A stretch of DNA of 64,000 nucleotides from Bartonella bovis 91-4 (lineage in GTDB: Bacteria; Pseudomonadota; Alphaproteobacteria; Rhizobiales; Rhizobiaceae). The notes under the pieces were generated by a model, which was not told the origin of the DNA, made no database searches, and worked only from the letters and a program-made list of their open reading frames with translations. Positions within the stretch are counted from its first letter, which is position 1. The number at the start of each line of letters is the position of its first letter. Made by a program: the position numbers and the translations under genes. The stretch is taken from positions 1,032,042 to 1,096,041 of the forward strand of contig NZ_CM001844.1 in NCBI RefSeq assembly GCF_000384965.1, written 5' to 3'. This document shows positions 1-64,000 of the stretch, in pieces.

Positions 1-485
1 TTTGAAAATAAAAACTATTATCAAAGATAAGCCTATTCCTATAGTGTTCCTAAAACCTCAGCTCATTTTTGGAGTCACCCATTTGGTATATTTCAACAAC
101 GTAGAATATTACCAAATTGATTAATGTTAGATAGCCTTCTAATAATTTAAAAAATTAAAATAGTCTATCGTCATACTAACAACTTTTGCACAAAATATTT
201 TCACCACTTTACAAAGCCTGTACCTACCCACCGCCTATTACCTCTTTTACTTAAAACTTATTCTTGCTGAAGAAAAATACTCCTATTGACCAACAAATAA
301 CCAAATCAACACATAGTATAAACGGCAACAATTTTTATATTCTAAAAATAACTCAATGATATATTTTAAATACCTGACTCATCATCAACTCAAAACCGAT
401 ATGCCAATTCCTATTAAATCATGATTAGGAATAGTGAAATAAGCTAAAATAAATTCTCAATTGAGTATAATAGATTTCAAACTCC
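1..485. other. gene-free stretch downstream of ilvB
   Basis: Very AT-rich DNA with stops in all frames. I see no coding region, RNA or strong hairpin. The acetolactate synthase small-subunit gene (ilvN/ilvH), which often follows the large-subunit gene on the same strand, is not present here; it may lie beyond the window edge or elsewhere. Confidence 0.6.
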
Positions 486-2285
486 TTACACAAATAATTG
501 TCCTGTAACAGGAACAGCATTAGAAACTACTTCATCACTGGCCTCATCAGGCAACAGCATATCATTATGTGCACACCCAGACGGGATCATAGGGAGACAA
601 TTTTCTAAATTATCAACACGGCAATCAAATAAAACCGGCTTATCGCAATCAATCATTTGCTGAATTTTATCATCAAGCTCATCTGGTTTTGAGCAACAAA
701 TACCAACTGCTCCATAAGCTTGCGCTAATTTAACAAAATCAGGCATCGATTCCATATAAGAATTAGAAAGACGATTACCGTGTAACAATTGCTGCCACTG
801 GCGGACCATACCCATATACTGATTGTTCAAAATAAAAACCTTTACAGGTGTATTATGCTGAACTGCTGTTGCAAGCTCTTGAATATTCATCTGAATTGAA
901 GCATCACCAGAAACACATATAACAAGCGCATCAGGATGTGCAATCTGAACACCAATAGCAGAAGGAAAACCATACCCCATTGTTCCAAGACCACCAGACG
1001 TCATCCAACGATTTGGTTTATCAAAACGGCAATATTGTGCAGCCCACATTTGATGTTGACCAACATCAGTTGTAATATAAGTATTGACATCTTTGGTAAG
1101 GGCATGAAGCCGTTCAAGAGCATATTGTGGCATAATAACATCTTTTTTTTCGACGTATATTAATGAATTACGTGCACGCCATTGATTAATTTGTGTCCAC
1201 CACTCATCTCGAGTTCTCTTATTAAATACAGGTTGTAGTGCACGCAAACATTGTATTATATCTTTTAAAACATAGGCAGCATCCCCAATAATAGGAACGT
1301 CTACTTTAACTATTTTATTGATAGAAGAAGGATCAATATCAACATGTATAATGCGTGCATATGGTGCAAATGCATCAAGTCGCCCAGTAACACGATCATC
1401 AAACCGTGCACCAAGAGCTAACATTACATCACAATGGTGCATAGTCATATTAGCTTCATAAGTTCCGTGCATCCCGAGCATTCCAAGCCAATTTTTTCCT
1501 GAAGCAGGATAAGCACCAAGACCCATTAATGTTGAAGTAATCGGAAAATCCCCCAGTTGAACTAAATCACGCAAGAGTCCTACAGCTTCAAGTCCTGATG
1601 AAATAACGCCACCACCAGAATAAATAACAGGTCGTTTAGCTTCTGCTAAAAGATAAACGGCACGCTCAATAGCTTTTGCGTCCTCTTTTGGCCGAGAATG
1701 ACAATGTATAGATATTTTAGCTTGAGGCGCCTTATAAACACCTGAAGCACATTGAATATCTTTAGGAATATCAACTAAAACTGGCCCTGGACGCCCCGAT
1801 TGAGCAATATGAAATGCTTCATGAATAATTTGTGCAAGATCATCCACATCTCTAACTAAGCAATTATGTTTAGTACAAGGCCGCGTAATACTAACTGTAT
1901 CTGCTTCTTGAAAACCATTCGTTCCAATCAAAGTTGTAGGTACCTGACCAGAAAAACAAACAATAGGAATAGAATCCATCAATGCATCTTGCAAAGGAGT
2001 TACAGCATTGGTTGCTCCCGGACCAGAAGTCACAAGCATAACGCCAACTTTTCCAGTACTGCGTGCATAACCTTCCGCTGCATGACCTGCCGCTTGTTCA
2101 TGACGCACCAAAATATGCTGAAATAAATTTTGTCTATAAATTGCATCAAAAATAGGAAGAACAGCTCCACCAGGATAACCAAAAATATGTTTAACTCCCT
2201 GATCAATGAGGGCCTGAACGACCATTTCAGCTCCCGACATTATTTTCTCATCTGCTCTTTTTTTTGTTCTTGGATGATCCGTCAT
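486..2285 (-). CDS. ilvB: acetolactate synthase large subunit
   Basis: Thiamine-diphosphate enzyme that condenses two pyruvates, or pyruvate with 2-oxobutyrate, at the first shared step of valine, leucine and isoleucine synthesis; cytoplasmic. The 599 residues match the usual large-subunit length. The N-terminal [14 protein letters not shown] segment and [11 protein letters not shown] (His62, catalytic Glu63) are textbook. The central FAD-associated domain and the C-terminal cofactor motif [12 protein letters not shown] followed by [15 protein letters not shown] are intact. The ATG at 2285 is used; an in-frame ATG at 2240 is also possible. The gene follows miaA on the same strand after a 250-base leader holding a terminator-like hairpin, so attenuation is likely. 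No regulatory subunit gene is visible next to it. Identity is secure; ilvB versus ilvI naming is arbitrary. Confidence 0.97.
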
Positions 2286-2303
2286 TTTTTCTACTCGCCT
2301 ATT

Positions 2304-2501
2304 CTACAGCATAACAAAAAAGGCTCCAAAGGGGAGCCCATAGCATATAAGGAGAAAATATAATAAATCGAACTGCTTATCTTTACATACAACCACGATA
2401 AAAGCACTTCTATAGGCAAAAGTTTTAATTTCATTAATGTTATTCGTCAATTGAAAATTGCTTTTTGAAAAATTTTTCATTCAAAATACTCTCTTCTCCT
2501 T
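2304..2501 (-). promoter_or_regulatory. candidate attenuator leader of ilvB
   Basis: Read on the minus strand, the region ahead of ilvB has a Shine-Dalgarno-like AAGGAG, an ATG at 2480 and an open frame of 58 codons ending in TAG at 2304-2306. The frame contains Ile-Val-Val-Val (codons ATC GTG GTT GTA) and later Leu-Leu-Tyr-Phe-Leu-Leu-Ile. It runs through the terminator hairpin at 2313-2338, unlike a classic leader peptide, which stops before it. A second overlapping frame starts at 2434 and is also Leu-rich. The AAGGAGAA at 2494-2501 (minus strand) is exactly complementary to TTCTCCTT at 2349-2356, so an alternative fold is possible. The hairpin and frames are seen; attenuation by branched-chain amino acids is inference from the known regulation of ilv operons. 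Confidence 0.5.
2313..2339 (-). terminator. Rho-independent terminator or attenuator ahead of ilvB
   Basis: Minus-strand stem GGCTCC/GGAGCC with a five-base loop, followed directly by six T residues. It lies only about 27 bases ahead of the ilvB start, too close for a separate promoter after it, so transcripts of ilvB probably cross it. It could also simply end the miaA transcript. Confidence 0.75.
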
Positions 2502-2534
2502 AAACAATTTTGATATTTTTCTCTACCCTTTGTT

Positions 2535-3410
2535 TTATGAATAAATAAGATTCCATTGGTCATCAAATTGGTTATTAAACCACGTCATTTGCCTTTTTGC
2601 ATATCTCCTAGTTTGCATTTTTGCTTCCTCAATAGCATCTTTAAAACTTTTATATCCATCTAAATAAGCCATAAGCTCACGTACCCCTATAGCTTTCATC
2701 GCTGGCAGTAAAGGAGAAAGCATGAGTTTTTTCATAACAACTATTTCTTCTAACACTCCTCTTTCAACCATATGGTTAAACCGCTCATTAATGCGTTCAT
2801 AAAGTAAGTGCCGCGGGGGAATAAGAAGAATTTTTTCTAAACAATCTTGAGCAATTAAGGATTTCGTTTTTTGCTTTTGCCACCAACTTAATCTTTTACC
2901 TGTTGATTCATAAACTTCCAAAGCACGAATAATTCGTTGTCCATCTTGTGGAGCAATTTTTTCACAAAGAACAGCATCAACCTGCAACAACTCATGATAA
3001 AGACTTTTAGCTCCTTCTTTACAAAGTCGAATTCGCCATTTTTTTCGTATAGCATCTGGAATAGAAGGGATTTCTGAAATCCCTTCTAAAAGTGCACGAA
3101 AATAAAGCCCTGTTCCACCGACAAAAATAAGAGGTTTTAGTGGGAATGCACTTAAAAGTTTGTCAACATCGCTCAACCATTGCCCTACCGAATAACTAAA
3201 AGCAGGACTCACATAACCATAAAGATAGTGTGAAGCGATCATGCTATCAGCTTTTGTCGGTCTTGCTGTCAAAATATTCAACACATCATAAATCTGCATC
3301 GAATCAGTATTAATAATAATAGCATTTTTTTCTTGAGCTATTTTTAATGCAAGTTCTGACTTTCCGCTTGCCGTTGGACCAGCTATCAATGTAACCATTC
3401 TTTGTATCAT
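2535..3410 (-). CDS. miaA: tRNA dimethylallyltransferase MiaA
   Basis: Transfers a dimethylallyl group to the N6 of adenosine 37 in tRNAs that read codons beginning with U. The P-loop GPTASGKS sits at residues 11-18, followed by the family motif NTDSMQIYDVLNILTARPT and later LIFVGGTGLYFRALLEG; the C-terminal EAKMQTRRYAKRQMTWF segment is typical of MiaA. The frame is open to a TTG at 3440, but the ATG at 3410, preceded by AAAGG, gives a family-like N terminus and 291 residues. It is the first gene upstream of the ilvB leader on the same strand, while a 450-base spacer separates it from htrA. Product is secure; the start is moderately sure. Confidence 0.95.
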   Translation of the reverse strand: MIQRMVTLIAGPTASGKSELALKIAQEKNAIIINTDSMQIYDVLNILTARPTKADSMIASHYLYGYVSPAFSYSVGQWLSDVDKLLSAFPLKPLIFVGGTGLYFRALLEGISEIPSIPDAIRKKWRIRLCKEGAKSLYHELLQVDAVLCEKIAPQDGQRIIRALEVYESTGKRLSWWQKQKTKSLIAQDCLEKILLIPPRHLLYERINERFNHMVERGVLEEIVVMKKLMLSPLLPAMKAIGVRELMAYLDGYKSFKDAIEEAKMQTRRYAKRQMTWFNNQFDDQWNLIYS

Positions 3411-3863
3411 GAATGGAAGCCTTTTACATGCATTAATCAATCACTTAATTGTGATTGCTCATCACTAATATCAAATCCGGTATTTGCCTATGATGTTGTA
3501 AATAGAATTTTTCAAAATGTGAATACAAGAAACATTGATACATTTAAATAAAGAAAAAAAGCTAACGGTATTTATTCTTTAAAAAGGTAAAAACAAACAA
3601 TACGATAGCTTTAGCAGATTAAAGTATTATGATTAATAGGTAAATTAAAATATTCTCTATAAAAACTTTTTCTTGTACATATGAACTTTAACTACAATAA
3701 AATATACTCTAAATGAACTAAACGTGAGAATTCACATACAGATACTGTTAACATCGTTGCATTATCTATAAATGATAACAGTTCTTTTAAATCAGCATTA
3801 TGCACAAAAGCACTGCCTTATAAAAATTATCTCTTACAACAAAAACAAAGGTATCGCAAAATA
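3411..3863. other. gene-free spacer between miaA and htrA
   Basis: AT-rich spacer of about 450 bases between two minus-strand genes. The end of htrA has no clear intrinsic terminator here. I see no recognisable gene or gene remnant. It should contain the miaA promoter, but no convincing -35/-10 pair stands out. Confidence 0.5.
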
Positions 3864-5369
3864 TCAATCCATTTGGATTGTTACAAATCGCAATTCTCCA
3901 TCAGAACGAGCAACAATAAATAAAGCGTTTTTGCGCCCTGCTTCACGTAATTTATGAAAACGTTTTTTAGCATCATCAATTGTTGTGACCGCACTTTGAT
4001 TGATATCAACTATTACTTCACCAACACCAATACGTTTTTTATCAGCCGCACTATCTTGTGCTACAGATGTCACAACTAACCCATTAAGCTTATCAGCAAT
4101 CGAATAGCGTTGGCGTAAATCAGCATTAAGCACCGATAATGTCATACCCATAAATTGCATTGTAGTAGGATTTGCGCTACTTTTTTTCTTATCAGATTTT
4201 TCTGCTTTATTTTCATCTGAATCAGTTTCAACTAAACGACCAAGTTTAACTTTTACTGTTTTTTCCTGTCCATCACGTAAAACCGTAATATTCACCACTT
4301 TTCCTATAGGACTTTCTGCTGCTAAACGCGGTAAATCACGTGCATTTTTTATTTTAGTATTTTCAAAATAAAGGATAATATCACCAACGTGTAATTGGCT
4401 ATTATCTACGTTTGCATCTTCGATTTTACCAGCAACTAATGCCCCAACAGCCTGGTCCAGTTTCAAACTTTCTGCAATATCATCTGTCACAGGTTGAATA
4501 CGAATAGCCAACCAACCGCGTCTTACTTCTCCAAAATCACGTAATTGATTGATAATAGAAATGGCCATATCAGATGGTATAGCAAAACCAATCCCTATCG
4601 ATCCTCCAGAAGGAGAAACAATTGCTGTATTAATCCCTATCACTTCACCATTTCTATCAAATAATGGACCTCCAGAATTTCCTCGGTTAATTGCTGCATC
4701 TGTTTGAATAAAATTATCATAAGGACCAGCATTAAGATCACGATTACGTGCAGAAATAATTCCAACCGTTACACTACCACCAAAACCAAAAGGGTTACCG
4801 ATAGCCATAACCCAATCACCAATACGTACTTTTTCTGAATTGCCAAAACGTACAGCTGTTAATTTTTTGCTTCCTGGTGTTACCTGAAGTAAAGCTAAAT
4901 CCGTCTTACTATCTTTTCCAAGTAATTTTGCTTTTAGCTTTGTACCATCAGTAAAATTCACCTCAATATCATCAGCATCCATGATAACGTGGTAATTTGT
5001 AACAATAAGCCCTTTTTGTGCATCAATTACAAAACCTGATCCCAGAGAACGTACTTTTTGAAACTGACTCCCCTCTTGACCGTCTTTTGGTGTAAAAAAA
5101 TCATCAAAATATTCCTGTAGCAACGAATCTTTCGAAATAACAGGATCAGGAGTATGTTCATCTTGCTCAGTCCCATCAACTATTTGCGTTGTGGAAATAT
5201 TTACGACTGTTTCTAAAAGGGTAGAAGCTAAATCAGGAACTGATAGTGATGTATCTTTCTGTAAGATAACATTAGACCAACTTACTGATCTTAATAAAAA
5301 CAAAACCACACAGATAATGATTACCGTGACAAAGCGCTTTAGTAACATATTTTTACCTATAACACGCAT
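3864..5369 (-). CDS. degP: periplasmic Do/HtrA-type serine protease
   Basis: Envelope quality-control protease and chaperone. The N terminus carries one hydrophobic segment (about residues 9-27), a signal or anchor. The trypsin-like domain has His127 (TNYHVIM), Asp157 (SKTDLALLQV) and Ser232 (NRGNSGGPLFD), a complete triad. Two PDZ domains follow, roughly residues 270-365 and 405-495, the first around RRGWLAIRIQPVTDD. The 501 residues fit the family. A Lys/Ser-rich linker (EADENKAEKSDKKKSS-like) joins the PDZ domains. It sits downstream of hflK-hflC, a usual alphaproteobacterial neighbourhood that links membrane and periplasmic proteolysis. DegP, DegQ and MucD names are interchangeable here; the function is secure. 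Confidence 0.93.
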   Translation of the reverse strand: MRVIGKNMLLKRFVTVIIICVVLFLLRSVSWSNVILQKDTSLSVPDLASTLLETVVNISTTQIVDGTEQDEHTPDPVISKDSLLQEYFDDFFTPKDGQEGSQFQKVRSLGSGFVIDAQKGLIVTNYHVIMDADDIEVNFTDGTKLKAKLLGKDSKTDLALLQVTPGSKKLTAVRFGNSEKVRIGDWVMAIGNPFGFGGSVTVGIISARNRDLNAGPYDNFIQTDAAINRGNSGGPLFDRNGEVIGINTAIVSPSGGSIGIGFAIPSDMAISIINQLRDFGEVRRGWLAIRIQPVTDDIAESLKLDQAVGALVAGKIEDANVDNSQLHVGDIILYFENTKIKNARDLPRLAAESPIGKVVNITVLRDGQEKTVKVKLGRLVETDSDENKAEKSDKKKSSANPTTMQFMGMTLSVLNADLRQRYSIADKLNGLVVTSVAQDSAADKKRIGVGEVIVDINQSAVTTIDDAKKRFHKLREAGRKNALFIVARSDGELRFVTIQMD

Positions 5370-5545
5370 TTGCTCAATGCTGAAAAAAGCATTATTAAAT
5401 TCATTTCTGCAAAACCAACATATCCGTTACAATACCATACAAACTTCACCATACAAGAAAATAGCCACACAAGCTTTTAATGAAAAAACAAAGTCTATAA
5501 CTGCGATCTATTCCTTCATTTTCTTATCAGTTTTATTACCCCATA

Positions 5546-6439
5546 TCAACCATCAGTGCTAATATTTGATTTTGTTTGCGGTAAATTGCGGAAATAGAAA
5601 AAGAAATCTTCTTTTGGTGAAATTACCATCGAAGTTTGCTCCAAATTCTTATATTGCTCCATCGCCAACCAAAAATCGTAAAACGATGGGTTGATTTCTC
5701 TGGCATTTAATAAAAGACGAATACTTTCAGCCTGCCCCTCACCACGTGTAATTTCAGCATCACGTTTTGCTGCCGCTACAATTTCTTCATATTCACGGTT
5801 AGCTTCCGCCACAATACGATCTTTTTCCTGTTGACCACGAGCACGAATATTTTCCGCAGCCGCCTCACGTTCAGCCGCCATTTGCCGATATACATCTTCA
5901 GAAACAGCATCAGTCAAATCAGTTTTGCGAATACGCACATCAACAATGGTAATACCCAACGAACCTGCATCCACAGAAAATTGTCGCTGTACTTCAGCCA
6001 TCATTGCTCCACGTTCGTCTGATAAAGCCGCTTTGAATTCGCGCTTACCATAAACAGCACGCAAAGCATCAATAAAACGTGGTGCAAGATTTTCACGCGC
6101 AGCAATTTGCGGCCGACCTGATGCAATACGCTGTAAGAATAATTTAGGGTCTGTAATACAATAGATAAAGAATGCATCTACTTCATAATAGGCGCCACCA
6201 CGAACTTGTACAGATTGTGTAGGCAAATCATAACGCAACAGTCGGTTATCAATAATGACCGTCTGATCTAAAAAAGGGACTTTAAAATAAATACCAGGAT
6301 CAGACTCTACTTTAACGATCTGTCCAAAGCGTTTAATTGCCATTTGCTGACGAGGATAAACAACAAAAATAGATGCCCATAAAGTAACAAGAGCAAACAC
6401 TACAATACCAAAAATAAAAAAGAAACGAGATTGCTGCAT
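5546..6439 (-). CDS. hflC: HflC, modulator of the FtsH protease
   Basis: SPFH/prohibitin-family membrane protein that forms a periplasmic-facing complex with HflK and restrains FtsH. It has one N-terminal transmembrane segment (about residues 7-27), then the SPFH domain starting near VVYPRQQMAIKRFGQIVK, and a long charged coiled-coil segment (ERGAMMAEVQRQF to IVAAAKRDAEITRGEGQAES). The 297 residues are usual. The ATG is two bases after the hflK stop codon, so the two are translationally coupled. The motif VDVRIRKTDL, typical of HflC, separates it from HflK. Confidence is high. Confidence 0.95.
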   Translation of the reverse strand: MQQSRFFFIFGIVVFALVTLWASIFVVYPRQQMAIKRFGQIVKVESDPGIYFKVPFLDQTVIIDNRLLRYDLPTQSVQVRGGAYYEVDAFFIYCITDPKLFLQRIASGRPQIAARENLAPRFIDALRAVYGKREFKAALSDERGAMMAEVQRQFSVDAGSLGITIVDVRIRKTDLTDAVSEDVYRQMAAEREAAAENIRARGQQEKDRIVAEANREYEEIVAAAKRDAEITRGEGQAESIRLLLNAREINPSFYDFWLAMEQYKNLEQTSMVISPKEDFFFYFRNLPQTKSNISTDG

Positions 6440-6441
6440 AA

Positions 6442-7581
6442 TTAACGTCCTCCAGAAACACTAGGCCCCAATAATGAGGAATGTGTTGATGTTGTCGCTG
6501 TTTTTTCTGATGAATTACGCAACAATTCATTCAGTGGTAAATAAGGTATTGCCGAAGAATCCGTCTGATTCAAAACTAATTTATTGGGTGAAGAAAGAAT
6601 ACGCCCCATTGTTTCCATATAAAAACGGTAGCGAACAGCCTCTGGCGCAACTGCAGCCTCACGAGCTATAGCCTGAAAACGTTTAGCGCGTCCCGTTGCT
6701 TCTTCAATCATCCATGCCTTTTCACCTTTTGCAATTTCTCGTGTGCGTGAAGCTTCACCATTAGCTAAACCAATCTTAGTGAAACGCACGCGATTACCCT
6801 CCTCAATCATCCGCCCACGTTCCTGCTCTGCTTGTTGGACAGAGTTAAACGCAGCAGCAACTTTAGTAGGGGGAGCAGCCTCACTAATTGACACACGGTT
6901 TATTTCAACACCAAGTTGATATTTATTTGCAGTTAACTGGATAATCTTTTTGACATCATTAGCCACTTCTTCTTTCTTATTGCGCAAAACATCATCAACA
7001 GGTCGTGAACCAATCACTTCACGCATTGCACTCTCAGCAACTTGACGCACTGTTCCTTCTTGATCGTTCACATTAAATAAAAATTGGCTAGGATTTGAAA
7101 TTCTATAATATACAGAAAAATTTACATTAACAATATTTTGGTCACTTGAAAGCATCAAACCTTCACTTTGTTGTGCCTGATTAGATTGGCTACCAATTGC
7201 AATTGTTTTTTCCGTTAAAGGCACTTTCATATAGGTTTCAATTGGCCAAAAATGAAAATGCAAACCATCACCAATGATACCTGCTTTAGGAACACCAAAG
7301 CGCAATTCTACTGCTTGTTCATTTTGCTGTACAATATAAATAGACTGGAATAACCAAAAAAGAACAGCAAGAAAAAATAACACAATGAAAATACCGCTCT
7401 CACCAAACTGCTTAAGCTGATGCTGACCCTTACGTAGAATATCATCAACATTAGAGCCATTATCACCACTGCTATTGCCACCAGAACCAAAAGGATTCTT
7501 AGGTGGTAATTTTTTATCACCACTAAGTTTATTTTTATCACCACCCCATGGGCCATTACCATTTTGATTTGTCCAGGGCAT
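6442..7581 (-). CDS. hflK: HflK, modulator of the FtsH protease
   Basis: Partner of HflC in the FtsH-regulating SPFH complex. The N terminus is rich in Gly, Asn and Lys (MPWTNQNGNGPWGGD), as in other HflK proteins, followed by one transmembrane segment (about residues 65-85) and the SPFH domain from VQQNEQAVELRFG. The motif YRISNPSQFLFNV and the late VAPEAVRYRFYMETM segment are typical. The frame opens at a GTG (7587), but the ATG at 7581, five bases after AGAGG, is the best start and gives 379 residues. hflC follows after two bases. A 120-base gap separates it from folA upstream. Confidence 0.95.
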   Translation of the reverse strand: MPWTNQNGNGPWGGDKNKLSGDKKLPPKNPFGSGGNSSGDNGSNVDDILRKGQHQLKQFGESGIFIVLFFLAVLFWLFQSIYIVQQNEQAVELRFGVPKAGIIGDGLHFHFWPIETYMKVPLTEKTIAIGSQSNQAQQSEGLMLSSDQNIVNVNFSVYYRISNPSQFLFNVNDQEGTVRQVAESAMREVIGSRPVDDVLRNKKEEVANDVKKIIQLTANKYQLGVEINRVSISEAAPPTKVAAAFNSVQQAEQERGRMIEEGNRVRFTKIGLANGEASRTREIAKGEKAWMIEEATGRAKRFQAIAREAAVAPEAVRYRFYMETMGRILSSPNKLVLNQTDSSAIPYLPLNELLRNSSEKTATTSTHSSLLGPSVSGGR

Positions 7582-7705
7582 CATCACCTCTTTAACTAGT
7601 AGCTATCAATCTAAAACCAACTATTTGCAAAACTTAATCACTCACATCTTATAGAAGATCTATGATCTGTTTACAATCAATTGGCAAATTCTTTTATCTA
7701 AATAG

Positions 7706-8215
7706 CTATTGCCGTTCATAAATTACAAAACGCGTCGGATAATTGTCTTTGTCTCCTTGTGGAATATATTGTGTTTCAATAATAGTCCACTTTTCTTTAT
7801 CAAAAATGGGAAAAAAACTATCACCTTCAATAGATGCTAAAATTTCTGTTAAGAATATTTTATGAGCAATCATTAATCCTTGTTGAAAAATTTCCCCACC
7901 CCCAATAATAAAAACTGCGTCTGCACCATCTTGAGTAGCCACTTCTTCTGCTATATCACAAGCTTGAAACAAAGAATGAGCAACAACAGCACCTTCAGCT
8001 ACAAAAGTACGATTGCGAGTAATTACAATATTTGTGCGCCCTGGTAAGGGATGTCCGAGAGAATCCCAAGTTTTGCGCCCCATAATAATGGGCTTACCCA
8101 AAGTTAAAGCCTTAAAACGCTGTAAATCTGTTAATAAACGCCAAGGCATCGTGCCTTCACAACCGATAACACCATTTTGAGCAACAGCCGCAATTAAATA
8201 AATTGGAACCTTCAT
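7706..8215 (-). CDS. folA: dihydrofolate reductase
   Basis: Reduces dihydrofolate to tetrahydrofolate with NADPH, regenerating the cofactor consumed by ThyA. Residues match the family throughout: [17 protein letters not shown] (substrate loop with Trp), [26 protein letters not shown], and [12 protein letters not shown]. The 169 residues are the normal length. The start codon overlaps the thyA stop by four bases (ATGA), so the two genes are co-translated, a common thyA-folA arrangement. Identity is secure. Confidence 0.97.
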
Positions 8216-9006
8216 ACTGCCACCGGTGCCTTGATATGAGGCTGAGCTTCATAATTAAGCAAATTAAAATCCTCAAATTTAAAAGAAAAAAGATCTGTTA
8301 CTTCTGGATTTATCAACATCACAGGTAAAGCACCCGGTGTACGGGATAATTGCTGTTTTGCCTGTTCAAAATGGTTGGCATAAAGATGAGCATCACCAAA
8401 AGTGTGAATAAAATCTCCCACTTTCAATCCAGTAACTTGTGCAATCATCATCGTTAATAACGCATAAGAAGCAATATTGAATGGGACCCCTAAAAAAATA
8501 TCTGCCGAACGCTGATAAAGCTGGCATGACAATTTGTCATCAGAAACATAAAATTGGAATAAACAATGGCAAGGCGGCAAAGCCATTTCGTCTATTAATG
8601 CAGGATTCCACGCTGATACAATCAAACGGCGCGAATCAGGATTTGTGTTAATCATATCTAAAAGATTGCTGATTTGATCAATATAACGCCCATCAGGTGC
8701 AGGCCAAGAACGCCACTGAAAACCATAAACAGGGCCAAGATCTCCATCTTTATCAGCCCATTCATCCCAAATAGATACGCCATGTTCCTTTAACCATGCA
8801 ATATTTGTGTCACCTTTAAGAAACCACAAAAGCTCATAAATAATTGAACGCAAATGTAACTTTTTTGTTGTTAACAGTGGAAATCCTGCTTGCAAATTAA
8901 ATCGCATCTGATATCCAAAAACTGATCGTGTCCCTACACCAGTCCTATCTGAACGATCAACACCACTATTTAAAACATGGGATAAAAAATCAAGATAAAT
9001 TTTCAT
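8212..9006 (-). CDS. thyA: thymidylate synthase
   Basis: Makes dTMP from dUMP using methylene-tetrahydrofolate. The protein has [18 protein letters not shown] near the N terminus, the catalytic cysteine in [23 protein letters not shown] and the C-terminal IKAPVAV. The frame extends upstream to 9069, but the ATG at 9006 gives [15 protein letters not shown] and 264 residues, the standard ThyA length; the extra upstream part is not family-like. It is the first gene of the thyA-folA pair and diverges from the transporter gene at 9193, with about 190 bases between them for both promoters. Confidence 0.97.
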
Positions 9007-9192
9007 AAAGATATTATGGCTGATTCTACTTATTACAAGAAATTGAAATTTGAAAATTAATAAAAACACAATTCAAGCAAACAAAAAACACCTTTTACAG
9101 AAAATTAATTATAATGCGATTTAAATTTTGATGACGCAAAAGGTAAAATATTGTAGAAGGAAATAAGCCAATATGAACTCAAGAGGGATAAT

Positions 9193-10500
9193 ATGGAAAA
9201 TAATGTAACTTTAGCAGCACATGATACAAAAAAGCGTATCATGTCTATCATGTCTAGTGCATCAGGTAATCTAGTAGAATGGTATGACTTTTATGTTTAC
9301 TCCTTTGCATCTATCTACTTTGCGTCACAATTTTTTCCCTCAGATGGTAATGTTGTTGCCCAACTTTTAAAAGCTGCCGCAGTCTTTTTTATTGGTTTTC
9401 TTATGCGCCCAATCGGTGGATGGCTTTTTGGTTATATAGCTGACCGTTATGGCCGCAAACGTTCAATGCTTATTTCTGTTTTTATGATGTGCGGAGGTTC
9501 ATTCTTAATCGCTATACTTCCCACCTACGAAACTATCGGAGTAACAGCAGCAATTCTTCTTCTTTTACTTCGTATGCTTCAAGGGCTTTCTGTCGGTGGT
9601 GAATATGGCACGACAGCAACTTATATGAGTGAAGTCGCTCTTAAAAATCACCGAGGCTTTTTTAGTTCTTTCCAATATACTACACTGATTGGTGGTCAGC
9701 TTCTAGCTAGCCTTGTTATATTCATTCTAGCATTTTATCTCACAGAAGATCAGTTAAAAGCGTGGGGTTGGCGTATTCCATTTGCCATCGGTGGACTAGC
9801 AGCAATTGTTGCAATTTTTCTACGTAGCTCTCTCCATGAAACAACCACTAAAGAAAGTCGTTCTAAAAAACAAGCAGGTAGCCTTATGGAACTTCTGCGC
9901 AACCATCGAAGAGCTTTTTTTCTGGTCATTGGTTTTACAGCTGGAGGATCGCTCACATTTTATACCTACACAACGTATATGCAAAAGTATTTGATCACTA
10001 CCAGCGGATTTGATAAACACACAGCTACAACTATAATGACAATAGCTCTTTTTATTTTTATGTTATTCCAGCCAGCATTTGGTGCTTTAGCTGATAAAAT
10101 TGGAACAAAAGCTTCACTTTTTATGTGGAGTCTTTTATCTATTATCTTTACAATCCCAGGACTTAAAATAATTGGTAGTACCGATAACATGTGGTTTGCC
10201 TTATTAATCATTATCGGAATGTTATGTATTCTAAGCTTCTACACATCCATTTCTGGTATTATAAAGGCAGATATGTTCCCCTCTTCTGTACGTGCAATAG
10301 GGGTGGGGTTATCTTATGCCATCGCTAACGCGCTATTTGGTGGTTCTGCTGAATCTGTAGCGCTTGGATTAAAAGATATGGGATATGAATCTATTTTCTA
10401 TTTTTACATAACCGGTATGATGATAATTGCATTCATCGCAATTATCTTAATGCCAGATCCTCGAAAGAATGGATATCTTCAAAAAGAAGAAAATCATTAA
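9193..10500 (+). CDS. MFS transporter, metabolite:H+ symporter (MHS) type
   Basis: Inner-membrane secondary transporter of 435 residues with about 12 hydrophobic segments. The MHS signatures are clear: GNLVEWYDFYVYSF in the first segment, RPIGGWLFGYIADRYGRKRSM in the loop after segment 2, and LQGLSVGGEYGTTATYMSE in segment 4. This subfamily includes the alpha-ketoglutarate permease KgtP, the proline/betaine porter ProP and citrate transporters, so the substrate is probably a carboxylate or compatible solute but cannot be fixed from sequence. It stands alone, divergent from thyA, with a good terminator 14 bases after the stop. Confidence 0.88.
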   Translation: MENNVTLAAHDTKKRIMSIMSSASGNLVEWYDFYVYSFASIYFASQFFPSDGNVVAQLLKAAAVFFIGFLMRPIGGWLFGYIADRYGRKRSMLISVFMMCGGSFLIAILPTYETIGVTAAILLLLLRMLQGLSVGGEYGTTATYMSEVALKNHRGFFSSFQYTTLIGGQLLASLVIFILAFYLTEDQLKAWGWRIPFAIGGLAAIVAIFLRSSLHETTTKESRSKKQAGSLMELLRNHRRAFFLVIGFTAGGSLTFYTYTTYMQKYLITTSGFDKHTATTIMTIALFIFMLFQPAFGALADKIGTKASLFMWSLLSIIFTIPGLKIIGSTDNMWFALLIIIGMLCILSFYTSISGIIKADMFPSSVRAIGVGLSYAIANALFGGSAESVALGLKDMGYESIFYFYITGMMIIAFIAIILMPDPRKNGYLQKEENH

Positions 10501-10513
10501 ACCTTTATTTTTA

Positions 10514-10541
10514 AAAAGCCCGAGAAAATCGGGCTTTTATT
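10514..10541 (+). terminator. Rho-independent terminator of the MFS gene
   Basis: A ten-base-pair stem AAAAGCCCGA/TCGGGCTTTT with a five-base GAAAA loop, then a T-rich run. It begins 14 bases after the transporter stop codon. Confidence 0.9.
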
Positions 10542-10980
10542 TTATAAGAGCTTGATATTAAAACTAAAATTTATCAGGCGTACTTACTTTTAGTGACTAC
10601 AATAAAAAGCTGTATAACTTTTTTACGATTTTTCAATATACATAACCACTTTTGAAATAACTATTTCAGTATTTTATTTTTATCATTCCAATAAATTTTA
10701 AATTCACTTTACACTCTCTTTGATCCAACAGAAAACAAGCCTATTTAGTCACTCTAGGCAAAGCTACGCTACGGTATAAGCTATTTTTAGTCTATTCCAT
10801 CAAAATTACTTTATATAAGTTATTCTACTAAATTATATGTCATTTAATAAAGTAAGACAAAAACGAATAATTATCGCTTTACTAGCACATTAAAAATCTT
10901 GAACTTATCAATAATGAAAAGATTTAAAATATTAACAATTCCCCTCTTTCCCAAAGACTGTTCTTCATCTATATTTAAAA
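10542..10980. other. gene-free spacer before ssrA
   Basis: About 440 AT-rich bases between the transporter terminator and the tmRNA gene. No coding region is visible. It should carry the ssrA promoter, though I cannot pick one out with confidence. Confidence 0.5.
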
Positions 10981-11300
10981 GGCTGGTTTATCAGCTATGG
11001 TAATAAATGGACAATGGAATAAGCCCATTGGACCCGGGGGCGGTACCCGGCGCCTCCACCAAAATATAATCAATAAAGCTTATACTTTGGTGGGGGCGAA
11101 ATAGGATCGACAAGGGTGTAAAGATTGCTCTTTTACTCGGCATTGTACCACCGTCATCGGACTAAATTAGTAGTTGCAAACGACAACTATGCGGAAGCAC
11201 GTCTCGCTGCTTAAGCAGTGCGAAGGCTTCAAATCAAGCCTTAAACCGTCGCAGGTTTAAGCGGGGTCCGGAGGCACCTGGCAACAGAAGCCTTCACTTT
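10981..11300 (+). ncRNA. ssrA: transfer-messenger RNA, permuted two-piece form
   Basis: Rescues stalled ribosomes and tags the nascent chain for proteolysis. The gene has the alphaproteobacterial permuted order. The acceptor piece comes first, with T arm CCGGG/CCCGG around a seven-base loop and the 3' end CGCCTCCACCA at 11051-11061. A short intervening segment follows (11062-11091). Then comes the coding piece, beginning GGGGGCG at 11092, which pairs with CGCCTCC to close the acceptor stem with one G-U pair. The tag frame 11176-11214 reads ANDNYAEARLAA and then TAA. A TTAAACC/GGTTTAA hairpin at 11239-11258 belongs to the pseudoknot region. Outer ends are estimates. The sspB adaptor gene follows 140 bases downstream. 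Confidence 0.93.
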
Positions 11301-11442
11301 TATAAGTAATTTATTTTGACCGACCAGATACAAATTGTTATGAAATGAGTGGTAGAAAAAATATTGCGAGCTTAAAGAAACATTTCATCGCGCTATGTTG
11401 TTTGACTTCAACAGCTGCATAAATTAAAAGGAATAAACTTCG

Positions 11443-11991
11443 ATGGTTCAAGATCAAATCCGTTACGATATTCTCGTTCAGGATGCGCTCCGTGGAGTTA
11501 TCCGTAAAGTTTTGCTAGAAGTCGCTAAAGCAGGTCTTCCAGGTAATCACCATTTCTTTATTACCTTTTCAACAAAAGCGCCAGCAGTAAAAATCTCTTC
11601 TCGACTCAAAAGTCGCTATCCTGATCAAATGACAATCGTATTACAACATCAATTTAGAGACTTGAACGTATCAGAAAATGCTTTTGAAGTCACTTTATCC
11701 TTTGGAGAAATTATTGAAAAATTAATTATTCCTTTTACCTCCATTCAAGTTTTTTATGACCCTATAGCGGCATTTGAAGCGGCATTTGATTTGCCCGCTA
11801 ATCTCACCTCCGAAGAGAATGAAAATCCAGGAAATGCTTCATGTACACCCGAAGTTTCTTCAAACAAACAAAAAAAAGAAAGTGAGCTCATAAAAGCACA
11901 GAATCTCAAAATGGATAAAGAAGCTTCAAACAATGATATTAAACGTAGTGCTGATGTTGTTTCTTTAGACTCTTTTCGAAAAAATAAATGA
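11443..11991 (+). CDS. sspB: alpha-type SspB, ClpXP adaptor for ssrA-tagged proteins
   Basis: The N-terminal 115 residues fit the alphaproteobacterial SspB/DUF2077-like fold: DILVQDALRGVIRKVLLEVAKAG, then PGNHHFFITFSTKAPAV and a beta-rich part ending SIQVFYDPIAAFEAAF. SspB binds the ssrA tag and carries substrates to ClpXP. The tail (about residues 120-182) is Glu/Lys/Ser-rich and likely unstructured, and it ends in SADVVSLDSFRKNK, which resembles the C-terminal ClpX-docking tail of SspB proteins. The ATG has AAGGA about ten bases upstream. Its position just after ssrA puts tag and tag-reader side by side. The DUF4169 gene follows after nine bases. Family assignment is strong; the docking role is from family knowledge. 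Confidence 0.88.
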   Translation: MVQDQIRYDILVQDALRGVIRKVLLEVAKAGLPGNHHFFITFSTKAPAVKISSRLKSRYPDQMTIVLQHQFRDLNVSENAFEVTLSFGEIIEKLIIPFTSIQVFYDPIAAFEAAFDLPANLTSEENENPGNASCTPEVSSNKQKKESELIKAQNLKMDKEASNNDIKRSADVVSLDSFRKNK

Positions 11992-12000
11992 ACCGTGCCT

Positions 12001-12183
12001 ATGACTAAAGTGATCAACCTTCGCCAATTTCAGAAACAGCAGAAACGTATCGAGCAAACTATTCATGCAGAGGAAAATCGTTATCGTTTTGGGCGAACAA
12101 AACTTGAAAAACTTTTTGATAAAAAAGAACTTTTAAAAGCTCAAAAATTTCTTGATCAAAATCGTTTATCTAACAATGAATGA
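12001..12183 (+). CDS. DUF4169 family small basic protein
   Basis: A 60-residue, highly charged, probably helical protein, MTKVINLRQFQKQQKR at the N terminus, rich in Lys, Arg, Glu and Gln. The pattern matches the DUF4169 family, common next to sspB or fumC in Rhizobiales and of unknown function. An in-frame GTG exists at 11995, but the ATG at 12001 gives the family-like N terminus. It begins nine bases after the sspB stop and is likely in the same transcript. No signal peptide or membrane segment. Confidence 0.75.
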   Translation: MTKVINLRQFQKQQKRIEQTIHAEENRYRFGRTKLEKLFDKKELLKAQKFLDQNRLSNNE

Positions 12184-12540
12184 GAAAAAATGAAAATAAA
12201 TATTTAGCTAAAAATGCTCGTAAAAAACTATTAGTTTGCATTGATGCTCCCTTTACAAGTACATTTTAAAATAACCATTTTGGGATTAAAAAATAGTTCA
12301 TAAAAAAATAATTTTTATTTTTAATAATCATTGATATTGACAGTAAAAGAATTAAAAAATTAATCTTTCAGTTTTATTATGTGTTTACGTATTTTATAAT
12401 CTCTCACCTAATAGTTTTAATACTGCTTTTGTCTCTTTTTTATTATTTTTAAAATTTATTCATCTGAAAATGTTGCGATTTTTTCTGAGAAGATTTTTTT
12501 AAACTAGCGTTTCAATCAAAAAATAATACATAAAAATACA
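12184..12540. other. gene-free spacer before uvrD
   Basis: AT-rich, with several short T runs and no open frame of note. It must contain the uvrD promoter, but no convincing consensus pair is visible, and the uvrD ATG lacks a clear Shine-Dalgarno sequence. Confidence 0.5.
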
Positions 12541-14958
12541 ATGAATGACCTTTCTAATCACATACCATTTTTTGAAGATGAAGAGCTCCCCCATAAGCCT
12601 GAAAATAATTCTGAATTAACTGTTAGCGCTACAGTAGCAAAAGAAAAAGTACAATATAAACCCGACTATTTGGAAAAACTTAACCCAGAACAACGAGAAG
12701 CTGTCATAAACACAGAAGGACCTCTGTTAGTTCTTGCTGGGGCTGGCACGGGAAAAACACGTGTTCTTACTACTCGCATTTTTCATATTTTGCACCTTGG
12801 GCTCGCTCACCCTAAGCAAATATTAGCGATTACCTTTACAAATAAAGCAGCACGCGAAATGAAAACCCGTATTGCTGAACTTGTTGGTGAAACTATTGAA
12901 GGTATGCCATGGCTTGGAACATTTCATTCCATTGGCGCAAAAATTTTACGCCGCCATGCAGAGCTTATCAACTTAAAAAGCAATTTCACCATTCTTGACA
13001 CTGACGATGTTGTTCGTCTTTTAAAACAGCTCATTCAAGCAGCAGGTTTAGATGACAAGCGCTGGTCAGCACGTAGTTTGGCAACAATGATTGATGCTTG
13101 GAAAAACCAAGGACTCTTACCAGACCATATTTCAGAAAGTGATTCCTATGCCTTTGCTAAAGGTATGGGGCGTGAACTCTACCACAGCTATCAGGATCGG
13201 CTAAAAAGCCTCAATGCTTGTGATTTTGGTGACCTATTGCTTCATTCCATTAATATTTTCCAACATAACCCAGATATTCTTCATGAATACCATGCTAAAT
13301 TTCGCTATATTCTTGTAGATGAATATCAAGATACGAATACAGCGCAATATCTTTGGCTTCGTCTTTTGGCACAACAATCTGCAAGACGGGAGGTCAATCT
13401 TTGTTGTGTCGGCGATGATGATCAATCTATTTACGGATGGCGTGGTGCTAAAGTTGATAATATATTACGCTTTGAAAAAGACTTTCCTCCTGCAAAAATC
13501 ATTCGTTTAGAACGCAACTACCGTTCTACATCACATATTCTTAAAACAGCTTCTCACTTCATTTCTCACAACCAGGGAAGACTTGGAAAAACACTTTTTT
13601 CAGATAAAATAAACAATAAAGAAAAAAAAGTAAAAGTCCATGCCGCATGGGATTCAGAAGAAGAAGCGCGTGCCATCGCGAAAGAAATTGAACAAGCACA
13701 ACAATCTGGGCATTTATTAAATGATATGGCTATATTAGTGCGAGCATCATTTCAAATGCGTGCATTTGAAGAGCGTTTTATAACACTTGGTCTTAACTAT
13801 CGTGTCATTGGAGGACCACGTTTTTATGAACGAATGGAAATACGTGATGCCTTGGCTTACTTGCGTGTTGTTGCTCAACCTTCTGATGATTTAGCCTTTG
13901 AACGCATTATCAATACACCCAAACGTGGCTTAGGAGAGACAACGCTACGCCATCTTCATAATAATGCACGTACACGCACTATTTCTCTTTTTTCTGCTGC
14001 TATTAAAATAATCGAAACAGATGAACTAAAACCTAAAGCACGAAATGCTTTACGCAATATTATTGAAGACTTTCATCGTTGGCAAAACCTATCACCACGC
14101 ACACCACTTACAGAGCTTACTGAAATGATCCTTAATGATTCAGGCTATATGGAAATGTGGCAAGAAGATCGTTCACCAGAAGCACCAACACGTCTAGAAA
14201 ATCTTAAAGAAATGATTCGTTCTATGGAACAATTTGAAAATCTTCACAGTTTTTTAGAACATGTTTCATTGGTTATGGATGTCGAACATAACGAAAATAT
14301 GGATGCAGTTAATATTATGACCCTTCATTCAGCTAAAGGGCTTGAATTTAAAACAGTTTTCCTTCCTGGTTGGGAAGAAGGACTCTTTCCCAATCAACGC
14401 TCACTAGATGAAGGTGGCCGTGCAGGACTAGAAGAAGAACGCAGGCTTGCTTATGTAGGTCTAACAAGAGCACAACAAAATCTGCATATATGGTTTGTCT
14501 CTAATCGACGAATTCATGGACTTTGGCAGTCCACCATTCCCTCCCGTTTTTTGAATGAATTACCAGAAGAACATATAGAAGTTCTAGAAAATGAAACATC
14601 TTATGGTGGTTATGGCCAGTATTCAAAGCCAGGGTGGAAAAATGCGCACAAAAATCAAACAGAAGCAAGACACAATAATTGGAGCTCACAATCATCCAGT
14701 TATATTCAAAAAATTGGTTATGAAGATAGTGATTTAGATTTTAGCCCTATCCAATTTCATCAGAAAAAAAATATTGAAAGAAAAATTATCTCTCAATCCG
14801 CATCTGATACACCATCAGCTTTTTCAATTAATGATCGTGTTTTTCATATTAAATTCGGTTATGGTCATATTTCAGCAATAGGCGGTAATAAATTGACTAT
14901 TTTGTTTGATAAAGCTGGAGAAAAACGTGTTCTCGATAATTTTGTAACTAAAGCTTAA
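12541..14958 (+). CDS. uvrD: DNA helicase II, UvrD/PcrA type
   Basis: Superfamily 1A 3'-5' helicase for nucleotide-excision and mismatch repair. All helicase motifs are present: Walker A LAGAGTGKT near residue 65, AITFTNKAAREM (Ia), LVDEYQDTN (II), CVGDDDQSIYGWRGA (III), RLERNYRST (IV), TLHSAKGLEFKTVFLPGWEEGLFP (V) and ERRLAYVGLTRA (VI). The C terminus (last ~45 residues, FSINDRVFHIKFGYGHISAI) is the Tudor-like module that binds RNA polymerase in PcrA/UvrD. The 805 residues fit alphaproteobacterial UvrD. Plus-strand, followed by a 470-base spacer. Identity is secure. Confidence 0.96.
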   Translation: MNDLSNHIPFFEDEELPHKPENNSELTVSATVAKEKVQYKPDYLEKLNPEQREAVINTEGPLLVLAGAGTGKTRVLTTRIFHILHLGLAHPKQILAITFTNKAAREMKTRIAELVGETIEGMPWLGTFHSIGAKILRRHAELINLKSNFTILDTDDVVRLLKQLIQAAGLDDKRWSARSLATMIDAWKNQGLLPDHISESDSYAFAKGMGRELYHSYQDRLKSLNACDFGDLLLHSINIFQHNPDILHEYHAKFRYILVDEYQDTNTAQYLWLRLLAQQSARREVNLCCVGDDDQSIYGWRGAKVDNILRFEKDFPPAKIIRLERNYRSTSHILKTASHFISHNQGRLGKTLFSDKINNKEKKVKVHAAWDSEEEARAIAKEIEQAQQSGHLLNDMAILVRASFQMRAFEERFITLGLNYRVIGGPRFYERMEIRDALAYLRVVAQPSDDLAFERIINTPKRGLGETTLRHLHNNARTRTISLFSAAIKIIETDELKPKARNALRNIIEDFHRWQNLSPRTPLTELTEMILNDSGYMEMWQEDRSPEAPTRLENLKEMIRSMEQFENLHSFLEHVSLVMDVEHNENMDAVNIMTLHSAKGLEFKTVFLPGWEEGLFPNQRSLDEGGRAGLEEERRLAYVGLTRAQQNLHIWFVSNRRIHGLWQSTIPSRFLNELPEEHIEVLENETSYGGYGQYSKPGWKNAHKNQTEARHNNWSSQSSSYIQKIGYEDSDLDFSPIQFHQKKNIERKIISQSASDTPSAFSINDRVFHIKFGYGHISAIGGNKLTILFDKAGEKRVLDNFVTKA

Positions 14959-15429
14959 CACATAAAATATAGTACAGCTATTTCAAGTAACAAACCGTTT
15001 TCTTTTGCTACATTATTTTATAATCAAAATAAAAAAATAACCACCAGTTCCATTAGGCAAAGCTATTAGCGTACTCATTTCAAAATAGCCGTATTTTACA
15101 CAATTGTATTGTCGTTTAATATGAGAATCGTTTTTACAGCATCAAAAATCTTTTAAAAATTCATTCATTCCATATCAATTGTTTTTGTATTACAAAACAA
15201 TGGCAAAATATTACTGATTTTTGGATAGCAAAATTATTCCTAAAATAGAAAATACAATACTTTATTGCTCATCTGTGATGCGATACTTTGTAACTCATAT
15301 TCTTTATGAAACTTGCAGTATAAATCACGCTTCGTAATGTTGAAACAAAGATTGCAAAACTAATTCGTCAGGATTATAGCATTTTCGATACTTTAAAAAG
15401 TTAAGCTATAAAATCAAAAAGGTTAAGCT
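14959..15429. other. gene-free spacer between uvrD and the SCO1 gene
   Basis: AT-rich spacer with no coding region I can support. At its end a short tandem duplication, AAAGTTAAGCTAT (near 15398) and AAGGTTAAGCTAT (near 15419), places the second copy over the ribosome binding site of the next gene. Confidence 0.5.
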
Positions 15430-16011
15430 ATGAAAAATGTAATATACATCTTTGGGCTAACAGTCATATTTCTCGCTGGTGTTTTTACTTATGACGCGTG
15501 GAAAAATAAGCCCTTAGGTGATAATTTTACACTCATTGCTTCCACTGGCCAAACGGTTACTGAAGCTGATATTAGAAATAAACCTTCAGCAATTTTTTTT
15601 GGTTTTACCATGTGCCCTGAAAGTTGCCCTACTACACTGACAGATCTTGATCGATGGCTTACAGAAATTGGCCCTAACGCTGATAAATTAGGTATATGGT
15701 TCGTAACTGTTGATCCTGAACGTGATACACCAGAAGTACTACGTGATTATCTAAGCAATTTTACCAATAATATTATTGGTATAAGTGGAGATCCTGAAAA
15801 AGTTCACAAAATGGTATCCTCTTTCAACATTGTTGCAGAAAAAGTGCCTGGAACAGATGGTAACTATACTTACGATCATACAGCTGCCATTTTCTTACTT
15901 AAAAAAGGCGGAAAACTAGCTGGTATTATTCCTTATAATACTGCAGAAAATGAGAATCAATTAAAAGATGATATTGCCATTAAACAGCTTAAAAAGCTCA
16001 CCTCAAACTAA
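15430..16011 (+). CDS. SCO1/SenC/PrrC family copper protein
   Basis: Membrane-anchored thioredoxin-fold protein that helps insert copper into the CuA site of cytochrome c oxidase, with a possible redox role. A single N-terminal transmembrane segment (residues 4-20) leaves the domain in the periplasm. The copper-binding motif is FTMCPESCP with Cys62 and Cys66, and the third ligand His150 lies in TYDHTAAIF; VTVDPERDTPEVL is also typical. The 193 residues are normal. AAGG lies seven bases before the ATG. prmA follows after 27 bases, probably in one transcript. Highly likely a SCO protein; its exact target is inferred. Confidence 0.9.
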   Translation: MKNVIYIFGLTVIFLAGVFTYDAWKNKPLGDNFTLIASTGQTVTEADIRNKPSAIFFGFTMCPESCPTTLTDLDRWLTEIGPNADKLGIWFVTVDPERDTPEVLRDYLSNFTNNIIGISGDPEKVHKMVSSFNIVAEKVPGTDGNYTYDHTAAIFLLKKGGKLAGIIPYNTAENENQLKDDIAIKQLKKLTSN

Positions 16012-16038
16012 ATAAAAAGCATTTAATAAGAAGAAAAT

Positions 16039-16908
16039 ATGTCTCAGCAAATTCGTCTATTCTGTACAGCCTTCAAAAACGAGGCAGAACAGTTCTACAC
16101 CCTTATGGAAACAGCCTTTGAGGAAGAAGGATATCCTCTTGCTCTGGTAGAAATAGATGAGAAAAATGCCATTTATGAGTTATCACTTTATGTCGACAAA
16201 GAAAATCAAAACAGTGCGCACAAACGCTTTGCAGATATTCTTGCTCTGCCCCCTAATAAAATTAACATAGAAATTTTGCCTGATATTGATTGGGTTCAAC
16301 AAAGCCTTAAAGAGCTAAAACCTGTATATGCAGGCCCTTTCTTTCTTTATGGAAGTCATGATCGAAAAAACATCCCGCCTAACGTTTTACCAATTGAAAT
16401 TGAAGCTAATCAGGCTTTTGGTACAGGCCACCATGAAACAACATCCAGTTGTTTAGAAATGATCACCAAAATTATGCAAACTGAAAACCCGCAAAATGCC
16501 CTCGATCTTGGCACAGGTAGTGGCGTATTAGCCATTGGTATGGCAATGCTTAAGCCCATTTCTATACTTGCATCTGATAGTGACCCAATTGCTGTTCAAA
16601 TTGCACAACACAATATTAAACTCAATGGTGTTAAAAGATATATCACAACTATTACAGCAACAGGCCTTAATCATGATACAATTGCATCACATGCACCTTT
16701 TGACCTCATTGTTGCTAATATCCTCGCCGGCCCTCTCATTGAACTTGCACAAGAAATGGCCCAAGCTTTGCAAAAAAATGGATCTATTATATTATCGGGC
16801 ATTCTTGAAGAACAGCACGACCATGTCCTAAAAGCTTATATAAAACAAGGCCTACAACACATTGAAACACACCATCGCCAAGGATGGGTTACTTTACATC
16901 TCAAATAA
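16039..16908 (+). CDS. prmA: ribosomal protein L11 methyltransferase
   Basis: S-adenosylmethionine-dependent enzyme that trimethylates ribosomal protein L11. Seen are the N-terminal substrate domain (about 1-100), the signature IEANQAFGTGHHETTSSCLEM, the cofactor loop ALDLGTGSGVLAIGMA, and DLIVANILAGPLIELA, the NxxA-type motif IV of PrmA. The 289 residues are normal. It is sandwiched between the SCO1 gene and aminopeptidase P on the same strand. Confidence 0.95.
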   Translation: MSQQIRLFCTAFKNEAEQFYTLMETAFEEEGYPLALVEIDEKNAIYELSLYVDKENQNSAHKRFADILALPPNKINIEILPDIDWVQQSLKELKPVYAGPFFLYGSHDRKNIPPNVLPIEIEANQAFGTGHHETTSSCLEMITKIMQTENPQNALDLGTGSGVLAIGMAMLKPISILASDSDPIAVQIAQHNIKLNGVKRYITTITATGLNHDTIASHAPFDLIVANILAGPLIELAQEMAQALQKNGSIILSGILEEQHDHVLKAYIKQGLQHIETHHRQGWVTLHLK

Positions 16909-16925
16909 AAAGAAAAGGATATTGT

Positions 16926-18752
16926 GTGTATCAATCTTTTGAGGTTATAACAAATCCAATCCATGCTGCAGAGCGTATTTTTGCCCTTCGTCAAGAACTT
17001 GATCGTATAGGACTGGATGGTTTTCTGGTGCCAAGAGCAGATGAACATCAAGGAGAATATATTCCACCCCACGCTCAGCGCCTTAGCTGGCTAACTGGTT
17101 TCACTGGCTCAGCTGGTATGGCTTTAATTTTAAAAAATAAAGCCATCATATTCACAGATGGGCGTTATACACTTCAAGTTCGTCAGCAAACTGATCCTCA
17201 AATTTTTGATTATGAAGATCTAATGACTTGCTCACCCTCGCAATGGTTGGAAGAAAATGGGCACAAACTTTCTATTGGTTTTGACCCATGGCTTCATACT
17301 ATTACTGCTACCGCTACATTGAGAAAAGCTTTAGAATTTAAAGCAGAAGGAAAGCTTGTAGCAACAAAAACCAATCCTATTGATCTTATTTGGCAGGATC
17401 AACCACAATTACCGCAAGCTACTTTATCGATTCATCCTCTCGAATATGCCGGATGTAAAACAGACGAAAAATTAGCATTGATTTATGAAAATATACAGCA
17501 AGCCGGAGCGAATGCTTTTATTTTTACAGATCCTGCATCTATTGCGTGGACATTCAATATACGGGGCAATGATGTCTCCAACACACCCTTTGCCCTTTGT
17601 TTTGCTCTCATTTCAACAAAAGAAACACCCTCCTTATTTATTGATAGCAAAAAACTTAGTCTAGAACAGAAAAACTATCTGGAACAATATGTAAAATTAT
17701 ATGAACCGGAAAAACTCATTCCAAAGATCAAAAATCATGTTCAAAAAGGAATGGTTTTTGCTTTAGATCCACTGCGAACATGCGAGAAATTGCGTACTAT
17801 TATTGAAAACGAAAATAATTCTTTCATTACGCTTACCGACCCAGCTGCTTTGCCACGTGCTATTAAAAATATCACAGAATTAGAAGGTGCACGCAAAGCT
17901 CATCTGTGCGATGGTGTATCACTTACCCGATTTTTGGCTTGGTTGGATAAACAAACACCAGGTACAATTAGTGAAATTTTTGCTGCCCAAAAATTAGAAG
18001 AATTTCGTATAATAACAGCAAAAAAAATGGGAACAAAACTCGAAGACCTTTCCTTTGATACGATTTCAGCAGCAGGTGCGAATGGTGCAATTGTTCATTA
18101 TCGTGTAACCACTGAAACAAACAAACTACTTAATGCCGGTGAGCTTTATCTTGTTGATTCAGGCGGACAATATCGCAACGGCACAACAGATGTCACACGT
18201 ACAATAGCAATCGGCCCTATTGGAGAAGAAGAAAAACGTTGTTTTACCCTTGTTCTTAAAGGTATGATTGCTCTTTCAACCGCACGATTCCCAAAAGGTA
18301 CACGCGGACAAGATATTGATGTTCTAGCGCGTATCTCTTTATGGAAAGCCGGTTTTGATTATGCGCATAGTACTGGCCATGGAGTTGGCTCTTACCTCTC
18401 TGTTCATGAAGGACCACAAAATCTTTCACGTTATGGAAGCCAAGAACTTATTCCCGGCATGATTATTTCTAATGAACCCGGGTATTACCGTGAAGGAGCT
18501 TTTGGTATTCGTATTGAAAATTTGATGATTGTGAAACCTGCACAAAAAATTACTTCTGGCGATATAGATATGCTATCATTTGAAACACTCACAAATTGTC
18601 CTATTGATCGACGGCTAATCCTACCAGAGCTTTTAACAACTCAAGAGCGACAATGGCTCAATGACTATCATGCGCATGTTTATCAAATGAATGCACCTTA
18701 TCTTAGCGCAGAAGAAAAAAAATGGACAAAAGAAGCCACAATGCCTATTTAA
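16926..18752 (+). CDS. pepP: Xaa-Pro aminopeptidase (aminopeptidase P)
   Basis: Removes N-terminal residues that precede proline; a dinuclear metal enzyme of the M24B family. The protein has the three-part layout of the long eukaryote-like form: an N-terminal creatinase domain (ELDRIGLDGFLVPRADEHQGEY), a middle domain, and the pita-bread catalytic domain with metal ligands in VDSGGQYRNGTTDVTRT, HSTGHGVGSYLSVHEGP, SNEPGYYREGAFGIRIEN. The frame is open from an ATG at 16884 that overlaps prmA, but the GTG at 16926 has AAGGA six bases upstream and clears the prmA stop, giving 609 residues, the length expected. Convergent with ligA. Confidence 0.93.
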   Translation: MYQSFEVITNPIHAAERIFALRQELDRIGLDGFLVPRADEHQGEYIPPHAQRLSWLTGFTGSAGMALILKNKAIIFTDGRYTLQVRQQTDPQIFDYEDLMTCSPSQWLEENGHKLSIGFDPWLHTITATATLRKALEFKAEGKLVATKTNPIDLIWQDQPQLPQATLSIHPLEYAGCKTDEKLALIYENIQQAGANAFIFTDPASIAWTFNIRGNDVSNTPFALCFALISTKETPSLFIDSKKLSLEQKNYLEQYVKLYEPEKLIPKIKNHVQKGMVFALDPLRTCEKLRTIIENENNSFITLTDPAALPRAIKNITELEGARKAHLCDGVSLTRFLAWLDKQTPGTISEIFAAQKLEEFRIITAKKMGTKLEDLSFDTISAAGANGAIVHYRVTTETNKLLNAGELYLVDSGGQYRNGTTDVTRTIAIGPIGEEEKRCFTLVLKGMIALSTARFPKGTRGQDIDVLARISLWKAGFDYAHSTGHGVGSYLSVHEGPQNLSRYGSQELIPGMIISNEPGYYREGAFGIRIENLMIVKPAQKITSGDIDMLSFETLTNCPIDRRLILPELLTTQERQWLNDYHAHVYQMNAPYLSAEEKKWTKEATMPI

Positions 18753-18912
18753 TTGAATAAAAATGCACATTTATTATTCCTCTTTCTAAAGCACATCTTT
18801 TTGATGTTCTGGAAAATAAATTGTGTATTTCTCATAAGCAGACATAAATAAACTCATACATCATAACTTGTACAAAGGAGTAAATAATTAAAACACATCA
18901 TCAAAAATAAAA

Positions 18913-21099
<2,187 letters not shown>

Positions 21100-21176
21100 T
21101 TATATGAATCTAAACTCTTTTATATCAATAGAACCCAAACGAATATATTGTCGTCTGTGTTCCTATCATCAATCAA

Positions 21177-22844
21177 TTATATCTGTGCTAAAAGTTTTTG
21201 GGCCGCCGCACGCGCCTCTTCAGTAATCTGTTCCCCTGCTAACATACGTGCAATTTCTTCAGCACGTTCACATTCTTCCATTTTATGGATACGCGTAACA
21301 AAATGCCCTTTATCACCACTTTCAACTTTTGAAACAAGAAAATGACTATGAGCTTTGGACGCAACTTGGGGGGCATGTGTGATAGCAAAAACTTGAACAC
21401 TTTTTGATAAACACAGTAATCTCTGCCCAATCGCAGCAGCTACAGCCCCACCAATTCCTGTGTCAATTTCATCAAAGATTAGTGTGGGAGCTGATCCACG
21501 ATCAGCCAAGACAACCTTTAATGCTAATAAAAAACGAGACAATTCACCACCAGAAACTACATTCAACATTGGCCCAGCTCGTGATCCAGGGTTTGTTCTT
21601 ACCCAATACTCAACCCGGTCTATACCATCTACATTACGCTTTTCAGAATCACTTTGCACATTAACAGTAAATTCTGCCTTTTCTAACTTCAATGCTGGTA
21701 ACTCAGCCATAACGCTTGTAGATAAATGCTGTGCTACTTCTTGACGTTTCATGGAAAGAGCTTGTGCACATGTATCATAATTTTTTTGTGCCTCCTGTGC
21801 TTGTGCTTCTAAATGCTCCAACGTAGTCTGAGCAGAATCAAAATCAGAAAGTTCAGCTTTCATTTTATCACATAACTGAGGTAATTCAGTTACAGAAACA
21901 TGGTATTTGCGCGCCAATCCCCGAAGTGTAAAAAGGCGCTCTTCTATTCGTTCCAATTCATCAGCGTCAAAATTCAATGCTTGCATTGCCGTTTCAATAC
22001 CATCTTGCGTTATTGAAAGTGCCTGCAATGCATCGTCAATGGACTTAACCACAGGTGTAATGAGTGTCTGTGCTTCAGGGATTTTTCGCTCCAAACGTCT
22101 CACTAAACTGGACAAAACAGAAATTGGTGATTTAGGACCATTGAAGAGATCATCAGCTTCTTTAATATCGGTCGCTATTTTATCTAGTTTCAACATATCT
22201 GCACGACGAAGAGACAGTGTATTTTCCTCATCACTCTTGAAATCAAACTTTTCAAGTTCTTCCACACTTGCACGAAGATAACAAGCCTCACGTACAGCAG
22301 CCTCTACTTTGATACGCTGTTGTTGCACGTGTTCTTCTAATTCATGCCATATTCGATAACATTTGCGTACATTTTCTGCGTCACTCTCAAGCCCACCAAA
22401 AGCATCTAACAACCGGCGATGCGTATCAATATCAACAAGTGCACGATCATCATGCTGGCCATGAATTTCAACTAACATACGGCCAACATTGCGCATCAAT
22501 GCAATACTAGCCACCTGATCATTAATAAAACCACGGCTACGACCATCACTTGATTGCACCCGTCGTAAAATGATATCACCTTCATTATCAAAACCATTCT
22601 CATGTATAAGCTGGCGTGCAGGATGTGAAATCGGCACATCAAAAACAGCTGTCACTTGCCCTTGCGCTGCACCATGACGTACAAGTGAAGCATCCCCACG
22701 TCCCCCAAGAGCTAATGACAAAGAATCAAGCAATATAGATTTCCCAGCACCCGTTTCCCCGGTTAAAACCAATAAACCTGCGGGAAAACTCATATCGAGC
22801 TTCTCGATCAAAACAATATCATTAATCGAAAGCTGTACCAGCAT
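21177..22844 (-). CDS. recN: DNA repair protein RecN
   Basis: SMC-like ATPase acting in recombinational repair of double-strand breaks. Walker A GETGAGKS lies at residues 29-36; a long coiled-coil middle (about 150-370) separates it from the signature SGGELSRFLLALKV and Walker B TLIFDEIDTGIGG, followed by ITHAPQVASKAH. At 555 residues it is the normal size. It starts six bases after the bamD stop, so the two are probably one operon, a layout (bamD-recN-ligA) common in Rhizobiales. Confidence 0.96.
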   Translation of the reverse strand: MLVQLSINDIVLIEKLDMSFPAGLLVLTGETGAGKSILLDSLSLALGGRGDASLVRHGAAQGQVTAVFDVPISHPARQLIHENGFDNEGDIILRRVQSSDGRSRGFINDQVASIALMRNVGRMLVEIHGQHDDRALVDIDTHRRLLDAFGGLESDAENVRKCYRIWHELEEHVQQQRIKVEAAVREACYLRASVEELEKFDFKSDEENTLSLRRADMLKLDKIATDIKEADDLFNGPKSPISVLSSLVRRLERKIPEAQTLITPVVKSIDDALQALSITQDGIETAMQALNFDADELERIEERLFTLRGLARKYHVSVTELPQLCDKMKAELSDFDSAQTTLEHLEAQAQEAQKNYDTCAQALSMKRQEVAQHLSTSVMAELPALKLEKAEFTVNVQSDSEKRNVDGIDRVEYWVRTNPGSRAGPMLNVVSGGELSRFLLALKVVLADRGSAPTLIFDEIDTGIGGAVAAAIGQRLLCLSKSVQVFAITHAPQVASKAHSHFLVSKVESGDKGHFVTRIHKMEECERAEEIARMLAGEQITEEARAAAQKLLAQI

Positions 22845-22850
22845 ATGAAA

Positions 22851-23744
22851 TCAACGCGCCTCATTTTTATCACCACTTAAAGTACGTGAAATCCAAGAAG
22901 ACTTATGCTCTTGTGGTGACATACTATTCTTCTGTAACAAATCATAAGAGAATTTATACCATTTACTTTCTGGATAATTGCGCCCTAAAATAGCCGCTGC
23001 TGTTTGCGCTTCTGCAATTAAACCAAGAGCAAGATTAACTTCAGTCAAACGGAAAAGCGCTTCTTCAATCTGGTTTGTATCCGAATACTCTTCAACTACC
23101 GCACGAAATCTTCTGCTCGCTGCTAGATATTGCCGACCTTCTTCATAATAACGGCCAATCTGCATTTCTTTACCAGCCAATTGTTCTCGACCAAAGCGTA
23201 TTTTATCTTTAGCATCTTTTACATACTCAGATTCTGGGTAGCGCTCTACTAAAAGCTGCATAGCAGCAATAGCACGTTTGGTATCTCGTTGGTCACGTGT
23301 AATATCGCGAATTTGATGAAAAGAAGAAAGACCAACAATATAATAAGCATAGGCAGAATCGCTTGCATTTGGATAAAGAGTAATATAGCGCTGGGCCATA
23401 CTAATTGCATCATCATACTTACCCAGCCGATAACTTACAAAAGCACCCATAACTAAAGATTTACGCCCCCATTCACTATAAGCGTATTGCTTTTCAATAA
23501 TAGAAAACTTCTTCAATGCCTCATCAAGCCGTCCTAGATCAAGGTTAGCAAGTGCTTGATTATACAATACATCTGGTGGATCCATTATTAAAACATGCAT
23601 AGCTGGATTAAAAGTATCTTTATCTTTGCTTAAACAACCCGCTAATAAACACAGCCCCCCTCCTAAGATCCCAATCAATACTTTGCGTACAATGTTAGAT
23701 TGTCTATGTGCCACATTTTTAATATACATATTAGACCTTTTCAT
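22851..23744 (-). CDS. bamD: outer membrane assembly lipoprotein BamD
   Basis: Essential member of the BAM complex that folds beta-barrel proteins into the outer membrane. The N terminus has a signal sequence ending in the lipobox LLAGC, with Cys37 as the lipidated residue. Tetratricopeptide-like helices follow: PPDVLYNQALANLDLGRLDEA, YSEWGRKSLVMGAFVSYRLGKYDDAI, and others to about residue 270. The 297 residues fit the ComL/YfiO family. A GGGAGG lies 11 bases before the ATG. It sits between lpxC and recN, joining lipid A and outer-membrane protein assembly. Confidence 0.93.
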   Translation of the reverse strand: MKRSNMYIKNVAHRQSNIVRKVLIGILGGGLCLLAGCLSKDKDTFNPAMHVLIMDPPDVLYNQALANLDLGRLDEALKKFSIIEKQYAYSEWGRKSLVMGAFVSYRLGKYDDAISMAQRYITLYPNASDSAYAYYIVGLSSFHQIRDITRDQRDTKRAIAAMQLLVERYPESEYVKDAKDKIRFGREQLAGKEMQIGRYYEEGRQYLAASRRFRAVVEEYSDTNQIEEALFRLTEVNLALGLIAEAQTAAAILGRNYPESKWYKFSYDLLQKNSMSPQEHKSSWISRTLSGDKNEAR

Positions 23745-23906
23745 AGTGTTTCTAGCCTCCCGAAAATGCCATCTCGGAGTAAAAGCTATTTATAAAATAT
23801 GCCATATCATTTTAAAACTCACTAACTAATTTAGCAGTTTTAGGTCAATCATCCCCTAAAAACCAAAGAAGCTTAAGTAAAATTTTTCAAATTCTTTTTA
23901 TTCCGA

Positions 23907-24779
23907 CTACAAAATACTTTTCTCGTAACACGACTCATCTGTCAAAACAGCCTTAACTAATTGTGAATTAAGCGCATGCCCACTACAGTGTGAACGAAAT
24001 AATCCAATGAAAGGCGCACCAAGCAAAGCAGTGTCACCAACTGCATCAAGAGTTTTATGCCTAACAAATTCATTTTCAAAATAAGGGCCACCTGAATTAA
24101 TAATTTGGTTATTAAGACCAATAATAAGAGAATTTTCTAAAGAAGCGCCTAATCCTTTTCCAGAAGTCCATAATTTTTCTACATCTTTAACAAAACCAAA
24201 AGTACGCGCACGTGATAAATCATCTCGAAATCCCTGGGGCGTAAGATCAAAACTTAACTGCTGCTTGCCAATAGCAGACGAAGCAAAATCAATTGTAACA
24301 TCAAACCGACGCCCATCAAATGGCAAAAATTCTGCAAACCCCTTAGTTGTTTCAACTCGCATTGGTTTTTTTATAATAAAATAAGGACGCAACACTGCCT
24401 GCTGTACAATGCCTACTTTTTCAAAAAGTTGACAATACTGCCACGAAGCACCATCCAAAATAGGTATCTCATTACTTGATACTTCAATGATAAGATTATC
24501 TAAATCATAAGCAGCAATTGCCGCCATCAAATGTTCAATTGTTTCAACTCTTACATCTCCATGCCCAAGCACTGTTGATAATTCAGTCTTTCCTGTTTGC
24601 GATACATGTGCCTGAAAAGTTTGTTCTTTTCCATCCTCCCCAAAACGCCTAAAGATAATACCACACCCAACATCAGCTGGACAAACTCTCACTACAGATA
24701 GACACCCACTATGCACACCATATCCTTTAAATGTCACTGCATTCTTAAGAGTCGATTGATACCTTTTCACCAAACGCAT
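23907..24779 (-). CDS. lpxC: UDP-3-O-acyl-N-acetylglucosamine deacetylase LpxC
   Basis: Zinc enzyme that commits the pathway to lipid A. Zinc ligands are His83 (VETIEHLMAA), His241 and Asp245 (FVRHKTLDAVGD); the catalytic histidine is His268 in SHCSGHALN. The start is set at the ATG 24779; the frame also opens at GTG 24788, which would add three residues. Length 290 is slightly short of the usual ~300 but complete. A terminator separates it from ftsZ, so it probably has its own promoter in the 190-base gap. Secure identity. Confidence 0.96.
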   Translation of the reverse strand: MRLVKRYQSTLKNAVTFKGYGVHSGCLSVVRVCPADVGCGIIFRRFGEDGKEQTFQAHVSQTGKTELSTVLGHGDVRVETIEHLMAAIAAYDLDNLIIEVSSNEIPILDGASWQYCQLFEKVGIVQQAVLRPYFIIKKPMRVETTKGFAEFLPFDGRRFDVTIDFASSAIGKQQLSFDLTPQGFRDDLSRARTFGFVKDVEKLWTSGKGLGASLENSLIIGLNNQIINSGGPYFENEFVRHKTLDAVGDTALLGAPFIGLFRSHCSGHALNSQLVKAVLTDESCYEKSIL

Positions 24780-24851
24780 AAATACCACTTCTTAATTTTC
24801 TTGATGATTTTTAAAGGTCTTAACAAAATCCTCAACAAATTATTTCTACGT

Positions 24852-24887
24852 AAAATAATAAACCCGCTCATTATAAGCGGGCTTATT
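24852..24887 (-). terminator. terminator between ftsZ and lpxC
   Basis: An 11-pair stem (ATAAGCCCGCT with AGCGGGTTTAT on the minus strand, one G-U pair) and a seven-base loop, followed by TTATTTT. It sits about 90 bases after the ftsZ stop and marks the end of the division transcript. The flanks are A/T-rich on both sides, so it may act in both directions. Confidence 0.85.
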
Positions 24888-24975
24888 AAAAATATAGAAT
24901 TTTATATAAAAACTCAATATGTCTTACTTATAATTTATCACGATAAAAAGTCTTCTCTTCCTACCCTTTTATCTA

Positions 24976-26721
24976 TCAATGCGCTTGACGACGCAAAAAT
25001 GCAGGTATCTCCAACTGATCCTCTTCACTTACCAAAGTACGTTGATCTTGTAATACGCGTGAGCGTGATTCAGTAGAACAACGCGGAATATAAACAGAAG
25101 CATCTTGAGAGAAAATTTGACTGTTTTTATTAGAAGTTTGAGCTTCCTTATCCTGAGAAGGTCTTACAGCAGGCTCCAATCGGGCTTCTGGCTCAGCTTC
25201 CTCACGATATGTCAAGCTCTGCTTCAGGCGCTGCCAAAGATTGCGTGGCCCGTGATCAGAAACAGAATGCACATCCTGCCCGAGAGAAATGGAAGGAAAA
25301 TCTTTTAACTCAGGAATATGTGCCGACGTTGAACGAGGCTGCATTTGCGCTTTCTTTTCCTTCTGTTCTACAATTTCAGTCATTTCATCAAGAACATGCG
25401 CGGTTGCTTCCATACTAATTGCTGCAGCTACAGGCTGTGGAGAAACACGACCAACCTGCACACGCGGTGTATTTGATATCTGCCCATGAGGCATACTTTG
25501 CACATAAGGAGAAGTATTTGTACTTCGTGTAGCAATTGTATCTGTAGGTTGCGTAAAAATTTGACTTTTAGGGCGGAATGGTTCCTCAACCGATTGATTT
25601 ATTTCTAACTCAAGTGCTTCCATTGCATCCACCATTGATTCAGAACGCGATGGTGATGGTTGAGAAGTAGTTTGTTCTGGTGCACCATCACCCCTACGCA
25701 TTGAAACTGCAGGTCGTTGAAATTTAGAGCTAGAAGGCTGCACAACATCGTTAACCATACGGTCAATACCTGTTGCAACCACCGATACACGAATAAGACC
25801 TTCAAGTGAATCATCATCAATGGCGCCAAAAATGACATTCGCATCAACATCAACTTCTTCACGAATACGATTAGCAGCCTCATCTACTTCAAACAAAGTC
25901 ATATCACGCCCCCCCGTAATGGAAATCAAAAGACCACGAGCCCCACACATAGAGGTTTCATCTAATAACGGATTGGCAATAGCAGCTTCAGCAGCTTTTA
26001 AAGCACGTCCTTCACCAGATGCCTCACCTGTTCCCATCATCGCACGACCCATTTCATGCATAACAGAACGAACATCAGCAAAGTCAAGATTAATCAATCC
26101 TTCTTTAATCATTAAGTCTGTAATGGAAGCAACACCAGAGTAAAGCACCTGATCAGCCATAGCAAAAGCGTCAGCAAATGTTGTCTTTTCATCTGCAATA
26201 CGGAACAGATTTTGGTTAGGAATGACAATTAATGTATCAACACATTTTTGCAATTCTTCTATACCAGCTTCTGCCGTTTTCATACGGCGTGCACCTTCAA
26301 AGTGAAATGGCTTTGTTACAACACCCACAGTTAAGATACCTTTATCACGTGCTGCACGAGCAACAACAGGTGCTGCTCCTGTTCCAGTGCCTCCACCCAT
26401 ACCTGCCGTAATGAAAACCATATGGGAATTTGCAAGATGATCCATAATTTCATCAATACATTCATTTGCAGCTGCGTGTCCAACTTCTGGTAAAGCGCCA
26501 GCACCCAAACCTTCTGTAACTTCTGCACCAAGCTGGATCACACGTTCAGCCTTTGACATAGCTAAAGCTTGTGCATCTGTATTGGCAACAACAAAATCAA
26601 CTCCTTGAAGACCAGCGTTAATCATATTATTAACGGCATTTCCACCACCACCACCAACACCAAAAACGGTAATGCGTGGTTTCAATTCCGCGATATCTGG
26701 TCGGTGCAGATTAATCGTCAT
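24976..26721 (-). CDS. ftsZ: cell division GTPase FtsZ
   Basis: Tubulin-like GTPase that forms the division ring. The GTP-binding domain shows [14 protein letters not shown] at the start, the tubulin signature [13 protein letters not shown] and [11 protein letters not shown]. After about residue 320 comes a long, Pro/Gln/Ser-rich linker of some 240 residues, then the conserved C-terminal peptide [12 protein letters not shown], the docking tail for FtsA and others. The long linker is typical of Rhizobiales. The start is placed at ATG 26721, eight bases after AAGGA; an upstream ATG at 26745 is less likely. It gives 581 residues. ftsA lies 60 bases upstream. Confidence 0.97.
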
Positions 26722-26784
26722 TTTCTTTTCCTTCTCATAAAACACCGCAAATTAAAACGGTGAAAATTAATCCCTATAAATTTA

Positions 26785-28083
26785 CTAAAAACTCTCACGC
26801 AACCACTGACCAACACGCTGAAAATATCCACCCGTGTTTGTCGATAAATAATTCACTGCAGTTTGGACTGTTTTTTCTTCAAACCCCGCCAATTGAGGAT
26901 AAATTAACAATCCAACAGCAGATGAAAATGCCGCCCCTTTAGCAAAGGAAGGAAGCCTGGAAATCCCTAAAGGCCGCCCTACACGAACATTTCTCCCCAA
27001 TATACTACGTGCTATTTCTGGCAAACCCGTTAATTGGCTTGCTCCTCCGGTTAAAATAACACGCTTACCAATGATGTGACCAAAACCTGAACGGTTCAAA
27101 CAATCACGCATCATTTCTAATATTTCTTCAACACGCGCACGAATAATACGACCAAGAACAGCACATGGATACTGAACTTCATGACGCTCATTTCCAATTT
27201 CCGGCACATTAATCACCTTACGCTCATCACAATCTGCTGAAAACATTGAGCCATATACAACTTTTAAACGCTCAGCCTCTTCAATAGACATAGATAATCC
27301 CCGAGCAACATCGAGAGTTACATGATGCCCCCCAATTGCAAGTGCATCTGCATGAACAAATTTTCCTTCAGAAAACACAGAAAATGTCGTTGTTCCACCA
27401 CCAAAATCAATACATGCCGCTCCTAAACGCGCCTCATCATCGACTAAAACCGAAAGACCGCTAGCAAAAGGTGTTGCTACCATTGCCTCAACACTTAAAT
27501 GAGCACGGTTAATGCAGGCTTCTAAATTACGCAAAGGTGCTGTTTCCGCTGTCACAACATGTACATCCACACCAAATAACTCTCCCATCATCCCAACAGG
27601 ATCAGAAATTCCTCTATCTCCATCCAATGCATAAGACACTGGAACTGAATGCATAATATGACGTTCAGCCTTAAAAGCTTTACGCGAAACATCTGCTAAT
27701 ACCATACGCATATCACGTGTAGTAACTTTACGCCCACCCAAACGCACAACACCATTAATAAAAGCACTTTTCAACCGGCTCGAAGAAAAATTCACAATTA
27801 CCGAATCTACCACCAAACCAGCCATTTTTTCTGCCGCATCAACAGCCAAACGTATAGACTGTTCTGCCGCATACATATCCATCACAACACCAGATTTAAT
27901 ACCACGTGAACGTTGCACACCAAAACCTAAAACTTCCATAGAGTGTGTACGAGCATGTAAATGGTGTGTATGCTTTAAAGGATGTAAACAAGCAATAAGA
28001 CACACGACCTTACTTGAACCAACATCAAGAACCGTTAGAAAACGTGCTTTGCGCCCTGCGTTATGATGTGACCCAAGCAACAT
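26785..28083 (-). CDS. ftsA: cell division protein FtsA
   Basis: Actin-like ATPase that anchors FtsZ to the membrane and recruits later division proteins. Features seen: phosphate 1 loop VLDVGSSKVVCLIA, GLVVDSVIVNFSS, the SHS2-type 1c domain around KAFKAERHIMHSVPV, AACIDFGGGTTTFSVF, VILTGGASQLTGLPEIA, and a C-terminal amphipathic end WLRESF. Length 432 fits the family. Its ATG overlaps the ftsQ stop by one base, so expression is coupled. Confidence 0.96.
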   Translation of the reverse strand: MLLGSHHNAGRKARFLTVLDVGSSKVVCLIACLHPLKHTHHLHARTHSMEVLGFGVQRSRGIKSGVVMDMYAAEQSIRLAVDAAEKMAGLVVDSVIVNFSSSRLKSAFINGVVRLGGRKVTTRDMRMVLADVSRKAFKAERHIMHSVPVSYALDGDRGISDPVGMMGELFGVDVHVVTAETAPLRNLEACINRAHLSVEAMVATPFASGLSVLVDDEARLGAACIDFGGGTTTFSVFSEGKFVHADALAIGGHHVTLDVARGLSMSIEEAERLKVVYGSMFSADCDERKVINVPEIGNERHEVQYPCAVLGRIIRARVEEILEMMRDCLNRSGFGHIIGKRVILTGGASQLTGLPEIARSILGRNVRVGRPLGISRLPSFAKGAAFSSAVGLLIYPQLAGFEEKTVQTAVNYLSTNTGGYFQRVGQWLRESF

Positions 28084-29000
28084 TATACACCCCCCGCCTT
28101 TAAAACGCGCTCTTTTTCTGCCACAACAGCACGATGATGCACCAACGCTTCATCCGATAAAGAAACTGTTATCCGATCAGAAAGACGCAAATCAATACTT
28201 AAAACATCACGTGCAAAAAGATCTTCTGCCATACCTGTTTTAATAAGAGAAGAAAGGCTTTCAATAGCTCCCTTTTCAGGTAGCATAATACGCACCCCAT
28301 TATTTAGAATAATATCCCAACGCCGATCGCCCACACGCACATAAGCACTGATACGATTGCGCAACTGTGGATATACCCAAAGTTCTTGAATAAATAATTT
28401 TGCTGCATTTTGCGCACCTTGACCAACCACAAGAGGCAAATTCTGAACTAAACCCACCTGAAATGGAGCAATCACATATCCTGTATGATCAATAATATCC
28501 ATTACCCCATCATGTTGCCAAATGGCATATGGTTCACGCTCTATCACTGAAATACTCACCTGATTAGGATAAATCTTCTGAACATTAGCCGATTGAATCC
28601 AAGCTTGCTGCTCTAAAATAAAACGCGCTTTATTAACATCAAAACTAATAATTGATGGATAAGCATCAAGCCCTAAAATCTTCAAAATATCTTGTTTCGC
28701 TACACGCTTATTGCCATTCATATCGACATCAGTCACTATAAAACCAAAATTTAATGGCGCAGCTTTTATAATACCATCCATCTGACCATTAGATGAAATT
28801 CCATAAAGCGCAGAAAGAGAGAAAAAAAACAAAACAGCAAAAGAACCAAAATGACGAGGCACATAAATATTGACAATAAACTGAAATATAAACCGACGAA
28901 ACCGACGATAAAGACGCGGAAAAAATGGTGCTGACTGCACCATCAGAACATTTATTCTATCAACATTCAACGCATACACGACGCGTCCTCCGCTATCCAT
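28083..29000 (-). CDS. ftsQ: cell division protein FtsQ
   Basis: Bitopic divisome protein that links cytoplasmic and periplasmic components. One transmembrane segment (about residues 50-68, [18 protein letters not shown]) follows a basic, Arg-rich cytoplasmic tail; the POTRA domain starts near [21 protein letters not shown] and the beta domain follows ([20 protein letters not shown]). The frame begins inside the end of ddl (34 bases overlap); a later ATG at 28943 is an alternative start. Length 305 is normal for Rhizobiales. Confidence 0.93.
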
Positions 29001-29887
29001 TTAACAATATCACCGTAAGTACGACCACTCGCTTTTGCTATATCAGGAACAAGAGAAACCGATGTCATACCAGGCTGCGTATTAATTTCGAGCCAAACCA
29101 GCTCCTCTGTCTCTTCAACAAAACGAAAATCTGAACGGCTAACACCTCGACAACCTATAGCTTGATGTGCCGCTAAAGACATTCTTTGCACTTTTTGGTA
29201 AATATTTGATGAAAGTTGTGCAGGACAAATATGAAAAGAACCTCCAGGTTTATATTTTGAATCATAATCATAAAATTGAAAATGTTTATCAGGCACAATT
29301 TCACAAACATCCAAAGCCTCATCCCCTAAAATTGCGCAAGTAAGTTCACGCCCAGGAATATACTTTTCGACAATCACCTCATCTCCATAAACCCACGCAG
29401 CGCTCGTAATATTATGTAATGGCAAAGTCTCATTATCACTTACAATCACCACACCAAAACTTGACCCTTCACGCACCGGTTTAATGACATACGGCGGTTC
29501 CATAGGGTGCTCTTGCCCTATAGCAAAACGATTCATCACATAAGAAGGAGCAACATGCACACCAGCGTTAGCAGCAATGACTTTCGCACGTCCTTTATCC
29601 ATTGCCAAAGCTGATGCCATAACTCCAGAGTGAGTATAAGGAATTTTTAAATATTCAAGAATACCTTGGATACAACCATCTTCACCAAATGGTCCATGCA
29701 ATGCATTAAAAGCGATATCTGGCTGTAACTGCTCAAGAACAGAAATAATTTGTTCATCAACATCCACACGAATTACATTATAACCCTGTTTCTCAAGAGC
29801 ATCAGCACAAGCAGTACCTGAAGATAAGCTTACAGAGCGCTCAGATGAAAATCCGCCCATCAACACAGCTATATGCTTATCTTTCAT
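28967..29887 (-). CDS. ddl: D-alanine--D-alanine ligase
   Basis: ATP-grasp enzyme that makes the D-Ala-D-Ala dipeptide for the peptidoglycan stem. Motifs: [73 protein letters not shown]. Length 306 is typical of DdlB. GAGGA lies about nine bases ahead of the ATG. It follows murB after a 230-base spacer and overlaps ftsQ, as in many dcw clusters. Confidence 0.96.
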
Positions 29888-30114
29888 AACAATTTATTCC
29901 TCTTTATATACTAGATATAGACTCTACTAAAACAACTCATACTATACATAAGAAAAAACTAGATTTATCCTTGCGAATCAACATCCTAGCATTTTCTATA
30001 ATGAATCAGAATCACGAGCATGAAGCAAGAACTTTTCTGTTAATTTATTGATTTTTAATAGAAAATTTTTCTTATCTCTTTGAAATGACTCAGTTTTTTA
30101 GCTATTTAAATAAA

Positions 30115-31092
30115 TCAATAAAACTGATCAAAAGAAGGAACGATATGGTCTTGTTCAAATTGACCAATGCGCTGTATTTCCCATTCTAAATAATGAGCCG
30201 AATGAGCAAAAACCCGAGCACGGACAGTTTCACCCAACTTTTCAAGATCATAGCCTGTAGCCTGACCTGTGTTAATCATAAAGTTACAATGCATCTTACT
30301 CATTTGAGCACCACCGATCTGTAAACCACGGCACCCTGCTTCATCAATGACGCGCCATGCAGATGTACCTTTAGGGTTGCGAAAAGTGGAGCCACCTGTT
30401 TTTTCGCGAACAGGTTGCACTTTTTCTCGATGCAGAACAACTTCATTCATAGCAGCATGAATATTATCTTTATTTCCTGACTTTCCTTCCAACACAGCAG
30501 CAGTAAAAATAAACTCTTCAGAAACATTACAATGACGATACGAATAATGCATATCGTTCAAACTCAAAACATAGCGCTCACCCTTACGATCAAGTGCATA
30601 AACCTCAACAACACGTTCAGCTGTTTCAATACCATTAGCCCCCGCATTCATTTTTAATGCCCCACCCAAATTACCAGGAATACCATAATAAAAATGGAAA
30701 CCAGCAAGCTCAGCCTCTAAAGCCGCTGCCGCTAAATGTTTATCCGCCGTAGCAGCACCAACCAGGAGGCGTTTTGGAGAAATCTGCTCTAATTGTCCAA
30801 AACCTTTTGCTGAAAGACGAATAACAACCCCAGGGATCCCCCCATCACGCACAAGAAGATTAGAACCAATCCCTACAATCGTTATAGGAATAGCTTCCGG
30901 TAGCACTTGAAGAAACAAAGCTAAATCTGCTTCATCAGAAGGTTGATAAAAAAGTTCCGCTAATCCACCAGTACGAAACCATGTTACCTTACGCATCTCA
31001 ACATTGGGAATAAATTTACCCCGTATGTTCTTTAACGCCGGCTGTAATTGTGCCAACAGTGCTTCACCATCAATTGGCTGAAAATTCACCAT
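30115..31092 (-). CDS. murB: UDP-N-acetylenolpyruvoylglucosamine reductase
   Basis: FAD-dependent reductase that completes UDP-MurNAc. Motifs: [36 protein letters not shown] (FAD binding), [19 protein letters not shown], and [21 protein letters not shown] with the catalytic Ser. Length 325 fits. The start overlaps the murC end by 23 bases. A 227-base, AT-rich gap separates it from ddl. Confidence 0.96.
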
Positions 31093-32497
31093 TTCTATTA
31101 AGTTCCGCTAATTGTTTAGGCAGCGCATAAGCCCATTGTGTAATGTTACCTGCACCGAGAAAAACCACATAATCACCAGGCTTAGCTAATGCAGCTATAA
31201 TTAAAGTAATATCTTCAAAAGTATTCACCAAGCGCACATCACGATGGCTTGCCATTTGAATATGTTCAACCAATTCTTTAGAACCAAAACCAGCAATTGG
31301 TTCTTCACCAGCCGCATAAACTGGTGTAATCATCACGGTATCAGCATCATTAAAACAAGTGATAAAATCGTCAAATAAATCGTGCAAACGTGAATAACGA
31401 TGCGGTTGTACAATCGCAATAACTCGCCCTTTTGCACTTTCACGAGCTGCACTTAAAACAGCTTTTATTTCAACTGGATGATGTCCATAATCATCAAATA
31501 TCTCAACACCACACCAATTTCCCGTTTGTGTAAAACGCCGTTTTACCCCACAAAATTTTTCTAACCCTTTTCTAATAGATTCATTTGAAATACCAAGCTC
31601 ATGCGCAATAGCAATCGCCGCAGTAGCATTGGAAATATTGTGTTGCCCTGACATTGGTAAAACCAAATTTTTCAGTTCAGTTTTTTCATTTGTCTTCCGG
31701 GATCGAATGAGAACATCAAAATGCGCTTTTTGACCTTCCATCGAAAGATTAAGAAAACGTACATCAGCTTGTGGATTAGCACCATAAGTCACAACCCAAC
31801 GATCATCAATACGACTGGCCAATGTTTGAACTTCTGGGTGATCAAGACACATAACGGCAAAACCATAAAAAGGCACATTTTCTACAAATTGTCGAAAAGC
31901 CTCACGTACAGCATCAAAACTACCATAATAATTCAGGTGTTCAGAGTCGATATTGGTAACAACAACAATATCAGCAGGCAATTTTAAAAATGTACCATCA
32001 CTTTCATCGGCCTCAACCACCATCCAATCTCCCTCCCCCATACGCGCATTGGTCCCATAAGCATTGATAATACCACCATTAATCACCATCGGATCAAAAT
32101 CACTGGCATCAAGAAGCGCTGCTACCATTGATGTAGTGGTTGTCTTGCCATGTGTACCACCAACAGCTATTGCCCGGCGAAAACGCATCAACTCTGCTAA
32201 CATTTCTGCACGCCTAACAACCGGTAAATGCCTTTCTTTAGCAGCAATATATTCAGGATTTGTGTTTTTTATAGCAGTGGAAATAACAACAACTTTTGCA
32301 GCCCCTAAATTTTCAGCCCGATGACCTATATGAATGTTAATTCCTTTACCCCGTAAACGCTCCACATTTGCATTATCTGCTTGATCGGATCCTTGAACTT
32401 TATAACCAAGGTTATAAAGAACCTCAGCAATTCCACTCATACCAATACCACCAATACCTATAAAGTGGATAAGGCCAATATCAAATGGCATTTTCAT
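31070..32497 (-). CDS. murC: UDP-N-acetylmuramate--L-alanine ligase
   Basis: Adds the first amino acid, L-Ala, to UDP-MurNAc. Seen are the N-terminal Rossmann-like [17 protein letters not shown], the ATP loop [32 protein letters not shown], and [15 protein letters not shown]. The frame reaches 32539 but the ATG at 32497 has AAAGGAG just upstream and gives 475 residues, the normal length. It overlaps the end of murG by 17 bases. Confidence 0.96.
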
Positions 32498-33620
32498 TAA
32501 AAAGCTCCTTTCTAATATCTGATAATGACCATCCTGCAATCAACGCTTCAGCCATATCCGCAAGAACTCTGGTTGCATGAGGTTGCCCAACCTTTTTTGC
32601 AGCAAGCGCCTGTTTTTCTAATAAGTGTGGTTTATGACAAGCTTTCGTTAAAAGAGAAGCGAGTATTTGCGCATTTAAATCCTTTTCTACTATAATTTGA
32701 GCAGCTCCCGTTGCAGCAAGCATTGCCGCATTTTCCGCTTGATCGTGATCTAAAGCATGGGGATAGGGAATCAATAAAGCTGGTCTCCCAATGACAGCTA
32801 TTTCACAAACCGTTGAAGCACCAGAACGTGACATAATAAAATGAGACCAAGCAATATGTTCAGCCATGTTATCAAAAAAAGGAGAAACTTTTGCTTCTAC
32901 CCCCATATTGCGATAAATTTGTACCAAATCCATTACTTCATCACGAACCTGCTGAATAATACGTAAACGTTTACGGATATTATTATCAAGTAAAGCAATC
33001 GCTTCAGGAACAATTTTTGAAAAAACAGAAGCTCCCTGGCTTCCACCAAAAACCAAAAAATGAAATGGCTTTTTCTCAGTGGAAGTACAATAAGGAATTT
33101 CTGCCGCTTTTAAAATAGCCTCACGAACAGGATTACCTGTAAGAAACGTCTTATGCGCATAAACTCCATTAGCTGACAATAAACCACCTGCTATTGCATT
33201 GACCCTACCTGCTAAAATCCTATTAGCACGGCCCATAACAGCATTTTGCTCATGAACAAATGTTACACGTCTTGTTAAGGCAGCAATCAAAACCGGTGGA
33301 AAGGTAGGATAACCACCAAATCCACCCACAAGAACAGGACGCAATTTATAAAAAAGCACCCACGACTGAACTATTCCCTTCAACAAATGCCAAAATGTTT
33401 TTATAAGTGTAAAAGGATGATATCGTGTCAATGTTGCTGATGAAATAATATGAATATGCTTTTCATCAAAATGACGTACAAAATACTTACCTCTTTCATC
33501 TGTTGCCAAATGAACATCGTATCCACGCTGCCTTAATTCAATAGAAAGTGCCTCTGCAGGAAAAAGATGCCCACCTGTACCACCAGCAACCAAAATAATA
33601 ACCTTTTTCTTATGCGTCAT
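32481..33620 (-). CDS. murG: lipid II synthase MurG
   Basis: GT-B glycosyltransferase that adds GlcNAc to lipid I on the inner face of the membrane. Motifs: [18 protein letters not shown] near the N terminus, [52 protein letters not shown], and [25 protein letters not shown]. The start MTHKKK at 33620 leaves 11 bases after the ftsW stop and gives 379 residues; the open frame upstream to 33677 runs into ftsW. Confidence 0.96.
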
Positions 33621-33631
33621 TAGGTGATATC

Positions 33632-34771
33632 CTAAATAATAGGTGGAGGAAAAGCTGAAAACCGTGTTTCTGGCCAACGGCGTGTCAAACTGAGCAAAAT
33701 ACCCATCGAAATAGCAATTGCCACCATAGATGAACCGCCATAAGAAATAAAAGGTAATGTCATACCTTTTGGAGGTATTAAATGAAGATTAACCGCCATA
33801 TTAATCCCTGATTGCAGACCAATCATTATTGCCATGCCAGTAATACCAAAACACGTAAATGAATCACGTGTATTCAACGCTATATAAAGTGAACGTATAA
33901 CGACAAAACCAAAAAGGGCCATAATCAATAAACAGAAGATAATGCCATATTCTTCAGCTGCAACAGAAAACACAAAATCTGTATGACTATCGGGAATAAT
34001 GCGTTTAATTGTACCCTCACCTGGCCCTTGACCAAACCACCCACCATTTAAAATAGCTTCACGTCCCACATCCACCTGGAATGTATCGCCTTCACCTGTC
34101 AAAAAACCATTAATACGTTCGCGTACATGGTGAACAAAAAAATAAGCTAAAAAACCTCCTACAACAGCTAAAATAACAAAGAACAAAATAATAGTAAGAG
34201 GTACACCTGTAACAAAAAACAAACCACCCCATGTTGCACTAATCAAAAGTGTTTGACCAATATCAGGTTGTAAAACAAGAAGCGTGCAACAAAGAGCATA
34301 AAGTGCAATAGACAGAATATAGCGAAACCTACCATAATGTTTCATTTGATCTGAAAACAACCAAGCTGACACAACCACAAACGCTGGTTTCATAAATTCT
34401 GAAGCTTGTAAAGAAATACCAAACAAAGAAATCCAACGCCGCGCTCCTTTTAATTCAGAACCAAATAATAAAGTCGCGACCATAAGAATAAGTGCCGCAA
34501 ATAATAAAAGAATGCATAAACGGCGAATATTACGAGGTGAAAAAAAAGAAATAGTAACCATAGTAAAAAACGCAAGGATACTAAAAATGATATGCCAGCG
34601 AACAAAATAAAAACTATCCGCAATTCCTATTTTTTTCGCAACAGCGGGACTAGCAGCAAAAGACAACATAACGCCAATCCCCATCAAAATTAAGCAAGCA
34701 GCAAAAATAAAGCGATCAACCGTCCACCACCAATTAGCAATTGGATCTTGATTTGCACGAGTAACCATCAT
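33632..34771 (-). CDS. ftsW: SEDS peptidoglycan polymerase FtsW
   Basis: Polytopic SEDS-family glycosyltransferase that makes septal peptidoglycan with FtsI. About ten hydrophobic segments are visible. Key stretches: RRWISLFGISLQASEFMKPAFV, LQPDIGQTLLISATWGGLFF (with the catalytic-region Asp), and GLQSGINMAVNLHLIPPKGMTLPFISYGGSS. Start choice among GTG 34777, ATG 34771 and ATG 34768 is open; ATG 34771 is used. About 379 residues. Gap of 125 bases to murD upstream. Confidence 0.95.
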   Translation of the reverse strand: MMVTRANQDPIANWWWTVDRFIFAACLILMGIGVMLSFAASPAVAKKIGIADSFYFVRWHIIFSILAFFTMVTISFFSPRNIRRLCILLLFAALILMVATLLFGSELKGARRWISLFGISLQASEFMKPAFVVVSAWLFSDQMKHYGRFRYILSIALYALCCTLLVLQPDIGQTLLISATWGGLFFVTGVPLTIILFFVILAVVGGFLAYFFVHHVRERINGFLTGEGDTFQVDVGREAILNGGWFGQGPGEGTIKRIIPDSHTDFVFSVAAEEYGIIFCLLIMALFGFVVIRSLYIALNTRDSFTCFGITGMAIMIGLQSGINMAVNLHLIPPKGMTLPFISYGGSSMVAIAISMGILLSLTRRWPETRFSAFPPPII

Positions 34772-34896
34772 TTTCACTTTATCCTTTTTATCATTTCACT
34801 CAAAGCGATATGATATTTCTATCTTTTATGACAAGTATTTCAAAAACTGAATTACACTTAAAAAGATTCTGGATCGTTAATGGCAGAATAAATTTC

Positions 34897-36303
34897 TTAT
34901 AATTCGTTTTCCTTCAACCGTCTAACCAAAGAAATAAAAGTCTCTCCGCGTACTTCATAATTTTTGAATTGATCATAACTTGCACAAGCTGGTGAAAATA
35001 AAACTACAGCCTCTTTTGCCTTATCATAAGTTGCATCAATAGCCGCTTCACGTACTGCATTTTCCAAAGTTAAGCTCATTGAAAAAGGAAAAGCAGAACC
35101 AATCGTGTAGGCAAAATCCTCCGCAGCAGTACCAATCAAATAAGCTTTACGAATTTTATTAAAAAATCTTTTTAAAGGAGCAATTCCACCTTCCTTTGCC
35201 TGCCCTCCAACAATCCAAAAAATATCATCAAAAGTAGCAAGTGCGCAAGCTGATGCATCCGCATTAGTAGCTTTACTATCATTGATAAACAAAACCGATC
35301 CAATCTCGCATACCTGCTGCATACGATGCGCAAGCCCCATATAACTTGCTAAATGCTTCTCTATATGCAAATCAGCAATTTTTAACACCTGCAATGCCGC
35401 TAAAACCATAAGAGCATTTTGCACATTATGGACACCGCGTAACGAAGTTATTGTACCAAGATCCGCAAGCAAACAACGCTGCCCATGGCTAATAGAAAAG
35501 AGTTTTGTTCCTTCTGCATAAAAACCATCATCAATACAGCGTTCTTTAGAAATTGCTTTAACTTGACGCCCCTCATTTATAAGTCGTTGATATAAAACCT
35601 GACAAGCGGGATCATCCACTGAAACAAGAGCATGAGAAGCTTTAGAAACTAAACGCCCTTTGACTTGCACATAATGAGCAAAACTGCCATGTCGGTCAAT
35701 GTGATCAGGTGTTAAATTTAACAAAATGCCAACTGTAGGTTGAAGAGAAGGACTTAGCTCAATCTGAAACGATGAACATTCAATAACATAAATACGTTTT
35801 TTAACAAACGGTTTAAGAGTTAATATCGCAGTTCCAATATTTCCTCCCATTTGTACATCATAACCCATTTTATCTAAAAGATGAGCAAGCAAAGTAGTAG
35901 TGGTCGATTTACCATTCGTACCTGTAATAGCAATAAATGGAACATCCTGATCACAAAAACCATGTTGATGTAAAAAATGGTTCCGTGCGCGAACAAATAG
36001 TTCAATATCACCAATAACTTCTATACCTGCTTGACGTGCTTTATCGACCGTCCAATGAGGTTTCGGATGAGTTAAAGGTATCCCAGGTGCCAAAATCAGC
36101 GCAACAAATTCTGACCAATCCTCATAACGAAGATCTTTTGTCAGAATATTTTCTCTACAAGCCGCTTCTACGCTAGAAGGATTGTCATCCCACCCAATCA
36201 CTTTAGCTCCACCAGTAATCAGTGCTTGCGCCGTAGCTAATCCTGACTGTCCTAATCCAAATAAAGCGACTTTTTGACCTTTATAACATTCAACTGGAAT
36301 CAC
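34897..36303 (-). CDS. murD: UDP-N-acetylmuramoyl-L-alanine--D-glutamate ligase
   Basis: Adds D-Glu to the stem peptide. Motifs: [15 protein letters not shown] at the N terminus, [21 protein letters not shown] (ATP loop), [46 protein letters not shown] and [20 protein letters not shown]. Begins with GTG at 36303, four bases after the mraY stop. Length 468 fits. Confidence 0.96.
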
Positions 36304-36307
36304 AATT

Positions 36308-37378
36308 TTATCTCAACTTAAGTGTTGAAAGACCAATCAACGCCAAAACAATTGAAATAATCCAAAAGCGTACCACAACCTGACTTTCAGTCCACCCCTT
36401 TTTCTCAAAATGATGATGAATTGGAGCCATAAGGAATACACGCTTTTTTGTCAATTTAAACCAACCTACCTGAATGATAACCGACAGCGTTTCTAAAACA
36501 AAAAGCCCACCGATAACAGCTAAAACAATTTCATGCTTGGTCGCCACAGCAACAACACCCAACAACCCTCCAAGAGCCAACGAACCGGTATCACCCATAA
36601 AAATAGCCGCTGGAGGTGCATTAAACCATAAAAAGCCAAGGCCAGCACCAACAACTGTTCCTAATAAAACGGTTAACTCTCCAGTTCCAGGCACATAGTG
36701 AATTTGTAAATAATCAGCAAAATTTATATTACCAGAAAGATAAGCGATTAACGCAAACGATAAAGCAGCAACCATCACAGGAACAATAGCAAGCCCATCA
36801 AGACCATCCGTTAAATTAACTGCATTACCGGTCCCTACTATAACACAAGCAGTAAAAGGAATGAAAAACCAGCCTAAATTAATAAAATAGTCTTTTACAA
36901 AAGGTAAAGCCAATCCTGGTGAACTGGCCTTTACAATAATTAAAGAAGCAATTGTCGCAATCAAAAACTCTAAACCCAACCGTGCTTTACCAGAAAACCC
37001 TTTGTCTGTTTGCTTTGTCACTTTCAGATAATCATCATAAAAACCAATCATCCCAAAAGAAAGCATAACTAATAATGATACCCAAAGATAAATATTCGAT
37101 AAATTACACCATAAAAGCGCCGACACCACAATGCCGCTCAAAATCATTAATCCACCCATAGTAGGTGTTCCAGCTTTTTTAAAATGGGTTTGAGGACCAT
37201 CAGCTCGAATTGGTTGCCCCCTTCCTTGCCGCACTTTAAGAGAGGCAATAATGCTAGGACCAAACAAAAAAACAATTAAACCTGATGTCAGCATAGCTAG
37301 CACAGTACGGAAAGTAATATAACGAAAAACATTAACTCCTGGAAGCCAATCACTCAACGAAGAAAGCAACAAAATCAT
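36308..37378 (-). CDS. mraY: phospho-N-acetylmuramoyl-pentapeptide transferase
   Basis: Integral membrane enzyme that makes lipid I by moving phospho-MurNAc-pentapeptide to undecaprenyl phosphate. About ten transmembrane segments. Motifs: [31 protein letters not shown] (DDxxK), [31 protein letters not shown] and the His-rich loop [12 protein letters not shown], all catalytic or substrate-binding in the family. Length 356. Confidence 0.97.
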
Positions 37379-37399
37379 AGTGCAAAAAACCTGCTAAAA

Positions 37400-38821
37400 T
37401 TATAAAGACACTTTTTTATAGTGATCAAGAAGAGCAATTACAATACGCGATAAACCAACACTATGAGATGATTTAATCATAATAAGATCACCTTCTGAAA
37501 TTTCTTTTAAAATAAGCGGTAAAAGTTCCTCAACATGCTCAAAGTAATGAACTTTGACATAAGTAGAAAGCTCATTAGCCAAAAATTTCATCGCTTTTCC
37601 AACTAAAAAAACCGGATTGGCACCAGAAATGCATATTGGTTTCACCAAATCACAATGAAGCTTTTCACTATAAACTCCTAACTCAAGCATATCACCCAGA
37701 ACTGCTATTTTCCGACCACAGGTGCCGACTGGTCCCGCAGCAAGAAGATCAAGGGCAGCACACATAGAAGCAGGATTAGCATTATAACTTTCATCAATTA
37801 AATGAAATTCTCCTCCTTTCGGTAAAGATAATCTATAGCGGTTACCTCTGCCTTTTGGAAGAGAAAAACAACTCAAAGCAAGTGAAACACGTGCTAAATC
37901 AGCACCAACCACATCACAAGTTCCTAGAACACCTAAAATATTTTGTGCAATATGTCGCCCAGGAGCGCCAATTTTAATCGTCATATCTTGATCAGAAAAA
38001 TGCATGGTCATATAAGAACAATCTGTTAAAAGATGAATCTCTTTTGCTTGATAATCAGCACCTGTTGATTCCCCAAAACTCAAGATTTTTTTTACACCAC
38101 ATTGTTCTGCTTTTTGAACCAAACGAGAAAAAAAATGACTGTCCGCGTTTAAAAGAGCTACACTTTCATCGCCCAGTCCTTCAAAAATTTCAGCTTTTGC
38201 ATCTGCAATTTCTTCAAGATTTTTAAAAAAACCTATATGTCCAGCAGCAATATGAGTAATCAAAGCTACATGCGGACGAACCAATTTTACTAAAGGACGA
38301 ATTTCATCCTTATGATTCATACCAATTTCAAATATACCATAATCACTATCTGCAGGCATACGCGCCAAAGTTAGGGGAACACCCCAACAATTGTTAAAAG
38401 AACCAAGATTGGCATAAACCCTTCCAACAGTTTCAAGTGCTTGTTTAAGAGCTTCTTTTGTTGTTGTTTTTCCAACAGAACCTGTGACAGCTATAATTTT
38501 AGCTTTTGAACGCTCACGTGCTGCTTGTGCAAGTTTTTCTAACGCTTTTAAAACATCGGGAACCACAATCAATGGAGCAGCTAACTTTTTCATTTCAGCC
38601 AAACGATTTTGCGCAACTACAAGAACTCCAGCACCTTTTGCATAAGCTTGTGCAGCAAAATCATGACCGTCTAAACTATTACCTTTAATACAGAAAAAAA
38701 TATCGCCCTCTATAAGAGATCTACTATCAATAGAAATCCCAGAAAAAGTTTCTGGCAAACACCCAATTGATAAACCATTCATAACAGAAAGAAGTGTCTG
38801 TCTATCCCATAAAACTGTCAT
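37400..38821 (-). CDS. murF: UDP-MurNAc-tripeptide--D-Ala-D-Ala ligase
   Basis: Completes the UDP-MurNAc-pentapeptide. Motifs: the N-terminal [39 protein letters not shown] (ATP loop), [14 protein letters not shown], and [20 protein letters not shown], followed by VLGDMLELG. Length 473. Its ATG overlaps the murE stop by four bases (ATGA). Confidence 0.96.
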
Positions 38822-40269
38822 CTATTTCGTTCTTTCAAAGCAGAAACTGCTCTCAAATGATCTGAAAAAGGATACGTTGTCTTTCCTATAATTTGACCAT
38901 TTTCATGACCTTTTCCAGCAATAATTAATGTATCTCCAGATTTAAGTAATTTCACTGCATAATCAATAGCTTCACCACGATCCGCTATTTCCATTGCTCC
39001 TGATGCCGCCTGCAAAATATCTTTTCGAATTTTTGCAGGATCTTCAGTACGAGGATTATCATCAGTAACAATAACAATATCAGCTTTGCTTACTGCAATT
39101 TTTCCCATCAAAGGTCTTTTACCTTGATCACGATCACCCCCACAACCAAAAACAAGAATCAAACGCCCCAATGTAAAGGGGCGAACACAAAGTAATACCT
39201 GCTCTAAAGCCTCTGGTTTATGAGCATAATCCACGTAAACAAATGCATTATCCTTCGTATTTCCAACTAATTCTAATCGGCCAGGTGCTCCTTGTAATTT
39301 TTTCAAAGAGCGAAAAACACTATCCGCAGGTACATTTGTCGCAATTGCTAAACCTGCAGCTATAAGTGCATTAGTCACTTGAAATTCCCCTGCAAGAGGT
39401 AAATCGAATGTGTAAATATCGTTTCCCATACGACACTCAACACATTGTCTCAAACGCTGATGCTCAATACGATTAATTGTAATAAACTTCCCCTTACGTC
39501 CAACCGTTAATACTGAACGCCCTGTTCGGGTAACATGATCAATCACCTTTTGTGAATAAACATCATCTGCAAAAATAATAGCGGGTGCATCACATGGTAA
39601 AAGCGTATCAAACAATCTCATTTTAGCACGCAGATAATCTTCCATACACGTGTGATAATCCATATGATCACGCCCTAAATTGGTGAAAGCTGCAGCTGCT
39701 AAACGCACTCCATCAAGTCGACCCTGATCAAGACCATGCGAAGAAGCTTCAAGTGCCGCATGTGTAACACCTTCACCAGCAATTTCAGATAACAAACGCT
39801 GTAACATTACCGGATCAGGTGTCGTTAGGGAGCCATAATCATTACGCTTAGGTGAAACAACACCAACTGTCCCTATGCTAGCTGCACAAAGCCCAACATG
39901 CTTCCAAATTTGCCTAACAAAAGACACAACCGATGTTTTACCGCTTGTTCCTGTAACAGCTGTCACAATTTCAGGCTGAGCACCATAAAAACGTGCAGCT
40001 GCAATGGCTAAACTATGGCGTACATCTACAACACGCAAAACTGGAACACATAACTCCTCAAGAATACAATCATAATTTGTAACTATTACCCGTGCACCAC
40101 GCTTTATAGCATCATTCACATATTGCCTGCCATCACCTTTATTTCCTTGAAGAGCCACAAAAACATAGCCAGGCAACACTTGTCGAGAATCTGAACTTAT
40201 TCCCGTAATTTCAATTGAGGAAAGACAATTATCTTCAATACATTCTGTAAATAATGTGCCAAGAAACAT
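38818..40269 (-). CDS. murE: UDP-MurNAc-L-Ala-D-Glu--meso-diaminopimelate ligase
   Basis: Adds the third stem residue. Motifs: [40 protein letters not shown] (the ATP loop, Thr-Ser variant), [27 protein letters not shown], and [17 protein letters not shown]. The stretch [13 protein letters not shown] contains DNPR, the meso-diaminopimelate specificity motif, so the third residue is meso-Dap rather than Lys. Length 483. Overlaps murF by four bases and follows ftsI by 17 bases. Confidence 0.96.
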
Positions 40270-40286
40270 GATCGCTTATCTTTATG

Positions 40287-42038
40287 TTAATTTTTTACTG
40301 TTGTCTTAGATAATTTAGCATTATCACTTGCACTTAAAGCCATCTCATATTCTTTTTTAAAATCCGATTTTATTCCAAGAAAACTAGCTGAACGGCGAAT
40401 AATATTCGCAAGCATCGGTGCTGCATTCAGTGCTGCTACTGCTGAATGTTTGCCATCTTCAGGTTGAGGTTCATCAACAATTGTTAAAACAACATAAGAA
40501 GGATTATCCATAGGGAAAGCAGCAAGAAAACTGTTGAAATTCTTCATCTTAGAATATTTTCCATTTTCAACTTTTTCAGCTGTTCCTGTCTTCCCGCCAA
40601 CACGATAACCTTCCACCTTTGCATTACGCCCAGAACCAATAGTACTATTTAACTTATAAAGGTAGCGCATATTCTGGCTAGTTTGAGGATGCAATACTTG
40701 TTTAGCATGTTGCAAAGCTTTCTCCTCAGTCCGCTTTAAAAATGTGGGTTCAATCAACAAGCCACCATTCATTAACGCAGCCGTCCCCACCGCTGTTTGT
40801 AATGGTGTTGTTGCCATACCATGACCAAAGGAAATCGTCATAGAATCTATATCCCGCCAACGACGTGGCAAAACAGGGGTAGCAACCTCAGGTAATTCTA
40901 TTTCCATACGATCAAGTAAACCAAGTTTTTTTAAAAAATCACGATGTCCATCAACTCCTATTTCTAATGCTTCTCGAGCAGAGCCAATATTAGAAGAATA
41001 AATAAACACCTCCCATAGTTTTAATAAACGATTTTTTCCATGAAAATCACGAATAAAACGGCCGTGACCTACTTGAATTGGTTTTGAAGCATCAATGATA
41101 CTATTTAAATGAAAAACCTCTGAATCAAGTGCCATCGCAGTAGTAAAGCTTTTGATAATTGATCCCATTTCAAAAGTTCCAGCTGTCATCCGGTTGAGGC
41201 GGTCACCTTTAAGAGCATCAATAGGATTCCTAGGATCAAAATCAGGCACAGATACCATAGCAACAACTTCACCAGTATGGATGTTCAAAATAACAGCCCC
41301 TGCAGCAAGTGCTTTATAGCGCTTCATTCCCTTCATAAGCTCATCACGCACAATTGCCTGAATACGTATATCAATCGAAAGCTGAACTGGCTTTAATAAT
41401 GCTTCAGTTGCAAGACCAGCATTTCGAAGAACACTCAAACCCGTATCATCGATATATTTTTCTATGCCTGCTATGCCTTGATTATCAACATTAACCATAC
41501 CAAGAATATGCGAAGCTATAGGCCCATCTGGATAAAAACGACGTATTTCAGTACGAAAACCAATACCTGGAATACCAAGTGCCATAATTTGCGCTTTTTG
41601 CGTTGGAGTTAACCCACGTTGAACCCAAGAAAAACGGGATTTTTTTTTCAAACGTTTATAAGTTTCTTGCCAATTGAGCTGAGGTAAAACTGTTGAAATC
41701 AATTCAATTGTTTCATCTATATCAATAATGCGGCGTGGTTCAGCAAAAAGTGAGTAAGTTTCAATATCTGTCGCCAATAAACGCCCATTACGATCAATAA
41801 TATCAGGACGAGCTGCCAGTTGTACTGTTCTTGGCCCTTTTGCTTCTTCAATCTGTCCACCTTGAAACCCATAAGAAATAAGACATTTCCCCATAATGCC
41901 GTACAGAATAAGAAAACTCAGTAGAGAAAAAATCAATCGTGAACGGCTAAAATATGGGCGATAAATAGGCAGATCTGGATTACTTAATTGGTCATTTAAA
42001 TATTTCTTTTTCCGCGAAAACAGGAGCAATAATCGCAT
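40287..42038 (-). CDS. ftsI: septal peptidoglycan transpeptidase FtsI (PBP3)
   Basis: Class B penicillin-binding protein that cross-links septal peptidoglycan, partner of FtsW. One N-terminal membrane anchor (about residues 32-50), the dimerisation domain around LAARPDIIDRNGRLLATDI, and the transpeptidase domain with the active-site Ser in GSIIKSFT (SxxK type), SSN in YSSNIGSAREAL, and KTGTAEK. Length 583. The ATG overlaps the ftsL-like stop by one base. Confidence 0.96.
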   Translation of the reverse strand: MRLLLLFSRKKKYLNDQLSNPDLPIYRPYFSRSRLIFSLLSFLILYGIMGKCLISYGFQGGQIEEAKGPRTVQLAARPDIIDRNGRLLATDIETYSLFAEPRRIIDIDETIELISTVLPQLNWQETYKRLKKKSRFSWVQRGLTPTQKAQIMALGIPGIGFRTEIRRFYPDGPIASHILGMVNVDNQGIAGIEKYIDDTGLSVLRNAGLATEALLKPVQLSIDIRIQAIVRDELMKGMKRYKALAAGAVILNIHTGEVVAMVSVPDFDPRNPIDALKGDRLNRMTAGTFEMGSIIKSFTTAMALDSEVFHLNSIIDASKPIQVGHGRFIRDFHGKNRLLKLWEVFIYSSNIGSAREALEIGVDGHRDFLKKLGLLDRMEIELPEVATPVLPRRWRDIDSMTISFGHGMATTPLQTAVGTAALMNGGLLIEPTFLKRTEEKALQHAKQVLHPQTSQNMRYLYKLNSTIGSGRNAKVEGYRVGGKTGTAEKVENGKYSKMKNFNSFLAAFPMDNPSYVVLTIVDEPQPEDGKHSAVAALNAAPMLANIIRRSASFLGIKSDFKKEYEMALSASDNAKLSKTTVKN

Positions 42039-42442
42039 TACTGCACACCCTTTTGAATAACATCACCATTCTGAGAAATATGATTTTTAGCAAGAAAAGC
42101 CTTATCTCCTTCAAAGGTATTCTTCTTAATCAATTCATCAATTTGATCATATAAACGTATCGGAATATCTTTCAATTCTACAATCTGACGAGGTTGTATT
42201 ATTTTCAAGCCTAATTCTTTTTGATAATATTCTGCAAGTCTTTGCATACGTAATGGTTCTATCATCGTAGCCCACTCAGCATGCAAAAGCCTTACCATAT
42301 TTTTTTCTGCTGTAATTTCCCGTTCAAGACGGTACACTTCGCTAATTTGTTTTTGAACATCATATTTTACCCTATAAGTAATAGCTGCCATACAAATCAT
42401 AATAGTCACTAAAACTATATCCAGTGTACGAAAAACTGTCAT
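42038..42442 (-). CDS. ftsL: FtsL-like cell division protein
   Basis: Small bitopic protein of 134 residues: a short cytoplasmic N terminus, one transmembrane segment (about residues 8-24), then a helical, coiled-coil-like region (VQKQISEVYRLEREITAEKNMVRLLHAEWA). FtsL proteins diverge strongly, so the call rests on size, topology and position between rsmH and ftsI, with four-base and one-base overlaps. The LHAEWA...P..MQRLAEYYQKELGL pattern is usual for the alphaproteobacterial form. Confidence 0.87.
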   Translation of the reverse strand: MTVFRTLDIVLVTIMICMAAITYRVKYDVQKQISEVYRLEREITAEKNMVRLLHAEWATMIEPLRMQRLAEYYQKELGLKIIQPRQIVELKDIPIRLYDQIDELIKKNTFEGDKAFLAKNHISQNGDVIQKGVQ

Positions 42443-43479
42443 TTCTTACTACCTTTAAAACTGGTAATTTCTGCCAAACTAAACAATTCTATATCCGTTT
42501 CAATGGCATCTTCTTGAGTACGTACGCCTACACGTAACTTTGCAGAACGTGCACGAGGATTTTTTTGTAATTCTTCCTCATTTGCAGTTTTCACACCTTT
42601 AAACAAAGGCAAAAATGTTACTGGACTAGATTGTTTTTCAGGAAGATAACGTGATCTCCCCCTCTCTCCTGAACGAGCAGAAAAAAATCTTTTTACTATG
42701 CGATCCTCAAGGGAATGAAAACTAACAACTCCTAAACGCCCCCCTGCTTTCAAAATTTTTTCAGCAGCAAATAAACCTCGTGCGAGTTCACCAAGCTCAT
42801 CATTAACGTAAATACGAAGCGCCTGAAATACCCGTGTTGCAGGATGAACACGATCATCTGGTTTACGACCCACTAAAACCTCAACAGCATTGGCAAGATC
42901 ACATGTACGCAAAAAAGGACGAATACAACGACGCTTTTCAATCATTCGTGCAATTCGATCCGCATGACGTTCTTCACCTAATATCTTAAATATACGTGAC
43001 AGCTCATTGACTCTTAAACAATTAATAACATCACTTGCTGTAAAACCAGTCTGTGCCATTCGCATATCTAGCGGACCATCTTTTTGAAAAGAAAATCCTC
43101 GTTCAGCTTCATCCAGCTGCATTGAAGATACACCAATATCAAGAATAATCGCATCCACCTTTTCTTCAACTATACAATCTAAGCGTGAAAACTCCGTTTG
43201 CACCAAACGAAGACGTGGAAAAAATTGATCGACAAGTGATTGTCCCTCACGGATTGCCTGAGGATCACGATCAAGAGCAATAACATCTGCACCTGCAGCA
43301 AGCAAAGCGCGCGTATAACCACCAGCACCAAAGGTGCCATCAATTACTTTTGCCCCAGCTAATGGTGTAAGCGCAGCTAAAACTGGCTGCAACAATACTG
43401 GAATATGGCGTTCAGTTTTGTTACCCTGCCCTGTCAAAATAACCCATCTTGATTTATATTTTTCCACATCAATAACCAT
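42439..43479 (-). CDS. rsmH: 16S rRNA (cytosine-1402-N4) methyltransferase RsmH
   Basis: Methylates N4 of C1402 in 16S rRNA. Motifs: HIPVLLQPVLAALTP, VIDGTFGAGGYTRALLA (cofactor loop), DAIILDIGVSSMQLDEAERGFSF, DGPLDMRM, HPATRVFQALRIYVNDEL and VVSFHSLEDRIVKRFF. The open frame begins at a TTG (43488); the ATG at 43479 is used, giving 346 residues. First gene of the visible dcw cluster; no mraZ lies upstream, where rnpB begins 200 bases away. Confidence 0.95.
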   Translation of the reverse strand: MVIDVEKYKSRWVILTGQGNKTERHIPVLLQPVLAALTPLAGAKVIDGTFGAGGYTRALLAAGADVIALDRDPQAIREGQSLVDQFFPRLRLVQTEFSRLDCIVEEKVDAIILDIGVSSMQLDEAERGFSFQKDGPLDMRMAQTGFTASDVINCLRVNELSRIFKILGEERHADRIARMIEKRRCIRPFLRTCDLANAVEVLVGRKPDDRVHPATRVFQALRIYVNDELGELARGLFAAEKILKAGGRLGVVSFHSLEDRIVKRFFSARSGERGRSRYLPEKQSSPVTFLPLFKGVKTANEEELQKNPRARSAKLRVGVRTQEDAIETDIELFSLAEITSFKGSKK

Positions 43480-43680
43480 CAATGGCAAATGATGTCATCA
43501 TAACCACAACTTTAACTCTCACACTTATCTCGACAAAAGAAAATGAAGTTAAAGTTATCCTAATGCACACATTAATTTATTATATTTAAAGAAATGTTAT
43601 AATTTAAAAAAACATTTTTAAGTGTGCAATTAAAACACAAATTTCTCTGAAAACTGATATCAACATTATACACAAAAATA

Positions 43681-44068
43681 TCAGTCGGCCTGTAAGCCGG
43701 GTTCTGTATGGTAAAGTTTACACTCTACATGGCAACCATTCATCTGGGACGGATGTTACCATCCGCCTCGTGCAACCTACCCAAATGACTCACCTGGAAA
43801 CTGGCTGCAAGTTAAGCCTTGCGCGTCATTTCTATTCGGTCTTGCTCCCGGTGGGGTTTACCTTGCCACACTCATTACTGAGTGCGCGGTGGGCTCTTAC
43901 CCCACCCTTTCACCCTTACCTATAAAAATAGGCGGTTTACTTTCTGTGGCACTTTCCCTAGGGTCACCCCCGCCGGGTGTTACCCGGCACCGTTTTTCCA
44001 TGGAGCCCGGACTTTCCTCACCTGCCATTTTTTAACACTAGACAAGCGCGGCTGCCCAGCCGACTGAC
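43681..44068 (-). ncRNA. rnpB: RNase P RNA, bacterial type A
   Basis: Catalytic RNA that trims tRNA 5' ends. The two ends form the P1 helix (TCAGTCGGC at the 5' end, GCCGACTGA at the 3' end). Near the 5' end the minus strand reads GAGGAAAGTCCGGGCTCC, the universal CR-I signature, and near the 3' end AACCCGGCTTACAGGC, the CR-V signature; CCCACCGCGCACTCAG lies in the middle. Length about 388 bases. It lies directly upstream of rsmH with the same orientation. Confidence 0.95.
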
Positions 44069-44070
44069 CC

Positions 44071-45503
44071 AATAATTTATAAAACATTTTTCACAAAGTG
44101 AAAATAGCCCTTAAAAATATTTTACATATCCTACTAAAATCATTTATTACCATTAAAATGTAAAATTATTTTACTGATGCCAAAAATAGACTGTATAACT
44201 TTTGAGTAATATTTTGAACTAAAATAGACCTCATTTTCGCAGCATGATTGGCATTATATTTAAAAATTGCACAGCTACTGTTACTACTTAATTTGCGTGT
44301 TGGTATCAAATAACGTATACTGTATTCAAAACTGCTTTAAGCATGATAAAGCTTTTTATACACAGCTATTGAAACTATTCCTCACTGGTAAATTTACTGT
44401 ACAAAAAAATTTTTTTGTACGCGTATTGTCATTACTTTTAATACTAACAACAACCTATACCCAATTAACCGGAACCTTATATTGAATTGCAACATTTTGA
44501 ATTAAAACTTCATAAAAACGAACAAATACCTTAAAAGAAATAACTAACCATTGAACTACTATTTAAGCTTAAACTTTCAATATCAGTATAGATACTTTTC
44601 GTACAAAACACAAAAATACAACAAATAGCGCATTTAAGAAGATTTTTGAAAATTGCATTCTTTCTCTTTTCATTAAAATACGCTTAATCACAATTATAAA
44701 GTTTTAAAGTGTATTTCATCTAGAAAAGAACTAAAAAAGTGAGGCAACATATTTATCGGATAGATCTACAATAAAATTCTATGCAAACGGAAATAATGCT
44801 AAAAAATTCCACCACTTATTGCTTACAGATATCAAAAACTCCATCATTACCAAATCTGCTATCATAAAATACCAATATATACTTAGGAACGTTTCTAACG
44901 AATACTCTTTTCATTAATTATATAACATCCTTAGAGAGGATCATCATTTTACTTAAAGCCAACATCAATCAGCAAAAGCTCACGCGATAAACTGTTCTCC
45001 AGAGCCAATTCCCTTATAAAAACTATACTTAAAATACATTAATAAGTCAGTTTTCGATCGTATATTGTAAATGTTTTCAAGCACAATTTGATGACCAGAT
45101 TCTATCTATTTTCCAAATAATTTTACTAAAAACCAACATTGATAATTTCAATACCGATTAATAAGCAATTTATATTGCTGACACCATCCTTAATAAACAT
45201 TTTCACTTACATTTATACAATACACTACCCTCATGCAGCTAAAATGGATAAACAACTAAAATTTTATAAAAAACATTTTAGCAGTTTACCTATCATTCAT
45301 CCCCGACAATGCATGACAAATAATTTGGGATATATTTTTCCCACGCTTTTTTATATTCTGAAAAAGAATGCAATAAAGCACTCTAAACACAAGCTTCAAA
45401 CGTATTATTCTTCAATCATTATAAATAAACCAACATCAACGACAGGAAGACGAGAAATTATTTCTAATGCAGCTGCAGTTGAAATTTTTCCAAATTATTG
45501 CGC
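44071..45503. other. gene-poor AT-rich stretch after rnpB
   Basis: About 1.4 kb without a gene I can support. Open frames of 60-126 codons exist on the plus strand (44267-44485, 45139-45519), both starting with TTG and unlike known proteins. A perfect 22-base palindrome (GTAC, seven A, seven T, GTAC) lies at 44399-44420. A short minus-strand frame at 44816-44914 (MKRVFVRNVPKY, ILVFYDSRFGNDGVF) reads like protein but lacks a ribosome site, and may be part of a decayed gene. Confidence 0.5.
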
Positions 45504-45764
45504 CTATTTATCACTCTGACCACTCGCAAGGGTAGAAACAATCGCATCTTGACGTACCTGCTTACAACGTTTCTTTCTTGATGAAGACTTATCTTTAAAA
45601 CATTCATTAAAACATCCAGCAAAGACGCTGCCACCCTTCTAGTCCACCTGGTGCGAAGAATTGGATTTACTAAATACAAATTGATAAACAAAAAAACTAG
45701 TTACCACGACGAATAATAAAAACAAAATGAAAATAAAAAGACAATACCAATGAAATTTTATCAT
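45504..45764 (-). pseudogene. small membrane-protein gene with an in-frame stop
   Basis: Starting at ATG 45764, the frame codes for a hydrophobic segment (WYCLFIFILFLLFVVV) and a short Ser-rich tail, then meets a TAG at 45639-45641. The same frame stays open for 44 more codons with a polar, Lys/Arg-rich sequence (KDKSSSRKKRCKQVRQDAIV, ending ASGQSDK and TAG at 45504). That suggests one gene of about 86 codons interrupted by a point mutation, or a genuine 41-residue peptide followed by chance. No homologue recognised; the ribosome site is weak. Confidence 0.35.
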
Positions 45765-45975
45765 CTTTGATTCTAACTATAATGCACTATAATTGCATTA
45801 TTCATATATTCACTTTTTAACTTAAAACAATTGTATCATTTTAAAAATAATACACAAATATCTATAAATAAAAATATTTTCAACATTTCTGTATCAAACA
45901 CCGCACTACAGTGGCTATGTAAATTTTCTAAAATGATAGATGTACTAATGTAATGCTGAATGCAAATTTAACTTA

Positions 45976-46015
45976 AAATAAAAATAAAACCCGACTGAAG
46001 AACTCTTCAGTCGGG
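45976..46015 (-). terminator. Rho-independent terminator of the candidate small RNA
   Basis: Ten-pair stem (46015-46006 with 45999-45990), six-base loop, then a 15-base T-rich run on the minus strand. One of the strongest hairpins in the window, with no gene ending nearby: the closest minus-strand gene, ettA, ends 540 bases upstream. Confidence 0.9.
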
Positions 46016-46077
46016 TCAGACAATCTAGGGATCCACGCGGGGGAGGGGGGAGAGGTTCCCTGATTGCCTTATTACAT
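45978..46077 (-). ncRNA. candidate trans-acting small RNA with C-rich loop
   Basis: On the minus strand a perfect TATAAT (46083-46088) is followed about seven bases on by a roughly 100-base transcript. Its first hairpin pairs CAATC and AGGGA with TCCCT and GATTG (one bulged A), leaving a loop that carries CUCUCCCCCUCCCCC, able to pair with Shine-Dalgarno sequences. The second hairpin is a ten-pair GC-rich stem (CCCGACTGAA/TTCAGTCGGG) followed by TTTTATTTTTATTTT, a strong terminator. The layout resembles the alphaproteobacterial small RNAs with anti-Shine-Dalgarno loops; this is by analogy, and I cannot name an Rfam family. Confidence 0.7.
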
Positions 46078-46082
46078 CAACC

Positions 46083-46088
46083 ATTATA
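46083..46088 (-). promoter_or_regulatory. -10 box of the candidate small RNA
   Basis: Minus-strand TATAAT, a full match to the sigma-70 -10 consensus, at the right distance from the 5' base of the first hairpin. No good -35 hexamer is seen at 16-18 bases. Confidence 0.5.
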
Positions 46089-46551
46089 ATCGCTAATGCA
46101 ATGACTTCATTATGAAATAAAATATTTTAAACAACAAGAAATTCTTATCATCTCACCTAAAAAAGAGCAAAAAAATAACCATAAGCTTTGCAAAAATGGA
46201 AAAATTTAGGCAAAAAACATTTAAAACGATCCAATTTGAAGCAGTTTTACTCCAAAATGTGTTAATTAAATTCTTCTTAAAAATCTTAATCTTTAATATA
46301 AAATTACGGGAAACAATTTATTGCGACAAAAGTTTTAAAATAACAAATAGTTTTTATGGATCACATCCTAATAAACGGGCAAATTTTATCAATTAATTAA
46401 GAAACTTATTACAATCAAAATCCTTAATACCCCGCTCTATTAGCTCAAGTACCTATATTGCTCAAAATGGAAAGCACAAGTCTTAGACATTTTCTAAAAA
46501 CTATTATACTGATAAATTAGGAGTATAAATGCTCATATAAGAAATGCTGTG
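46089..46551. other. gene-free spacer after ettA
   Basis: AT-rich, without a supported gene. An open frame at 46196-46396 on the plus strand has no family likeness and no ribosome site. Confidence 0.5.
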
Positions 46552-48201
46552 TTAACGGGTGAGAGGTTTATAATTGACACGTCTAAGATTGATAGCATCT
46601 GGACCAAGGCGACGAAGTTTATCAGCCTCATATTCAGCAAAATTGCCTTCAAACCATTCCACATGACCATTACCTTCAAACGCTAAAATATGGGTAGCCA
46701 ACCGATCAAGAAACATACGATCATGTGATATCACAACTGCACAACCAGCAAAATTCTCCAGCGCATCTTCTAACGCACCTAATGTTTCTGTATCAAGATC
46801 GTTTGTAGGTTCGTCAAGAAGAAGAACATTGCCTCCACTTTTTAAAAGTTTAGCTAAATGAACACGGTTGCGCTGCCCTCCCGATAAATTCACCACCTTT
46901 TGTTGCTGATCTGCGCCTTTAAAGTTAAATGCACCACAATAAGCACGGCTATTCATCTCATATTTGCCTAACTTAATAATGTCATCTCCACCAGAGATTT
47001 CCTCCCAAACAGTCTTATTTCCTGCTAATGTATCACGATTCTGATCAATATAGCTCATCTGAACCGTTTCTCCAATACGTACTGTACCTGAATCCGGCTG
47101 TTCCTGTCCTGTTAACATTTTAAATAAAGTAGACTTCCCCGCACCATTAGCACCAATAACCCCCACAATTCCACCGGCAGGAAGCTTGAAAGAAAGAGAA
47201 TTGATTAATGTACGATCACCATATGCTTTTGACAAATTATCAACTTCAATCACAACCTGTCCCAATCTTTCGCCAACTGGTATAATAATTTGCGCATCCC
47301 CAGGACGGCGTTCACGCGCAGCCTGAACTAATTCATCATAAGCCCTGATACGAGCTTTTGATTTTGTTTGACGTGCCTTCGGACTAGAAGCTATCCATTC
47401 CTTTTCACGTGCCAATGCACGTTGACGAGCAGCTTCTTCACGGCCCTCTTGTGCCATACGTTTAGCTTTAGCACTCAAATAAGCAGAATAATTTCCTTCA
47501 TAAGGGATACCTTTACCGCGATCTAATTCTAATATCCAACCCGTTACATTATCGAGAAAATAACGGTCATGCGTAATCAGAAGTACTGCACCTGGATATT
47601 CACGTAAATGTCTTTCAAGCCAAGCTGTAGTTTCAGCATCTAAATGGTTTGTCGGTTCATCTAGAAGCAATAAATCAGGTTTTGACAAAAGCAATTTACA
47701 AAGCGCAACACGCCGCCTTTCACCACCTGAAAGTTTTGTTACATCCTCTTCCCCCGGCGGGCAACTAAGAGCGGCCATAGCCATTTCTACTTGATTGTCT
47801 AAATCCCAAAGATTCTGGCTATCAATAATATCTTGAAGTTTAGCACTCTCATCGGCTGTTTCATCACTGTAATTCATCATCAGTTCATTATAGCGATCTA
47901 AAATTGCCTGCTTATCTGCAATCCCTTCCATCACATTACCCCTCACATCCTTACTTGGATCAAGAACAGGTTCTTGTGGGAGATAACCACAACGTGCTCC
48001 TTCAGCAAGCCATGCTTCTCCTGTATATTCCTTATCTAACCCACTCATAATACGTAAAATCGTCGACTTACCTGCACCATTCGGCCCTAAAATACCAATC
48101 TTAGCATCTGGATAAAAAGATAAATGAATATTTTCCAAAATTTTCTTATTACCGTAAATCTTATTGACCCCAGCCATATGATAGATAAATTGACGTGCCA
48201 T
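46552..48201 (-). CDS. ettA: energy-dependent translational throttle protein EttA (ABC-F)
   Basis: Soluble ABC-F ATPase that binds the ribosomal E site and gates the first elongation step by energy state. Two nucleotide-binding domains: Walker A GPNGAGKST and GANGAGKST, signatures LSGGERRRVALC and LSGGQRNRVHLA, Walker B LLLLDEPTNHLD and VLLLDEPTNDLD. The Arg/Lys-rich linker with YLSAKAKRMAQEGREEAARQR and the N terminus MARQFIYHMAGVNK match EttA rather than Uup. The ATG at 48201, preceded by AAAGAG, gives 549 residues; the frame opens earlier at 48225. Stands alone. Confidence 0.95.
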   Translation of the reverse strand: MARQFIYHMAGVNKIYGNKKILENIHLSFYPDAKIGILGPNGAGKSTILRIMSGLDKEYTGEAWLAEGARCGYLPQEPVLDPSKDVRGNVMEGIADKQAILDRYNELMMNYSDETADESAKLQDIIDSQNLWDLDNQVEMAMAALSCPPGEEDVTKLSGGERRRVALCKLLLSKPDLLLLDEPTNHLDAETTAWLERHLREYPGAVLLITHDRYFLDNVTGWILELDRGKGIPYEGNYSAYLSAKAKRMAQEGREEAARQRALAREKEWIASSPKARQTKSKARIRAYDELVQAARERRPGDAQIIIPVGERLGQVVIEVDNLSKAYGDRTLINSLSFKLPAGGIVGVIGANGAGKSTLFKMLTGQEQPDSGTVRIGETVQMSYIDQNRDTLAGNKTVWEEISGGDDIIKLGKYEMNSRAYCGAFNFKGADQQQKVVNLSGGQRNRVHLAKLLKSGGNVLLLDEPTNDLDTETLGALEDALENFAGCAVVISHDRMFLDRLATHILAFEGNGHVEWFEGNFAEYEADKLRRLGPDAINLRRVNYKPLTR

Positions 48202-48940
48202 GAATTTCTCTTTGATATTATGCAAGATTAAAAGTGAGAATTTCGAAAGTATTATTTTCGCTTTTCTTAAGTTTCACAATTAGCAACACTTAAATAATGT
48301 TTTAACAGCTTTACACTTTATATTGATACATTTTTTCTAATCTCACAAGCCCCACTCCATATCCTAAATGCAGAAAAACACTACTCCAAAGCACAAAAAG
48401 CAAATATTCTTAAATTATATTTAAATTATGCTGTGAGCTATCTCCCCTCTTTTCCAATGCCAGATACAAAGCTATGCTTTTATCATATTAAACCAATCTA
48501 TTAGCGCAACAAACATCACAAGCAAAGCCAATTTTGCACCATTTTCCCACCTTAAGATTTTACATCACACCACCCTCCTCTACCCCTTTTCATTATTTTG
48601 ATGTCACCAAAACATAATAATCCTACTATGGTCATTTTATGTGATTAAAATTGCATAAAAAACGAGAACATCTTTATAGAATCTAATGCTGCCAGTCCTA
48701 TTATCATCAAAGCTTTGCACCAACACATAGACTATTGTTAAATAGTGTACTGCTTATATTGATCCATAGTTATAAATTAGCACAAAATTATAAAAATTAT
48801 CGTAACAACTGATCTATTCATCTCTTTTGGCTTAAATCTTAAAATAGCACAAACATTGACCAAATTATCTCAAAACTTTAAGACGAAATGCAATCTTTAA
48901 AGGGTCACGACAAAAACAAATCACCTACAGGAATAAATTT
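48202..48940. other. gene-free spacer between ettA and pncA
   Basis: About 740 AT-rich bases between divergent genes. No supported gene. Short protein-like stretches appear on the minus strand (for example YDKSIALYLALEKRGDSS near 48470) but frames break constantly, so at most this is old coding DNA. Confidence 0.45.
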
Positions 48941-49549
48941 ATGGAAAAAAAAGCCTTAATCGTTATCGATGTACAAAATGATTTCTTACCCGGCGGAGCA
49001 CTTGCAATTCCACAAAGCGATATTATTATACCTACCGTTAATAACCTTATAAACCGTTTTGATCATGTCATTTTAACCCAAGATTGGCATCCCAAAGGTC
49101 ATTGTAGTTTTGCTTCTTCCTACCCTCATAAATCTCCTCATGATACAGTTAAGCTTGACTACGGGGTTCAAACACTTTGGCCCGATCATTGTATACAAGA
49201 AACACAAGGAGCAGAATTTCATACATCTCTCATGGTTGGTAAAGCACAACTTATCCTTCGAAAAGGTTATCATCAGAAAATTGACAGCTGTTCTGCCTTT
49301 TTTGAAAATGACCAAAAAACACCAACAGGCTTACAAAGCTACCTCAAAGAACGTGGTTTTACACAATTGATTATATGTGGTTTGGCTACTGATTTCTGTG
49401 TGGGATTTTCCGCACTTCATGCTGTAAAATGTGGCTTTAAAGTGAGTGTTTCATTGAGTGCTTGTGCCGGTATTGATCTAAATGGATCATTAAATACAAT
49501 GCTTAAAACTCTGAACGAAACTGGTATAGAACTCTTAATGACGCTTTAA
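48941..49549 (+). CDS. pncA: nicotinamidase
   Basis: Hydrolyses nicotinamide to nicotinate for NAD salvage. The isochorismatase-like fold shows ALIVIDVQNDFLPGGALAIP (catalytic Asp), ILTQDWHPKGHCSFAS (metal-binding Asp and His residues), and IICGLATDFCVGFSALHAVK with the nucleophilic Cys. A Lys in LILRKGYHQKIDSCSAF completes the Asp-Lys-Cys triad. Length 202 is normal. Convergent with the DUF475 gene, 70 bases apart. Confidence 0.94.
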   Translation: MEKKALIVIDVQNDFLPGGALAIPQSDIIIPTVNNLINRFDHVILTQDWHPKGHCSFASSYPHKSPHDTVKLDYGVQTLWPDHCIQETQGAEFHTSLMVGKAQLILRKGYHQKIDSCSAFFENDQKTPTGLQSYLKERGFTQLIICGLATDFCVGFSALHAVKCGFKVSVSLSACAGIDLNGSLNTMLKTLNETGIELLMTL

Positions 49550-49619
49550 ATCGCTTCTCTACCCTATTGTGGTGATAAATAGAAGAGTTTTTATAGAATA
49601 TATATAATCAAAAAACAGA

Positions 49620-50660
49620 TTATTTGGGAGATAATGTTTTATGTTTAAAGCGAACGGAGGAATAAAATGCCGCCCCAAGAATACATATGCCAATAAGCCC
49701 TGTTAATGCTTCAGGCACTGGCATAATAGTTTGTATATACATAATCACTGCAAGTATCAAAATTGCGTAAAAAGCACCATGTTCCAAATAGCGGTAATGT
49801 AACAATGTTCCCGTTTCAACCAACATGATCGTTATAGCACGTACATAAAAAGCACCGATACCAAGACCAATTGCAATAATAAAAAGATTATGTGAAAAAG
49901 CAAAAGCACTCACAACACCATCAAAAGAAAAGCTAGCATCCAGAATTTCTAAATAAAGAAATGAGCCTACTCCTCCCTTAGTAATGGTGACTAAAGCATT
50001 TTTGGGAGAATCTAAAAGTGAACTAACCGCTTCAACCACTAAAAATGTCAAAAGTCCATAAAGCATAGCAAGTAAAACAGTTAGCTTATTTTCTGTTGTA
50101 ATTTGCCCTGAGAAGAATAACATCAAAATCAAAACAATAGTAATATCAACTCCAACAAATGAACCAAACTTCTGAACTGGTTTCTCTATAAAAGCTAGCC
50201 AATGCACCTCTTTTTTAGGATCAAAAAAATATTTTAAACCAACCATAATAAGGAAAGTTCCCCCAAAAGCTGCAATACTCACATGAGCATTTGTTAAAAT
50301 TGCAGCATATTGATGTGGTTCCCATAGTGCTAATTTAACTGCTGCAATTGGATTAATCCAAGCTGCAAAAGCAACAATCAACAATGGAAAAATAACTCTC
50401 ATACCAAATACTGCTACTAAAATACCCCATGTCAAAAAACGACGGGACCATAGCTGATCCATCTTTCCAAGAATACGTGCATTAATAATAGAATTATCAA
50501 AAGATAAAGAAATTTCTAAAATCCCTAAAACACAGCAAATGAAAAAATATTTAAGAAAACCAACAAGACTACCCGTCTCAAACCAACCAATGAATCCACC
50601 CCAAGAGACACCAATAATTGTGAAGAAAAAAGCCCATCTAAAATAGCCTAATAGAGCCAT
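49620..50660 (-). CDS. DUF475 (TerC-like) integral membrane protein
   Basis: About nine hydrophobic segments in 346 residues. FICCVLGILEISLSFDNSI and EILDASFSFDGVVSAFAFS are the paired acidic membrane motifs shared by DUF475 and the TerC/Alx superfamily, implicated in metal-ion handling and tellurite resistance, though the substrate of DUF475 proteins is not established. The ATG at 50660 has GAGG eight bases upstream; the frame opens two codons earlier. Transcribed alone, convergent with pncA. Confidence 0.88.
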   Translation of the reverse strand: MALLGYFRWAFFFTIIGVSWGGFIGWFETGSLVGFLKYFFICCVLGILEISLSFDNSIINARILGKMDQLWSRRFLTWGILVAVFGMRVIFPLLIVAFAAWINPIAAVKLALWEPHQYAAILTNAHVSIAAFGGTFLIMVGLKYFFDPKKEVHWLAFIEKPVQKFGSFVGVDITIVLILMLFFSGQITTENKLTVLLAMLYGLLTFLVVEAVSSLLDSPKNALVTITKGGVGSFLYLEILDASFSFDGVVSAFAFSHNLFIIAIGLGIGAFYVRAITIMLVETGTLLHYRYLEHGAFYAILILAVIMYIQTIMPVPEALTGLIGICILGAAFYSSVRFKHKTLSPK

Positions 50661-50666
50661 GATCAT

Positions 50667-51024
50667 GCCTCAAAATTCATCTCTTTAACTTATCTCAGTA
50701 CTCACACTATTGAAAGATTATAAGATTAAAAGATTACATCTATCTATAGTACAACGAATGCACACTGAAAAATTCATATGGAAATCTCTCCAAGAAAAAA
50801 CAAGAGAAGAATCAAAAATTCTATATTTCTTCCAATAAAAAGGTGATTTTTATAATAATAAAATACAAAAAATTAAAATTTAATCCAATATTTATTAAAT
50901 ATTAAAAAAAATAAGAGGAATAAAAGTTAATAAATATTGACATTAGGTAATGAGATATTCATACATTGTGTGCTTTTATCAGCATAAAGCTTATACCATG
51001 ATGATTTACTGAGGGAGATAATTC
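50667..51024. other. divergent spacer with a candidate promoter for the XRE gene
   Basis: AT-rich spacer of about 360 bases between the DUF475 gene and the XRE regulator, which diverge. A TTGACA hexamer lies at 50937-50942; a CATACA follows at a 17-base gap, a weak -10. The imperfect palindrome ATAAAGCTTAT (50982-50992) could be an operator, which is speculation. Confidence 0.4.
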
Positions 51025-51561
51025 GTGGCACGTCCTGAAACTGAAGCAAAAACTGTATTTGGAAAACGTTTACGTCATGTACGCCTCGCTTTAGGTGATC
51101 CATCACGTGAAACATTAGCAAAAAACTTTAGCATGACAAAAAACTCCATCGCCTTTTATGAACGTGGAGAAAGAGAACCTAATCTTAGCGTATTGCAAGC
51201 ATATCGCACATTGTATGGAGTCAACATTAATTGGCTTTTAACTGGACAAGGAAAAATGTTTGACACCGAATGCACTAGAAGTGAATTCGATTGGAATTAT
51301 TTTATTAAAAAAGTTGAAACAATTGAAGATATTCTTACCAAGAATGACCATAATGATACAGTAAATCAAAAAAAGATTGAAAATTCTTATGAAAAGTTAC
51401 AAAAATACCTTCTAACACAAGGCGTACCTAATGACCTCAACCCAAAAGCGCTTACTTCTTTGGTCAATATGAAAGCAAATATGGCTAATTCTTATGCCCT
51501 TAGCTTGTTTATTGATTTACTCATTCGAAGCATATCGCACAAAGAAACAACTACTAATTAA
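51025..51561 (+). CDS. XRE-family helix-turn-helix regulator
   Basis: 178 residues. The N-terminal 75 form a Cro/CI-type DNA-binding domain: TVFGKRLRHVRLALGDPSRETLAKNFSMTKNSIAFYERGEREPN, with helix-turn-helix about residues 28-50, then YGVNINWLLTGQGKMF, a common end of phage-repressor-like domains. The C-terminal half is helical and polar with no recognised domain and no LexA-type peptidase residues. The start is GTG at 51025, eight bases after GAGGGAG. It borders 1.4 kb of decaying DNA, so it may be a leftover of a prophage or a domesticated regulator. Target genes unknown. Confidence 0.85.
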   Translation: MARPETEAKTVFGKRLRHVRLALGDPSRETLAKNFSMTKNSIAFYERGEREPNLSVLQAYRTLYGVNINWLLTGQGKMFDTECTRSEFDWNYFIKKVETIEDILTKNDHNDTVNQKKIENSYEKLQKYLLTQGVPNDLNPKALTSLVNMKANMANSYALSLFIDLLIRSISHKETTTN

Positions 51562-51572
51562 CAATATTTACT

Positions 51573-51758
51573 TCAAATAAAACTACCTTGAGCTTTATCA
51601 ACGTGAAAAATAGCCTTTTGCTTTTTGCCATATTGATAAAGTTTAATGTGCTTTTTTAACTTTTCCTTTGCAGTAAAATGGTCATTACAAGTTCTGATCG
51701 TAGTAATAATTTTTTTAAATTTAACATAGGCATTTTCAGAGTTTAAAATAGCTTCTTG
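51573..51758 (-). pseudogene. C-terminal remnant of an unidentified gene
   Basis: An open minus-strand stretch of 61 codons with no start codon, reading NSENAYVKFKKIITTIRTC, then NDHFTAKEKLKKHIKLYQYG and KKQKAIFHVDKAQGSFI before TGA at 51573. Composition is that of a basic soluble protein. Upstream in the same frame there are stops. The 3' end lies 12 bases from the end of the XRE gene, convergent. No family recognised. Confidence 0.4.
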
Positions 51759-52224
51759 TTAAAATAATGGCTATTTTTATTGTTTTCGTAAAGCTAATTG
51801 TTTCTAACCAAAAAAATTTTAAATAAACATGTACTAAATTTGTGTTACAAGAACATGCTTAATGTTCAATTCGTTAAATTGATATTCATCTTAAAATTAG
51901 CAATTATTTTTTAGTTTAAAGTATATATTTTGGCGCTTTAAGGAGTATATAATCAATAGTACTAGGGTTCAATTTCAAAAGATAAGCAAAAAATTGTTTT
52001 TTCCAATAAAGGTCACTCAATAAAATGAAACATTTTTATAAAAATTGAATATATACTATTCCTAATACCTTTGTTAAAGAATTACAATTTCAACATTTTC
52101 CATTATTAAAATAAAATTCTCATTTCAAATATATTAAACTTGTACTGTACTCTAATGATAAAAAAACCATTGGTCTTTCTCAAAAAAAGAAGGATATTCA
52201 ATGTTTTTCGTGTCGCCAACGTAA

Positions 52225-52516
52225 TTATAATAGCCTCATCCACGCATCTTTATAAGCAATACACTTTTTGCCAAACCAATCATTAAATAACCATTAAAAC
52301 TTATCATCATCCTGCAAATAATACCGATTATTCCTAACTGAAAAGAAATAACCAGCTTCATCTTTTGAAAAAGTAATTCTTTTCATTTGACACTTTTATA
52401 ATAGTAGTTCCCAACTCATATTCTAAAAAAATTATTGTTCCCAAATATGTTGTTTTCATATCCACTAAATGAATAGCCATGAATTTTTCAGTTTTTTTCA
52501 TTGATGTCATAACCAT
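52225..52516 (-). pseudogene. frameshifted remnant of an unidentified gene
   Basis: From ATG 52516 the minus strand codes for about 52 residues (TEKFMAIHLVDMKTTYLG, TIIFLEYELGTTIIKVSNEK) and stops. The next frame then continues with SKDEAGYFFSVRNNRYYLQ, a TAA, and WLFNDWFGKKCIAYKDAWM, ending at 52225. One frameshift and one stop would restore a single frame of roughly 95 codons. No homologue recognised. Whether it joins the fragment at 51573-51758 in one ancestral gene cannot be told. Confidence 0.4.
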
Positions 52517-52978
52517 TCATGTAATTTATTTTACAGATTCGGTAACAAAATCTTACTTTGATTTTTTATAATATATAAAAATACATATATTATGGATGGT
52601 AAAGAAAAACTTAGTTACTGGATGTGAACACTTTTAAAAATTAACAGTTTTATTTAAATAGCTCCTTTTCCCTCAAAGAACTTTTGAAGCTTAATAAAAT
52701 TCTATATTTTTATGCGAAAATATTAGAGGAATATATTGGGTATAATATTGCAATCAACTAATAATATACGACAAACACCTTATACCAAAGCTCTAACCAG
52801 AAAACTTAATTAAATTAATCATACAGCCACAAACATGTGCTCGATAGTAACAAAAATCAACAAAACCAGTAATTACGCAAATCTTCATTCTAAAAGGTAC
52901 TTTGTTACAATGACTGGTGGTCCCTGAGCAGGTTATTAATATAATAAAATCAATGTATTATAAAAACAAAAAAGGGAC

Positions 52979-53055
52979 TGGTGGGCCCGGAGGGACTCGA
53001 ACCCCCAACCAAGCGGTTATGAGCCGCTGGCTCTAACCAATTGAGCTACAGGCCC
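52979..53055 (-). tRNA. tRNA with anticodon CAU, tRNA-Met or more likely tRNA-Ile2
   Basis: A full 77-base cloverleaf including an encoded CCA. Acceptor stem GGGCCTG/CGGGCCC with one G-U pair, D stem GCTC/GAGC, anticodon stem AGCGG/CCGCT around CTCATAA (anticodon at 53019-53021), T stem GGGGG/CCCTC around TTCGAGT. C4-G69 and C5-G68 pairs, and the CGCTTGGT segment after the anticodon, match the isoleucine tRNA whose C34 is changed to lysidine by TilS, rather than elongator methionine tRNA. It is not the initiator, since the anticodon stem lacks three G-C pairs. Automated tools would label it tRNA-Met. Confidence 0.93.
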
Positions 53056-53220
53056 TACAGACTATTTTTTTCTAAACTAAAATGCTTTATGATACAAGAG
53101 ATTGCTTAAATTATAATTCATTTTTTTAGTTTCTCTCGTTTTTTACCCTTCAGCGTCTTAATACTTTACAATGATTCCCAAAAATGGAAAAGTGAAAATC
53201 TATAAATCAAAGGAGTGAAA

Positions 53221-53967
53221 ATGAATATGACACAAACAATCTTCCAGCTACAAAATATTAACAAAATTAAAGTTGCTCTGTTAGCAGCATTAACACTACT
53301 AACCACTTCATTTTCTATACACGCAGAAGAATGTGCAATGAACAATTCAACTATTGTAGTTACTGCAATAGGTGAAAGCCAAGCAACACCAGATATGGCA
53401 ATTATCAATCTATCTATTGTTACTTATGACAAAACCGCTCAAAAAGCATTAGCAGATAATAACAAATTTATGAATAATGTTATGAGTTCTTTTAAAAACA
53501 ACAACATTCAAGAACATGACTTACAAACATCAAATTTATCTATTTATCAGTCTAGCTCGGATAAACAGAAAGAACAAAAAAACCATGAAAATCTTTATGA
53601 AGTTTCCAATTCTTTAACAGTGCGTATCCGTGATCTTTCTAACGTTGGTAAAATATTTGACCAAGCAATATCTCTTGGTATTAATTCTGTTCATGGCATT
53701 ACCTTTACCAATGCCGATACAAAACCTTTTTATAAAGAAGCACGTAAAAAAGCTATTGCTGAAGCTATTGAAAAAGCAAAAACTTTAGCACAAGCAGCTA
53801 ATTTAAAATTGGGTAAAATCATTGAAATTAATGAAAATAATAATAGCTTTCACCCAACACAGCGCTTAAACAGAAGTGCACAATTTGCAAACTATGCAGA
53901 TACAAATTTCTCAAGTGGTGAATTGAACTATAATGTCAGTGTAACTGTAACATTTTCTATAGACTAA
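53221..53967 (+). CDS. SIMPL-domain (DUF541) exported protein
   Basis: 248 residues. The N terminus carries a signal peptide (about residues 18-36, LLAALTLLTTSFSIHAEE, probable cleavage after HA). The rest is a single SIMPL/DUF541 domain: IVVTAIGESQATPDMAIINL near the start, SNSLTVRIRDLSNVGKIFDQAI, GITFTNADTKPFYKEARKKAI and a final NYNVSVTVTFSI strand. The family is periplasmic or surface-located and of unclear function; some members affect oxidative stress or invasion. AAAGGAG lies six bases before ATG 53221; GTG 53215 is a less likely start. Convergent with the ycgN-like gene. Confidence 0.88.
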   Translation: MNMTQTIFQLQNINKIKVALLAALTLLTTSFSIHAEECAMNNSTIVVTAIGESQATPDMAIINLSIVTYDKTAQKALADNNKFMNNVMSSFKNNNIQEHDLQTSNLSIYQSSSDKQKEQKNHENLYEVSNSLTVRIRDLSNVGKIFDQAISLGINSVHGITFTNADTKPFYKEARKKAIAEAIEKAKTLAQAANLKLGKIIEINENNNSFHPTQRLNRSAQFANYADTNFSSGELNYNVSVTVTFSID

Positions 53968-54002
53968 AGTATCGTCTTCAATTCCTACATAAAACGCATA
54001 CA

Positions 54003-54044
54003 TAAAAAATCACATCACCGGCCCTCATATAAAATGCCGGTGAT
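54003..54044 (-). terminator. terminator overlapping the end of the ycgN-like gene
   Basis: Nine-pair stem ATCACCGGC/GCCGGTGAT with a 13-base loop; the TGA stop of the gene lies inside the 3' arm, and GTGATTTTTT follows. The last seven or so codons are therefore part of the terminator. Confidence 0.75.
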
Positions 54045-54476
54045 ATACTGAAGATAAGCCTCTTCAGATGATAATTCATCTTCGTGAATTTCAATCTTTT
54101 CGCGTGCAGAAAATTGCGCTTGATGCACCGTTTGACGATTTCCTGATATCAATGGATGCCACCAATGAAGATCTTTTCCTTCATTAATTAACCGATAAGC
54201 ACAATTTTTAGGAAGCCAATGAGCTGTTTTTACTGTTGCAATATCTAATAATATACAGTCTGTAACTATTGATTTACGATGAGCATAATCTTGACACTGA
54301 CAAGTTTTCATATCTAAAAGACGACAAGCAACACTGGTTGTATAAATATAACCGGTGTTTTCATCCTCTACTTTATGCAAACAACAAAAACCACAGCCAT
54401 CACAGAGACTTTCCCATTCAACAATGGACATTTCTTCTAATTTTTTAACTTTCCAAAAGGGAGCTTCTTTACTCAT
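54015..54476 (-). CDS. YcgN/UPF0260 family cysteine-cluster protein
   Basis: 153 residues with the family pattern: WESLCDGCGFCCLHKVEDE near the N terminus, VACRLLDMKTCQCQDYAHRK, TDCILL and AHWLPKNCAYRLINEGKDLHWWHPL. The cysteines suggest a zinc or iron-sulfur site, but no function is established. Length matches YcgN of E. coli (about 153). Standalone; its 3' end doubles as a terminator hairpin. Convergent with the SIMPL gene. Confidence 0.9.
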   Translation of the reverse strand: MSKEAPFWKVKKLEEMSIVEWESLCDGCGFCCLHKVEDENTGYIYTTSVACRLLDMKTCQCQDYAHRKSIVTDCILLDIATVKTAHWLPKNCAYRLINEGKDLHWWHPLISGNRQTVHQAQFSAREKIEIHEDELSSEEAYLQYITGILYEGR

Positions 54477-55155
54477 AAAATTGGCTATATTCTTTTTCTA
54501 AAACACAAGAAAATCTACGCAAAACGCAAAATAAGTACAATTTTGTTTCTGTAACATTATACATCTTCCACCTAGCTTAATACCATCCATATGCGACTTT
54601 ATCTTGGAAGAATCTTTCCAAAGATTAATTCAACAAAGATAAAAGACATCTCTAAAAAAATCTCATATAAAAAATAATGTTATACAAATATCTTTGTCAC
54701 AGATAAAATAAACCTTTGAAATAATACCCAATTGTAAATATCCTACAGCCTAGAACACTGAAAAAACTAAATGAAATTTCTCATACAGCCTTATACTTGT
54801 ATAAGCCACTTTTATGAATTTTTTTGTAAAAAAGAGATTTTTTGCGTTTATCTATAATTTGACACACTTCACAAGCATCTTCAATACATCACCCCCATTG
54901 ATTCACATACATGTATAAGTAATGGTTTACAATGCCACTTATTTCTTCGCAGACTATCTTCACGACTTTGTACTACCCTTTTTTTACAAAGCCGTAGTAA
55001 TAAATATTTAAGTTATTATATTACTTGAGCAATGAGTTTTCTTTAATTGTTCGGTATGCTTTCTTTTATCTTTTTCTAAAAAGCTCCTCAAAAATGAAAC
55101 AGTAAACCTTTCACCTACAATAAACGGCGCATTTTTAAAACGTGTTATAGTACTA
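54477..55155. other. gene-free spacer downstream of rpoD
   Basis: About 680 AT-rich bases between the ycgN-like gene and the end of rpoD. No coding region. A short palindrome CTTATA-CTTG-TATAAG lies near 54790-54805, without a T run. I see no clear rpoD terminator. Confidence 0.5.
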
Positions 55156-57159
55156 TTAAGAATCAAGAAAACTGCGTAATTTCCGTGAACGGCTAGGATG
55201 CTTTAATTTACGAAGCGCTTTTGCTTCAATTTGACGGATACGCTCACGTGTAACTGAAAACTGCTGACCAACTTCCTCCAACGTATGATCAGTGTTCATC
55301 CCAATACCAAAACGCATTCGCAAAACACGTTCTTCACGCGGCGTTAGTGAAGCAAGTACGCGAGTTGTTGTATCCCGTAAATTAGCTTGAATGGCTGCAT
55401 CAATCGGCAATAATGCATTTCTATCCTCAATGAAATCACCTAAATGAGAATCATCCTCATCACCGACTGGTGTTTCAAGTGAAATAGGCTCTTTTGCAAT
55501 TTTTAGCACTTTTCTCACTTTTTCTAATGGCATAGAAAGTTTGCTAGACAATTCTTCCGGTGTAGGTTCTCGCCCAATTTCATGTAAAATCTGACGTGAT
55601 GTACGAACAATCTTATTAATAGTTTCAATCATATGAACAGGAATACGAATGGTGCGCGCTTGATCAGCAATCGAACGCGTAATTGCCTGACGAATCCACC
55701 ATGTTGCATAAGTTGAAAACTTGTATCCACGCCGGTATTCAAATTTATCGACCGCCTTCATCAAGCCGATATTGCCTTCTTGAATAAGGTCAAGAAACTG
55801 TAAACCACGATTGGTGTATCTTTTGGCGATTGAAATCACAAGACGTAAATTAGCTTCCACCATTTCCTTCTTAGCGATTGTTGCTTCACGCTCACCTTTT
55901 TGTACTTGCGTAACAATTCGACGAAATTCCCCAATTGAAATAGCAGTTTCTTGTGCAAGGCTTTGTATTTCACTTCGCAAACTTTGTATTACCTTGGCTT
56001 CACAAGTTGAAAATTCTTTCCAACCAGATCCCGGCAAAGTCGCAATATAATTAATCCAATCTGCATCTAATTCACGACCTTGATATTCCTTCAAAAAATC
56101 TTCGTGTCCAACTCCGTAATTGTTAGCAAGCCGCTTCAATTTACCTTCATTATGAACCAACCGCTTATTGATGTCATAAAGCTGTTCAACCAATGCCTCA
56201 ATACGATTTTGGTTCAAAGAAAGAGACTTTACCGCTTCAATTAAATCAGCTTTTAATTGAGAGCACTTCTTCTTTTGAGAAGAGGAAAGAGCGTCCTCTT
56301 TACAATCTGCTAAACTACTTTCAACATGCTGATCTTGTAATTTTCGCAATTTTACATACGTCTCAGCAATAAAATCTAAAGTTTCCATAACCTGAGGACA
56401 CAATTCATTTTCCATTGCTGCAAGCGATAAGTTAACTTCATCCTCCTCATCATCTTCAACACAAATGTCTTCTGCAAGATCATCTACATCATGCATACTA
56501 GAATGCGGCATTTCTTCTTTTATCTTTTCTACTTCACTACGTTCAATAGCAGGAGCCTGCTTGGCTTCTGGACCAGCATAAGTCATTTCAAGATCAATAA
56601 TCTCACGAAGAAGGATACGCTTTTCATTTAATTCTTCACGCCATATAATTAAGGCTTGAAATGTTAAAGGGCTCTCACATAACCCTGCAATCATTGTTTC
56701 ACGCCCCGCTTCAATACGCTTAGCAATAGCAATTTCACCCTCACGTGAAAGCAGTTCAACTGCTCCCATTTCACGCAAATACATGCGCACCGGATCATCA
56801 GTCCGATCTGTTGCCTCACGTTTCGATATCGTCGCAATTGATCGGTTGGTGGCTTCCACCAAATCACCACCTTCTATCGTAATTTCTTCCTCATAAGGCT
56901 CAGAATCGATCTCATCTTCATCGTCTACAACATTAATCCCCATTTCAGACAGCATGGCCAATGTATCTTCAATTTGCTCAGATGTAACTGATTCAGAAGG
57001 AAGAACTGCATTCAATTCATCCATTGTCACATAACCATTTTTCTTGGCGAGTTTAATCATCTTTTTGATGGCATCATCGGAAAAATCAAGAAGAGGACTG
57101 TCCAAACTTACTTGGTCCGTTTCTGCCACGCTATCTTTTTGTTTAACCTTTGTTGCCAT
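55156..57159 (-). CDS. rpoD: primary RNA polymerase sigma factor RpoD (sigma-70)
   Basis: Directs RNA polymerase to housekeeping promoters. Region 1.1 at the N terminus, then an acidic insert typical of group 1 factors ([15 protein letters not shown]). Region 1.2 is [21 protein letters not shown]; region 2 has [61 protein letters not shown] in two parts; region 3 and region 4.2 end [20 protein letters not shown]. Length 667 fits alphaproteobacterial RpoD. Downstream of dnaG on the same strand, as in the macromolecular synthesis operon, with a 339-base gap. Confidence 0.97.
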
Positions 57160-57498
57160 ACCATTAACTCCACTTGATCACTACATAGATTTCATGTGAC
57201 CAGCTTTTTGCGTTTTCATTTAGCGCGTCAACAATTTCTCATATGCACTTCATCCTAGGATAAAATCCTTACTTTCAAAGGCACATTATATACACTTTTA
57301 TCCACATAAAAACACGGGAAAACTGCAGAAGTTTCCCCGATACTTTCAGCCCTTTTGAGATAATCTCTATTCTCCATAGTAAGAATCAATTTCCGCTCTT
57401 TTTAAAATTCATTCGCCATTCTTCACAAAAATGCCGTCTCTTACAATAGATTTTTTCATATTAGGGCTTTGGTGACTGATTCGCTTTAAAAAAGCGAA
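57160..57498. other. dnaG-rpoD spacer with a candidate rpoD promoter
   Basis: A minus-strand TATAAT at 57285-57290 is a candidate -10 for rpoD about 130 bases upstream of its ATG; no good -35 is visible. The spacer begins with the hairpin that overlaps the dnaG stop codon. No gene is present. Confidence 0.4.
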
Positions 57499-57501
57499 TC
57501 A
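57477..57501 (-). repeat. perfect hairpin overlapping the dnaG stop codon
   Basis: Minus-strand inverted repeat of 11 pairs, TGATTCGCTTT and AAAGCGAATCA with a three-T loop. Its first three bases are the dnaG TGA. No T run follows, so it is not a standard terminator; RNA processing, stability or partial termination are possible roles. Confidence 0.65.
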
Positions 57502-59436
57502 TTTTATCTCATTTGGCTTAATCTCATCTGTTTCTTCATCAAACCAACACCCAAATCCTTCAATTAAAGCTTCCGTTGCTCGCATTTGCTCTAACTCAGT
57601 TTTAGTCTCACGCAGTAGATCAAAAACCTCATTGTTAGGATTTTTCATGAGTTGTTCCTCAATATCCTGTAATCTCTTATGTAGGTGGTGTTCTCGAAGA
57701 TGCAAGTAGATAGCTTGTTTTAATACAGCGCGAGCATCTTTTATGGGAGCTTTAGTAAAAGTAGTACGCATACCAACGCTTTGCACAAGATTTCTCATAC
57801 GTTCTAAAATAGCCTTTTGCCCTTTTTCTTCTAAAAGCGTAATCATTATCGTTTTATCGTGAATCTGCTGGCTTCCAAGAATTTCTAGCATCGATTGATG
57901 GAAATTTATTAATTCAGTATTTTTTAATTCTAGTTCAGAAAGAACTTCAAAATTCTCATAACAAAGATCAGGATAGTGAGCTAAAATTAGTAAAATAACT
58001 GCCTCACGCAAAGGAATAGAATGTGGCAAATTGCGCACCATATCAGAATTTTCTAAAATGGAAAAAGAGTGTCTCTTAAACATCTCATCTTTTTGATTTC
58101 TATCATATCCTCCTACATTCTTTTTTTTCAAAAAAGGGGGACAAAAAAAATCATAAAGCCGTTTTTTTATATCTTGAAAATAATAACGACGTACATCTTC
58201 ATCCTTAATTGTAAAAATCTCTTGTTTAAGCCTTCTTTCCAATGCTGCTCGTGTTTCTGGTGTTTCAAAACGTTGTCCATAGGTAGCACGCCACCATAAA
58301 AGCTCAATTAATGGCATTGATTTTTGCAAAAAAGAATCAAAAAGAGAGACACCACCAGCACGAACAATTTCATCTGGATCTTTACCTTGCGGCAATAAAA
58401 TAAAACGTACAGACACCCCCACCCTTAAAAGAGGTAGCACACGATCAGCCACACGAAAAGCAGCTTTTAAACCAGCATCATCTCCATCAAAACAAAAAAC
58501 ACAATCAGGTTCTATCTGCCATAAAAGCGCAATTTGTTCCTCTGTTAATGCTGTACCCAAAGGAGCTACCACCTTCTCAAAACCAGCCTTCGTTAACGCA
58601 ATCACATCCATATAACCTTCAACGACAAGAATAGAACGCGCTTTTTCTTCTCTCATGGAATGATTGCTTTTGCGAGCAGAAGCTGCATTATAAAGCATAT
58701 TCCCTTTATGAAAAAGTACCGTTTCAGGACTATTGAGATATTTCGCCCGCATGTTTTTATCTAAACTGCGACCTCCAAAAGCCACCACACGTCCACGTAA
58801 ATCTTCAATAGGAAATATGATACGATTTCTAAAACGATCGTAGGGAACTACAACATCCTCACCCGATATAAGAAGACCACAATCTTCCATCTGCTTTATT
58901 GAAATACCATGTGTACTTAGCATTTCTTTTAAAGCTGTACGCCCTGCCGGAGCAAAACCAATGCGAAATCGTTTTATAAGTTCTGGCGTAACACCACGCT
59001 CATTAAGATAATAACGCGCCTGTTCTCCTCCTTTATCATGTAAGCTAGATTGAAAAAAATCCGCAGCTATTCCCATCACATCATAAAGACTAGCTCTCTG
59101 CATTTCACGTTCATGACTTTGTGGATCAAGGAGAGGTAATTTCATACCTGCAAGATCAGCCAAACGCTCTACAGCTTCCAAAAACTGCAATCCATCAAAT
59201 TTACAAAGAAAAGTGAAAATATCACCGCTCACACCACAACCAAAACAATAATAACAGCCTTTACGATCATTACAGTGAAAACTAGGAGTTTTTTCACCAT
59301 GAAATGGGCAACAAAACCAAAAATCTCCTCGTGCAGGCTTGCTTTTTTGAGGATCAAATGTCACCCTTTGGCTAATAACCGTTGAAATTGGCAATCGGCT
59401 GCGGATCTCATCAAGGAAATCAGGTGGAAAACGCAT
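57499..59436 (-). CDS. dnaG: DNA primase DnaG
   Basis: Makes RNA primers for replication. The zinc-binding domain shows CPFHGEKTPSFHCN and CYYCFGCGVSGDIFTF; the catalytic core has the TOPRIM motifs LVVEGYMDVIALTKAG and CVFCFDGDDAGLKAA, preceded by RFRNRIIFPIEDLRGRVVAFGGR. The C-terminal helicase-interacting domain fills the last 200 residues. Length 645 is usual. It precedes rpoD, and the divergent channel gene begins 130 bases upstream. Confidence 0.96.
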   Translation of the reverse strand: MRFPPDFLDEIRSRLPISTVISQRVTFDPQKSKPARGDFWFCCPFHGEKTPSFHCNDRKGCYYCFGCGVSGDIFTFLCKFDGLQFLEAVERLADLAGMKLPLLDPQSHEREMQRASLYDVMGIAADFFQSSLHDKGGEQARYYLNERGVTPELIKRFRIGFAPAGRTALKEMLSTHGISIKQMEDCGLLISGEDVVVPYDRFRNRIIFPIEDLRGRVVAFGGRSLDKNMRAKYLNSPETVLFHKGNMLYNAASARKSNHSMREEKARSILVVEGYMDVIALTKAGFEKVVAPLGTALTEEQIALLWQIEPDCVFCFDGDDAGLKAAFRVADRVLPLLRVGVSVRFILLPQGKDPDEIVRAGGVSLFDSFLQKSMPLIELLWWRATYGQRFETPETRAALERRLKQEIFTIKDEDVRRYYFQDIKKRLYDFFCPPFLKKKNVGGYDRNQKDEMFKRHSFSILENSDMVRNLPHSIPLREAVILLILAHYPDLCYENFEVLSELELKNTELINFHQSMLEILGSQQIHDKTIMITLLEEKGQKAILERMRNLVQSVGMRTTFTKAPIKDARAVLKQAIYLHLREHHLHKRLQDIEEQLMKNPNNEVFDLLRETKTELEQMRATEALIEGFGCWFDEETDEIKPNEIK

Positions 59437-59568
59437 TATCTCTCACAGAGTTTAAAATTCTTTTTTATATGTTTAACTACTTTGAAGCATAATTCCAATA
59501 TTTCTCTTAAATGGTTGATAAATTTCAAATGATCAACCCAAAATAATTTGAGAAATGGAGATAGAAAA

Positions 59569-60795
59569 GTGACTGAATTTCTTGCTCAACATCCATTGCT
59601 AGAGGCTATTTCTTGGCTTGTTATCCTTACTCTTATTGCTCTTTTAATTAATATTTTAGCGCGAAAACTGCTTATTCATAAAGCAAAACAGCTTTTTTCT
59701 TTTCTTCCTGCAGATACAACTGATGACACTGAGTATATCATTCGGCACATGGCTAATACTGCTTCAGCCTTTATTTTTTCAATCGGTGTTAATTTTATCC
59801 CTACATTGCCAAATCCACTTAGTACCATTATTCGCAATGTTTCTAACGCCTTTATTATTTTTGTTATTGTTTTAATAATTTCTGCGCTTCTCAATATTGT
59901 TAATACTCTTTATGAACAACGGCCAACATCGCGGTTAAAACCGATAAAAGGTTATATTCAAATCGCTAAAATTGCACTTTTTACTGTTGCCACTGTTTTA
60001 ATATTAGCTAAATTGATTGACCGCTCCCCTCTTATTCTTTTTTCCGGTCTTGGTGCGATGGCGGCTGTTTTGATTTTGGTCTTCCAAGATACGCTGCTTT
60101 CTCTTGTTGCAAGTATTCAAATTTCATCTACCGATATGGTGCGTGTTGGCGATTGGATTGAAATTCCCAATCTCGGTGCAGACGGTGATGTAATTGAAAT
60201 TGCACTTCATACTGTTAAAGTTCAAAATTTTGATAAAACGATTACCACCGTTCCTATTCGTAAACTTGTAACCGATCCTTTTAAAAATTGGCGCGGTATG
60301 GAAGAATCAGGTGGAAGACGTATCAAACGATCTCTTTTTATTGACCAATCCAGCATCCGATTTCACAAGGAAGAAGAACAAGAATATCTGATGCAATTTA
60401 ATCTGTTAGAAAACTATTTTGCAAAAAAAATACCAGAAATCAATGAATGGAATGCTAAATTAGACAAAAACCGCGATATACCAGCCAATATCCGCTATTT
60501 AACCAACATTGGAACCTTCCGCGCTTATGTTCTATCCTATTTACAAAATCATCCAAATATTAAAAAAAATATGACTTGCATGACACGGCAATTATCCCCT
60601 ACGCCGAATGGTTTGCCTTTAGAAGTTTATTGTTTTACTAACACCACTATTTGGATAGAGTATGAACAAATTCAAGCTGATATTTTTGACCATCTTTATT
60701 CCATTCTTCCCAGTTTTGGTCTTAAGCTTTTTCAAAACCCAAGCGGTTATGATTTTATTCATGCATTTAAAACCACGCAGAATCATAAGTTCTAA
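59569..60795 (+). CDS. YbdG-type miniconductance mechanosensitive channel
   Basis: MscS-family channel of the long YbdG type. Five N-terminal membrane segments (to about residue 165), the pore-lining helix and beta domain with SGLGAMAAVLILVFQDTLLSLVASI and VRVGDWIEIPNLGADGDVIEI, then the YbdG-specific part (GMEESGGRRIKRSLFIDQSS). The start is GTG 59569 with GGAG eight bases upstream, giving 408 residues; an upstream TTG at 59548 is less likely. Likely helps with osmotic downshock; the exact gating is unknown. Confidence 0.9.
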   Translation: MTEFLAQHPLLEAISWLVILTLIALLINILARKLLIHKAKQLFSFLPADTTDDTEYIIRHMANTASAFIFSIGVNFIPTLPNPLSTIIRNVSNAFIIFVIVLIISALLNIVNTLYEQRPTSRLKPIKGYIQIAKIALFTVATVLILAKLIDRSPLILFSGLGAMAAVLILVFQDTLLSLVASIQISSTDMVRVGDWIEIPNLGADGDVIEIALHTVKVQNFDKTITTVPIRKLVTDPFKNWRGMEESGGRRIKRSLFIDQSSIRFHKEEEQEYLMQFNLLENYFAKKIPEINEWNAKLDKNRDIPANIRYLTNIGTFRAYVLSYLQNHPNIKKNMTCMTRQLSPTPNGLPLEVYCFTNTTIWIEYEQIQADIFDHLYSILPSFGLKLFQNPSGYDFIHAFKTTQNHKF

Positions 60796-61335
60796 TTATA
60801 TCAATTCTTTAAATCAAACCCCATTCTTAACGTAAAGAAGAAAGTAAAATATCATGAATAGTTTATCGATACACTCCTTCATCTTGCAGGTGCTATTTCT
60901 CTACCTTCTGTGAATTTACATTCATGGTGTGAACAAAAATTGAACGTGTCTACTATGATAGGTTGAAATATAAATTACGCCATGTCTTATTCTAACTCTA
61001 GCCTAATTTGCATATTGTATTTAATGCTTTTGTCTTACGTGATACTCACCATGCCGCACATTCATTAATATAGAAAGATAAGCTCCGTAATTTAGAAAAA
61101 TGAGTTTAAAACATTTCAAAAGTAATGTCCTAAATATAGAAGCATTTCATCTGCACTTTGATACTGTATGTGATCTAAAACAAACTAATTCTCTTCTCAC
61201 TTCTATAGTCTATTCCATTTTAGAAGATCTAAAGTTCCCGCCTGCATAACTTTTCTGAACAACAAACGAGACTTGACCTTTAAAAAGCTTACCCTAACTA
61301 GAGTTTACAGTTTAATTCAGGCAAAGGAGAGCGTA
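60796..61335. other. gene-free spacer
   Basis: AT-rich. A plus-strand stretch near 60860-60960 reads FIDTLLHLAGAISLPSVNLH with no start codon and broken frame after it; it may be an old fragment, but this is weak. Otherwise nothing is seen. Confidence 0.4.
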
Positions 61336-61587
61336 ATGGAAGATGCAAACATCGGCTGGGTTGCAGCTATTATTATTGGTGGTCTTGCAGGTTGGGCTGC
61401 ACAATATTTTATGAATAGTAGGACAGGAATATTTTTAAACATCATCTTAGGAATTATTGGAGCATCATTGGCTAGCTTTCTTTTCGGCCTTTTTGGTGTC
61501 ACTTTCGCTGGTATATTTGGCTACCTTATTTCAGGTTTTATTGGCGCCTGTATTCTCATATGGATAGGTCGAAAAATCCGGTCATAA
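61336..61587 (+). CDS. GlsB/YeaQ/YmgE family small membrane protein
   Basis: 83 residues with three hydrophobic segments and the family Gly pattern: GWVAAIIIGGLAGWAAQYFM, FLNIILGIIGASLASFLFGL, FGYLISGFIGACILIWIGRK. Members are called transglycosylase-associated or stress-response proteins; no reaction is established. The true start is ATG 61336, preceded by AAAGGAG; the frame is open from 61273 but that part is not family-like. A terminator follows 12 bases after the stop. Confidence 0.9.
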   Translation: MEDANIGWVAAIIIGGLAGWAAQYFMNSRTGIFLNIILGIIGASLASFLFGLFGVTFAGIFGYLISGFIGACILIWIGRKIRS

Positions 61588-61599
61588 AGCATTTAATTT

Positions 61600-61626
61600 A
61601 AAAAGGCACCACAAGGTGCTTTTTTA
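61600..61626 (+). terminator. Rho-independent terminator of the GlsB-type gene
   Basis: Stem AAAAGGCACC with GGTGCTTTTT around an ACAA tetraloop (one G-U pair), ending in six T residues. Confidence 0.85.
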
Positions 61627-62147
61627 AGCGGCCCAAAATTTTATTGTAATTTTAAAAATTGTAACCTAGATACAGGCAAGTAACCATTCATTACAATAAC
61701 CCTTCTGTATTATCATTACAGTGCTTAGCAAATGATCAGCAAACTATTGTAGATTCATTTCTAATATATATCTAAATTGAATGATACATTAACACTTGCA
61801 ACAACTTCTACTACAATATTTATGTGTTATATTTTAATGTACATCAAAATTGTGGTTATAAATCGTAGAAATACAATCAAAATAATTTAAAGCTCAATTA
61901 TTAGTACAGCAGTAGCAACTCAATTTCAGCTTTGGCAAATGCTATAAGGCTGCTTAAACAGTGACTATGTCCAGAAAGTTTTCTATTTCCAAAACACTAA
62001 AAACTGTAGTCATAAAATCCAATAATTCGCTTTTTATGCAACATCTTTAGTAGCTTGCTGCTTTTGTATTTCTACACTATAATTAGAAAGCTTTATAATA
62101 GGCATTTAACAATCTGTATTATCTAGCACAACATACAGTTTTAAATC
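61627..62147. other. gene-free spacer before ubiC
   Basis: AT-rich spacer of about 520 bases. No coding region or hairpin that I can support; it should contain the ubiC promoter. Confidence 0.5.
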
Positions 62148-62666
62148 ATGTCGAGTACTAGAACGAGCAATTCCATTTTACCACCGCTCAAGTGGTTATC
62201 TGATCGAGATCGTTCAGTGCCTATTAATGTCAAAGATTGGTTGATGGAACCAGGCTCTATGACCCGTCGTTTTGAACGTCATTGTGCTCAAATACACATT
62301 GACCCGCAACGTGAATGCTTCATTACTTATGATAAACTAGAGGAAGAGGCTGAGCATTTACCTAAAACCTCCCGTTATTGGCTACGCGAAATTGTACTGA
62401 GAGGAGACAATCAGCCGTGGCTTTTGGGGCGCACAGTGATCCCACAAGAAACTCTAGATGACCACAATCAACTAACAAACTTGGGGAAATTACCCCTGGG
62501 GCGTTATTTGTTCAACAGTAAAGAGCTAACCCGTGATTACATTCATATTGGTCGAAAAGATGCACTGTGGGCGCGTCGTTCTCGTTTGCGGTTAGCAGAC
62601 AAACCATTATTACTGACTGAGCTGTTTTTAATTGCTTCACCAATATACAAAACTGATCCTATATAA
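62148..62666 (+). CDS. ubiC: chorismate lyase UbiC
   Basis: Converts chorismate to 4-hydroxybenzoate and pyruvate, the entry to ubiquinone synthesis. The 172 residues match enterobacterial UbiC along the whole length: [55 protein letters not shown] (with ARRSRLRL following) and [14 protein letters not shown]. Key residues Arg (in WLLGRTV), and the Glu in TELFL are present. The gene is richer in G+C than its surroundings (138 of 300 bases in five rows counted), and most alphaproteobacteria lack this family, which suggests acquisition from a gammaproteobacterium. Neighbour carA is unrelated. Confidence 0.9.
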
Positions 62667-63224
62667 ATTAGAAGAATCAATGTATTGAAAAATATAGTGT
62701 ACAATAAATAACAAATATCTTATTCGTTGTCCTCTATCAATAAAAATCACTAATTTGACTAACTCCTACCGAGTCTCCCGTAATATTTTATAGCCTAGTA
62801 TTGATTTCTAATAACGTTCCATCATTTTTGTTAAAATAGAATGTTTCTGGCTATCATCCACTTTTAGTTTTTCTTCACCATCATTAAATACTTTGATAAT
62901 CCTTAATCACATAATATCCATTAAATGAAATAGAATAAAATGCGTTGTCTCTTTCTTCTACAAAATTATTTGGAAGTACTCTATTAAGCTAATCAACAAT
63001 ATAAATTTATCTAATTTTTTCAAATGGATACATATTTTTTCAGCATTCTTTAATATCTTATAATGCATAATAATAACAAAAGTATTAGAAAATCTAAAAA
63101 TGGGGCTTTACCTATCTATGGAATAGACTTATACCTTTTTAATTAAGCAAAACATTGCAAGAGTAATATACAGCGTCTGCTATAGCTGCGGTTTTCGTAT
63201 GACGTCGAACTGTGAGCGCACACT
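62667..63224. other. spacer between ubiC and carA
   Basis: AT-rich 560-base spacer. Its minus strand holds a decayed gene fragment at 62788-63033, listed separately. Nothing else is supported. Confidence 0.5.
62788..63033 (-). pseudogene. decayed gene remnant between ubiC and carA
   Basis: Minus-strand pieces in successive frames read as one protein. From ATG 63033: MYPFEKIR, a TAA, IYIVD, a TAG, LNRVLPNNFVEER and DNAFYSISFNGYYVIK. After a frameshift comes IIKVFNDGEEKLKVDDS, and after a second PETFYFNKNDGTLLEINTRL with TAA at 62788. Two stops and two frameshifts in about 80 codons point to old inactivation. The two stops fit CAA/CAG to TAA/TAG changes. No family recognised. Confidence 0.5.
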
Positions 63225-64000
63225 ATGACACAGCCCACCCTATCTCCCAAACCTTGGTGTACGAGCAAGCCTACAGCTCTTTTAATATTAGCTGATGGGA
63301 CCGTTATTGAAGGAAAAGGTGCAGGGGCTACAGGTATTGTTGAAGCAGAAATATGTTTTAACACTGCCATGACAGGTTATGAAGAAATTCTCACCGATCC
63401 ATCATACACTAAACAAATCGTTAATTTTACCTTTCCTCATATAGGCAATGTAGGTATAAATAGTGAAGATATTGAAGATCTTATACCAATCAATCACCAT
63501 GGTGCAGTTGGTGCTGTTTTTAAAGCAGACATTACTCATCCCTCTAATTACCGTGCAAACGAAAATCTAAATCAGTGGCTTAAAGCGCGTCAAATCATTG
63601 CAATTTGCGGTGTCGATACACGTGCACTAACCGTCCTCATCCGTGAAAAAGGTGCGCAAAATGCCATTATTGCGCATAACCTAAATAGCAATTTTGATCT
63701 CAATGCTTTAAAGAAACGTATGCAAAAATGGTCAGGAATCACCAATCTCGACCTTACAAAAAAAGTGACATCACAGCAGTTGATGGAATGGAATGAAAAA
63801 GCATGGACTTGGAATCAAGGTTACAGTGCAAACAGTAAATGCAATTTTCATATTGTTGCGATTGATTATGGCATTAAGCGCAATATACTCCGCCTTATGG
63901 CAACACAAGGTGCACGCGTTACTATTGTTCCAGCACATACAAATGCAGAAGAAATTCTGGCAATGAATCCTGATGGCGTTTTTCTTTCCAATGGGCCAGG
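63225..64000 (+). CDS. carA: carbamoyl-phosphate synthase small subunit, cut by window end
   Basis: Glutaminase subunit that supplies ammonia to CarB for arginine and pyrimidine synthesis. The first 258 codons are present: [74 protein letters not shown] and, near the end, [20 protein letters not shown] and GVFLSNGPG, leading into the class I amidotransferase domain. The catalytic Cys and His lie beyond the window. Start is ATG 63225; no strong ribosome site is visible. Confidence 0.95.

Follow-up and report, generated by a model that had tools for sequence, protein, structure and literature searches.

A predicted small RNA with an exposed C-rich loop is conserved in the Bartonella genomes examined

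The RNA gene and its neighbourhood

The window, by which we mean the whole analysed stretch of 64,000 nucleotides from Bartonella bovis 91-4, carries on its minus strand a stand-alone RNA gene, in which a strong terminator comes after a hairpin with a C-rich loop. Upstream on this strand, the nearest recognised gene is ettA, which ends at 46552, 450 bp before the inferred start of the RNA, and the next recognised gene downstream is rnpB. The statement in the first-pass annotation that no gene ends nearby therefore holds only loosely. Two further RNA genes of the window are a tmRNA gene (10943-11298, plus strand) and a tRNA gene (52982-53055, minus strand). The RNA gene and the region preceding it consist of these parts:

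45977..46102, minus strand: small RNA of about 126 nt, with a putative 5' end placed by means of the promoter box and the beginning of SL1
46071..46102, minus strand: SL1, 5' hairpin of variable sequence (fold and alignment)
46018..46069, minus strand: SL2, hairpin presenting the C-rich loop (folds and alignment)
46035..46053, minus strand: unpaired C-rich loop UCUCCCCCCUCCCCCGCGU, the presumed seed (folds)
45988..46017, minus strand: SL3, intrinsic terminator stem-loop of 13 pairs (terminator scan and fold)
46083..46088, minus strand: TATAAT of the first-pass annotation, within the upper part of SL1 and shared by 3 of the 51 aligned RNAs
46110..46115, minus strand: putative -10 box TCATAA, [CT]CATA[GT] in most other loci (pattern across loci)
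46133..46138, minus strand: putative -35 box CTTGTT (pattern across loci)
46136..46146, minus strand: inverted repeat AAGAA-N-TTCTT overlapping the -35 box, a possible operator

Folding of the 126-nt RNA gave -53.6 kcal/mol (z -7.73), and none of 200 shuffled sequences was as stable; the same was true of 200 shuffles of a 100-nt piece (z -5.85). A covariance model, R1, matched positions 45982-46102 of the window with 121.4 bits. The bulged hairpin GGCAAUCAGGGAACC...GGAUCCCUAGAUUGUC that had been noticed before is present on the minus strand (46069-45977 region) with a terminator after it. Its loop does contain CUCUCCCCCCUCCCCC, with six C before the last U where five had been counted, and the terminator has 13 pairs in both the fold and the scan instead of the ten reported, with a U-rich tail reaching to about 45977. 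Because SL1 stands 5' of the C-rich hairpin, the earlier length estimate of about 100 bases was extended to about 125 nt. A reading of the locus as coding sequence was rejected because the loop lengths do not stay in one reading frame: the remainder is 0, 1 or 2 in 20, 11 and 17 of 48 cases, respectively, so that a peptide would be out of frame between species.

In four relatives (L081, L082, L083 and L084) a small frame resembling a membrane protein (94-135 aa) follows on the same strand, within 75-300 nt of the RNA, and L086 has a similar small frame on the opposite strand. The counterpart in the window (45639-45764, minus strand) has only 41 aa left and is possibly a decayed gene. Further downstream, rnpB was found on the same strand, wherever inside the fetched stretch, in 3 of the first 52 loci and in 12 of 20 longer loci.

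The protein gene upstream of the RNA changes between lineages. As in the window, ettA is the nearest recognised same-strand upstream gene in L081, L083, L084 and L085; metF is the nearest upstream gene in L067, L072, L076, L078, L079 and L080, and L074 has neither. An ArsR/SmtB-methyltransferase-like frame precedes metF in L067, L072, L078 and L079, and L082 has an ArsR-like frame without metF. These assignments come from domain scans of the frames of L080 and L067 and, for the other neighbours, from inspection of the printed starts by eye. In six loci examined from the clade of the window, metF was not adjacent to the RNA.

The neighbours matter for the question of whether the RNA is a released 3' end (terminator or 3' UTR) of the upstream gene, which would be ettA in the window and metF in the divergent clade. 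We regard this as very unlikely. It is true that the window and some relatives have ettA ahead of the RNA in the same orientation, and that metF lies 153-636 nt upstream in five of seven divergent loci examined and 1.8 kb upstream in a sixth. However, the upstream gene varies by lineage and may be about 2 kb away, the promoter box directly before the RNA is conserved, and the interval after metF in seven outgroup stretches lacks such an RNA.

Promoter and start site

The first-pass annotation had used a TATAAT as promoter and marker of the 5' end. The motif is indeed there, but we rejected it because it is not conserved and lies within SL1; it is probably not a promoter. From comparison of the loci, CTTGnn-N17-[CT]CATAn is the better candidate. 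This pattern, or its variant with T.ATAT as the second box, was found ahead of SL1 in 62 of 67 loci, including 12 of 14 in the divergent clade, compared with 2 of 1249 random 70-nt stretches from the same loci, where it should be kept in mind that the pattern was derived from the very loci counted, the divergent ones included. Two of the five loci missing it, L048 and L044, have the boxes closer together in the printed sequence. Of the 62 loci with a box, 51 have the end of the -10 box at a distance of 7 nt from the start of the model. The block AAGAATTTCTTGTTGTTTAAAA...CATA is one of the best-conserved segments in 48 genomes; conservation extends over the promoter box, the RNA and its terminator and drops outside this unit. 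We infer that the predicted RNA is transcribed, and its start was set at about 46102 because of the upstream box and the rarity of TATAAT among the aligned RNAs. A scan for E. coli-type promoters listed neither TATAAT nor the proposed box, which deviates from the E. coli consensus.

The candidate box was also compared with heat-shock (RpoH) promoters. Upstream of groES, 14 Bartonella genomes show CTTGACAT and a box of the TATAT or TATCT type, together with a CIRCE-like repeat. Because groES has CTTG with such spacing in all 14, we took the box before the RNA for ordinary promoter geometry and did not retain the assignment to RpoH. A sigma32 promoter is not distinguishable from such a box (PMC3616915, PMC4843759).

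The arms of the AAGAA-N-TTCTT repeat are near-invariant in 48 genomes, with a variable centre base, and AAGAA.TTCTTG occurs in 46 of 67 loci; none of the 12 printed upstream stretches from divergent genomes shows the repeat. Judging by its sequence and position, it could be an operator.

Conservation within Bartonella

At E 0.001, R1 gave one match per genome in 71 of 71 Bartonella genomes, with scores down to 43-74 bits in the 14 most divergent ones. At E 1 a second match appeared in some genomes, which was mostly the same terminator on the opposite strand. A BLAST search with 151 bases had matches in 51 of 61 genomes of the genus.

For alignment A1, 51 RNAs from 52 loci were used (L052, a weak second match of one genome, was excluded), and a consensus structure of 38 pairs was supplied, with 11 pairs in SL1, 14 in SL2 and 13 in SL3. 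Pairing was possible in 96.9% of 1900 cells, against 92.4% for shuffled columns and no more than 47.4% for slid versions, compensatory double changes were present in 21 of the 38 pairs, and none of 500 shuffles attained any of five measures; these figures favour the structure, because it was read from the same sequences and the shuffles ignore relatedness. Among the three hairpins, SL1 has double changes in 8 of 11 pairs (93.4% of cells paired), SL2 in 5 of its pairs (98.3% of cells paired) and SL3 in 8 of 13. When 12 divergent RNAs were folded singly, SL2 formed in 11, the exception being L077, and SL1 was absent from three (L074, L076 and L077).

Alignment across the genus, which had been suggested as a check, thus found both loop and stems conserved, with compensatory changes. 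The central proposal of the first pass, a separate, conserved gene for a small RNA that exposes a C-rich loop, is upheld by the structure, by the matches in every genome searched and by the promoter box.

Distribution outside the genus and origin of the gene

Searches with R1 beyond the genus were carried out at three levels. In the order, 2 of 297 genomes matched, both of them Bartonella. Among relatives, 26 of 41 matched at E 1; 25 of these are Bartonella, and the other (G071) had an E value of 0.035. In the family, 28 of 394 matched at E 0.1, 8 of them Bartonella and 20 outside the genus, of which two were below 0.001. The outside matches of the family search that were printed (8 of 12 loci fetched) are compatible with a terminator, in some cases preceded by a hairpin, and have no C-rich SL2 loop. 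Since scoring was limited to 9-12 candidates per genome in the order and family searches, and to 87 in the relatives search, a strongly diverged relative could be missed. The exact SL2-loop pattern, which would miss the divergent Bartonella clade, was found in 37 stretches of the GTDB 220 species genomes, all titled Bartonella.

The region around rnpB was inspected separately. With filters off, a scan of 29 outgroups returned three weak matches (E 0.067-0.87), one of which, in L114 (E 0.5), overlaps the positions of the SL2 loop and was taken as chance. With default filters, 18 outgroup stretches upstream of rnpB (312,698 bases) contained no R1 match to E 10. Seven of these 18 stretches include metF; in the seven intervals after it, C-runs of at least five were found in two, none of them in an SL2-like loop by eye.

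At the search sensitivity applied, the RNA is confined to Bartonella, with no convincing copy elsewhere. As the outgroup stretches upstream of rnpB are without such an RNA, we place the origin of the gene, or of its recognisable form, most likely on the Bartonella branch. A locus that holds the gene in Bartonella and no recognisable one in outgroups, between the same metF-mltB neighbours, would be a suitable case for following the birth of an sRNA gene. The RNA is probably a regulator special to Bartonella, since no genome of the genus that was examined lacks it and other genera gave no convincing copy; if transcribed, it is a candidate core regulator in bacteria that pass between arthropods and mammals. 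With the revised promoter, 5' end and structure, Northern probes, deletions and target capture should be straightforward to design.

The C-rich loop and its possible partners

What is constant across the RNAs is a GGGA/UCCC stem together with a C-run followed by GC, inside a large loop. The C-run of 5-14 and the GC after it are present in 51 of 51 aligned RNAs, while CCUCC is found in the loop of 42 and CCUCCUCCC in that of 34. All 12 divergent sequences printed are without CCUCC, and their loop holds CCCCCCGC. The earlier label of an anti-Shine-Dalgarno loop is thus apt for a common element of the loop, but not for its invariant part. In the window, which has a G+C content of 0.367, the C-rich stretch is the sole site at which 13 or more bases of a 16-mer are C, or 13 or more are G.

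The length of the C-tract varies with lineage (5-14 C), and records that bear one species name also differ in it: it is 12 (L204) and 10 (L231) in B. tribocorum, and 11 and 12 C in two B. queenslandensis records (L206, L236). One could imagine that the seed is a slippery C-tract, in an RNA born at the base of Bartonella, and that slippage tunes or switches the strength of a whole regulon. We consider this quite unlikely; if true, it would be phase variation that operates via an sRNA rather than a protein gene.

The interpretation that we favour, with moderate confidence, is a genus-wide sRNA gene with its own sigma70-type promoter and the three stem-loops SL1, SL2 and SL3, which would repress in trans by pairing of its loop with G-rich sites. 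Transcription from this promoter would yield an RNA of about 125 nt, in which SL2 would present the C-rich seed in a large loop. The loop may then pair in trans with G-rich sites at or near the ribosome-binding sites of several mRNAs, and the pairing would block their translation in the manner of sX13 and the alpha-r14 RNAs. Trans action, base pairing and repression are all suggested by these precedents, and pairing with mRNAs is held most likely because of the analogy, not because of target evidence.

Target prediction against ribosome sites did not single out the genes named in the first pass. Among 41 genes of the window, five had at least six consecutive bases complementary to the loop, compared with about 3.1 expected from shuffled loops, which is within chance. 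The GGGAGG before bamD is kept in only the 2 closest of 20 relatives (L183, L184); the others have GGAGG, GAGG, GGAAGG or similar, so that the site is mostly an ordinary, changing ribosome-binding site of the GGAGG type. The second gene, labelled XRE-type in the earlier annotation (51025-51561, plus strand), has GAGGGAG ahead of a GTG start.

Another candidate was ftsA (26785-28083, minus strand), with GGCGGGGGGUG before its start (28084-28100) and seven bases complementary to the loop. It was rejected: besides the window, one of 20 other genomes (L184) has GCGGGGG ahead of the start codon, and three (L183, L184 and L193) have at least five G there, so that the site is not conserved. In the genome of the window GCGGGGG has 45 sites, fewer than the 131 of a reversed control, and of the 30 sites inspected, one, that of ftsA, is by our judgement in a clear ribosome-binding position. 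RNase P RNA was tried as a partner as well, since rnpB contains GGCGGGGG (43967-43973, minus strand), which is complementary to the loop. The RNase P RNAs of L074 and L079 have GGCGAGGG although the C-run is kept there, and GGCGGGGG is also frequent in outgroup RNase P RNAs. We rejected this partner because motif and C-run are not kept together and the motif is common in outgroups too.

That no target emerges for the loop would also suit a different function, in which a protein (or the ribosome) binds the C-rich loop and the RNA serves as a decoy instead of an antisense regulator. A near-pure C-run with a length varying from 5 to 14 fits a protein reading poly-C better than a specific antisense seed. 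On the other hand, a single such loop in each RNA, from one gene in each genome, makes a small sink, and we know of no candidate C-binding protein in Bartonella. On balance we think a decoy rather unlikely.

Comparison with known RNAs

No Rfam family reached its cut-off on the RNA of the window or of 11 relatives. The covariance check proposed earlier, against Rfam ar14, ar15 and ar45, gave no match to E 10 in the window region. The best Rfam score was that of anti-hemB, Burkholderia RNA 7 (RF02837), which shares the order of a hairpin with a C-rich loop and then a terminator. It scored 21.0 bits in the window and 30.3 bits in the best of 11 relatives (L037), far below the gathering score of 49.5, and the matching letters are chiefly those of the terminator and CCUCCC.

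The alpha-r14 or cuckoo RNAs (NfeR1, SmelA075, SmelA099) resemble the Bartonella RNA in being Alphaproteobacterial and in having a loop of the CCUCCUCCC type, as in two thirds of our aligned RNAs, and a sigma70-type promoter preceded by a conserved stretch. The latter is described for NfeR1 in PMC10746234, and blocking of ribosome-binding sites by the loop has been proposed for SmelA075 in the parts seen of PMC3927594 and PMC10746234. One might therefore ask whether our RNA is a reduced member of this group. As far as the excerpts of the same two papers go, the group is characterised by three or four hairpins that share their loop (three in PMC10746234) and by several copies per genome. The Bartonella RNA, in contrast, has one C-rich hairpin and one match per genome in 71 genomes; the loops of SL1 and SL3 are not C-rich in the 51 aligned and 12 divergent RNAs printed, and the latter 12 lack CCUCC. 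An Rfam match of the alpha-r14 type was found neither to E 10 in the window region nor to E 1 in the 11 relatives. Membership fails on the features tested, and we judge it highly improbable.

EcpR1/SmelC291 is likewise a trans-acting sRNA of Rhizobiales with a GC-rich loop, but the loop is UCCGCCGCAUCU and the neighbour is the gene of ribosomal protein L33 (PMC4414408, in excerpt). UCCGCCGCAUCU was not found in the sequence of the Bartonella RNA, and the available part of PMC3927594 describes the family as differentially missing from several families, e.g. Bartonellaceae.

Our literature searches on Bartonella sRNAs gave PMC7717549, PMC5387305 and the review PMC8070961. The Brt RNAs of B. henselae are, like the RNA described here, Bartonella-restricted, noncoding and strongly structured. 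In the excerpts of PMC5387305 they differ in being 194-203 nt long and present in nine copies in B. henselae, each before a helix-turn-helix gene, and they were not found in B. bacilliformis, whereas the C-rich-loop RNA is present in strain Ver097 (L205). The Brt layout of about 200 nt before a helix-turn-helix (Trp) gene does not fit an RNA of about 125 nt that no such gene follows in the window. Nor did we see one by eye in 13 relatives among the first two downstream frames of at least 90 aa, most of which were judged without a domain scan.

Wachter and others reported 160 sRNAs in B. bacilliformis, with 57 of 153 new ones intergenic (PMC7717549, in part), and the C-rich-loop RNA may well be among them. 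One candidate is BbsR9, an RNA that binds in vitro to the mRNAs of ftsH, nuoF and gcvT. According to the portions of that paper available, BbsR9 is intergenic, conserved in several Bartonella species, equipped with a predicted sigma70 promoter and an intrinsic terminator, and binds through GC-rich stem-loop parts. However, it is one of five sRNAs that these portions call widespread in Bartonella and therefore one of several possibilities. In two B. bacilliformis-type genomes, moreover, the starts of ftsH, nuoF and gcvT did not rise above resampled ones (0.195-0.81), a weak test, in which the best of 18 comparisons was nuoF in G053 (0.065) and the loop of G008 was cut far too wide. We consider the identity of the two RNAs unlikely. 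BbsR14 and three other B. bacilliformis sRNAs contain CCTCCT in the available text of the same paper; the RNA of L037 is without CCTCCT and does not fit them.

In its presumed way of working the RNA resembles sX13 of Xanthomonas, where the comparison concerns how such RNAs act and not a family by descent. As described in the accessible part of PMC3771888, sX13 is an intergenic RNA of 115 nt with stable stems and C-rich loops, which repress mRNAs with G-rich motifs near their start codons. It has three such loops with 4-5 C each, compared with the single loop of the Bartonella RNA, in which at least four consecutive C occupy the apical loop in 51 of 51 cases (5-14 C). With its promoter and 5' end revised, the Bartonella RNA would join a known kind of regulators with C-rich loops.
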